Shown piece by piece: positions 1-37,157 of a stretch of DNA of 37,157 bases. Every line of letters begins with the position of its first letter. Position 1 is the stretch's first letter. Made by a program: the position numbers and the translations under genes. The stretch covers positions 1-37,157 of the forward strand of contig CAMVMM010000021.1 of NCBI GenBank assembly GCA_947168565.1, in the 5' to 3' direction. The DNA is from an uncultured Clostridia bacterium. Lineage in GTDB: Bacteria; Bacillota; Clostridia; Christensenellales; CAG-138. The notes below the pieces were generated by a model that worked only from the letters and a program-made list of their open reading frames with translations, made no database searches and was not told the DNA's origin.

Positions 1-175
1 GCTTTGCGCCGCCTCAGCCACCTTCCCCTCGGAGGGGAAGGCTTTTGGAAACGGCGCAGGAATTTCAACCACAACGCGCCATAGGCGCACATCATTCGGC
101 GCAAGCCGAGCATCGTTTGCCGCAAGGCAAGCATCACGCGCAAAGCGCACATCATTGCCGCAAGCCGCCGCTCCC
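1..175. repeat. Terminal 60-bp block plus hairpin array (left end)
   Basis: Positions 16-75 match the reverse complement of 37098-37157 at 58 of 60 bases. The block contains a hairpin with arms CCTTCCCCTC and GAGGGGAAGG. Positions 76-175 hold four or five short palindromes of about 16-22 nt (arms such as GCGC/GCGC, CGGC/GCCG, TGCC/GGCA) separated by ATCATT-like spacers. The arms differ from unit to unit but stay complementary. Read in the direction of the M23 gene, the order is stop codon, hairpin array, 60-bp block, the same as at the right end. Small ORFs across it look like chance. Confidence 0.85.
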
Positions 176-176
176 C

Positions 177-1016
177 TCATTCCCGCTTCTTATTAAACGT
201 AATCATGCTCTCGGGGTCGATGGGGCTGCCGCCATAGTGCAGCTCAAAATGCAGGTGGCTTCTTTCGGCGCATTCGCCAAGCGCGGTATCGCCGATATGC
301 CCTATCACCTGCCGCTCGGAAACGGCGTCCCCCGCTTTCACGGGCGGCTCCTCCTTCAGGCTTGAATACACGCTTATAAGCCCGTTTTTGTGGCGGATCA
401 CCACCGTTACGCCCAGCATATCGTCCGTATACACGTTTTCCACAGTGCCGTCAAGCACGCTGTAAACCTCATCGCCCTTTTTTGCTGCTATATCCACGCC
501 GGAATGCGTCATCCACTGCTTTAGCGTTTCGGAATAGATAAGCGAATTCATGGCGAAAACGCGGATCACGCTGCCGTCCACAGGGGGCTGGAGCCGCGAA
601 AGCTGCGGGTCGGCGGTCAGCTCCGGATGGGGCGTGATGTCCGGCACCGGCACGGGCGAATCGGCGGGTGCGGCCGTTTGGCGCGCGCTCTCGGTGGGCG
701 CGGGCGTGATATTCATAGCATAGGGCGAAGCGGAGCGCGGGGGCAGGGGCGCGGAGGTGCCGCGCGGCGCGGTGGGCGCGGGGGATGCGGCGGGCTTTGC
801 CGTGGGCGTGTTCACAACCTGCGCAATGCGCTCATCATCGCTTCTTCCAACGGGCGCGGGCTTTTCGCCGCCGCTCAAAAACAGCACCGCCGCGGCTATG
901 CCAAGCACGGCAAGGCAGGCGAAGGCCGTGAGATACAGCCCGTTTCTTCTGAAAAAAATCGCCGCGCGAAGCCTGAGCTGGCGCGTTCTCCATTTGCGTT
1001 CGGATCTTTTATCCAT
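177..1016 (-). CDS. Membrane-anchored M23 (LytM/SpoIIQ-like) protein
   Basis: 279 residues. A basic N-terminus is followed by one membrane helix (about 26-48), a Pro/Ala/Thr/Ser-rich linker (about 55-150) and a C-terminal M23 domain. Family members hydrolyse peptidoglycan cross-links outside the membrane, or act as inert scaffolds such as SpoIIQ. Zinc ligands are present: HSGVD (His171, Asp175) and HLH (254-256). The position that in LytM carries the catalytic His of a Y-x-H motif reads YSSL near 217, so activity is doubtful. I placed the start at 1016 because GAAAGGACGG precedes it; an upstream in-frame ATG at 1166 has no such site. The architecture fits a SpoIIQ-like sporulation protein, but that assignment is inference. 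The stop codon abuts the hairpin array. Confidence 0.85.
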   Translation of the reverse strand: MDKRSERKWRTRQLRLRAAIFFRRNGLYLTAFACLAVLGIAAAVLFLSGGEKPAPVGRSDDERIAQVVNTPTAKPAASPAPTAPRGTSAPLPPRSASPYAMNITPAPTESARQTAAPADSPVPVPDITPHPELTADPQLSRLQPPVDGSVIRVFAMNSLIYSETLKQWMTHSGVDIAAKKGDEVYSVLDGTVENVYTDDMLGVTVVIRHKNGLISVYSSLKEEPPVKAGDAVSERQVIGHIGDTALGECAERSHLHFELHYGGSPIDPESMITFNKKRE

Positions 1017-1380
1017 TTTTCCGTCCTTTCGTTTTTCGGTACGTTTTTTTCGGGCCGAGCGCCCGTTTGCATCGGCTTTAGTTTGCCCGAAAGCAGGCCG
1101 CGTATACGGAAAAGCGCGGAAAAATCGGTTTATTAAAATCCGGCTGTTCAAAAAAGAGAAAACCAAATAGGGGGGCGGGAAAAACGTAAAATAATTGGAA
1201 AACGATGGGAAAACGGAAAAAAGCGGAAACGATGGAAAAACGGAAAAAAGCGGAAAACAATGGAAAAGAGTAAAAAACGGAGCGTCCCGAGCTTATTTCG
1301 GGGTACGCAAAAGCGGGAAAACGGAAGGAGAACAAAAAACCGTTTTCCCGCATATGTGCCAAGGCACTTTAATTTAAGCT
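1017..1380. other. Intergenic region with A/G-rich tandem repeats
   Basis: No convincing gene. Between about 1195 and 1285 the plus strand carries about two and a half imperfect copies of a roughly 30-nt unit built from GGAAAACGATGG and AACGGAAAAAAGCGG. The gntR terminator occupies the right part. I could not assign a clear promoter for the M23 gene. Confidence 0.6.
1313..1351 (-). terminator. Terminator downstream of the GntR gene
   Basis: 12-bp stem (1313-1324 with 1340-1351) and a 15-nt loop, followed on the minus strand by TTTTGCG. It lies about 30 nt past the regulator stop codon. The U-run is short. Confidence 0.7.
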
Positions 1381-2052
1381 TTACGCCTGAAGAATCGGGG
1401 AATTGAGGGAAAGCACCTTGGTTTTCTCAAGGTGGGTGCGGAGGATCGCGGCGGCAAACTCCGTGTCGCCGCTCTTGCAGGCCTCAAGCAGCTTGTAATG
1501 CTCCCCGCGGGACTGGCTGCTGACCTCGCTTGCGGAGTAGTAGGGGCGAATATAGCGGTCCACATTCGCATGAAGCTGCTCTATAAGCTGAAGCAGGAAG
1601 GTGTTGCCCGTGGCCTCATACAGCGCGAAGTGGAATTGAAGGTTCAGATCCTCAAGCTTGTTTGCGTCCGTTTCAATGTCGCACTGGGCAAGGATCTCGG
1701 AGGCCTTCTCGATGCATTCCTCGGTCATAAGGGGGATCGCGGCGCGAATAGCGCCCATCTCAAGGATAATGCGGGTGTCCATGGCGTTTTCAAGCTCCTC
1801 GCGGGTAAGCTTGGTGACCACGGCGCCGCGGTTGGGGTAGATGCGAACAAGACCCTGCGCGTCGAGCTGACGGAAGGCTTCACGAACCGGTATGTGGCTC
1901 ACGCTGAGCTGAGCGGAGATCTCGTCCTGACGGAGGGGCATACCGCCGGGCAAAACCCCGCGGATGATCGCTGTGCGCAGTACCTGAAAGACCCAGTCAC
2001 GGGCCGCCATTGACCGCTGCTGCATTTCCTCTGCAATGTCTTTAAGCTGCAT
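1381..2052 (-). CDS. GntR-family transcriptional regulator, FCD (FadR) subfamily
   Basis: 223 residues. The N-terminal winged helix (about 18-80) includes the recognition-helix pattern SVSHIPVREAFRQL, typical of GntR proteins. The C-terminal all-helical FCD domain (about 90-215) carries the usual metal-binding side chains: an Asp in EDLNLQFH, a His in FHFALYEATGN, a His in GEHYKLLEA and a His in RTHLEK. FCD members bind small carboxylates and usually repress transport or catabolic genes. No such gene is next door, so target and effector are unknown. The start at 2052 is fixed by the promoter: the upstream in-frame ATG at 2106 lies between the -35 and -10 boxes and cannot be in the transcript. 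Confidence 0.92.
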   Translation of the reverse strand: MQLKDIAEEMQQRSMAARDWVFQVLRTAIIRGVLPGGMPLRQDEISAQLSVSHIPVREAFRQLDAQGLVRIYPNRGAVVTKLTREELENAMDTRIILEMGAIRAAIPLMTEECIEKASEILAQCDIETDANKLEDLNLQFHFALYEATGNTFLLQLIEQLHANVDRYIRPYYSASEVSSQSRGEHYKLLEACKSGDTEFAAAILRTHLEKTKVLSLNSPILQA

Positions 2053-2095
2053 AATACTATCTCTCACTTTCGTTTGTCGATGGTGCTGTGTAGAT

Positions 2096-2124
2096 ATTAT
2101 AAACATATTTTATATACTTGTCAA
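2096..2124 (-). promoter_or_regulatory. Promoter of the GntR regulator
   Basis: Perfect TTGACA (2119-2124) and TATAAT (2096-2101) with a 17-nt spacer. Transcription would start near 2089, leaving a leader of about 37 nt. It decides the start codon of the regulator. Confidence 0.92.
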
Positions 2125-2281
2125 CACTCTGCAACGAAAAAAATACAATTTTCATAATTACAATGTAAATTTTTATCGGTTTTGGGCGCCTGCGGGAGCT
2201 TTCGCCGCGTTTTTTTCAAAAAGGGGAGCGGGCGCGGAACCGCAGCAAAGGAAAATGCCTCGCGGCGGGGGAATGTGCGCT

Positions 2282-3175
2282 TCATTCGGCAAGGGTTATA
2301 TCTATGCTGCCGCTGACGGTGGAAAGCTCGCATTTTCCGCCATCGCCGTTGTTTGGAACGCGCACGCTGCCCGAAACGGAGCTTGTGTAGAAGGCTTTCG
2401 GCGTGTTCAGCGTGCCCTTTATGCTGCCGCTGACGGAGCGGGCGTGGATCTCGCCGCCGTCGCAGCGGTCGAAGATAACGGAGCCGCTCGTGTTCACGGC
2501 GGAAAGCACCTCGCTTGCTAAAACGCGCTCAAGCTCTATCCTGCCGCTGGTTGATTCCGCGCTTACCTCGGTGCAGCGAACGGAGGAAAGCGAAACCCTG
2601 CCGCTTGTGCTGATCGCCGAAACCTGCCGGCACTCAAGCTCCTTTGCGGAAATGCTGCCGCTCGTGCTGCGAATAAGAACGGTATCCCGCACGGCGCATT
2701 CAAGCGCTATGCTGCCGCTCACGGAGCCGAGCTGCGCCTTTTCAAAGGAAGGCCCCTGCGCGCATTTGATGCCGCCGCTTATGCTCCGGATATTCAGCGC
2801 ATCGTATTCGCGCTGCGGCAGATACAGCCGCACGTAGTTTTTTTCAGAGCCGAGCAGGAAAAAATGCCATTGCTGTTCGCGGTGCTGAGTTATGCTCAGG
2901 CGCCCGCCCTCAACCGAGATCTTGAAGCGCGATACGTCGCTTTCACCCGTTTCAACGCGGCAGGCGCCGTCCGCCGAGGGCAGGATCCAACAGCCTGCGG
3001 AGGAGCAGCTTATATCCACCGAGGTGAAGCCTTCCGCAATTTCGCGGCTTTTTTCGATGGGATTCAGGGATTGCATCCTGCCGCCGCCGAGGGCGAAGCC
3101 GATGCCCCCTATGATAAGCCCCAGCGCCATCAGCGCGGCTGCGGTGATGAGCAGGGTGCGCGTTGCTTTTTTCAT
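2282..3175 (-). CDS. DUF4097 putative adhesin/beta-helix protein, membrane anchored
   Basis: 297 residues. One N-terminal hydrophobic helix (about 6-28) is followed by an extracellular DUF4097 domain. The body is a ladder of short beta repeats around the motif S-x-SGSI (for example SVSGSIAL, STSGSISA, STSGRVSL, SVSGSIDI), expected to form a parallel beta solenoid. Biochemical function is not established for the family; adhesin is only a label. The start codon overlaps the stop of the preceding HAAS gene by 4 nt, so translation is probably coupled. It is the last gene of the padR operon. An extension to 3493 in the same frame overlaps the HAAS gene and is not used. Confidence 0.85.
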   Translation of the reverse strand: MKKATRTLLITAAALMALGLIIGGIGFALGGGRMQSLNPIEKSREIAEGFTSVDISCSSAGCWILPSADGACRVETGESDVSRFKISVEGGRLSITQHREQQWHFFLLGSEKNYVRLYLPQREYDALNIRSISGGIKCAQGPSFEKAQLGSVSGSIALECAVRDTVLIRSTSGSISAKELECRQVSAISTSGRVSLSSVRCTEVSAESTSGRIELERVLASEVLSAVNTSGSVIFDRCDGGEIHARSVSGSIKGTLNTPKAFYTSSVSGSVRVPNNGDGGKCELSTVSGSIDITLAE

Positions 3176-3774
3176 CTTGAACCGTCCTTTCCCATAAACA
3201 GCGTTTTGATAAACAGCGGCACGGCCTTCGCTATTTTGATTATCAGCCTTGTGAAGGCCGCGGCAAGCAGCGCAAGCAGTATCGCCGCGCCCGCAAAGAA
3301 GAGCGCAAGCCCGATATTCACCGCGCCGTCCGCAAGGCTTCCGGAAAACAGCAGCGCTGCGCCGCCCACAAGGCAGGCGGCCGCCGCCGCCCCAAAGGAG
3401 AGGGCGGGGGCGAACGCGGAAACGGCGAGCGCGAAAAGCGCGATATAAACCGAAAGAAGCACCGCCAAAAGCGCGATAAGCAGCGGTATCCACAGCGGCG
3501 CACCCAGCACGATGAGCGCGATATGCCAGCCCTTCAGCCCGCGCTCCTTCTCAAGCTTTGCGCCCACAAGCCGTGAAAGCGGCGTTTCGGAGATAATGGA
3601 GGAAACCACCTCGTCCAATTCCCCAAGCTCGCGCACCGCCTCCCGCTCGCTCATGCCCTCCTCCACGCGGTCGTCTATCATTTCGGAATAATACTCGAGC
3701 CAGCGCTCGCGGTCCTCGGCTTTCAGCGCGCCGAGGCGGGAGGAAAGCTCGGTTAAAAACTGCGATTTGTCCAT
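3172..3774 (-). CDS. HAAS-domain (DUF1700) membrane protein
   Basis: 200 residues. The N-terminal HAAS/DUF1700 helical domain (about 1-65) contains the family signature WLEYYSEMIDDRVEEGMSE followed by a GELDEVV segment. The C-terminal half is almost entirely hydrophobic, with four or so predicted membrane helices between about 85 and 190. HAAS proteins usually sit beside PadR regulators and are thought to be membrane signalling modules; the ligand is unknown. Here it lies between two DUF4097 proteins in one operon, which suggests that the three work together at the cell surface. It starts 21 nt after the preceding gene ends. Confidence 0.88.
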   Translation of the reverse strand: MDKSQFLTELSSRLGALKAEDRERWLEYYSEMIDDRVEEGMSEREAVRELGELDEVVSSIISETPLSRLVGAKLEKERGLKGWHIALIVLGAPLWIPLLIALLAVLLSVYIALFALAVSAFAPALSFGAAAAACLVGGAALLFSGSLADGAVNIGLALFFAGAAILLALLAAAFTRLIIKIAKAVPLFIKTLFMGKDGSR

Positions 3775-3795
3775 CGTTTTTCCTTAATTTTTCCT

Positions 3796-4848
3796 TTAAT
3801 TGCAGATGCTTAAGTTGATGCTGCCGCTCACCGTTTTTGCCTCGCATTCGCCGTTTGGCGCGGGGTTGTCCTTGGGCAGGCGGATGCTGCCGCTCGTTGT
3901 CTTTGCGGAAAAATGCTTGCCGGAGGCAAGGCTGCCCTTTATATCGCCGCTCACGGAGCCAAGGCGGATATCCGCGCCGTCGCAGCCTTCAAATCGCACG
4001 TCGCCGCTTGTGGAGGAAACGGTGAGCTCGCCCGCGCAGAATATCCTTGCAAGGCGCACGTCGCCGCTGACGCTCTTGAAAAGCCCGCCCTCGCAGCGAT
4101 AACCGCGCACCGTCAGATCCCCGCTTACGGAGGTGACGCTCATGCTTTGCTTTTCCTCATCGCCACCCTCTGCATGCACGTCGCCGCTCGTGCTTGAAAG
4201 CGAAAGCTCGCCGTGAACCGCGGCAAAAAAGTCCACGTCCCCGCTCAGGCTCTTCACCCACGCGTTTTCAAAGGAAAAGCCGCGCTGAACCTCCACGTCG
4301 CCGCTCATGGTTTCAATATCCAGAAAATCGTATTCGTCCTGCGGCAGGTAGATATTCACCTTGAAATTTCTGTTGCTCCCAAAGGAAAAGAAACGCTCAA
4401 AAAGGCGGCGGCCTTCCTGCTCAAGCTCGATATTCAGCACGCCGTCTTCGGTGAAAACGCGGTGGCGGCAGCTTTCGTCGTCCACGCAGTCCACCCGCGC
4501 CTCGCCGTCCTCGGAGCGGAAAACGCGCACGTCGCTGGAGCGAACGCGCACCCGCACGGAGGAAAACTCCCTGCCATCCATATCGGCGGAGCGCCTCTCG
4601 CCGCCAATGCTTCCGGTGCCGCCCGCGCCGCCTTCGCCGCGCCGATTGGCGGAGGGCGCTTCGTTTACTATCTGCTCCGCGATCGCGCCTATATCGCCCA
4701 GCGAAGCCACGGCCTCCGCCTCGCTCATGCCGTTTTCCGTGCAGTCGTCTATCATTTCGGAATAATAATCCAGCGTGCGCACGCGGTCCACTATGCTTAT
4801 GCCCCGCAGCCTTGACTCAAGCTGCTCCAAAAATTCGATCTTAGTCAT
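3796..4848 (-). CDS. HAAS-DUF4097 fusion protein
   Basis: 350 residues. The N-terminal HAAS domain (about 1-65; signature LDYYSEMIDDCTENGMSEAE) resembles that of the next gene. A Gly/Ser linker follows, then a DUF4097 beta-repeat domain (about 100-350) built on S-x-SGDV steps (SLSGDVDF, SVSGDLTV, STSGDVRF, SVSGDIKG). I see no signal peptide or membrane helix, so unlike the paralogue at 2282-3175 this copy may be cytoplasmic or act through its HAAS partner. The start codon overlaps the padR stop by 8 nt and GGGAGGATC lies inside padR, so translation is coupled. The repeat core is SGD here and SGS in the paralogue. Confidence 0.85.
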   Translation of the reverse strand: MTKIEFLEQLESRLRGISIVDRVRTLDYYSEMIDDCTENGMSEAEAVASLGDIGAIAEQIVNEAPSANRRGEGGAGGTGSIGGERRSADMDGREFSSVRVRVRSSDVRVFRSEDGEARVDCVDDESCRHRVFTEDGVLNIELEQEGRRLFERFFSFGSNRNFKVNIYLPQDEYDFLDIETMSGDVEVQRGFSFENAWVKSLSGDVDFFAAVHGELSLSSTSGDVHAEGGDEEKQSMSVTSVSGDLTVRGYRCEGGLFKSVSGDVRLARIFCAGELTVSSTSGDVRFEGCDGADIRLGSVSGDIKGSLASGKHFSAKTTSGSIRLPKDNPAPNGECEAKTVSGSINLSICN

Positions 4849-5161
4849 TTTTTTGATCCTCCCTGATCACAAATTCGTATATTGCCTGCATTTCCCGCCA
4901 TTCCGCCTTGAATATTTCAAGCCGTTCCAGCCCCACGGCGGTGATGGTGTAGTATTTTCTGAGCCTGCCGTTGTGCTCCGCGCTCTTAACGCTCAAAAGC
5001 TTCGCCGCCTCAAGGCGCTTTAAAATGGGATAGAGCGTGGATTCCGAGATCTCCTGAAACGGCTTTATGTCCTTGATGATTTTGTACCCGTACGAGGGCT
5101 CGTCCTTTATGGCCGCAAGCACGCAAACCTCCAGCAGCCCGCGCTTCAACTGAATATCCAT
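4841..5161 (-). CDS. PadR-family transcriptional regulator
   Basis: 106 residues, the usual size of a short PadR protein: a winged-helix domain with a short C-terminal dimerisation helix. Characteristic segments are the opening LKRGLLEVCVLAAI, then PSYGYKIIKDI, the recognition region ESTLYPILKRLEAAKLL and the wing RKYYTITAVGLERL. PadR proteins usually repress their own operon and neighbouring membrane-protein genes. Here it leads a four-gene operon with HAAS and DUF4097 proteins, a common Clostridia pairing. The start at 5161 has an AAAGGGGG site 7 nt upstream. The effector is unknown. Confidence 0.93.
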   Translation of the reverse strand: MDIQLKRGLLEVCVLAAIKDEPSYGYKIIKDIKPFQEISESTLYPILKRLEAAKLLSVKSAEHNGRLRKYYTITAVGLERLEIFKAEWREMQAIYEFVIREDQKND

Positions 5162-5181
5162 CAAATACCCCCTTTCGCATA

Positions 5182-5202
5182 ATACTATACACCGCATAGT
5201 AT
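5182..5202. promoter_or_regulatory. Putative PadR operator palindrome
   Basis: 21-nt imperfect palindrome beginning ATACT and ending AGTAT, with 8 of 10 arm positions complementary. It overlaps the -10 box and spacer of the padR promoter. ATACT-spacer-AGTAT is the known pattern for several PadR regulators, so autorepression is likely. Confidence 0.75.
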
Positions 5203-5212
5203 GGCTTGTCAA
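5184..5212 (-). promoter_or_regulatory. Promoter of the padR-HAAS-DUF4097 operon
   Basis: TTGACA (5207-5212) and TATAGT (5184-5189), 17-nt spacer. The palindromic operator covers the spacer and -10 box. Confidence 0.88.
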
Positions 5213-5268
5213 TACCCGAATGAAGATTCCTTTGCTTTTTTTCGCGGGGGAGTGCGACAGCAAAACAG

Positions 5269-5301
5269 AAAAAAAGAAGGAATGCCGCGCGGGCATTCCT
5301 T
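5269..5301 (-). terminator. Terminator downstream of recA
   Basis: Perfect 10-bp stem (5277-5286 with 5292-5301), 5-nt loop, then a run of seven U on the minus strand (5269-5275) after one intervening C. It lies about 95 nt past the recA stop and closes the ftsK-recA block. Confidence 0.9.
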
Positions 5302-5394
5302 CCTGACAGGCGATTTTTTATGCGGTTTAAGCATTTTTCATGCGCGTTGCTTCCGCGCGGCGGGAAAAAGACCGGCGGGGAAGCGCCGCTTTGC

Positions 5395-6435
5395 TCACTC
5401 GCCGTCCGCAAAATTGCCGTCGTCGTCGGAGGCAAGGGGCGCGGCGTCCGGCTTGGCGGCGATGATCGCGCGCAGCTTTATGAGTATCTCATCGCAAAGC
5501 TCGGGATTGTCCTTCAAAAACTGGCGGGCGTTCTCGCGGCCCTGGCCCAGGCGGTAATCGCCGTAGCTGAACCATGCGCCGGTTTTATTCACTATTTTAT
5601 GCTCAACGCCCATATCAAGCGCGGAGCCCTCCCTTGAGATGCCCTCGCCGTAGATAATGTCGAACTCCGCCTGGCGGAACGGGGGCGCCACCTTGTTTTT
5701 AACCACCTTCACGCGGGTGCGGCTGCCGACTGCGGCGTTGCCCTGCTTTAGCGTGTCTATCCTGCGAACGTCCAGCCTGACGCTTGCAAAATACTTCAGC
5801 GCCTTGCCGCCCGTGGTGGTTTCGGGATTGCCGAACATAACGCCCACCTTCTCGCGGAGCTGATTTATGAATATAACGCAGGTGTTGCTTTTGCCCACAA
5901 CGCCCGCAAGCTTTCTGAGCGCCTGGCTCATAAGCCTTGCCTGAAGGCCCACGTGCGAATCGCCCATATCGCCCTCAAGCTCGCTCTTGGGCACGAGCGC
6001 GGCAACGGAGTCGATAACTATAACGTCCACCGCGCCGCTTCTTGCAAGCGAATCGGCTATCTCAAGCGCCTGCTCGCCGCAGTCCGGCTGGGAGATATAG
6101 AGATTGTCAAGGTCTATGCCGAGGTTTTTGGCGTAAACGGGATCTAGCGCGTGCTCCGCGTCTATAAACACGCACATGCCGCCCTCCTTCTGCGCCTGCG
6201 CCACAATATGCAGCGCCAGCGTGGTTTTGCCGGAGGCCTCCGGGCCGTAGATCTCAACTATTCTGCCGCGCGGAACGCCGCCAACGCCGAGCGCCGCGTC
6301 CAGCTCAATGCAGCCGGTGGGGATAACGTCCACCGTGATCTTCGCGGCGGCGTCGCCCATCAGCATTATCGCGCCCTTGCCGAACTGCTTTTCTATCTGG
6401 GCAAGAGCCACCTCAAGTGCCTTTTCTTTGGACAT
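5395..6435 (-). CDS. recA: RecA recombinase
   Basis: 346 residues, normal length. RecA forms ATP-dependent filaments on single-stranded DNA, drives strand exchange and triggers LexA self-cleavage. Visible motifs: the N-terminal segment [14 protein letters not shown], Walker [10 protein letters not shown] (about 65-73), Walker [11 protein letters not shown], the L1 region [20 protein letters not shown] and the L2 region [19 protein letters not shown]. The C-terminus is acidic ([11 protein letters not shown]), as usual. AAGGAG lies upstream of the start. It is last in the ftsK-rimO-pgsA-cinA-recA order seen in many Bacillota. I see no LexA box just upstream; the gap to cinA is only 48 nt. Confidence 0.98.
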
Positions 6436-6483
6436 TTGCTTTTCTCCTTGTGTGGAAATTTATCTTGAGCCTATTATAGCATA

Positions 6484-7041
6484 TCAGCCGCCGATTTTCA
6501 TCATGTTTTTAAGCATCAGTACAGCTTTTAGCACAGACTTGCGGCGTATCTCGGCGCGGGTGCCGGAAAACTCGAACCTGCGCACCGCTTCGCCCGTTTC
6601 CGAGGCGCAGCCGATGAACACAAGCCCCGGCACATGGCGCGGGTCGAGCGGTATGGGGCTGCCGTCCGGGTTGAAAAACGGCCCCGCAAGCCCGGTCAGG
6701 GACACGGCGTAGTCCGCGCCGCTCATCCGCCGCGCACCCCTTGCCATCTCTATGGCCACCTCCGCGTCCACGGCGGTGTTGCCGTCCAAAAGCGCCTTCG
6801 GCACGCCCAGCCTTTTTTCCTTCGCCTCGTTTGAATACACCACGAAGCCGTCCGAAAACCAGTCGGAGCTGCCGGGAATATCCACGAAAAAGGCGCTCAT
6901 CAGCCCGCCCGACAGGCTTTCGGCGGCGGTAACGCTCTGACCGCGCGCCTTAAGCTCCGCCGCTATCGGCAAAAGCTCCGCGCGTATTCTTGCTTCAAGC
7001 TCGCTCACAAGAGCGGTTTCGCAGGATCGTTCGTTTTCCAT
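6484..7041 (-). CDS. CinA C-terminal domain protein, nicotinamide-nucleotide amidase
   Basis: 185 residues, matching the stand-alone amidase (PncC-like) domain; the N-terminal MoCF-like half of full-length CinA (about 410 residues) is absent. The family deamidates NMN to nicotinate mononucleotide in pyridine nucleotide salvage. Motifs: VTAAESLSGGLMSA near residues 40-53, with the catalytic-site Ser, SNEAKEKRLGV, and the C-terminal glycine-rich SLTGLAGP with the usual GLVFIG. GGAGG is 5 nt before the start. It sits directly upstream of recA, as cinA does in many Bacillota. There is no sign that a missing half was recently lost nearby. Confidence 0.9.
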   Translation of the reverse strand: MENERSCETALVSELEARIRAELLPIAAELKARGQSVTAAESLSGGLMSAFFVDIPGSSDWFSDGFVVYSNEAKEKRLGVPKALLDGNTAVDAEVAIEMARGARRMSGADYAVSLTGLAGPFFNPDGSPIPLDPRHVPGLVFIGCASETGEAVRRFEFSGTRAEIRRKSVLKAVLMLKNMMKIGG

Positions 7042-7172
7042 TTTTCCTCCTTTGCGAATTGCTTCGGTTTTTATCGTTTTTTTACCGTTTTTACCGTTTT
7101 TATCGTTATTTCGCCGTTTTTACCGTTATCCGTCGTGTTTTACGGTTATTTACCCTTTTTACGCGCACGCGG
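7042..7172. repeat. Simple ACGGTAAAA-type tandem repeat between pgsA and cinA
   Basis: On the minus (coding) strand this 131-nt gap carries about seven imperfect 9-10-nt units of the type ACGGTAAAA/ACGATAAAA. It contains no hairpin-plus-U-run terminator, so read-through from pgsA to cinA and recA is plausible. Function unknown; it may be slippage-prone. Confidence 0.7.
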
Positions 7173-7766
7173 CTATCTGTCGGAAAAAAGCTCCTTCGCG
7201 CCGAGCGTGTAGTCCACGCCGGACCATATCGTAACCAGCACGGCGGCGCACACGGCTATGAAGTCTATCGGCACTCCCACCGCGCCAAGCACCTGCCCGA
7301 GCAGCATAACGCATAAAAGCGCGGCGAACTGCAGCGTGGTTTTCACCTTGCCTATGGTTTTTGCAGCGATCACTATGCCCCTTGAGCCCGCAAGCTGGCG
7401 TATGCCGCTTACGAACATCTCCCGCGCAATAACTATTATGGTGAACACGGGCATAAGAAAATTGCCCGCGCTCATCACCTGAAAGCGGCAAAGCATTATC
7501 ATTGCCGCCGCCGTAAGCAGCTTATCCGCCGTGGGATCCATCAGCTTGCCGAAATCGGTTATAAGCCCGCGCTTTCGTGCTATCGCGCCGTCCAGCGTGT
7601 CCGTAATATAGGCAAGCAGGAAGATGACGCCCGCTATTATGTATTTAAGCTGTATGGGCCTATCGTTCAGAGTGAAAAGCACCCAGCTCTGCGGCAGATA
7701 GAAGCAGGCTATGAAAAGCGGTATCATAAAGATGCGCAGCATCGTGAGCTTGTTTGGAAGGTTCAT
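7173..7766 (-). CDS. pgsA: CDP-diacylglycerol-glycerol-3-phosphate 3-phosphatidyltransferase
   Basis: 197 residues. It makes phosphatidylglycerol phosphate from CDP-diacylglycerol and glycerol 3-phosphate, the first committed step to phosphatidylglycerol. The full CDP-alcohol phosphotransferase signature is present around residues 60-85: DTLDGAIARKRG, then DFGKLMDPTADK, giving the D-x2-DG-x2-AR-x8-G-x3-D-x3-D pattern with all metal-binding Asp residues. Several hydrophobic helices follow. The N-terminal MNLPNKLTMLRI is typical of PgsA rather than cardiolipin synthase. AAAGGAG precedes the start. It lies 73 nt downstream of rimO in the conserved block. Confidence 0.95.
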   Translation of the reverse strand: MNLPNKLTMLRIFMIPLFIACFYLPQSWVLFTLNDRPIQLKYIIAGVIFLLAYITDTLDGAIARKRGLITDFGKLMDPTADKLLTAAAMIMLCRFQVMSAGNFLMPVFTIIVIAREMFVSGIRQLAGSRGIVIAAKTIGKVKTTLQFAALLCVMLLGQVLGAVGVPIDFIAVCAAVLVTIWSGVDYTLGAKELFSDR

Positions 7767-7839
7767 TTTTTCTCCTTTTGAAACGCAAAAAGCATCCGTT
7801 GAAGCCTTTTTAATGAATGAAGCCTTTTATTGAAGGCTT

Positions 7840-9231
7840 TTACAGGATTACGCCCTCAAGATCGTATTCCCGCGCGGCGGTCAGCCTTGCCGTAACGTAA
7901 TCGCCGGGCCGGGGCATATTTGCCGCGTTTTCGCCGCGAAGCAGCAGCATGCCGTCCACCTCCGCCGCCTCCGCGTAGGAGCGGGCAAGCGCCGTGAAGC
8001 CGCCGCGCCCATCGAGCGAAACGGATTCTATAAGCGCCTCGGTCTCGCTGCCGAGCCTGCCCATGTTCAGCCTGTGGGAGATCTCCCGCTGCATGCTCAT
8101 CAGCTCGTTGAGCCTTATTTGGGCCACCTCGTGCGGCACCTGATCCGGCATCTCGGCGGCGGGGGTGCCGTCCTCCGCGGAATAGGTGAAGCCGCCCACG
8201 CGGTCGAAGGGATGCTCTGTCAAAAAGCGCATAAGCTCCTCGTGATCCGCCTCCGTTTCGCCGGGAAAGCCCGTCATAACGGTGGTGCGCAGAATAAAAT
8301 CGGGCGAGGCTGCAAGTATGTAGTCGGTTATCTCGCGTATATGCCTGCCGCTGCCGTGGCGGTTCATGGCGCGAAGCATCCTTTCGCTTATATGCTGAAT
8401 GGGCATATCTATATAGGCGCAAAGCTTTTTCTCCCGCGCGATCGTGTCCACAAGGGCGCGGTCAACCGTATTCGGATAGGCGTAAAGCACCCTTATCCAA
8501 TGCAGCTTGTCTATAAGGCAAAGCGCCTCAAGCAGCTCCCGCAGCATGGGTCTGCCGTAAAGCTCCGTGCCGTAGGCGCTGGTGTCCTGCGCTATCACGG
8601 TAAGCTCCGTTACGCCCGCATCGGCAAGCGCGGAGGCCTCCTCAAGCAGCTTTTCCATTGGAAAGCTGCGCCTGCCGCCGCGAATGAGCGGAATGGCGCA
8701 GTAGGTGCAGCGGTTGTCGCACCCGTCCGCGATCCGAAGGTATGCGCGGTAGGGGGGAGTGGTGAGAAGCCTCGATGCGCCGCCGCAGAGTATGGCGCGG
8801 GGCTTGGCGCCGCCGGTTTTCCCCTCGGCCGCTTTGCTCTCGCCGTTTTTCTCCTCGCTTCCGTCCTCGCCGCCGAGCATGGAAAAAAGCTTTTTGGCAA
8901 GCGCGGGGTAGTCCTTCACGCCCCAAAAAAGGTCCACCTCCGGAAGCTCCGCGCGAAGCTCCTCGGGGTAACGCTGCGAAAGGCAGCCCGTAACTATAAG
9001 CAGCCTGCACGCGCCCGTTTTTTTGTATTGCGCCATCTCCAAAATGGCGTCCAGCGAATCCTGCTTCGCGCTCTCTATAAAGCCGCAGGTATTCACTATT
9101 ATAATTTCCGCTTCGTCCGCGCCTGCGCCAACCGTGAAGCCGAGGCGCGAAAGCTCGCCGAGCATGATCTCCGTGTCCACAGCGTTCTTGCTGCAGCCGA
9201 GGGATACCGCCCCCACCCTGGTGTATTTCAT
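7840..9231 (-). CDS. rimO: Ribosomal protein S12 methylthiotransferase RimO
   Basis: 463 residues. This radical-SAM enzyme methylthiolates the conserved Asp of ribosomal protein S12. The N-terminal UPF0004 domain has three cluster cysteines (SLGCSKN, NTCGFIE, VTGCLSQ). The radical SAM domain has the C-x3-C-x2-C motif in CDNRCTYC near residues 165-172. A C-terminal TRAM domain ends the protein. The motifs around SLGCSKNAVDTE indicate RimO rather than MiaB or MtaB. An acidic, Lys/Gly-rich insert of about 25 residues sits before the SAM domain and may be a loop. The start is 9231, with AAAGGAG before it; the longer frame to 9423 runs into ftsK. Confidence 0.95.
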   Translation of the reverse strand: MKYTRVGAVSLGCSKNAVDTEIMLGELSRLGFTVGAGADEAEIIIVNTCGFIESAKQDSLDAILEMAQYKKTGACRLLIVTGCLSQRYPEELRAELPEVDLFWGVKDYPALAKKLFSMLGGEDGSEEKNGESKAAEGKTGGAKPRAILCGGASRLLTTPPYRAYLRIADGCDNRCTYCAIPLIRGGRRSFPMEKLLEEASALADAGVTELTVIAQDTSAYGTELYGRPMLRELLEALCLIDKLHWIRVLYAYPNTVDRALVDTIAREKKLCAYIDMPIQHISERMLRAMNRHGSGRHIREITDYILAASPDFILRTTVMTGFPGETEADHEELMRFLTEHPFDRVGGFTYSAEDGTPAAEMPDQVPHEVAQIRLNELMSMQREISHRLNMGRLGSETEALIESVSLDGRGGFTALARSYAEAAEVDGMLLLRGENAANMPRPGDYVTARLTAAREYDLEGVIL

Positions 9232-9310
9232 AAGCCGTATGCTCCTTTCACGCTGTATTGTCGGCTCGGCCGTAGCCGGTGCGCGCCGTCGGTGATCGCC
9301 GTTTCCGCCG

Positions 9311-12300
9311 TCAGTAATCGCCGTTTCCGCCGTCCTCGCCGTCGTCGTCGTATGCGCCGCCTGCGGACTGATTGCCCGAGGAGATATTGCTGCCGAAGAT
9401 GTCGTAGTATCCCGCAGCGTCAAGCAGCACCTTGCGGGGCTTGGAGCCGTCCGCCTCGGACACGTAGCCCTTCTGCTCCATTATGTCCACAAGCCTTGCC
9501 GCGCGCGCATAGCCCACGCGCAGGCGCCGCTGGATCATGGATATGCTTGCCGCGCCGCTCTCTATCACAAGGCGCACCGCGTCCGGCAGAAGCTCGTCCT
9601 CCTGCTTGCCGTTGCCCTGACCGGGAGAAGCCGCGCCGGAGCTGATCTCCGCGAGCATATCGGTTTTAAAAACGGGCTGCTGCGAGGTGGTTTTGGTGAA
9701 GAATTCCGCTATCGCCTCCACCTCCTCGTCGCCCACGTACGCGCCCTGAGCGCGGGTGGGCTTGCTTGCGCCGTTCGGGTGGAAAAGCATATCGCCCCGC
9801 CCAAGCAGCTTGTCCGCGCCGCTTGAATCCAGTATAACGCGCGAATCCGTGGCGTTTGAAACCGCAAAGGCGATCCTTGAGGGGATGTTTGCCTTTATAA
9901 GGCCGGTTATAACGTCCACGCTCGGGCGCTGCGTTGCCACTATCAGATGGATGCCGCAGGCACGGCCGAGCTGCGCAATGCGGCAGATGGATTCCTCAAC
10001 GTCCTTACTTGCCACTATCATAAGGTCGGCAAGCTCGTCTATTATTATCACAAGGCGGGGCCAGCGCTCGTTTTCATCCTTCTGCACGGCGTTGTAGCGG
10101 TCTATATCCCTTGCGTGAACCTCCGCCATGCGCTTGTAGCGCTGATCCATCTCGTTCACCGCCCATTTTAGCGCGCCGGCCGCCTTCTTGGGCTCCGTCA
10201 CCACGGGGCAGAAGAGGTGGGGCAGGGTTTGGAATATGGAAAGCTCCACCACCTTGGGGTCGATCAGGATCATGCGCACGTCCTTCGGGGAGGATTTATA
10301 CACAAGGCTCAGAATTATGCCGTTTATGCAAACCGATTTGCCGGAGCCCGTTTGACCCGCCACGAGCATGTGCGGCATCTTGCCAAGATCCGCGTAAACC
10401 GCGTTGCCCGCAATATCCTTGCCCACGGCGAAGGTGAGCGGGGATTTGGCGGCGGCAAACTCGCCCGTGTCTATAAGCTCGCGCAGCAGCACGGGTATGG
10501 TGCTGTGGTTCGGTATCTCTATGCCGATGGCGGATTTGCCGGGGATGGGCGCCTCTATGCGCACCCTCGGGGCGGCAAGCGCCAGCGCGATGTCGCTTGA
10601 AAGGGCGGTTATCTTGTTTACGCGCACGCCCTGCGCGGGCTGAAGCTCAAACCTTGTGATGACCGGGCCTATGCTTATATTCACTATCTTCGCCTCTATA
10701 TGGAAGCTTTTCAGCGTTTCTATAAGCACCCGCGCCTTCTCCTCCGGCGGCTCGGCGGCAATCGCAACGGTGGGATCGGGCAGCTTCAAAAGCTCTATCG
10801 GCGGGCGCTGGTAGATATAAACCTCCTCCGCACCGCCCTCGGCTTCCGCGTCGGTTTTTTCGCCGCTTTCGCCGCTCTCGCCGCTCTCGCCGCCTGCGCG
10901 GCCTTCACGGCTTTTTTGGCCGTCCTCGCCCTCTGCGTATTCATCGCCGTAATGCACATCGGAAGCGGGCCCGCGCCCGCGCCCGTTCTCCGTTTCGGGC
11001 GGGGTGATCCCGCCGTCCCCGTCAAGGCTCGAATTGTAACAGCCGTCAGCGCCGCCCCCGGCCCCTGCGCCGTTCATGCCGCCGTAGGGTCTGCCGGAGC
11101 GCGGATCGTAAACCGAAATATGCGCGGAGGCAAGCGGATCGTCCGCATCGCCCGCGCCGTCTGCGCCGCCTGCGCCGCCCGTGCCGCCGAAGGCGGGCCT
11201 GTCGCCGTATTCAAGCTCCACGTCGGCATACACGCCGTCCCCCTGAAAGAAGGGATCGCCCTCGAACATTTCGCCGCTGTAATCAAGCTGCGTTTTCATT
11301 TCGTCGCGCTTTTTCTTTTTAAAGGAATGCTTTTTGACCTCAAGCGGGCCGGAGCTGGGGTAGAATTCCAGCTCATCCCCCTTCTTTTTTGCGCCTCGGG
11401 AGAATATGGAGCCGCCGAAGGCCGAGCCGCCGGACGCGCGGGAAGCGCGGGAAGCGCGGGAAGCGCCGGAAGCGCCGGATGCGCGGGAAGCGCCGGAAGC
11501 GCCGGATGCGCCGTCCGAAGCGGAGCCCGATAATTCAAAGGGATAGGCAGGGCCGGGTGAGCCGCGCCTGCGCGAGCCGTTCGCGCCGCTTTTTGCGGAG
11601 GGATCGCCGCGCCTTGCGGTTCGTGCGGGCGGGTCGTAGGAATAGTCGCTGTCGCCGGAGGTGAGGGGGGTGCCGGAATGCTCTATAAAGCCGCCGTTGT
11701 CGCCCGTGGGAAGCTCCTCCATGAAAAGCCCGCCGCCCCTGCGGCCGGTGCCGGCATTCGCGCCCGCGCTTCTGCGCTGCATGCTGCGCTGCCTGCTGCG
11801 TTCGCGGAGCATTTCAATGCGCGCCTTTATGGAAACGTGGGTGAGCAGCAGTATAGCTATCACGATAATGCCGAAAAGCGCGATCGCGCTGCCGGTAACG
11901 CCAAGAAGCAGCACGAATAAATAGGCCAGTATGCCGCCGAAAACGCCGCCGCCTATGCGCGCCTTGCCGAGATTGTATGCGCTTGATACGATCTCTCCGA
12001 AGCGCGCGCCGACCATCTGCCTGCCCTGCGCAAAAATATGTATAAGCGCTATAACGGAAAGCACGATTACGGCTATGCAGGCTATGGAAACGGGGCGCAG
12101 GTCGCGCCGGGGCAGGGCTATCAGCAGCACGCCCAGCGCAATAAGTATGGGCGGCAGCGTGTAAACCGAAACGCCGAAAAGCCCGAATAGAAAAGTTGCC
12201 ACGCCCGCAAAAAGGCCGCTTGAGCCGAAATAGCAGAATATGCCCAGTATAAGCCCTATAACTATGAGCACCACGCCGCTTATATCGCGGCGCACCTCGT

Positions 12301-12502
12301 CCGGCGCGCGCCGATCTTCCCTTGCGGGAGAGTAGGATGAAACGCTTCTTGATGCGGAAGCGGAGCGGGTGGTGAGCGCCCCGGAGGATGAGCGCAAAGC
12401 GGAGGCTCCCGAAGCGCCCCGCTTATTATCCGCAGCGGCGGAGCGGGTCGAGGCCGCGCGCGAGCTGCCGTTATTTTTATTGTCTGTTTTTTTGTTTGCC
12501 AT
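9311..12502 (-). CDS. ftsK: FtsK/SpoIIIE-family DNA translocase
   Basis: 1063 residues, longer than SpoIIIE (about 790) because of an expanded linker. The N-terminus is low-complexity and basic, followed by about four membrane helices (about 70-230). A disordered linker of roughly 350 residues follows, with a run of 3-residue SGA/SRA repeats and Gly/Asp/Glu-rich stretches. The motor domain has Walker A GQTGSGKS (about 715-722) and Walker B VIIIDELADLM (about 820), and the C-terminal gamma winged helix reads KOPS-type sites. It pumps chromosomal DNA through the closing septum during division or sporulation. AAAGGAG lies before the start. It is the first gene of the ftsK-recA block. Confidence 0.95.
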   Translation of the reverse strand: MANKKTDNKNNGSSRAASTRSAAADNKRGASGASALRSSSGALTTRSASASRSVSSYSPAREDRRAPDEVRRDISGVVLIVIGLILGIFCYFGSSGLFAGVATFLFGLFGVSVYTLPPILIALGVLLIALPRRDLRPVSIACIAVIVLSVIALIHIFAQGRQMVGARFGEIVSSAYNLGKARIGGGVFGGILAYLFVLLLGVTGSAIALFGIIVIAILLLTHVSIKARIEMLRERSRQRSMQRRSAGANAGTGRRGGGLFMEELPTGDNGGFIEHSGTPLTSGDSDYSYDPPARTARRGDPSAKSGANGSRRRGSPGPAYPFELSGSASDGASGASGASRASGASGASRASRASRASGGSAFGGSIFSRGAKKKGDELEFYPSSGPLEVKKHSFKKKKRDEMKTQLDYSGEMFEGDPFFQGDGVYADVELEYGDRPAFGGTGGAGGADGAGDADDPLASAHISVYDPRSGRPYGGMNGAGAGGGADGCYNSSLDGDGGITPPETENGRGRGPASDVHYGDEYAEGEDGQKSREGRAGGESGESGESGEKTDAEAEGGAEEVYIYQRPPIELLKLPDPTVAIAAEPPEEKARVLIETLKSFHIEAKIVNISIGPVITRFELQPAQGVRVNKITALSSDIALALAAPRVRIEAPIPGKSAIGIEIPNHSTIPVLLRELIDTGEFAAAKSPLTFAVGKDIAGNAVYADLGKMPHMLVAGQTGSGKSVCINGIILSLVYKSSPKDVRMILIDPKVVELSIFQTLPHLFCPVVTEPKKAAGALKWAVNEMDQRYKRMAEVHARDIDRYNAVQKDENERWPRLVIIIDELADLMIVASKDVEESICRIAQLGRACGIHLIVATQRPSVDVITGLIKANIPSRIAFAVSNATDSRVILDSSGADKLLGRGDMLFHPNGASKPTRAQGAYVGDEEVEAIAEFFTKTTSQQPVFKTDMLAEISSGAASPGQGNGKQEDELLPDAVRLVIESGAASISMIQRRLRVGYARAARLVDIMEQKGYVSEADGSKPRKVLLDAAGYYDIFGSNISSGNQSAGGAYDDDGEDGGNGDY
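11438..11520 (-). repeat. 9-bp tandem repeat inside the ftsK linker
   Basis: About nine copies of a GGAAGCGCG/GGAAGCGCC-like 9-mer (plus-strand reading) encode Ser-Gly/Arg-Ala-Ser triplets. The array is in frame, so copy-number change would lengthen or shorten the linker without a frameshift. Confidence 0.75.
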
Positions 12503-12584
12503 CGGTGGCTCCTTTCATCGGTGCGCCCTTGCCCTCCGCTCCGCCTTCAGGCGCGGAAAGCGCAAGCATATTGCACCATTTTGT

Positions 12585-12613
12585 ATTATACTATATTTGG
12601 GCGCGAAATGGAA
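12585..12613 (-). promoter_or_regulatory. Probable promoter of ftsK
   Basis: A consensus -10 TATAAT (12585-12590) with only a weak -35 TTCCAT (12608-12613) at 17 nt. The leader would be about 75 nt. Confidence 0.5.
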
Positions 12614-12645
12614 TAGCGCCGCCGCAAAAAAAGCCCGCTTGAAGC

Positions 12646-12674
12646 AAAAAAGCCGGGCTATTGGCGCAGCCCGG
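12646..12674 (-). terminator. Second terminator behind the RNA locus
   Basis: 7-bp stem CCGGGCT/AGCCCGG with an 8-nt loop, then C and six U on the minus strand. It separates the upstream RNA transcript from the ftsK promoter and may stop read-through of the first terminator at 12866-12900. Confidence 0.75.
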
Positions 12675-12865
12675 GAGCTTGACCGCCGCATACTGCAAAA
12701 AGCCGCGAAGGGAATAGTTTTTCAGTCGGTTTTTTCATGTTGACCATGCGAAAAGGCCGATCGGTGAAAATGGGTGGAGCGGAGCGCGGAGCGCGGAGAG
12801 AGAAAGGTGTAGGGCGAAAAGTGTAGAGAGAGCGCGGAGAGAGAACGGCGGAGCGAAAAAACGGA
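12675..12865. other. Purine-rich tract downstream of the RNA gene
   Basis: Positions 12765-12865 on the plus strand are almost pure purine, with irregular GCGGAG and GAGAGA repeats; the minus strand is pyrimidine-rich. I see no gene or promoter. It lies between two terminators. Confidence 0.5.
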
Positions 12866-12900
12866 GAGAAAAGAGCGGCGGCCCATGGGGGACGCCGCTC
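12866..12900 (-). terminator. Terminator of the structured RNA
   Basis: Perfect 8-bp stem GAGCGGCG/CGCCGCTC (12873-12880 with 12893-12900), 12-nt loop, then TTTTCTCTCC on the minus strand. Confidence 0.85.
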
Positions 12901-13232
12901 GGCGGGGGACGGGCCGGTTCACCCGTCGCCCCTCATTGGCACAGATCTCGCGAGGCGATAATGATCTGAACACGGCAGGAACAAGACTGCCGAATGCGCG
13001 TGCGATCGATTAAAACCGAAAAAAATCGGGAGGTTCAATTCTGGAGGTAGATCGCACAAAACCGGACGCAAATTATATCGACCCGCTCCGAAGCCATAAG
13101 AGGCGCCGTGCCGGGTTAGATATTGGGATGCGAAATGCCGCCGTATAAGCGGCGAAAGGCTGAGGTGCGGCGAAAGCCATGCGCTGTACACAGCCGCCGA
13201 CAAAAGCCCATTTGATCACATGCCATTACTAC
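12866..13232 (-). ncRNA. Candidate structured non-coding RNA next to hpf
   Basis: A gene-free stretch bounded by a strong minus-strand promoter (13239-13267) and an intrinsic terminator, giving a transcript of about 367 nt. The minus-strand RNA can form, from 5' to 3': a GCUG/CAGC hairpin, GCCGC/GCGGC, a long ACCCG/CGGGU-closed stem, a 7-bp UGCGAUC/GAUCGCA-closed stem (12 internal loop residues pair as CCGA/UCGG), CGGCAG/CUGCCG, CAGAUC/GAUCUG, a GACGGG/CCCGUC hairpin flanked by GGGG/CCCC, and the terminator. I searched by eye for signatures of tmRNA, RNase P RNA, SRP RNA and T-boxes and found none. The position beside hpf recalls the raiA-motif RNAs of Bacillota, but I cannot confirm that family; 6S RNA is another possibility. 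A 94-codon frame across it lacks a ribosome site. Confidence 0.7.
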
Positions 13233-13238
13233 GACACA

Positions 13239-13267
13239 ATTTTAGCAAATACATTTTGGGCTGTCAA
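13239..13267 (-). promoter_or_regulatory. Promoter of the structured RNA
   Basis: TTGACA (13262-13267) and TAAAAT (13239-13244) with a 17-nt spacer. Its start point near 13232 is followed by no ribosome-binding site or ORF, which supports a non-coding product. Confidence 0.88.
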
Positions 13268-13471
13268 CAGCTTTTTGCACGGCGAAAAAATATATATTTA
13301 CCAAATGAAATACCCGAATCATACATAATCATTATCAAAAACGCGCCCATCGCCGCTTTTTTCTTATTTATTATTTGCCGAAGCCCCGCGTCCGCCCGCT
13401 TCGATGAAATATGTCAAAATTACGAACAAGATGATATGCCCGACCGCAGGCGGCGCATGGGCAGAATAAAG

Positions 13472-13501
13472 GCGTGTGCGCGGAAGCCGCCGCGCACACG
13501 C
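13472..13501 (-). terminator. Probable terminator downstream of hpf
   Basis: Perfect 11-bp stem GCGTGTGCGCG/CGCGCACACGC with an 8-nt loop, about 60 nt past the hpf stop. The following minus-strand sequence CCTTTATTC is a weak U-run, so efficiency is uncertain. Confidence 0.6.
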
Positions 13502-13559
13502 AAAATCAAATGCTTTTATAAAAATTCAAATCACGCGCCCTTGCGCACGGGAAAGGGGC

Positions 13560-14081
13560 TTATCTGTCCGGCTCGATAAGGCCGTAGTTGCCGTCCTTCC
13601 TGGAGTAAAGCACGTTTATATCGCCGGTTTCGCCGTTTGTGAACACGAAGAAGCTGTGCCCAAGCAGATCCATCTGAAGCATCGCCTCGTCCACGCTCAT
13701 GGGCTTCATCGAGAAGCGCTTCACCTTCACTATCTCGGGGCCGTGCTCGTATTCGTCCTCGTATTCGTCCTTCTCCGGAGCTTCCTCGTAGCGCAGGGTC
13801 TTGCTCAGCTTGGTCTTGTGCTTTAAGATCTGGCGGTCGAGCTTGGCTATAACGTTGTCGATGCTGGCATACATATCGGTGGTGGTCTCCTCGCCGCGGA
13901 TAACGCCGCCGCGATAGGGGATGGTTATCTCGATGCTGTGCCTGCTCTTTTCAACGCTCATCATAACCTGCACCTCGGTGTCCTGCGGGAAATACTTATC
14001 CAGCTTTTCAAGCTTTTTAAGCGTCAGCTCCTTGAGGTAATCGGTAACCTCCATGTTTCTTCCGGTGATAGTTACTATCAT
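13560..14081 (-). CDS. hpf: Ribosome hibernation promoting factor, long form
   Basis: 173 residues, the length of long HPF. The N-terminal S30AE/RaiA domain (about 1-100) begins IVTITGRNMEVTDYLKE and contains the YFPQDTEVQV region. An acidic linker follows (about 105-118), then the C-terminal dimerisation domain (about 120-173) with the signature KRFSMKPMSVDEA and GHSFFVFTN. Long HPF pairs two 70S ribosomes into inactive 100S dimers in stationary phase or sporulation. GGGAG lies before the start, and a TGTACA/TATAAT promoter is upstream. It has its own terminator, so it appears to be transcribed alone, with the RNA locus next. Confidence 0.96.
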   Translation of the reverse strand: MIVTITGRNMEVTDYLKELTLKKLEKLDKYFPQDTEVQVMMSVEKSRHSIEITIPYRGGVIRGEETTTDMYASIDNVIAKLDRQILKHKTKLSKTLRYEEAPEKDEYEDEYEHGPEIVKVKRFSMKPMSVDEAMLQMDLLGHSFFVFTNGETGDINVLYSRKDGNYGLIEPDR

Positions 14082-14137
14082 AATTTACACTCCCTTCATT
14101 CTATACCGCGCTTTTGCTCGGTATGGGTGATGGATAT

Positions 14138-14166
14138 ATTATACCGCAAAACTGCGCGTTTGTACA
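14138..14166 (-). promoter_or_regulatory. Promoter of hpf
   Basis: TGTACA (14161-14166) and TATAAT (14138-14143), 17-nt spacer, leader of about 50 nt. I see no convincing sigma-B or sigma-H type sequence. Confidence 0.75.
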
Positions 14167-14428
14167 GACCCCAAGTGTGACTTTTTTGTAAACAAATGCC
14201 GAACAGCGCAAAAATGCAGTCGGATGCTTGAAAAAATGCGGAATGCGCCTGCGGGAGCGGGAGGAAAGAATAAACTATTAAGTAATTACAAAAAACAATC
14301 GAACAATATGAAAAAACAACTCAATTTTTTTAAACGCGCACAAAAGCTTTGCGATTTTTGGATAACCGTGTTCCAAAATAAGCATAACTTAATTTTGAAA
14401 ATATATATGGGATAAGGAAAAATTGGGG
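14167..14428. other. AT-rich intergenic region
   Basis: Divergent gap between hpf and the vWA gene. It is markedly richer in A+T than the neighbours, with several A-runs. A 63-codon ORF at 14224 has no homology I recognise and no good ribosome site. Nothing else is supported. Confidence 0.5.
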
Positions 14429-14459
14429 TTGACAGGCGGGGGGAGGGGGATGATATAAT
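14429..14459 (+). promoter_or_regulatory. Promoter of the vWA/dockerin operon
   Basis: TTGACA (14429-14434) and TATAAT (14454-14459) with a long 19-nt, G-rich spacer. An extended -10 TGA precedes TATAAT, which may compensate for the spacing. Confidence 0.75.
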
Positions 14460-14465
14460 ACACCA

Positions 14466-14578
14466 TCTTCACAGGTATACTGTACGCTTTCGGCGTGCAG
14501 CCTGACTGCGGCGGTGGAGAGCCGCCGGTGCACGGGTGAGGTTTCCCGTGCGGCAAAAAAACAACGGAGGTTTCAGGT
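14466..14578 (+). promoter_or_regulatory. Structured 5' leader of the vWA/dockerin gene
   Basis: About 113 nt. Three consecutive hairpins can be drawn: CTGTACGC/GCGTGCAG (one G-U pair, 5-nt loop), CGGCGG/CCGCCG (7-nt loop) and CACGGG/CCCGTG (8-nt loop), then an A-run and CGGAGG before the ATG. It matches no riboswitch consensus I know. It may be a stabilising leader or a ligand or protein sensor. Confidence 0.5.
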
Positions 14579-17500
14579 ATGAACTCTAAGCAACTGTTCA
14601 CCAAGACGCTCGCGGGCCTTCTTGCGCTCGTGATGCTCTTCGGCGTGCTCGTTCACGTTGGCGGCGCGGGCGTTTCCGCAGAGGGCGCTGCTGCCGTTAA
14701 GGCGGCGGAGGGCGCGGTCACGCTCGACAAGACCGCCCATCTCACTGCGGACGGCACCTACAGCATAGATCTTGAGGCGCACACGGCGGATGAAAACGTC
14801 ACCACCATTGTGACGCACTCAACGGAGCCCATCGACTACGTGCTTCTTATCGACCAGTCCGGCTCCATGCGCGACGTGGAGAATATTCCCCAGGCTCCCG
14901 ATCCGGCGCTCATCTGGCACGGTCAGCGCGGCTTCGGCCCCATGTCCATCGAAACGCGCCACCTTACCGCCATCAAAACCGCTGTGAACGAGTTTATCGA
15001 CCTGGTGCACAGCAAGGCGACTGCGGAGGTCAATCACAGGATCGCGGTGGTCGGCTTCGCCGGCGGGTACAACACTCAGTCGCAGGATCATAACTACACC
15101 AACACCGAGGTTTTCGTGGGAGCTGCGCAGTACGGCTACAACGGCTACGACGGCGACCTGATGCCCGGGCAGACCAATATCGGCCAGGATTGGGCGCAGA
15201 ATCATTACGGCGACGTTTTTCAGGACGTTACCGTTCCCGCTCAGCTTGCTAATCTCAAGGCCTCCAAGGATGCGTTCGACGCACAGGGCGGCACGGCGCT
15301 GCATCTCGGCATGGAGATGGTAGAGGGCGTTATCCGCGCCAGAAATGAAGACCCCGATTACTACGGCAGAAAAACCGTCGTTATCGTGTTTACGGACGGC
15401 GTCACCGGCTCCCTCGGTCAGAACCGCAGGTGGGCAAACGAGGCTGTCGCAACCGCCAACAACGTTAAAAACGCTCTTAACTCCGAGATCTACTGCGTCA
15501 GCCTTATAAGCCACGTTCGCAACTTCGAGTATGAAAAGCGCTACAAGGGCTGGCTCGGCAACCGCAAGCTGCCCGCCTGGATCGAGGAGGACTGGCCCAC
15601 CTTTTACGACAACAATCAGAGCTGGTTCAACAACGCGGCCGACCAGATACTTTGGACCGATTCCTACAGGCTCGTGGCGGCTATCTCCAGCAACTACCCC
15701 AACGCGCAGTACGGCGTGATGAATAAATTCAATCAGAACAGCAACGGCTATCTGACCTACCTCGGAGCAAAGAACCCCAACCTGCCGAACGCGATCAACG
15801 GCTCCAATCAGGGCATGATCGACCTTCGCGCCTACGACGGCTACTGCTTCGAGCTGCATGACGCGGCGGACGTTCAGGGCAGATCCCCCGTTCGCAACGT
15901 GCAGGGACTCATGACCGCCTATCTCGCCATAGAGAATATCACGGACACCGTGATCGAGGAAACCGTGGGCGGCGGCGGCGAAAGCATCTCGCTCACCGGC
16001 GACGCCATTATGCGCGATATGCTCTCCGAATACTTCTTTATGCCCGAGGCGTTCAGCGTGGATAACGTGATCGTCCGCACTCAGGTTCCCACCGGCGGCA
16101 GCCTTGAAAGCGGCTTCACCTTCGCCGGCGCGCAGGATGAAACCTATGCCCGCAGCGGCAATGCCGATGCAAACGGCTGGTATTCCTTCGTTAAAAACGG
16201 CAGCGGCGTTGACGGCATCAAGGTTCGCATCAACAAGGGCGAGGGTCTTGTTGAAGTCAAGGGCTTCAACTATAAGGAGCAGTATTGCCGCAGGAATGCC
16301 GACAACTCCTACGGCGGCAGAAAGCTGCTTGTGACCATCACCGGCATCGAGGCAAACGACTGGGCGGTGGGCGATCAGCTCCCCACCAACCTTGAGGCGC
16401 ACTCCGGCGTTACCCCCGGCGAGGGCCAGCTCCCGCCCGAGGATATGCGCTTCCCGCTTCCCACGGTGAATATCCGCGAAAAGTATTTCGTTTACGATTT
16501 CTGCCGCGATTTCTACGAGGAGAATCCCGATCACTTCTTCGGAAAGAACGGGCACGACGTTAAGGCCGTGCTTGCGCTGGACGCTCCCTATAAGCAGCAG
16601 AACGTGAACGCCTACTCCGAAGAATACAGCACGAGCGATGAGGACGGCGTTCTGTTCACCGCCGCTGCGCAGGATCACCAGGCTGCGGACAACGGCGTGG
16701 TGTTCTCCATCAAGCAGATCAGCCACAGCGACTTCGTGGTCGGCGCGCTGCTTCAGCTTGACGACGATACCTACGAATGGTGCAAGCTCACCTTCCTGCC
16801 CGCCACCAACGTTCACTACGAGGAGAATAACCTCAGATACAACAAGGCCTCCACCAGGGACGATGCGAACGCACCCAAATTCGTTGAGCTTGAACAGAGC
16901 GAATGGCGGCTTGCGGGCGCCGGCAAAGAAACCGCAAGGCAGGGCATAGATAATATCGTCTATGGCTATGAGGCTGAATACAACGTTGAAACCCATGGCG
17001 ACAGCAACGCGGCAACCGCCCATATCGTTGTTGACCAGGCGTATCTGGACGCCGTAATGAGCAAAACCGCTCAGTGGCCCGTGGCGCATTTCCGCTTCAC
17101 CGGCACCGGCTTCGATATCCTCTCCCGCAGCGGCGCGGATACCGGCGTGCTTGCGGTGGACGTTGTGCCCCACGGCCTGCCCCGCAATTATGCGGATGGC
17201 ACCGCCGGAGCGAACTATGCGCATCTCATAGTGGATACCTATTACGGCGATGCGGAGAATCAGTACGAAAAGACCCTGCACCAGATCCCCGTGCTCCGCG
17301 TGACCGGACTGCTGTTCGATCCCCAGGGCTACGACGTATATATTTCGCCCGTTTACCACAAGGTGTTCGATCACACGCCCAAAACCAAGGACGGCAAGTC
17401 GGCCTACGACCCCGCCGCGATCGAGGGCGTTAAGATTCCCGGCCTGCCGGAGGTGGATTATCAGCTTGTGAATGCTTCCGATTACAGCGCCGAAAGCAGC

Positions 17501-19480
17501 GTCAGCTCCACGCGCAATGATGCGCCCGTATACGGCACCTTCAACGTGTATCTGGACAGCATCCGCGTGTATGAGCCCCGCACCGGAGAGGGCATCACCG
17601 CTATTGACAGGCGCGCCTACGAGGAAGCGGGAGAGCTTGCGCCCCAGTACCGCCAGATCCGCGACATTCTGCTTGATCCCGAGCAGTACGTTCCCATGAC
17701 CGACAATGAGGGCAACACCGTTTACGACAGCGAGGGCAAGCCCGTGTACGCCATCAACGGCATCATCTATATCGACGCCTTCGATGGCTACGACCCCACG
17801 AGGCCCGTTAAGGTGGAGAACTACGAAACCTTCGGCCCGAACAACGAAACCTACCTCATGCCCACCCATATACACGGTGATGGCGATATCCCCGAAACCC
17901 AGCAGGCGTTTGCGTTCACCCTTAAGGAGTGGAACAACACTACCTCAAGGCTGCACATCAGCGCGAAGGCTCCCTACGGCAAGGTGCATCTGCACGTAAA
18001 CGGCAGGCACGTTGCGGTGGTTCAGTCCTCCACCGAGATGTATTACGACGTTACCGACGTTATCCGTGAAACGAACGGCGTGATCTACGGCACCGGAAAC
18101 CCCTCGCCGAACGGACACGTCATCATCTCCGCCTATATCGATGCAAGCGAAGCCGGTGCGGTGGACGATCATCGCGTGCTCTCGCTCGTGAACGTCAAGT
18201 TCATCGAGAATGCGGAAAACATCGTGCACACAACGCGCGATATCGAGTTCAGGGACGACGCGGGCAGCCTTATCAAGAGGATCGAGGACTTCACCGTCGG
18301 CAACAGGCTGCAGGAGAGCGATTTCCCCACCGAGGCGCAGCTCGCAAGGCCCGGCAAGGTATACAGCCACGACTACAACGGCGGCATAATCCCCTCCTCC
18401 CATAACAACACGCCCTACATAGTTACCTATTACTATGAGGATGAGCAGCCCGTTCAGCAGACCTGCACCGTGCAGTTTGTGCCCAAAGAAGGCGCTGCGC
18501 CCGTTGCAGCCGTAGTTGTGAACAGGGGAACCATTCTCCATAACGGGATCACGCTCCCCAATGGCAGCACCTTCACCTGGCCCACCGTGCCCGCGCCCGA
18601 TCACGGCTGGGAGATCGGCAGCAGCGCCGCCGGCGGCTGGCTGTATACCTTCGGCGAGATAACCGAGGATACGACCATCTATGCGGCGTATACTAAGATC
18701 AATATGGCAACGATCTATTTCAGCTTCGGCAACTTGGATGCGCAGTTCAAAAATGGCGGTCAGCTGCTTTTGAGCACAGATACGACGTTCAACACGATAC
18801 CGCAGGCTCCGAACAACGGCAACTTCAGTTATAGTTCTGCTCATTATGTGTCTAATACAACGACTCTTGTGAGCTCCATACCCTCAAATGCCGTCAATGA
18901 TCTGAGCGCAACGGTGACCGATACGAGCAAGGTATACAGGATCGAGGTTGAGCCCGGCGATTACCGCGTTGGTATCTACTTCAAGAATATCCGTAACGGA
19001 ACGAACTGGTGGTTCAATCCAAGCGGCGGCGCAGACAATATCAGGCTTGCCCCCGGTCAGGTCAAGTATTACAGGGTAGAGGGTAAAGCGGTAACTGTTT
19101 ATAACAGCTACAACGGCCCCTCCACCGATCAGCACAATATCATGCCCATGCGCGGCGATGCCGCAGCACCCGCCACAAGCGGAACCGTCAGAACGCAGGC
19201 GCTGCGCGGCGCGGGCTCGTTCAACGATGGCGAGCTTACCTACATCACCTCCAATGCCGACACGCTTCTGTTTGCGGAAGCGGTGCTTGCGGGCGTTGAC
19301 GGCGACGCGAACCATGACCGCGTTGCGGACCTCATGGACGCGCTGCTGATCATGCGCTGCTCGCTCGGGCAGGACACCGGTCTTGATATCTACGGAAGAT
19401 ATTGTGCCGATTATAACCGCGACGGCGAAATCGACGTCACCGATGCCTTGTTTGTAATGAGAGCATCCCTTGCCAATTGA
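14579..19480 (+). CDS. Large secreted vWA-domain protein with C-terminal dockerin
   Basis: 1633 residues. Signal peptide about 1-35. A von Willebrand A domain (about 85-440) has an intact MIDAS: DQSGS at 92-96, Thr in GGTAL near 239, and FTDG at 271-274. Long beta-rich, unassigned regions follow (about 450-1215). A MucBP-like segment (about 1220-1285) and an InlB B-repeat-like unit (about 1295-1375, ending in TIYAAYTK) come next, then a distinct segment (1375-1560). The C-terminal 64 residues are a type I dockerin with two calcium loops, DGDANHDRVAD and DYNRDGEIDV. I see no LPxTG motif; attachment would be through a cohesin. The role is probably adhesion or surface assembly, which is inference. 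The start follows CGGAGG. The 77-residue peptide gene follows after 19 nt. Confidence 0.88.
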   Translation: MNSKQLFTKTLAGLLALVMLFGVLVHVGGAGVSAEGAAAVKAAEGAVTLDKTAHLTADGTYSIDLEAHTADENVTTIVTHSTEPIDYVLLIDQSGSMRDVENIPQAPDPALIWHGQRGFGPMSIETRHLTAIKTAVNEFIDLVHSKATAEVNHRIAVVGFAGGYNTQSQDHNYTNTEVFVGAAQYGYNGYDGDLMPGQTNIGQDWAQNHYGDVFQDVTVPAQLANLKASKDAFDAQGGTALHLGMEMVEGVIRARNEDPDYYGRKTVVIVFTDGVTGSLGQNRRWANEAVATANNVKNALNSEIYCVSLISHVRNFEYEKRYKGWLGNRKLPAWIEEDWPTFYDNNQSWFNNAADQILWTDSYRLVAAISSNYPNAQYGVMNKFNQNSNGYLTYLGAKNPNLPNAINGSNQGMIDLRAYDGYCFELHDAADVQGRSPVRNVQGLMTAYLAIENITDTVIEETVGGGGESISLTGDAIMRDMLSEYFFMPEAFSVDNVIVRTQVPTGGSLESGFTFAGAQDETYARSGNADANGWYSFVKNGSGVDGIKVRINKGEGLVEVKGFNYKEQYCRRNADNSYGGRKLLVTITGIEANDWAVGDQLPTNLEAHSGVTPGEGQLPPEDMRFPLPTVNIREKYFVYDFCRDFYEENPDHFFGKNGHDVKAVLALDAPYKQQNVNAYSEEYSTSDEDGVLFTAAAQDHQAADNGVVFSIKQISHSDFVVGALLQLDDDTYEWCKLTFLPATNVHYEENNLRYNKASTRDDANAPKFVELEQSEWRLAGAGKETARQGIDNIVYGYEAEYNVETHGDSNAATAHIVVDQAYLDAVMSKTAQWPVAHFRFTGTGFDILSRSGADTGVLAVDVVPHGLPRNYADGTAGANYAHLIVDTYYGDAENQYEKTLHQIPVLRVTGLLFDPQGYDVYISPVYHKVFDHTPKTKDGKSAYDPAAIEGVKIPGLPEVDYQLVNASDYSAESSVSSTRNDAPVYGTFNVYLDSIRVYEPRTGEGITAIDRRAYEEAGELAPQYRQIRDILLDPEQYVPMTDNEGNTVYDSEGKPVYAINGIIYIDAFDGYDPTRPVKVENYETFGPNNETYLMPTHIHGDGDIPETQQAFAFTLKEWNNTTSRLHISAKAPYGKVHLHVNGRHVAVVQSSTEMYYDVTDVIRETNGVIYGTGNPSPNGHVIISAYIDASEAGAVDDHRVLSLVNVKFIENAENIVHTTRDIEFRDDAGSLIKRIEDFTVGNRLQESDFPTEAQLARPGKVYSHDYNGGIIPSSHNNTPYIVTYYYEDEQPVQQTCTVQFVPKEGAAPVAAVVVNRGTILHNGITLPNGSTFTWPTVPAPDHGWEIGSSAAGGWLYTFGEITEDTTIYAAYTKINMATIYFSFGNLDAQFKNGGQLLLSTDTTFNTIPQAPNNGNFSYSSAHYVSNTTTLVSSIPSNAVNDLSATVTDTSKVYRIEVEPGDYRVGIYFKNIRNGTNWWFNPSGGADNIRLAPGQVKYYRVEGKAVTVYNSYNGPSTDQHNIMPMRGDAAAPATSGTVRTQALRGAGSFNDGELTYITSNADTLLFAEAVLAGVDGDANHDRVADLMDALLIMRCSLGQDTGLDIYGRYCADYNRDGEIDVTDALFVMRASLAN

Positions 19481-19499
19481 CAAAGGAGAAGATTATTCT

Positions 19500-19733
19500 A
19501 TGAAGAAATACAGCAAACCCATGGTCTTTATTGAGAATCTGAAGACCGCCGCCGTCATTACCGCGGCCTGCAACAGCAACGAGTACACCTCCGCCGACGA
19601 GTATTCCTGCGCGATAGATATCGGCCTTCCGGGACCGGTATTCAATAATCCCGATATATGCCACTATACCGGCGATGACTTTGTGTGCTACCATAACCCC
19701 GACGGCGCCACCACGATTCTCTTTACCTCCTGA
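19500..19733 (+). CDS. Small four-cysteine peptide, unknown function
   Basis: 77 residues, with AAAGGAG 11 nt before the ATG. It begins MKKYSKPMVFIENL, followed by a short hydrophobic patch (KTAAVITAAC). Four Cys lie at about 24, 37, 54 and 63, and the second half is acidic and rich in Tyr, His, Asp and Pro. There is no membrane helix or standard signal peptide. The MKKY-x-KP opening with a VIT-x-x-C step recalls small leader-like peptides common in Clostridia, some of which are substrates of modification enzymes, but no modification or export gene is in the window. It shares the promoter and terminator of the vWA/dockerin gene, so the two are probably co-expressed. It could be a precursor peptide, a surface partner or a chaperone. 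Confidence 0.75.
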   Translation: MKKYSKPMVFIENLKTAAVITAACNSNEYTSADEYSCAIDIGLPGPVFNNPDICHYTGDDFVCYHNPDGATTILFTS

Positions 19734-19755
19734 TTGGGTGAGCCCGAATGCAGAT

Positions 19756-19787
19756 ACCCCCGAGGCGCGTGCCTCGGGGGTGTTTTT
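19756..19787 (+). terminator. Terminator of the vWA/dockerin operon
   Basis: Perfect 11-bp stem ACCCCCGAGGC/GCCTCGGGGGT, tetraloop GCGT, then GTTTTTG. It lies 23 nt after the small peptide gene. Confidence 0.95.
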
Positions 19788-19823
19788 GAAGCACGCGGCC
19801 TCCGCATAGCTTCCGCGCTTCAT

Positions 19824-19853
19824 AAAAAATCGGCGCACCCCGAAGGATGCGCC
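19824..19853 (-). terminator. Terminator downstream of argF
   Basis: 9-bp stem (19832-19840 with 19845-19853, one G-U pair) closed by a TTCG tetraloop, then GATTTTTT on the minus strand. Confidence 0.93.
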
Positions 19854-19882
19854 GGAAAAGGCTTTATTATGCTGTGATTCTC

Positions 19883-20872
19883 TTATCTGCCGGCGGTGGC
19901 GACCATAACGGCCTTGATGGTGTGCATACGGTTCTCCGCCTCATCAAACACCTTGCTTCTTTCGCAGCGGAACACTTCGTCCGTAACCTCCTGCTCGGCA
20001 ACGCCGTATTTCTCGTAGATCTCGCGGCCAACGCTGGTCTCAAGGTCGTGGAAGCTGGGCAGGCAGTGCAGGAAGATGCAGTCGGGGTTGCCGGTTTTCT
20101 TCATCATGTCCATGGTCACGCGGTAGGGGGTGAGCAGCTTGATGCGCTCCTCGAACTGATCCTCCTCGCCCATGGAAACCCACACGTCGGTATAGATGGC
20201 GTCCGCGCCCTTGACGGAAGCGATATCCTCGGAGAACTCGATCTTTGCGCCGGTGGTCTTGGCAAGCTTCTTCATTTCCTTCACAAGGCCCTCCTCGGGG
20301 AAGAGGCTCTTGGGAGCGATGCCCACGAAGTGCATGCCGAGCTTGGCGGAGATGATCATGAGGGAGTTGCCCATGTTGTTGCGCGCATCGCCAACGTAAA
20401 CGAGCTTGACCTTGTTGAGGGGCTTTGCCACGTGCTCCATGATGGTGAGGCAGTCCGCAAGCACCTGGGTGGGATGGTAGAGGTCGGTAAGGCCGTTCCA
20501 AACGGGAACGCCGGCATGCTTTGCAAGCAGCTCAACGGTTTCCTGCTTGAAGCCGCGGAACTCGATGCCGTCGTAGAACCTGCCGAGAACCTTCGCGGTG
20601 TCCTCCAGGGATTCCTTCTTGCCCATCTGGCTGTTGGAAAGGAAGGTCACGTTCGCGCCCTCGTCGAAAGCGGCGACCTCGAATGCGCAGCGGGTGCGGG
20701 TGGAGGTCTTTTCAAAAAGCAGAACTATGTTCTTGCCCTCGAGCAGATCGCCCTTGATGCCGGCGCGCTTCTTTGCCTTCAGATCGGCGGCGAGGTTGAG
20801 CAGGTAACGGATCTCATCGGGAGTGAAGTCCTTCAGGGTGAGCAGGCTGCGGCCTTTAAGATTAACGGGCAT
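19883..20872 (-). CDS. argF: Ornithine carbamoyltransferase
   Basis: 329 residues, normal length. It joins carbamoyl phosphate to ornithine to give citrulline. Motifs: carbamoyl-phosphate loop STRTR (in [12 protein letters not shown], about 56-60), YHPTQVLAD, the ornithine region VWVSMGEE, and HCLPSFHD carrying the catalytic Cys. In most family members that motif reads HCLPAFHD, so Ser replaces Ala here. The start at 20872 follows AAAGGAG; the earlier in-frame ATG at 20920 has no site. No arginine biosynthesis or deiminase gene is next to it, so anabolic versus catabolic use cannot be decided from context. It is a single-gene transcript by its promoter and terminator. Confidence 0.96.
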
Positions 20873-20946
20873 GGTAAAATCTCCTTTATAAATGGTTGTG
20901 TTTGCGGCGATTTTGCGCACATCGGCAAAACCTCGCTTGCCGTTAG

Positions 20947-20975
20947 ATTATAACACAAGCTTGGCAAGTTGAAAA
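20947..20975 (-). promoter_or_regulatory. Probable promoter of argF
   Basis: TATAAT (20947-20952) with TTTTCA (20970-20975) at 17 nt. I found no clear ArgR box. Confidence 0.6.
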
Positions 20976-21146
20976 GCCGAAAAATGCCCGTGAAAGGTAT
21001 ATTTTTCGGCTTTTGGCGGTTTTTTTGGGGGTTTTTGAGTCCTTTTGAGCGAATGGGCCCGCTTTATCGGAAAAACGCGGTCATTCGCGGGGAATAGACG
21101 GATCGGGTAATGCCGTCCAAATCAAGGTTTCAGGTGCATGACAGTA

Positions 21147-21701
21147 TCAGTCACTATTCTCCGCAAAGGATATGGAGCCGCCATGGCCTTGCATGGGGTG
21201 CCCCTTGGTGTCCAGCTCGTAAAGGTGTTTTGCCGCAGCCTCAACGGGCGTGGTATAGTAACCCTCATCAAAGAGCCTTCTGCTGTCGCCAAGAAATATT
21301 TGCTCCAAGCCGTTTTGTCCGTATGCCCACAGGCAGAATGCATAGTTGCGCTCGTTTGTGTCGTCCTCTTCTTCCCAATCATCGAAATCTATGGCGACCA
21401 TTGCATCGTTGCGCGTCATGCGCTCGAAGCCGATAAGCGTGCCGGGTTTAACTATATCCATCACCGAATGACCGGCCTGCTTTGCCTGATCCGGAGTGAA
21501 CATAACTATATCGTAATGAAATTTCTTTGCCTCATCCACCATCTCCGCTCCGCTTAGCTCCGGGGAGTAAAGAATGCGGTATTTCATCACATAGCTGTAC
21601 TCCTCGGACGGCTTGTGACCGAGATGTGAACCCAGCAGAACGCCAAGAGCGAACATCGCGGCGATCGACAGTATGCAGATAAGCAGTGTTTTTTTCTTCA
21701 T
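21147..21701 (-). CDS. Membrane-anchored protein of unknown function
   Basis: 184 residues. A basic start (MKKK) and one hydrophobic segment (about 5-24) suggest an anchor or signal peptide; the rest is soluble and probably extracytoplasmic. I recognise no domain. The mature part is acidic, with a stretch DFDDWEEEDD near 105-115, and is rich in aromatic residues. AGAGG lies before the start. Base use is less GC-biased than in neighbouring housekeeping genes, and it sits next to an IS630-type remnant, so acquisition by transfer is possible. A 41-codon ORF ends 11 nt upstream, possibly in the same transcript. Confidence 0.75.
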   Translation of the reverse strand: MKKKTLLICILSIAAMFALGVLLGSHLGHKPSEEYSYVMKYRILYSPELSGAEMVDEAKKFHYDIVMFTPDQAKQAGHSVMDIVKPGTLIGFERMTRNDAMVAIDFDDWEEEDDTNERNYAFCLWAYGQNGLEQIFLGDSRRLFDEGYYTTPVEAAAKHLYELDTKGHPMQGHGGSISFAENSD

Positions 21702-21712
21702 CGCATTAACCT

Positions 21713-21838
21713 CTATTTAATAGTGAAGCTGCATTCGTTGCCTGTTTCGTATGCCCAAGCATTCCAAAGGAATGTACCGCCCTGTGGTTGTAAGGCTATA
21801 CGAAGTTGAATTACCTTGACTTTCTGTTTTCGTAGCAT
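21713..21838 (-). CDS. 41-residue ORF upstream of the anchored protein
   Basis: It begins MLRKQKVKVIQLRI and ends NECSFTIK. The composition looks protein-like (Trp, Tyr, Phe and Cys in GGTFLWNAWAYETGNEC). The ribosome site is weak. An extended -10 (TGGTATAAT near 21890) lies upstream, just inside the flank of the IS remnant. It could be a small gene in an operon with the 184-residue protein, or the broken C-terminus of a longer gene cut by the element. Its stop is 11 nt before the next start. Confidence 0.4.
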   Translation of the reverse strand: MLRKQKVKVIQLRIALQPQGGTFLWNAWAYETGNECSFTIK

Positions 21839-21917
21839 AAAGAACCCTATGGCTATTTATACGAGCGGCTTAAACCGCAAGCAGCAAAAATTATACCATA
21901 AGCACCCTGCTTTTATA

Positions 21918-22256
21918 CTAACATCTAATCAAAACAAGACTTAATCCATTCCCTTGCCATGATGCTTTGAATCGTGTGTTTTGTAAGTTTTCTGATCGTT
22001 TCACACAAGCGATCAACAACATCCGCAAGGGAGCGGAACACTTCGTTTCGAAACCCGTTTTTACGAAGCTCCTTCCAAATCTGCTCGATAGGATTCATTT
22101 CCGGAGTATATGGCGGAATGAATGCCAAGTGTATATTTGCAGGTACGACCATAGCGTTTGATTTGTGCCTCGTCAAACTTTAATTTCACTTTCATCACTT
22201 CTGTGGTCTATTATACCACATTCGATGATGGAAGTCTATATTTAATTGGATGTTAG
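21918..22256 (-). mobile_element. Internally deleted IS630-type element (MITE-like)
   Basis: 339 bp flanked by a TA dinucleotide on each side (21916-21917 and 22257-22258), as expected for IS630/Tc1 target duplication. The terminal inverted repeats begin CTAACATC and extend to about 19 bp counting flanks, with two mismatches. It keeps a -10 box (TATAAT at 22210-22215), the transposase start codon and the C-terminal part of the transposase, but has lost the middle. Confidence 0.85.
21925..22195 (-). pseudogene. Remnant of an IS630-family transposase
   Basis: The ATG at 22195 starts a short MKVKLKF segment, as expected for a transposase N-terminus. The sequence then jumps, out of frame, to the C-terminal DDE part starting near HKSN. 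That part has the family signature IPPYTPEMNPIEQIWKELRK, with the final catalytic Glu in NPIE, and ends at 21925 inside the inverted repeat. The upstream catalytic Asp residues and about three quarters of the protein are missing, so it cannot transpose itself. A full-length relative could move it in trans. Confidence 0.85.
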
Positions 22257-22397
22257 TATTACAAGCTCGTTTAGAATTCAATAATTTACCCGATACAGCT
22301 CCGCGCCGCGGCTTTTGCCGACAATTGCGGGAGCAGATGGTTTTTTAAACGCGGTCGGCAAGCTCGGCGGATGCAGGCTTTTGCGGCGGACTGCGGT

Positions 22398-22439
22398 AAA
22401 AAAAGCTGCCGCATAACGGAGGTTTTCCGCAGCGGCAGC
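22398..22439 (-). terminator. Terminator downstream of thrS
   Basis: 7-bp stem GCTGCCG/CGGCAGC (22405-22411 with 22433-22439), whose 21-nt loop can pair further internally (CGG/CCG), then seven U on the minus strand. Confidence 0.88.
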
Positions 22440-22454
22440 CATGCATAGTCAGAT

Positions 22455-24365
22455 TCAGTCTATCGTCTTTTCCTTAACCTCTTTTTCGATCCTCTCAAGG
22501 AACGCATCGAGGCTCATCGTGCCAAGGTCGCCCGCCTTTCTTGCGCGCACGGCAACCACGCCGTTTTCGACCTCCTTATCGCCGACTATAAGCATATAGG
22601 GGATCTTCTGCATCTGCGCCTCGCGGATCTTGAAGCCTATCTTCTCGTTGCGAAGGTCGGTCTCCACGCGCAGCCCCGCCTGCTCAAGCTTTGCCGCTAT
22701 CTCAAGCGAAGCCTCCTGCGTGCGGTCCGTCATCGCCATCACCTTCACCTGCACGGGGGCGAGCCAGGTGGGGAACGCGCCCGCGAAATGCTCCGTAAGC
22801 ACGCCGATGAAGCGCTCTATGGAGCCGAACATCGCGCGGTGGATCATCACGGGGCGGTGCTTTGCGCCGTCCGCGCCGGTGTACTCCAGCTCAAAGCGCT
22901 CGGGAAGCTGCATATCGAGCTGGATCGTGCCGCACTGCCAGCTTCTGCCCAGGCAGTCCGCAATATGGAAATCGAGCTTGGGGCCGTAGAAGGCGCCGTC
23001 GCCCTCGTTCAGCTTATACTCCCTGCCCATCTCCGTGATGGCCTGCTTGAGTATCTCCGTTGCAAAATCCCAGGTTTCCTTTTCTCCGATATGATCCTCC
23101 GGCATGGTGGAGAGCTCGATGCGGTAGTTCAGCCCGAAGGTGGAATAAACCTCCGTGTAGAGCCTGATAACGTTCTTTATTTCGTCCTTCATCTGCTCCC
23201 ACGTCATGAAGATATGCGCGTCGTCCTGCGTGAAGCAGCGAACGCGGAAAAGGCCGTGCAGCGCGCCGGAAAGCTCGTGGCGGTGCACAAGGCCCAGCTC
23301 CGCCATGCGCAGGGGCAGGTCGCGGTAGCTGCGCGGCTCAATGCCGTAAACCAGCATTCCGCCGGGGCAGTTCATGGGCTTGATCGCAAAATCCTGCTCG
23401 TCTATCACCGTGGTATACATATTTTTGCGGTAATGGCCCCAATGCCCGCTCTTTTCCCAAAGCTCGCGGTTCAGCATGATGGGGGTTTGGATCTCAACGT
23501 AGCCGTAGCGCCTGTGCACCTCGTGCCAGTACTCAAGCAGCGTGTTTTTCAGCTCCATGCCCTTGGGCAGGAAGAACGGGAAGCCGGGGCCCTCGTCCAT
23601 CAGCGCAAAAAGCCCAAGCTCCTTGCCTATCTTGCGGTGGTCGCGCTTCTTTGCCTCCTCAAGCATGGTGATGTATGCGTCCAGATCGGCCTTTTTCTCA
23701 AACGCCGTGGCGTAGATGCGCTTGAGCATTTTATTCTTTTCGCTGCCGCGCCAATACGCGCCCGCAACGCTCATAAGCCTGAGGTTTTTGCATTTGCCCG
23801 TGGATTCAAGATGCGGGCCGGCGCAAAGGTCGGTAAATTCGCCCTGCTTATAGAAGCTTATCTCCTCGCCATCGGGCAGCTCCTCTATAAGCTCCACCTT
23901 ATACGGCTCGCCCTTTTCCTTCATAAGGGCTATCGCCTCCTCGCGGGGCAGGGTGAACCTTTCGATGGGCAGATTTTCGGAAACTATTTTTTCCATTTCC
24001 TTTTCGATTTTGGGAAAATCCTCCGGCGCAAAGGGAATCTCCGTGTCAAAATCGTAATAGAAGCCGTTTTCGATGGCGGGGCCGATGGCAAGCTTCACCT
24101 CCGGCCAAAGGCGCTTCACCGCCTGCGCAAGAATGTGCGAGCCCGTGTGGCGGTAGGTCCATTTGCCGCCGTCGTCGGCAAAGGTGAGCAATTTCAGCGC
24201 GTGGTCGCCGTGGATGGGCAGCGCCGCGTCAAACAGCGCGCCGTCCAGCTCGGCGGCAAGGGTTGCTTTGCGAAGGCGGGGGCTGATGCTCTCCGCGATG
24301 GCGTAGGCGTTCACGCCCTCCTCAAACTGACGGACGGAGCCGTCGGGAAAAGTGATGTTGATCAT
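22455..24365 (-). CDS. thrS: Threonine-tRNA ligase
   Basis: 636 residues, full length. Order of domains: TGS (about 1-62), the editing domain with the HTGSH motif (about 75) and FTDLCAGPH (about 180), the class II catalytic core, and the anticodon-binding domain (about 540-636). Catalytic landmarks: the zinc Cys in PMNCPGGM, motif 2 around GLFRVRCFTQDDAHIF, and motif 3 in MIHRAMFGSIERFIGVL. The editing site removes mischarged Ser. AAGGAG precedes the ATG. It is controlled by the T-box leader directly upstream. Confidence 0.98.
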   Translation of the reverse strand: MINITFPDGSVRQFEEGVNAYAIAESISPRLRKATLAAELDGALFDAALPIHGDHALKLLTFADDGGKWTYRHTGSHILAQAVKRLWPEVKLAIGPAIENGFYYDFDTEIPFAPEDFPKIEKEMEKIVSENLPIERFTLPREEAIALMKEKGEPYKVELIEELPDGEEISFYKQGEFTDLCAGPHLESTGKCKNLRLMSVAGAYWRGSEKNKMLKRIYATAFEKKADLDAYITMLEEAKKRDHRKIGKELGLFALMDEGPGFPFFLPKGMELKNTLLEYWHEVHRRYGYVEIQTPIMLNRELWEKSGHWGHYRKNMYTTVIDEQDFAIKPMNCPGGMLVYGIEPRSYRDLPLRMAELGLVHRHELSGALHGLFRVRCFTQDDAHIFMTWEQMKDEIKNVIRLYTEVYSTFGLNYRIELSTMPEDHIGEKETWDFATEILKQAITEMGREYKLNEGDGAFYGPKLDFHIADCLGRSWQCGTIQLDMQLPERFELEYTGADGAKHRPVMIHRAMFGSIERFIGVLTEHFAGAFPTWLAPVQVKVMAMTDRTQEASLEIAAKLEQAGLRVETDLRNEKIGFKIREAQMQKIPYMLIVGDKEVENGVVAVRARKAGDLGTMSLDAFLERIEKEVKEKTID

Positions 24366-24460
24366 TTTTTCTCTCCTTGAATAGTTTTGAGCAGTATTTT
24401 TTGATTCTCGGCAGCTTTTATTCCCACGTTCCGAAATTCGCCGGAAATTGCGGAAGGAAA

Positions 24461-24774
24461 ATAAAAAGCCGCCTTGAACTGATTTCGTTCAAGGACGGCA
24501 TTGATTCTCAAAACCGCGGTTCCACCTTGATTGCGGGCTTATGCAGGCTGCAAAAGCGCCGCCGCTCAATGGGGCATAGCCCCGCTTGGGACAGGACCTT
24601 GGCACGGGCCCCGCCTGATTTTGCTTATATTCAGGCAAAATCAAAACCAAAGGCGCTCCTGCCGGCATGAGCGGTATCCTCCCGCGCTCCGTGGGCGGCT
24701 TGCAGCCGAAGGCACGCCCTCTCTGAAAACGGCTTTGCGCAGGGCTCATTTCATGCAAGCCCTATTTCTCAACA
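24461..24774 (-). promoter_or_regulatory. T-box riboswitch of thrS
   Basis: The leader carries the T-box sequence AAGGTGGAACCGCGG (24514-24527 core) and, 15-60 nt further on, a terminator with a 12-bp stem (24468-24479 with 24487-24499) followed by CTTTTTATTTT. The 5' part can form a long stem I. A candidate specifier codon ACC (Thr) lies in GGATACCGCTC, near 24680-24690. Uncharged tRNA-Thr would pair with the T-box bulge and stabilise the antiterminator. The specifier is my reading and less certain than the rest. Confidence 0.93.
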
Positions 24775-24780
24775 TAGCCG

Positions 24781-24809
24781 AGTTTAGCACAATCGCGCGG
24801 CTTTGTCAA
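24781..24809 (-). promoter_or_regulatory. Promoter of the thrS T-box transcript
   Basis: TTGACA (24804-24809) and TAAACT (24781-24786), 17-nt spacer. It begins only 20 nt after the preceding gene ends. Confidence 0.88.
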
Positions 24810-24828
24810 GCGCGAAAAAAGTATGATC

Positions 24829-26418
24829 TTATATTCCCAGCGCGGCCCTTGCCGCCATTATCGCGTCCGCCGTGGTGATGCTGCCGTCCCCGTCCATATC
24901 CGCGTTTTCAAAAATTATCGCGTTGTCGCCGATAAGCTCCATTGCGCGGCGCAGGGTGAGTATCGCGTCCGCTATGGTAACGCTGCCGTTTCCGTCCGCG
25001 TCGCCCAAAATGCCGTCCGAAAGAGGGATGCCCTCAAGATGCGGAATCACCTGAAGCTCCGCAAAGGGGTAATCGGGATTGCCGTCCATCGTCCAGATAA
25101 GGTCGAAATCATAGCCCTCATAGGTGCTTTGCTGCGAAAGCTCCTCGGCGGTAACGGGCCTTGCAAAGGGGCTGTACGCGCTGCCCTCGATTATAAGATG
25201 CAGGCAGCGGTCCATCCAGGTGTCGGTGGTGGAGGCGTTGTAGCCAACGAAGGCGTCCGCATTATGCACGGCGGAAACGTGCCCCGCGGTGTAGCAGTAG
25301 TCGGCAAAAATATCCTTGCCGCCGTAGCCGATTATGCCGCCCACGTCCCTGCTGCCGTAAATTCTGCCCGTGCTGTAGCAGTTTGAAACGGCGTTCGTGT
25401 AGTTGCTTTCGGAATGGCCCTCAAACCAGCCCGCGATGCCGCCCACCGCGCTGCCGCTCTGCTCATCGCCCTCGCCCTGAACAATGCCGGTAATATCGCC
25501 AGCGTTGTAGCAGGCGAAAATGTCGGAAACAAAGGCGTTGCCCGCCGTGCCGCCCACGAGCCTGCTGCCGGTAACTTCGCCCGCGTTGCCGCAATAGCTT
25601 GCGCTCGAATCCTCAAGATTGCCGATTATGCCGCCGGTCTGAAAGCTGCCCTCGATCCGTCCCCCGTTAAGGCATTGGGCCACGGAGCTTTCACGAAGCA
25701 TTCCCGCTATGCCGCCGGTATTGCCGACGCCGGCGATCCTGCCGAGGTTGGTGCAAAGCTCAATGGAGCCCATGCGCCCGTTTCCGACTATGCCGCCCAC
25801 GTCCCAGCTTCCGGAAACCGCGCCGCCGTTTCGGCAGTTCGATATCCATGCCGCGTTATGGCCGACTATCGCGCCCACGCTGTCCACGCCGATAACGAGG
25901 GAGCGCTCCACGCTCAGGTTCATGATCTGCCCCGTTGCGGCGCAGCCGAAAAGCCCCGCGCCCACGGAGTCGCCGGATTCGTTCACATACAGGCCGTAAA
26001 CCGCGTGATCGCCGCCGTCATAATTCCCAAGAAAGCTTCGGGAAGTATCGAGAACCGGATCGTCCTCGCCGTTTTCGGTGAAAAGCGGCCTTCCGATGGG
26101 CGTCCACACGTTTTCAGGCGCGTTTTCAGCGCTCCAGCTCTCGCAGCTCGCGGTATCGTTCAGATAAATATCCGCAGTTTGAAGGAAAAACATTCCGTCC
26201 GTGCTTTCGCCGGAGTTTACGCGCGAAGCAAGCAGCGCAAGCTCGCTGCCGTTTGAAATAAGATAGGGGTCGCTCTGCGTGCCGCTTCCGCCGGAAAAGC
26301 CCTGCGCGATGCTGCCGTCCCACACGGGCGCGCCATCCGCGAGCGAAAGCGCGGGAACGCAGAGAATAAGGAGAGAAAGCGCCGTAAATGCGGCAATAAA
26401 TCTATTTAGCTTTTTCAT
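24829..26418 (-). CDS. Secreted GLUG-repeat protein with C-terminal dockerin
   Basis: 529 residues. Signal peptide about 1-27 (cleavage near LSLADG). It begins with a beta-helix cap (GSGTQSDPYLISNGSELALLA), followed by about eight GLUG-type repeats (about 110-400) with the pattern VGGI-x-G...C-x-N-x-G-x-I-x-G. A short spacer precedes a type I dockerin (466-529) with calcium loops DADGNGSVTI and DMDGDGSITT. GLUG repeats occur in surface proteins and IgA-protease-like proteins; no catalytic domain is visible. The dockerin implies a cohesin partner that is not in this window. GGGAGG precedes the start and a near-consensus promoter lies upstream. No clear terminator separates it from the thrS promoter. 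Confidence 0.9.
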   Translation of the reverse strand: MKKLNRFIAAFTALSLLILCVPALSLADGAPVWDGSIAQGFSGGSGTQSDPYLISNGSELALLASRVNSGESTDGMFFLQTADIYLNDTASCESWSAENAPENVWTPIGRPLFTENGEDDPVLDTSRSFLGNYDGGDHAVYGLYVNESGDSVGAGLFGCAATGQIMNLSVERSLVIGVDSVGAIVGHNAAWISNCRNGGAVSGSWDVGGIVGNGRMGSIELCTNLGRIAGVGNTGGIAGMLRESSVAQCLNGGRIEGSFQTGGIIGNLEDSSASYCGNAGEVTGSRLVGGTAGNAFVSDIFACYNAGDITGIVQGEGDEQSGSAVGGIAGWFEGHSESNYTNAVSNCYSTGRIYGSRDVGGIIGYGGKDIFADYCYTAGHVSAVHNADAFVGYNASTTDTWMDRCLHLIIEGSAYSPFARPVTAEELSQQSTYEGYDFDLIWTMDGNPDYPFAELQVIPHLEGIPLSDGILGDADGNGSVTIADAILTLRRAMELIGDNAIIFENADMDGDGSITTADAIMAARAALGI

Positions 26419-26451
26419 AAAAAGCCTCCCGTTGATTATTTTCCATTCGGG

Positions 26452-26480
26452 ATTTTACTACCGGCAAACCGCTTTGTCAA
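26452..26480 (-). promoter_or_regulatory. Promoter of the GLUG/dockerin gene
   Basis: TTGACA (26475-26480) and TAAAAT (26452-26457), 17-nt spacer, leader of about 27 nt. Confidence 0.9.
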
Positions 26481-26530
26481 TCGAAAAATGATGAAAGATG
26501 AAAATGTCATATTTTGTTAATGCAAATGCC

Positions 26531-26561
26531 AAAAACGGCGCGGGCGAGGATGCCCGCGCCG
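26531..26561 (-). terminator. Terminator downstream of the tandem paralogue pair
   Basis: Perfect 10-bp stem CGGCGCGGGC/GCCCGCGCCG, 6-nt loop, then TTTTT on the minus strand. Confidence 0.95.
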
Positions 26562-26619
26562 CGGAAAAGTGAAAGCAAAGCGCTGCTTCGGAGCGCTTGT
26601 TATGCCCTCCCCTCCGAGC

Positions 26620-27249
26620 TTACGCGAAGAATTCCTCCGCAAAATCGTTCAGGCGGCGCTCATAGGGGGTCACGGGCATATTCGTGTTTTTCAAAATAAG
26701 GAACATCGCGCGCTTGAGGTTCAGCAGGCGAATCTCAAGCCTCAGCATAAGCTTATGCTTGGTGTAATAGATGCGGTCGTATTTCAGGCAGGCAAGCTCA
26801 ATGTCCTCGTCGGATTCTTCGCTGCCCTTGGAAAAGCCGAGCCTTGCCGCATCCGCATCGGAAAGATCGCGCTTTAAAAGCAGTATGCCGGGAAGATCGT
26901 CGAAGCCGGAAGCGGACATGCCGTTTAAAAAGGCGGAAACCTTGCGCCAGCGGGCAACCTCCTTGCGGTATTCACGCGGATGCCTTGCGAAAAATTCCTC
27001 ATCGGACATTATGGCGCGCTGCGCGCGAAGCATGGTCGGCTTCCAAACAACTATATCGGCGATCGGCACCAGCAAAAAGGTCGCTATCGCAAGCAGAATG
27101 AAGGCGGGCGGGGAGAGCAGGTGCGCATAGGTGTATACGAGCACATGGGGAACGACGATGCACATAACGGAGACAACGAAAAGCATCGTTTCCGTAAGCG
27201 CACGAAAAAGGCTGTAATGGGTGGCTGAATTTCTTTTAAAAAAACGCAT
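26620..27249 (-). CDS. Two-helix membrane protein, paralogue B
   Basis: 209 residues. Two membrane helices (about 20-45 and 50-72) are followed by a cytoplasmic-looking domain. I recognise no family. It is clearly related to the next gene: both have a block beginning FFxRHPREYRKEVARWRKV, then LPGIL-L-KR-LS, a YDRIYY motif, an RLE-RLLN-KR segment, and the ending PVTPYERRLN. This copy differs most in the helices and the 125-150 loop. The start at 27249 follows AAAAGGAG; the frame to 27333 overlaps the upstream paralogue. It is 61 nt downstream of paralogue A and probably in the same operon. Confidence 0.78.
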   Translation of the reverse strand: MRFFKRNSATHYSLFRALTETMLFVVSVMCIVVPHVLVYTYAHLLSPPAFILLAIATFLLVPIADIVVWKPTMLRAQRAIMSDEEFFARHPREYRKEVARWRKVSAFLNGMSASGFDDLPGILLLKRDLSDADAARLGFSKGSEESDEDIELACLKYDRIYYTKHKLMLRLEIRLLNLKRAMFLILKNTNMPVTPYERRLNDFAEEFFA

Positions 27250-27310
27250 AGTTTGTCTCCTTTTCGGTTTAATTGGCAGAAAGGGGATAAGCTGTGCCGA
27301 TCGCCCGCCC

Positions 27311-27949
27311 TTATGCGCGGAATTCCTCCGCAAGCTCGTTCAGCCTGCGCTCATAGGGGGTCACGGGCGTATCCTCGTTTCGGAATATAAGATTGAAGCC
27401 GCGCTTGATGTTCAGCAGGCGAAGCTCAAGCCGAAGCATACGGGGATGCTGACTGTAATAGATGCGGTCGTACCTTTCGCTGTTGAACTCAAATTCGTTT
27501 TCATAAACCACCGAGCCGTTCGCGGAGTTCATCAAAACGCCGTATCTCGCCGCATCCTCCGGTGAAAGCTCGCGCTTGAGCTGCAAAATTCCGGGCAAAA
27601 GCTCCTCCTCGCCCTCCGCCACGGCGTTCATGTGGGCGGCAACCTTGCGCCAGCGGGCAACCTCCTTGCGGTACTCGCGCGGGTGACGGCTGAAAAACAT
27701 TTCATCGCCCATCATGAAGCGCTCCGTCCTCATGATGATCGGGTGGAAAACGAAGTATCCGAAGATGGGTATTACCGAAAGCGTGACGATCTGAAGAATA
27801 ATGAAAAGGGGTGTGGGCAGCACGTGGGCATGGATAACCGTGTAGCCATACGGGAAGCCCATGATGGGTATCAGGGAAAACAGGCAGAAATACTTAAGCA
27901 GCGCTCTTGCAAAGCTGTAGTTGCTGACCGTTTTTTTAGGCTTTTTCAT
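27311..27949 (-). CDS. Two-helix membrane protein, paralogue A
   Basis: 212 residues. Two membrane helices (about 17-40 and 45-68) precede a basic/acidic domain with FFSRHPREYRKEVARW, ELLPGILQLKRELS, YDRIYYSQHPRMLRLE and the C-terminal PVTPYERRLNELAEEF. No domain recognised; function unknown. GGAGG lies 8 nt before the ATG. The pair is a tandem duplication, and its shared blocks point to a conserved fold or partner. It is first in a two-gene operon with a leader of almost 190 nt. Confidence 0.8.
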   Translation of the reverse strand: MKKPKKTVSNYSFARALLKYFCLFSLIPIMGFPYGYTVIHAHVLPTPLFIILQIVTLSVIPIFGYFVFHPIIMRTERFMMGDEMFFSRHPREYRKEVARWRKVAAHMNAVAEGEEELLPGILQLKRELSPEDAARYGVLMNSANGSVVYENEFEFNSERYDRIYYSQHPRMLRLELRLLNIKRGFNLIFRNEDTPVTPYERRLNELAEEFRA

Positions 27950-28143
27950 GGCGAAACCTCCATTTTATTATACTCTTTTTGGCGGGCGGGAGCGAGGAAA
28001 CAGCCCTGCCGGTGCAAGATGAGATGGGTGCGGGAATGCGGCAAAGCGCCGCCTCGAACGGAATAAGAGGGGATACGCGCCCCGTTCGGCTTCATGCAGG
28101 GAAAGGGTATAAAGAATAGACGCCCTCTCCGTGCGGCAGGTAT

Positions 28144-28172
28144 ACTATACCATATCCAAAGATGTATGTAAA
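28144..28172 (-). promoter_or_regulatory. Promoter of the paralogue pair
   Basis: TTTACA (28167-28172) and TATAGT (28144-28149), 17-nt spacer. Confidence 0.8.
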
Positions 28173-28261
28173 TAGCTAATAGTATGATTTTTCGGGTCAT
28201 AAACGATTCGGCGCGGTTTTTCCGACTGCGGGAATACTCCGTGAAGCCGCCCGCTTTGCTG

Positions 28262-28290
28262 TTGACTATACGGCGGCGGCATTGTAAAAT
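28262..28290 (+). promoter_or_regulatory. Promoter of the alanyl-tRNA editing gene and truA
   Basis: TTGACT (28262-28267) and TAAAAT (28285-28290), 17-nt spacer. Transcription starts near 28297, just past the ATG at 28296, which rules that codon out as a start. Confidence 0.85.
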
Positions 28291-28322
28291 ATAGTATGAA
28301 AAAATCCCGTATGGAGGCTTAT

Positions 28323-29558
28323 ATGACCGAAATACTCTATTATGATCACCCGATTGTTACCGAATGCTCCGCCGAGGTGATTTCCTGTGCGCAGAAGGAC
28401 GGCGGCTTTTTAATCGTGCTCTCGCGCTCGCCCATCTTCCCCGAGGGCGGCGGCCAGCTTGCGGACGGCGGCAGCATCTTTACCGGTGAAAAGTGCGCGA
28501 AAATACTCGATTGCCAAACCGTGGGCGGCGTTCAGGTGCATTTTACCGATGCGCCGTTTGAGGTCGGGGAGCGCGTTTGCGTGCGGCTCGATCTTGAAAA
28601 AAGGCTGGATCACGCCGAGCAGCACACGGGCGAGCATATCCTCTCCGGCCTTGCAAGCAAACTGTTTTCCGCAAAGAACGTGGGCTTTCACATGGCGGAG
28701 GATTACTGCACCATAGATCTGGATCTGCCCTTTGAGCGCGAGCAGCTTGAAATGCTGGAGCTTGAAGCGAATAAGGCTGTGCGGGCAAATTTTAAAATAC
28801 ATACCGAAATAACCGATGGCGAGGACGCCGCAGGCCGCACCCTTCGCAAGCGCGCGGAGAAGGCGGTGGGAGAGGTGCGCATTGTGTATATCGACCATGG
28901 CAAGGTGGATTCCTGCACCTGCTGCGGCACGCATCTTGACGCCACGGGCATGGTGGGTTCGATCCGCATAACGGACGCGCAGCATTATAAGGGCGGCACG
29001 AGGCTTTTCTTTGCCTGCGGGGGCAGGGCGGCAAGGCTGAACGTGGAGGAGCACGCCGCGCTGACGGAGCTTGCAAGGCGGTATTCCACCTCAAGGGGCG
29101 AGCTGCCGAACGCCATAAAAAAGCAGATGGAGGAGATAGCCTCCCTTAAAGCGGAGCTGAAGGCGAAAAGCCGCCTTATAGCGGAGGGTCACGCAAAAAG
29201 GCTTATGGATACAGCGCAGGAGCGCGGCGGCGCAAGGGTGATATTCGAGGCGTTCGAGGAGCTTGGCGCAAACGATATCAAGCTTATCTGCGATGAGCTT
29301 GCAAAGCGCGCCGAGGAGGAAGGCTTGAATTTCACCGCGCTGCTTTTCGCCGTTTCGGAGGATGGCACGGAGTACCGCATGGCGTGCTCAAGGGGCGCAG
29401 GGCTGAATATGAAGGAGCTTTGCACCGCCGTGAACGCCGCGCTGATGGGGAAGGGCGGCGGCAGCCCCGTTTTTGCGCAGGGAAAGAGCGAAAGAAGGCT
29501 GGATGAAGGCACGGCGGAGGCGCTGAAAAAGTATCTGCTTTCCGCGATGGGGAGCTGA
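28323..29558 (+). CDS. Alanyl-tRNA editing protein (AlaX family with DHHA1 domain)
   Basis: 411 residues. It hydrolyses Ser-tRNA(Ala) or Gly-tRNA(Ala) in trans. The N-terminal beta-barrel (about 1-90) includes PIFPEGGGQLADGG. The editing site has HTGEHILSGL (the H-x3-H zinc ligands, near 101-110) and the later C-x-C-C-x2-H ligands in CTCCGTH. A helical coiled-coil stretch (about 250-290) precedes a C-terminal DHHA1-like domain with GKGGGSPVFAQG. This is the long free-standing form rather than the short AlaX. GGAGG lies 6 nt before the ATG at 28323, and the promoter position excludes the earlier ATG. Confidence 0.92.
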   Translation: MTEILYYDHPIVTECSAEVISCAQKDGGFLIVLSRSPIFPEGGGQLADGGSIFTGEKCAKILDCQTVGGVQVHFTDAPFEVGERVCVRLDLEKRLDHAEQHTGEHILSGLASKLFSAKNVGFHMAEDYCTIDLDLPFEREQLEMLELEANKAVRANFKIHTEITDGEDAAGRTLRKRAEKAVGEVRIVYIDHGKVDSCTCCGTHLDATGMVGSIRITDAQHYKGGTRLFFACGGRAARLNVEEHAALTELARRYSTSRGELPNAIKKQMEEIASLKAELKAKSRLIAEGHAKRLMDTAQERGGARVIFEAFEELGANDIKLICDELAKRAEEEGLNFTALLFAVSEDGTEYRMACSRGAGLNMKELCTAVNAALMGKGGGSPVFAQGKSERRLDEGTAEALKKYLLSAMGS

Positions 29559-29604
29559 AAAAGCAGGGAATGATCCTTATAAATAAGAAAAAACGGATAA
29601 AGAA

Positions 29605-30402
29605 TTGCCAAGAATAGTATTGATAATAGAATACGACGGCGCGAGCTACGTCGGCTGGCAGGTGCAGCCGAACGGCGTTGCCGTGCAGCAGGTTTTGGGC
29701 GAGGCGCTCCACACTCTCACGGGCGAGCGCTGCGCCCTTCACGCCTCCGGAAGAACGGACAGCGGCGTTCATGCGCGCGCGCAGGTGGCGCATTTTGATA
29801 CCGAAAGCCGCATTCCGGCGGATAAATTCGCCTTTGCGCTAAACCCCCATCTGCCAAAGGATATAAGGATAAAGGGCAGCCTTGAGCTTCCGGGCGAGGA
29901 GGCGGGGGCGAGGGAATTTCATTCCCGCTTCTCCGTGCGCCAAAAGCATTACAGATATTCAGTTTTAAACACCGTGCATGATTCCGCGTTTCTCTCCTCC
30001 CGCGCGCTGCATATCTATAACAAGCTGGAGCTTGACGCGCTGAACGCTGCGGCGGAAAAATTCATCGGCAGGCACGATTTTGCCGCGTTCAAGGCGGTGG
30101 GCAGCAAGGCGGCCACCACGGTGCGCACCATCTATAAATCGGAATGGCGCAGGGAGGGCGAGCTGCTGCATTATTACGTTGCGGGCAGCGGGTTTTTATA
30201 CAATATGGTGCGCATAATGGTGGGCACCATGCTGCGCGTGGGCCGGGGATACGAGGACGCCTCGATCATAGAAAACGCGCTTTTGAACCCCCTACGCGAG
30301 AATGCCGGCGATACCGCTCCCGCGCACGGGCTCACGCTCTGGCGCGTGCAGTACGATGAATTCGATACCGAGGACGTGCTTGAACGGAATGCGCAGGTGT
30401 AG
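29605..30402 (+). CDS. truA: tRNA pseudouridine(38-40) synthase TruA
   Basis: 265 residues. It isomerises uridines 38-40 in the tRNA anticodon stem. The catalytic Asp lies in GRTDSGVHARAQV (about residue 52). Other family motifs: EYDGASYVGWQVQP near the start, the KHYRYSVLN segment, and FLYNMVRIMVGTML near the C-terminus. The start codon is a TTG at 29605; its reading (PRIVLIIEYDG) matches the usual TruA N-terminus and no ATG fits. The upstream GGAT is a weak ribosome site. It is 46 nt after the editing gene, probably in one operon. Confidence 0.94.
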   Translation: MPRIVLIIEYDGASYVGWQVQPNGVAVQQVLGEALHTLTGERCALHASGRTDSGVHARAQVAHFDTESRIPADKFAFALNPHLPKDIRIKGSLELPGEEAGAREFHSRFSVRQKHYRYSVLNTVHDSAFLSSRALHIYNKLELDALNAAAEKFIGRHDFAAFKAVGSKAATTVRTIYKSEWRREGELLHYYVAGSGFLYNMVRIMVGTMLRVGRGYEDASIIENALLNPLRENAGDTAPAHGLTLWRVQYDEFDTEDVLERNAQV

Positions 30403-30689
30403 GGCGCCTTTCGGCAAATGAAGCCGTTTCATTTATGAAGGCGCTGTGCTGATGAAGAAATGAAAAAATTAAGAAATTGCGGCTCGAATTCCTGCGGAGT
30501 TTCCGATGCTTTATATGCGCGGGAAGAAAGGCCGCGGAGTTGATCGAAGCGTTTTTTCGGGATGCTCTGCGCAAAAATTAAAGGGGGAGCCGAAAAAGCT
30601 CAGGGGAGCCGAAACAGCTCCCCCTGCTCATTTTTAAACCGATTCTTTTTTTATTCCAACAATTCTTTTTTTAGTTCAACCGATTCTTT
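30403..30689. other. Convergent intergenic region with terminators and 20-nt repeats
   Basis: It holds the two-way terminator described separately and, at about 30637-30698, three imperfect 20-nt tandem units of the form CCGATTCTTTTTTTATTCCA. The last unit contains the stop codon of the neighbouring minus-strand gene. Nothing coding is supported. Confidence 0.65.
30583..30630. terminator. Two-way terminator between truA and the DUF4253 gene
   Basis: GGGGAGC (30603-30609) pairs with GCTCCCC (30617-30623), 7-nt loop; a second GGGGGAGC at 30583-30590 can also pair with the 3' arm. CATTTTT follows on the plus strand and CTTTAATTTTT on the minus strand. Confidence 0.8.
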
Positions 30690-31469
30690 TTAATCCCACC
30701 AAAAATGCCAGACCCTTTTCCCCTCAAGCGAACTGCAAAAATCGGAAAAGGCGGTTGAGCCTTCATCGAGCGGGGGATGGGCGGCGCCCGAGAAGGCGAT
30801 AAGCTCACCTGCCGCCTCACGGAGGGCGCTTTCATCGAGCGGGGCGGGGAGCAGCACCTCAAGCGCATCGCCCGCCAAAACGGCGGGGATCGCGCCGTAT
30901 TTTTCACCCCAGCTTTTCAGCATTGCCGCCATTTCAAGCGGCGCGGGGCAGTCGTTCCAATTCCCGAAGGGCAGATAGATCGCCGCCTCGTGGGGCTTGG
31001 TGGTGGGCAGCCTTATCAGCGCGCACGTGCGAAAGCTTTTGGAAAACTCGGTGTAGGGCAGCGAAAAGGCGTTCAGCGCGGTGAAGCACTCGGACACAAA
31101 GTCCGAAAGGCCGGGCTCCGCGCCCTCCTCAAGCTCCTCCTCAGGAAGCTCGCATTGCTTCAGCCTTGATGCAAAAACGCTTTCCCCATCGGGCTTTTTT
31201 GCGGCAAGCGCGGCGGCAATATCAAAGCCCGCGCCCCTGCTTTGCGCTATCAGCTCAAAAAGCGCGGGCTCGTTCACGGCTATCACGGGGAAGCGCCCCT
31301 CCGCTTTGCACGCGCGGACCGCGCCCTCGTAGTAGTCCATCAGCTCCGCTTCGCCCATGCTTCCGTTCAAAAGCTCATAGGGGTAGCCGAGCGCGTCGAG
31401 CGCGGCGGTGAAGGCGGCAAGCGCTTTTTTCTGCGCCCGCCTGTTTATTATATCGTCAAAAAGATTCAT
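30690..31469 (-). CDS. DUF4253 domain-containing protein
   Basis: 259 residues. The C-terminal third matches DUF4253: KPHEAAIYLPFGNWNDCPAP (about 160-180), a WGEKYGAIPAVLAGD segment, and conserved residues near the C-terminus (LIAFSGA). The N-terminal two thirds are less distinctive. Members are small cytoplasmic proteins of unknown function, often encoded near secretion or immunity genes in other bacteria; no such partner is here. There is no signal peptide or membrane helix. The CGGAGG ribosome site lies 9-14 nt before the ATG. The gene is flanked by terminators, so it is probably transcribed alone. Confidence 0.8.
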   Translation of the reverse strand: MNLFDDIINRRAQKKALAAFTAALDALGYPYELLNGSMGEAELMDYYEGAVRACKAEGRFPVIAVNEPALFELIAQSRGAGFDIAAALAAKKPDGESVFASRLKQCELPEEELEEGAEPGLSDFVSECFTALNAFSLPYTEFSKSFRTCALIRLPTTKPHEAAIYLPFGNWNDCPAPLEMAAMLKSWGEKYGAIPAVLAGDALEVLLPAPLDESALREAAGELIAFSGAAHPPLDEGSTAFSDFCSSLEGKRVWHFWWD

Positions 31470-31513
31470 TTTCGGAGACCTCCGATGCGTTTGTCAAATA
31501 GTATCATATCGGG

Positions 31514-31542
31514 ATTATATCAGATTTGGCTTTGCGGCGCAA
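31514..31542 (-). promoter_or_regulatory. Promoter of the DUF4253 gene
   Basis: TTGCGC (31537-31542) and TATAAT (31514-31519), 17-nt spacer. Confidence 0.65.
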
Positions 31543-31569
31543 CGGCGCAAAACGGGCAGAAAAAGGAAT

Positions 31570-31604
31570 AAAAAAGGAAAGCGCGGCAAAAAGCAGCGCT
31601 TTCC
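31570..31604 (-). terminator. Terminator downstream of the metallo-beta-lactamase-fold gene
   Basis: 8-bp stem GGAAAGCG/CGCTTTCC (31576-31583 with 31597-31604), 13-nt loop, then six U on the minus strand. A weaker hairpin (ACGGCTT/AAGCCGT) lies closer to the gene. Confidence 0.85.
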
Positions 31605-31747
31605 GCTGTAATACCAAGCTCAGGAGGGGGCGGCTCGGTATCGCAGCCAATGGAGGTTGCACCGCTGCGCAAAAATGCGGCGCGGCGCCGAAAAAGGGAA
31701 ACGGCTTAAACCAATACGGGGGTAAAGCCGTGAGTTTTAATGCTGGT

Positions 31748-32641
31748 TCAGCCCTCTTGGGAAAGCTCAAGGCTTATCCCGTTGCTGATCGCGGCAACGT
31801 TCCCAAAGCGGGTCTCATATACCTCGGCGCCGATATTTGAAAGCAGCTTAAGCGTCTTATCCTCGGCGGGGTTCTTGTCGGAGCTGCATATCACGGCGTA
31901 TTTGGGGCGCACCGCCGCAAAAAGCTCCGAAAGCATGGCGTTGTATCTGCCGTGATGCGGCACCTTTATAAAATCGCAGCTCTGCGCCGCGCCGCCGTCG
32001 AGCCAGTCGCGCAGGCGGTATTTTTCCGCGTCGCCCATGAAAATAAGGCGGTTTCTGCCGTGCGTCACGGTGGTGATGAGCGAGCAGTCGTTGTCCGTTT
32101 CCTCGTTCGCACTCGGCGCGGGGTAGTTTACCGGCGGCTCCACCAGCACCTGCGCCGTGCCGAGGGAAAGCTCGGTATTGCTCCGTATCCGCTCGGGCGC
32201 GATGCTCTTTTTTTCAAGCGCGGCGATAAATTCAAGGTATTGCGCGGCGGTGCTTTCATAATCCGGCATTATCACGCGCTCCACGGGGAAGGCGTCTATC
32301 AGCTTATCCGCGCCGCCAACGTGGTCCTTGTCGAAATGGGTGATGATGAGCGCGTCCACGCGGGAAACGCCGCTTTTTTCAAGGAAGGCGCAGATCTCCG
32401 CGCCGTCGTCCTCCTCGCCCGCGTCTATCACCATGCAGCTTTCGCCGGTTTTAAGGATTATAGCGTCCGCCTTGCCGACCTTCAGCACGGAAACGCTCAG
32501 CTCCTCCATGGGAGCGGCGGGCTCATCCGTCGTGTGCGGCTGATTCGGGGAACCGCCGCGGCCGCATGCGGCGTTCACCGCCAGGATTGCGGGGAGCAGC
32601 GCGGCAAGAAGGATGAAACAGATCGTGCGCTTTGCCTTCAT
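31748..32641 (-). CDS. ComEC/Rec2-type metallo-beta-lactamase-fold lipoprotein
   Basis: 297 residues. An N-terminal hydrophobic segment (about 6-22) ends in NAACG, so Cys26 may be a lipidation site, although Asn at -3 is unusual for a lipobox. The hydrolase domain (about 45-297) has the metal motif THFDKDHVGG (near 100-109), the ComEC C-terminal form of the HxHxDH signature with a Phe in the middle. Further ligands appear in FMGDAEK and PHHGRYNA. Homologues are stand-alone versions of the ComEC nuclease-like domain, thought to degrade DNA or act on nucleotides outside the cell. The substrate is unknown here. The ribosome site is weak (ACGAGGT). Confidence 0.88.
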   Translation of the reverse strand: MKAKRTICFILLAALLPAILAVNAACGRGGSPNQPHTTDEPAAPMEELSVSVLKVGKADAIILKTGESCMVIDAGEEDDGAEICAFLEKSGVSRVDALIITHFDKDHVGGADKLIDAFPVERVIMPDYESTAAQYLEFIAALEKKSIAPERIRSNTELSLGTAQVLVEPPVNYPAPSANEETDNDCSLITTVTHGRNRLIFMGDAEKYRLRDWLDGGAAQSCDFIKVPHHGRYNAMLSELFAAVRPKYAVICSSDKNPAEDKTLKLLSNIGAEVYETRFGNVAAISNGISLELSQEG

Positions 32642-32678
32642 ATTTCAGCATACCTCGTTTCAAAGCATAGTTTACCCA

Positions 32679-32707
32679 ATTTTAGCCGTTTGCGCCGCAT
32701 TTCGCAA
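32679..32707 (-). promoter_or_regulatory. Promoter of the metallo-beta-lactamase-fold gene
   Basis: TTGCGA (32702-32707) and TAAAAT (32679-32684), 17-nt spacer. Confidence 0.65.
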
Positions 32708-32834
32708 TAACCCTCAACACGCTAATGCCTTTATACGCCAAAATATTGCATTAAAAATAAATATATTATTTTGGATAGAGGGAGAAGCGGCGCAAAAAAC
32801 CGCGAAAAACCGTGCCTTGGGCTTAAAAAAACTG

Positions 32835-32863
32835 TTGCACGGCTTGGCGGATTGGGTTATAAT
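32835..32863 (+). promoter_or_regulatory. Promoter of the zinc-ribbon protein gene
   Basis: TTGCAC (32835-32840) and TATAAT (32858-32863), 17-nt spacer. It lies inside a longer in-frame extension of the gene and supports the start at 32921. Confidence 0.82.
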
Positions 32864-32920
32864 GATAAAAAATATATTGCGGATCTGCGGCGAAAAGAAT
32901 TTTTACGGGAGGAAAACGCC

Positions 32921-33934
32921 ATGAAATATTCCGAAAAGCTGAACGGCTTCTATGAGGAGGGCTATCATTACTATATTGAAATACGAAACGAGCGCATGAC
33001 CGTGCGCGACTACCGCCGTGCCGTTGCGCTTGAAACCACCGTTTGCTATAATGCGGACGATGTGGAGCTTGGAAGGCGCACGGAGATCTATTTGGAGGAC
33101 AACGTGCTTTCCCGCGCGGCGGACGGCAGCATGATGACGCAGATAAAGTCGCTCTTCTTCGAGGGCGGGGAGCTGAAGCTTCTCTATTACTATACCATCA
33201 TGGGCGAAACGCTGTATACGCTCAAAAAGGTGGAGCACGGCCCCTTCGATCATATAACGGTGCGCGACACGGAGTTTTTGGAGGCGCTCCAGGGCAAATG
33301 GACGCAATGGCTGCCGAACGGCGAAAAGGGCAGCGCCATGATGATAATGGGCAACCGCCTAAGCTGGATGGGGATGGGCCCCTTCGCCTTCCATGCCGTC
33401 AGCCTCGCAAGCTCGCCAAACAGGGTGCGCCTTGTGCCGGAAAATCCTATCGACGGCGATTTCGGCGGCTTCACGAGCGTGGACGTGGAAAAGGATATGC
33501 TCACCACGCGCATGATAGTTTGCGATGCAAGCGTGCCGCTCACGGTTTTTGCGCGGGATAATATGCTGAACAGGATCACCCCGCCGCCCGCCGCCTTTGA
33601 GAAAATGCGCGGCACCATGCTCCCGCCGGACGGCGAGAGGACGGTTTTTTCGCCCATGCGCCCCGCCGTGGATATGCCGCCCATGCGCCCTGCCGTGAAT
33701 ATGCCGCCCATGCGCCCCGCCGTGGATATGCCGCCGGAAACGGGCGAGCCGCCGAAGGGCGCGGCAAATGCGGGAAGCGGTGAAATATCGGGAAACGGTG
33801 AAAAATCGGGAAACGGCGAAAGCGCCGGAAGCGCGGAGGGCGCCCGCACGGTCGCCAAATTCTGCCGTGAATGCGGCTATGCCTTTGGGGAAAAGAGCTA
33901 TAAATTCTGCCCCGACTGCGGCGCGAAAAGGTGA
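32921..33934 (+). CDS. Zinc-ribbon protein of unknown function
   Basis: 337 residues. The N-terminal 220 residues form a mixed alpha/beta region that I do not recognise. A low-complexity region follows (about 245-310): three perfect-length 9-residue repeats of MRPAVDMPP, then a Gly/Ser/Glu/Asn stretch. The C-terminus is a zinc ribbon with two CxxC knuckles (FCRECGYAF and FCPDCGAKR). There is no signal peptide. GGGAGG lies 8 nt before the ATG; the frame extended to 32771 includes the promoter and is rejected. Zinc-ribbon tails of this type are common in Clostridia proteins with many roles, so function cannot be inferred from it. Confidence 0.82.
   Translation: MKYSEKLNGFYEEGYHYYIEIRNERMTVRDYRRAVALETTVCYNADDVELGRRTEIYLEDNVLSRAADGSMMTQIKSLFFEGGELKLLYYYTIMGETLYTLKKVEHGPFDHITVRDTEFLEALQGKWTQWLPNGEKGSAMMIMGNRLSWMGMGPFAFHAVSLASSPNRVRLVPENPIDGDFGGFTSVDVEKDMLTTRMIVCDASVPLTVFARDNMLNRITPPPAAFEKMRGTMLPPDGERTVFSPMRPAVDMPPMRPAVNMPPMRPAVDMPPETGEPPKGAANAGSGEISGNGEKSGNGESAGSAEGARTVAKFCRECGYAFGEKSYKFCPDCGAKR
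33656..33736 (+). repeat. 27-bp tandem repeat in the zinc-ribbon gene
   Basis: Three copies at 33656-33682, 33683-33709 and 33710-33736, two substitutions in the middle copy. Each encodes MRPAV(D/N)MPP. An 18-bp GGAAACGGTGAAAAATCG-like repeat follows at about 33773-33825. Confidence 0.9.
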
Positions 33935-33966
33935 TTTTTACAAAGAACGGAATAATAGATCGATCC

Positions 33967-33990
33967 GAGCCGGCTTAGTCCGGCTCCTTT
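33967..33990 (+). terminator. Terminator downstream of the zinc-ribbon gene
   Basis: 7-bp stem GAGCCGG/CCGGCTC (33967-33973 with 33980-33986), 6-nt loop, then CTTTAT. The U-run is short. Confidence 0.7.
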
Positions 33991-34078
33991 ATCGAAAATA
34001 TATTATCAGCCTTATTCAATATCCGCCCCAAAAACGGAACTTTATAGGTGAAGCCACTTTACGAAAGAGAGACAGCTC

Positions 34079-34639
34079 ATGCATGACGAAGCTTTGATCG
34101 CTCTGTTTTTCGCCCGTGACGAGCGGGCGATAGCGGAGGTCAAAACCCAATACGGCGCCGAATGCGAAAGGGCGGCGATGAATCTTCTTGGCGACAGGCA
34201 CGCAGCGGAGGAGGTGCTTTCCGATACGCTGCTTGCGCTTTGGAACAGCATTCCGCCGGAGCGCCCGCGCTCGCTCAAAGCGTTCGCGCTCACCATCGCC
34301 AAGCGGGGCGCGCTGAAGGCGTACCGCGAAAAAACCGCCCTGAAGCGCGGCGGCAATATACGGCATGAATCCCTCGACGAGCTTGCGGAGGCTCTGCCGC
34401 ACCACGGCAGCGTGGAGGGCGAGGTGGAGGCAAGGGCGCTTTCCGCGCTTTTGAACCGCTGGCTTGGGGAGCTGACGGGCGAGGAGCGCGCGCTGTTTTT
34501 AAGGCGCTATTGGTTTGAATATCCTGTTTCCGAAATCGCAAAGCGGATGGGCGCCTCCGCGTCAAGTGTTTCGGGAAAGCTGCTCAATCTTCGCAAGGGG
34601 CTTAAAAAATATCTTGAAAAGGAAGGGTTTTTCGTATGA
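34079..34639 (+). CDS. ECF-like RNA polymerase sigma factor
   Basis: 186 residues, the size of an ECF sigma factor. Sigma region 2 (about 5-80) includes GDRHAAEEVLSDTLLALW and the -10-reading part ALTIAKRGALKAYREK. Region 4 (about 125-180) includes GEERALFLRRYWFEYPVSEIAKRMGASASSVSGKL, a helix-turn-helix for the -35 element. The ribosome site is GAGAGA. The gene overlaps the next by 4 nt (ATGA); that gene encodes a membrane protein with a short cytoplasmic N-terminus, the arrangement of a sigma/anti-sigma pair. Target promoters are not evident. Confidence 0.9.
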   Translation: MHDEALIALFFARDERAIAEVKTQYGAECERAAMNLLGDRHAAEEVLSDTLLALWNSIPPERPRSLKAFALTIAKRGALKAYREKTALKRGGNIRHESLDELAEALPHHGSVEGEVEARALSALLNRWLGELTGEERALFLRRYWFEYPVSEIAKRMGASASSVSGKLLNLRKGLKKYLEKEGFFV

Positions 34640-36828
34640 AAGGCAGTAATAAGGAAAAGCTTTACGAAGCGCTGCTCTCCGTTAAGCCGGAGTATACCGC
34701 CGAGGCGGAGCGGTTTGAATTCAAAAAGCGCCGCTTCTCCCTGCCCCGCATCATCGGCGCAGTGGCGGCGGCGTGCCTTGTGACGGCGCTTGCGGCGGTT
34801 GCCGTGATTCCCAAGGGCGAAAGGGGGCAGTGGGCGGCGAACGCGGGCGAAAACGGAACCACCGCGCCGGAAACTGCGGGCGTGACGCCTCCTGCGCAAA
34901 CCGAGGTGCCCACGCTTTCGCTGTTCACTCCGGGGTGCAACCCGCCCACGCCCGAGCCGTCCGCTACGGAGTGCGTTCTGCCCAGGCCGCATGAGCTTGA
35001 GATCGCCAATTCCCTGATAACGTTCAGCTATCCCACGGGGCTGACGGAGTTTTTTATCTCACAGAGCTTTAATGAAGAGGAGTTCGGAGAGTACGCTTCA
35101 AAAACCGGACTTGAGCAGCAGGGCATTCGCACTCCGGCGGACGCGCAGAGCGTGATCGAGCTTATGCGGGGCATCCCGTTTCCGAGCAGCGAGGAGTACG
35201 ATTTGATCAGTGTGAGCTTTTTAAATCATCCCGAGGGTGAATATGCTTACGACGTGATATATTACGTGCCCGGCGGCGGCAGCCTCATCTTCAACGGCAG
35301 GCTTGCGGGGGAGGACACTCTGGACGGCATGCTGAACGTCATCACCGGTGAATCCGAGGTTTTCCAGATGAACGTTGATGGAAACGCGCATATCTCAAGG
35401 CTGTTTCGCGCGGAGGATATGAGCTTTAACGAGCATTATTTCGGAAATGAAGAAACGAGCCTCGGCTTTCATGCGGAGGTGGACGGCAAATATATGCAGA
35501 TAGCGTCCTACGGGCTTTCGGAGCAGGAGGCGGTGAAGGCGATAAACCGCTTTGATTTCCGCGATGTATTCGATGCAGCGCCGGTAATAGTGCCCGTTGA
35601 AACCGATCTGGGGCAGATCAGTCTATCAGGAAGCGCCGAGATAAAGCTGCTTTTGGATGCGTGTGCGCTGACGGAGGAGGAATTTGCGCGTCTCACGGAT
35701 GCCGGGTGGCCGGCAAGCGCGGAGCTTACGGAGCCCCTTGCGAGCCTTGCGCAATTCATGGCGCAAAAGAAGCTTGCTGAAAACCGTATCCGCAAAAAGA
35801 CCGATCTGGAGACCATCGTGAATAATTTCGATTCGCGCCGCTTCCCCGTGATCGACGGATGGGCGCTTGAGAGCATTGAGCTTGTGTACAAAATAAATCA
35901 TTCCACCGTAAACTATGTTAGTCCGGACGGAAAAGCCTGCACGTTCTACGTGTATGCGGACAGCTTCCTTGCCACGCCGCTCAAAACGCTCGCCTGGGGC
36001 ATGACCCAAAGCGAGCCTGAGACCGTTCCGCTTGGGAAGGATTCGCCCTTTGAAAGCCTTTTCAGGCTGAGAGGCCCCTATCCGCAGGCCGCTGACGTCT
36101 ACGTTGGCATGATGCCTGGCTTTTTGGTCACCTTCTCACTTGCTCCGGAGGATGCTGCGGGCGTTATTGATTCGCTGAGCCTTGCAACGCTTGGCGAGCT
36201 TGCCGAAAACGGCGAAGGAGCCGAGCCGCACGGCACGGAGGAGTGCATAGGGGTTTATGACGCCGAGTTTTTCTCAAACGCCGAGCTTTATGAATTCGTT
36301 CGCGCCGCAAGCGGAACGGACGCGGAGTTTAATGCGTATCTTGGCGCAAACAGGGAGCGCTTCTACGGTATAGATTCAAGAGCGGACGCCCTCGCGCTGC
36401 TTGAGCTGCTGGATTCCATGCCATTTGCCCATGCTCCCGAGGGGGGCTTCAGCCGCCTCTTTATCTCTGCCGGCATAGCCGGAAACGAGAAGGATGTCGC
36501 CTCAGTCCATTATGAATTCGACAACAGGGTGTGGGTTTTCAGCAATTATTTCCGCGATAAAGATGAAAACGGCGCGCGCGACACCCTGGATGAGCTGATC
36601 GCCGCCCTGGAGCTGCGGCCGATTGCGGCGGATGGCGCGGGCGGGCTTCAAAGGCTGTTTGAATACCACCCCAAGAGCGGGGATACCGATGAGCTGACGC
36701 ATTTCTACTATGCCGAGGCGGACGGAAAATACTTTGAGATAGACACCATAAATCTGAGCGGCGATGACGCCGTTCGGGGCCTGGAAAGGTTTGAGTTCGG
36801 CAGGCTTTCGGAGCTTGCGGATCGATGA
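34636..36828 (+). CDS. Membrane-anchored three-repeat protein, possible anti-sigma/sensor
   Basis: 730 residues. A cytoplasmic N-terminus of about 38 residues opens MKGSNKEKLYEALLSVKP, followed by one helix (about 39-59) and a Thr/Pro-rich stalk (about 65-115). The extracytoplasmic part has three diverged repeats of about 190 residues (about 129-315, 322-522 and 535-730). Repeats 1 and 3 are clearest: each has a region like ADAQSVIELMRGIPF / ADALALLELLDSMPF and ends in VDGKYMQIASYGLSEQEAV / ADGKYFEIDTINLSGDDAV. Repeat 2 keeps a comparable ending (LAPEDAAGVIDSL). No known domain recognised. The 4-nt overlap with the sigma gene suggests that it holds or senses for that sigma factor. Confidence 0.75.
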   Translation: MKGSNKEKLYEALLSVKPEYTAEAERFEFKKRRFSLPRIIGAVAAACLVTALAAVAVIPKGERGQWAANAGENGTTAPETAGVTPPAQTEVPTLSLFTPGCNPPTPEPSATECVLPRPHELEIANSLITFSYPTGLTEFFISQSFNEEEFGEYASKTGLEQQGIRTPADAQSVIELMRGIPFPSSEEYDLISVSFLNHPEGEYAYDVIYYVPGGGSLIFNGRLAGEDTLDGMLNVITGESEVFQMNVDGNAHISRLFRAEDMSFNEHYFGNEETSLGFHAEVDGKYMQIASYGLSEQEAVKAINRFDFRDVFDAAPVIVPVETDLGQISLSGSAEIKLLLDACALTEEEFARLTDAGWPASAELTEPLASLAQFMAQKKLAENRIRKKTDLETIVNNFDSRRFPVIDGWALESIELVYKINHSTVNYVSPDGKACTFYVYADSFLATPLKTLAWGMTQSEPETVPLGKDSPFESLFRLRGPYPQAADVYVGMMPGFLVTFSLAPEDAAGVIDSLSLATLGELAENGEGAEPHGTEECIGVYDAEFFSNAELYEFVRAASGTDAEFNAYLGANRERFYGIDSRADALALLELLDSMPFAHAPEGGFSRLFISAGIAGNEKDVASVHYEFDNRVWVFSNYFRDKDENGARDTLDELIAALELRPIAADGAGGLQRLFEYHPKSGDTDELTHFYYAEADGKYFEIDTINLSGDDAVRGLERFEFGRLSELADR

Positions 36829-36844
36829 TCGAAATGTAAAGTGC

Positions 36845-37157
36845 CGCAGGCGAGCGGGAGGTGCAGAGTGATGTGTGCTTTGCGCGTGATGCTTGCCTGC
36901 GGCGCGTTGTGCCTTGCGCCGAATGATGTGCGCTTCGCGCGTGATGCTTGCCTTGCGGCAAATGATGCTCGGCTTCGCCGAATGATGCGCGCCTGCGGCG
37001 CGTTGTGCCTTGCGGCAAATGAAATCCGGCTTGCGCCGGGTGAAATCTTTTTTACAAAAAGATGAAATCCGCTTCGCGGGTGAAATCGGCAAAGCCGGTT
37101 GTGGTTGAAATTCCTGCGGCGCTTCCAAAAGCCTTCCCCTCCGAGGGGAAGGTGGCT
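36845..37157. repeat. Right-end hairpin array and terminal 60-bp block
   Basis: About eleven palindromic units of 16-22 nt follow the 730-residue gene: arms such as GCGC/GCGC, TGCC/GGCA, CGGC/GCCG and GCGCC/GGCGC around TTC, TGC or TTGC loops, separated by TGATG, TTGTG or TGAAAT. Arms differ between units but remain complementary. Positions 37098-37157 repeat the left-end block in inverted orientation (58 of 60 bases). The small ORF at 36841 is a by-product of the repeats. Confidence 0.88.

Follow-up and report, generated by a model that had tools for sequence, protein, structure and literature searches.

The window analysed here is a stretch of 37,157 nt from an uncultured Clostridia bacterium (CAG-138), whose genome is labelled G000 and whose copy of the candidate RNA is termed W; homologues in three other genomes of the genus are referred to as G007, G008 and G002. 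On the minus strand, the gap between hpf and ftsK/spoIIIE holds a promoter, about 367 nt without a credible open reading frame (ORF), and an intrinsic terminator. The features of this region, in the order in which the strand is read, are the following.

13560-14081, minus strand: hpf, long form (S30AE domain plus C-terminal domain; Pfam PF02482 and PF16321)
13472-13501, minus strand: terminator-like hairpin 3' of hpf and upstream of the RNA promoter (terminator scan)
13299-13315, minus strand: conserved upstream box GGRTATTTCAWWTRGTA, with exact matches at this locus only (six copies, in 4 of the 11 genus genomes)
13268-13299, minus strand: A/T tract resembling an UP element, alignable by eye in all six promoters
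13239-13267, minus strand: promoter TTGACA-17-TAAAAT with extended -10 (promoter scan; the 17-base spacing also occurs in six homologous promoters, by hand count)
12866-13232, minus strand: predicted non-coding RNA of about 367 nt, its start inferred from the promoter (sequence and folding)
13123-13232, minus strand: variable 5' part, without BLAST similarity to relatives
13076-13122, minus strand: stem A, which can pair in each of W, G007 and G002 despite sequence changes (arms chosen by hand)
13000-13057, minus strand: stem C (GCGATC/GATCGC), enclosing a conserved unpaired CCUCC (13043-13047) and hairpin D (alignment, folding and helix check)
12973-12992, minus strand: hairpin E, CGGCAG/CTGCCG (pairing test and hand helix check)
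12942-12968, minus strand: hairpin F, CAGATC/GATCTG, absent in G002 (alignment and hand helix check)
12904-12932, minus strand: helix H, with the invariant core ACGGGUGAACCGG (alignment, pairing test and hand helix check)
12869-12900, minus strand: intrinsic terminator (sequence reading and helix check)
9311-12502, minus strand: ftsK/spoIIIE DNA translocase (Pfam PF01580)

The promoter that an earlier sequence-only reading had proposed is present, with TTGACA at 13267-13262, a 17-base spacer, TAAAAT at 13244-13239 and a TG ahead of the -10 element, agreeing with the consensus at 11 of 12 positions. Such a match is weak when taken alone, because the 2.5 kb scanned contains 4 promoter-like sites against 2.3 (sd 1.6) in shuffled sequence, and its weight comes from its recurrence in homologues. 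All six promoters found in the four genomes carry TTGACA or TTGACT followed, after the hand-counted spacer, by TATAAT, TACAAT or TAAAAT, and their upstream sequence can be aligned by eye across the roughly 75 bases compared, including the A/T tract that we liken to a promoter UP element. Among the 39 sites listed for the upstream box, 33 carry one or two mismatches, and the 4 of these 33 that were inspected have no promoter of the RNA type behind them. The terminator lies on the same strand, as had also been read, and consists of a GAGCGGCG/CGCCGCTC hairpin (12900-12873) followed by TTTT. It is absent from the list of the terminator scan, presumably because its 12-base loop exceeds the scan's loop limit of 8; the last element of the RNA in G007, G008 and G002 is a terminator hairpin that carries 7-8 T. 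Given the terminator-like hairpin 3' of hpf (13501-13472), the RNA would form its own transcription unit.

Further elements surround this unit. A TATAAT-like stretch is seen by eye upstream of ftsK, and the terminator scan lists there a second terminator-like hairpin with a T run at 12674-12653 (minus strand), for which no promoter of the RNA type was seen and which is perhaps a relic of a second RNA copy like those in G007 and G008. Behind ftsK on the same strand lies rimO (7843-9228; TIGR01125, 428 bits), and on the plus strand 14579-19480 encodes a 1633-aa surface-type protein that by eye has a VWA-like domain and a dockerin-like end and that has no match in NCBIfam.

The minus strand offers a 94-aa TTG ORF (12919-13203) and an 83-aa GTG ORF (12722-12973), the latter extending past the terminator; the plus strand has an ORF of 119 aa (13220-13579) that runs across the promoter. 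When the relatives are aligned, indels disrupt reading frames, bearing out the earlier judgement that no credible ORF is present. The minimum free energy of the predicted RNA is -150.1 kcal/mol (z -4.14, equalled by 0 of 100 shuffles) and its centroid structure has eight hairpins, in line with the at least seven stems first counted. However, most of this single-sequence stability is the terminator's, since z drops to only -1.54 (40 shuffles) once the last 45 nt are removed. The opposite strand is about equally stable (z -4.65, 40 shuffles), as is the reverse complement of each RNA tested, and because thermodynamics does not discriminate between the strands the orientation is assigned from promoter and terminator. 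The stability of W alone therefore says little, and it is the comparative evidence that carries the claim.

BLAST searches of 101 genomes found homologues in G007 (E 4.7e-23), G008 (E 3.9e-23) and G002 (E 1.4e-4), which is three of the ten other members of the genus, all in the hpf-ftsK gap and on the same strand as in the window genome; a 28-base match in G049 (E 0.0026) was taken as chance. A covariance model of the 3' module, R1, was built from W and these three homologues, so its scores of 115 to 204 bits in those four genomes hold by construction. Over 103 genomes of the family (11 in the genus) R1 revealed no further convincing member, in a search that, as for all sets of more than 40 genomes, ran with stricter filters that lose weak matches. 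Seven other family genomes match at E 0.011-0.092, which we take to be chance, and a weak second match in the window itself (26426-26568, plus strand; 15.8 bits, E 0.01) is probably chance too. Scanning the genomes of named species with exact patterns, which miss diverged homologues, returned 10 contigs. Three are known relatives labelled Clostridiales or Clostridia, namely RUG13931 (a member, we presume, of a rumen genome series) and two bins, one from goat abomasum and one from sheep omasum. The other seven are unrelated: R1 gives at most 9.9 bits in short matches and nothing in four of them, neither hpf nor ftsK was found on them, and several look protein-coding by eye. Three exact patterns had no match in viral contigs.

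Within the genus, the next nearest genome by hpf identity (G003, 88%) has hpf and ftsK side by side with the RNA absent. In the other six, ftsK is not beside hpf within the stretch examined (the contig of one, G010, ends about 0.9 kb after hpf) and R1 finds nothing; in another, G004, a long gap holds what by eye are transposase remnants. With four genomes of the genus carrying the RNA, one keeping the gene pair without it and six in which ftsK was not found beside hpf, the RNA seems to have arisen, or to have been kept, in one sub-lineage. As it was found only in the hpf-ftsK gap of those four genomes, its place beside hpf looks to us like a lineage-specific site and not like a functional pairing.

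Conservation of structure is concentrated in the 3' module. When W, G007 and G002 are folded together, its consensus energy is -51.2, where column shuffles give -30.2 +/- 4.1 (z -5.18, 0 of 100), and with the terminator removed it is still -34.3 against -21.2 +/- 3.8 (z -3.44), again reached by none of 100 column shuffles. In a model-made alignment, which leans towards its own structure, 95.2% of 104 cells are paired, compared with 33-52% when the partners are slid. The covariation score is reached by 5 of 500 shuffles and three of five measures stand at that level, with the proviso that related sequences can beat shuffles without any structure; the two weak measures are pair changes on both sides (3 of 26, reached by 34 of 500) and further pair types (6, reached by 152 of 500). 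Ten helices were checked by hand in W, G007 and G002 (one is absent in G002), and every one pairs completely apart from stem C of G002 (6 of 7), with stem A, hairpin D, helix H and the terminator pairing through differing sequences. This check is not an independent test, because the arms were chosen by the analyst, and the positions do not confirm where the apical portion of stem A lies in W and G007. Invariant parts include GAUCNNCCUCCNGAA in stem C, GCCAAWGAGGG and the core of helix H. The 3' half thus appears to retain its helices through compensatory changes, across three effective lineages only, G007 and G008 being near-identical at the locus.

The relatives carry longer and more elaborate versions. 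With starts taken from the promoters, predicted lengths are 367 nt for W, 748 nt for G002, 592 and 596 nt for copies 1 and 2 of G007, and 592 nt for copy 2 of G008, G007 and G008 each having two diverged units in tandem. The tandem copies have in common the promoter region and a module, M2, with the loops GAUCGGUUGA and UGUUUUUCCUUCC, and otherwise differ. The W RNA has no exact M2 loop motif and shares only the 3' module with copy 1. A search for the M2 pattern over 396 genomes of the order returned G002 and one chance-looking match. The structure of M2 rests on single folds, as its consensus across the two kinds of copy (automatic alignment) is not significant (z -0.69, 23 of 100 shuffles as good); for the pair of the first kind alone z is -1.90 (3 of 100 as good). 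Copy 2 itself folds better than shuffles (z -5.1 in G007 and -5.6 in G008, 40 shuffles each), and the 5' parts of G007 and G002 align with each other in short pieces. In G008 the copy-1 promoter is followed, in place of the 5' half, by an ORF of 417 aa (474 aa from an upstream TTG; L037 5026-6276, minus strand), behind which the M2 and 3' modules run on almost as in G007. This ORF has a signal-peptide-like start and a CGPT motif, which we take as that of a papain- or C39-like cysteine peptidase; it has no match in Pfam, NCBIfam or PDB sequences and was found in 1 of the 11 genus genomes.

The candidate matches no Rfam family. As the sequence-only reading had proposed, the Rfam covariance models were searched, including raiA and 6S, and over the whole window the gathering thresholds admit a single match, a Gut-1 RNA (RF01706) at 37017-37091 (plus strand), which belongs to a tract of hairpins spaced by TGAAAT at the end of the window, with none at the RNA locus. 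Relaxing the search of the RNA region to E 5 yields only three matches, all far below their cut-offs; the best, Xoo2 (22.1 bits against a cut-off of 45, E 0.052), lies mainly over helix H and the terminator and was taken as chance. In the corresponding stretches of the three relatives only Gut-1 exceeds its cut-off, in addition to two sub-threshold L31 matches; G002 has another Gut-1 behind ftsK (L038 5318-5392). A tmRNA was rejected, ARAGORN having reported no tRNA or tmRNA in the window and Rfam no match. The raiA RNA (RF03072, ModT) is, like the candidate, an independent structured RNA of Clostridia, and raiA genes most commonly follow it (66%), according to the available text of PMC11706538. 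Unlike the candidate, it matches its own covariance model, for which membership requires more than 101.3 bits: a full-length raiA RNA of 198.9 bits lies on a contig of the window genome other than that of hpf (G000:C5:52730-52936, locus L090), and no match occurs at the locus. The model detects one raiA RNA in 10 of the 11 genus genomes, the exception being G008, which is 68% complete. This makes the raiA RNA a gene distinct from the candidate, and the link to it that had first been hinted at falls away. 6S RNA (RF00013) is likewise an independent structured bacterial RNA, but the candidate has no match to its model and is predicted to fold into several branches, not into a single long hairpin, and 6S was rejected. 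The candidate is also unlikely to be the genus's common 6S RNA, because RF00013 matches in 0 of 11 genus genomes (against 5 of 14 control genomes) while the candidate occurs in 4 of 11; a divergent 6S may await discovery in the genus. A search of the open-access literature turned up, in the text available, no paper describing an RNA located between hpf and ftsK. The candidate appears to be a family uncatalogued in Rfam, of which an earlier computational mention is possible, large catalogues of candidate RNAs having been published (e.g. PMC11109978, PMC8040213).

The clearest hint to function is the CCUCC of stem C, which is invariant in all four genomes. CCUCC is the complement of the Shine-Dalgarno sequence (GGAGG), and C-rich-loop small RNAs of Firmicutes lower translation by pairing with Shine-Dalgarno sites. 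In W, G007, G008 and G002 the stem C CCUCC is predicted to be 0.65-0.85 unpaired against RNA means of 0.38-0.41, giving the conserved, unpaired C-rich seed by which C-rich-loop antisense RNAs are recognised, on predicted openness. Pyrimidine 5-mers are generally open (means 0.57-0.62, and 0.61-0.62 in W, G007 copy 1 and G002); CCUCC in shuffles of these three RNAs is 0.49-0.62 unpaired, and the stem C site exceeds both. CCUCC elsewhere is not as exposed (0.29 in copy 1 of both G007 and G008, 0.52 in G007 copy 2). The number of CCUCC sites is not clearly above that in shuffles (P 0.046 to 0.416 across six RNAs). Duplexes were predicted with the starts of hpf and ftsK only, and their energies of -8.0 to -17.6 kcal/mol, having no shuffled control, have no bearing either way. 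In the mechanism that we propose, the RNA would be transcribed independently, strongly and perhaps conditionally, and would act in trans by base pairing, the unpaired CCUCC loop of stem C covering Shine-Dalgarno sites of target mRNAs and lowering their translation, while the variable 5' part would serve as an added domain particular to each lineage. The unpaired CU-rich loop able to cover Shine-Dalgarno sequences is a trait that the candidate would have in common with RNAs of the RsaA type. The candidate is longer than such C-rich small RNAs. For RsaA, a C-rich small RNA of Staphylococcus aureus, action at a Shine-Dalgarno site is described in the available text of PMC3961350. This precedent and the conserved open CCUCC are why a base-pairing regulator is put first and a scaffold-type RNA second, although the Shine-Dalgarno mechanism remains a tentative and rather doubtful proposal.

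The existence of the candidate RNA is well supported by sequence comparison, and that it is a real, functional structured RNA is very likely. The earlier idea of an unidentified structured RNA that has a promoter and a terminator of its own is supported by its conservation, by the compensatory changes and by the lack of an Rfam match, the raiA association being the part that did not stand. The stretch might instead be intergenic DNA that evolves fast, keeping promoter and terminator but making no functional RNA, or a promoter relic, as the dissimilarity of the W 5' part to relatives, the folding of W only slightly better than shuffles once its last 45 nt are removed and the failure to find the element in 7 of 11 genus genomes would allow; this is improbable in view of the compensatory changes in the 3' module. 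The position in the hpf-ftsK gap, on the same strand in 4 of 4 genomes, would suit an attenuator, leader or insulating region that acts in cis on ftsK or hpf, an even less probable reading, given that a terminator-like hairpin separates hpf from the RNA promoter, that the RNA has its own terminator and ftsK a TATAAT-like stretch before it, and that G003 keeps the gene pair without it. A small-protein gene, for which the 94-aa TTG ORF could be cited, is very improbable in the face of the frame-breaking indels. The ORF of G008, lying between promoter 1 and the M2 and 3' modules, raises the further idea of a structured 3' untranslated region of a gene for a secreted protein that was kept in G008 and lost elsewhere. 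The insertion of an ORF into an RNA gene would be the simpler reading, because the ORF occurs in one genome of 11 while W, G007 and G002 are ORF-less and the 5' parts of the latter two can be aligned, and the untranslated-region account is correspondingly improbable.

A scaffold RNA akin to the ornate large RNAs, with a conserved 3' domain, a swappable 5' domain and a function exerted through shape or assembly and not through base pairing, is unlikely, if less so than the foregoing alternatives. ROOL was named after its rumen origin. The resemblance to ROOL and GOLLD is one of large, modular RNAs, these two having separate 5' and 3' domains and variable linkers in the available text of PMC12286853. 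The relatives' RNAs of about 590-750 nt with separate modules, the tandem copies that keep promoter and M2 while the rest differs, and the stability of copy 2 all fit this account. However, the covariance models of ROOL, GOLLD and OLE have no match in the window or in the three relatives' stretches, the viral contigs are without the patterns, the candidate sits at a chromosomal hpf-ftsK site with no tRNA in the window, and the W copy is shorter, lacking the M2 loop motif. A bolder proposal would see here a new class of modular RNA gene, in which promoter, box and 3' fold form a fixed frame, 5' RNA domains or a protein gene are swapped in and tandem copies diverge, with a structural or ribosome-directed role rather than ordinary antisense; we consider it an outside chance. 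The reading that we prefer, still with less than even confidence, is of a structured RNA that is transcribed on its own and not translated, that belongs to a narrow new family found in one genus of rumen Clostridia, and that regulates in trans at Shine-Dalgarno sites.

An uncatalogued structured RNA family with so narrow a host range could reveal how RNAs of this kind originate, are duplicated and alter their 5' domains inside a single genus. The pair G007 and G008, near-identical at the locus save for a 5' domain that a protein gene has replaced, resembles a natural experiment in the evolution of modular RNAs. To our knowledge, the RNA biology of this gut-bacterial group has been little studied, and if the CCUCC loop acts on Shine-Dalgarno sites, the candidate would be a long regulatory RNA in that group.
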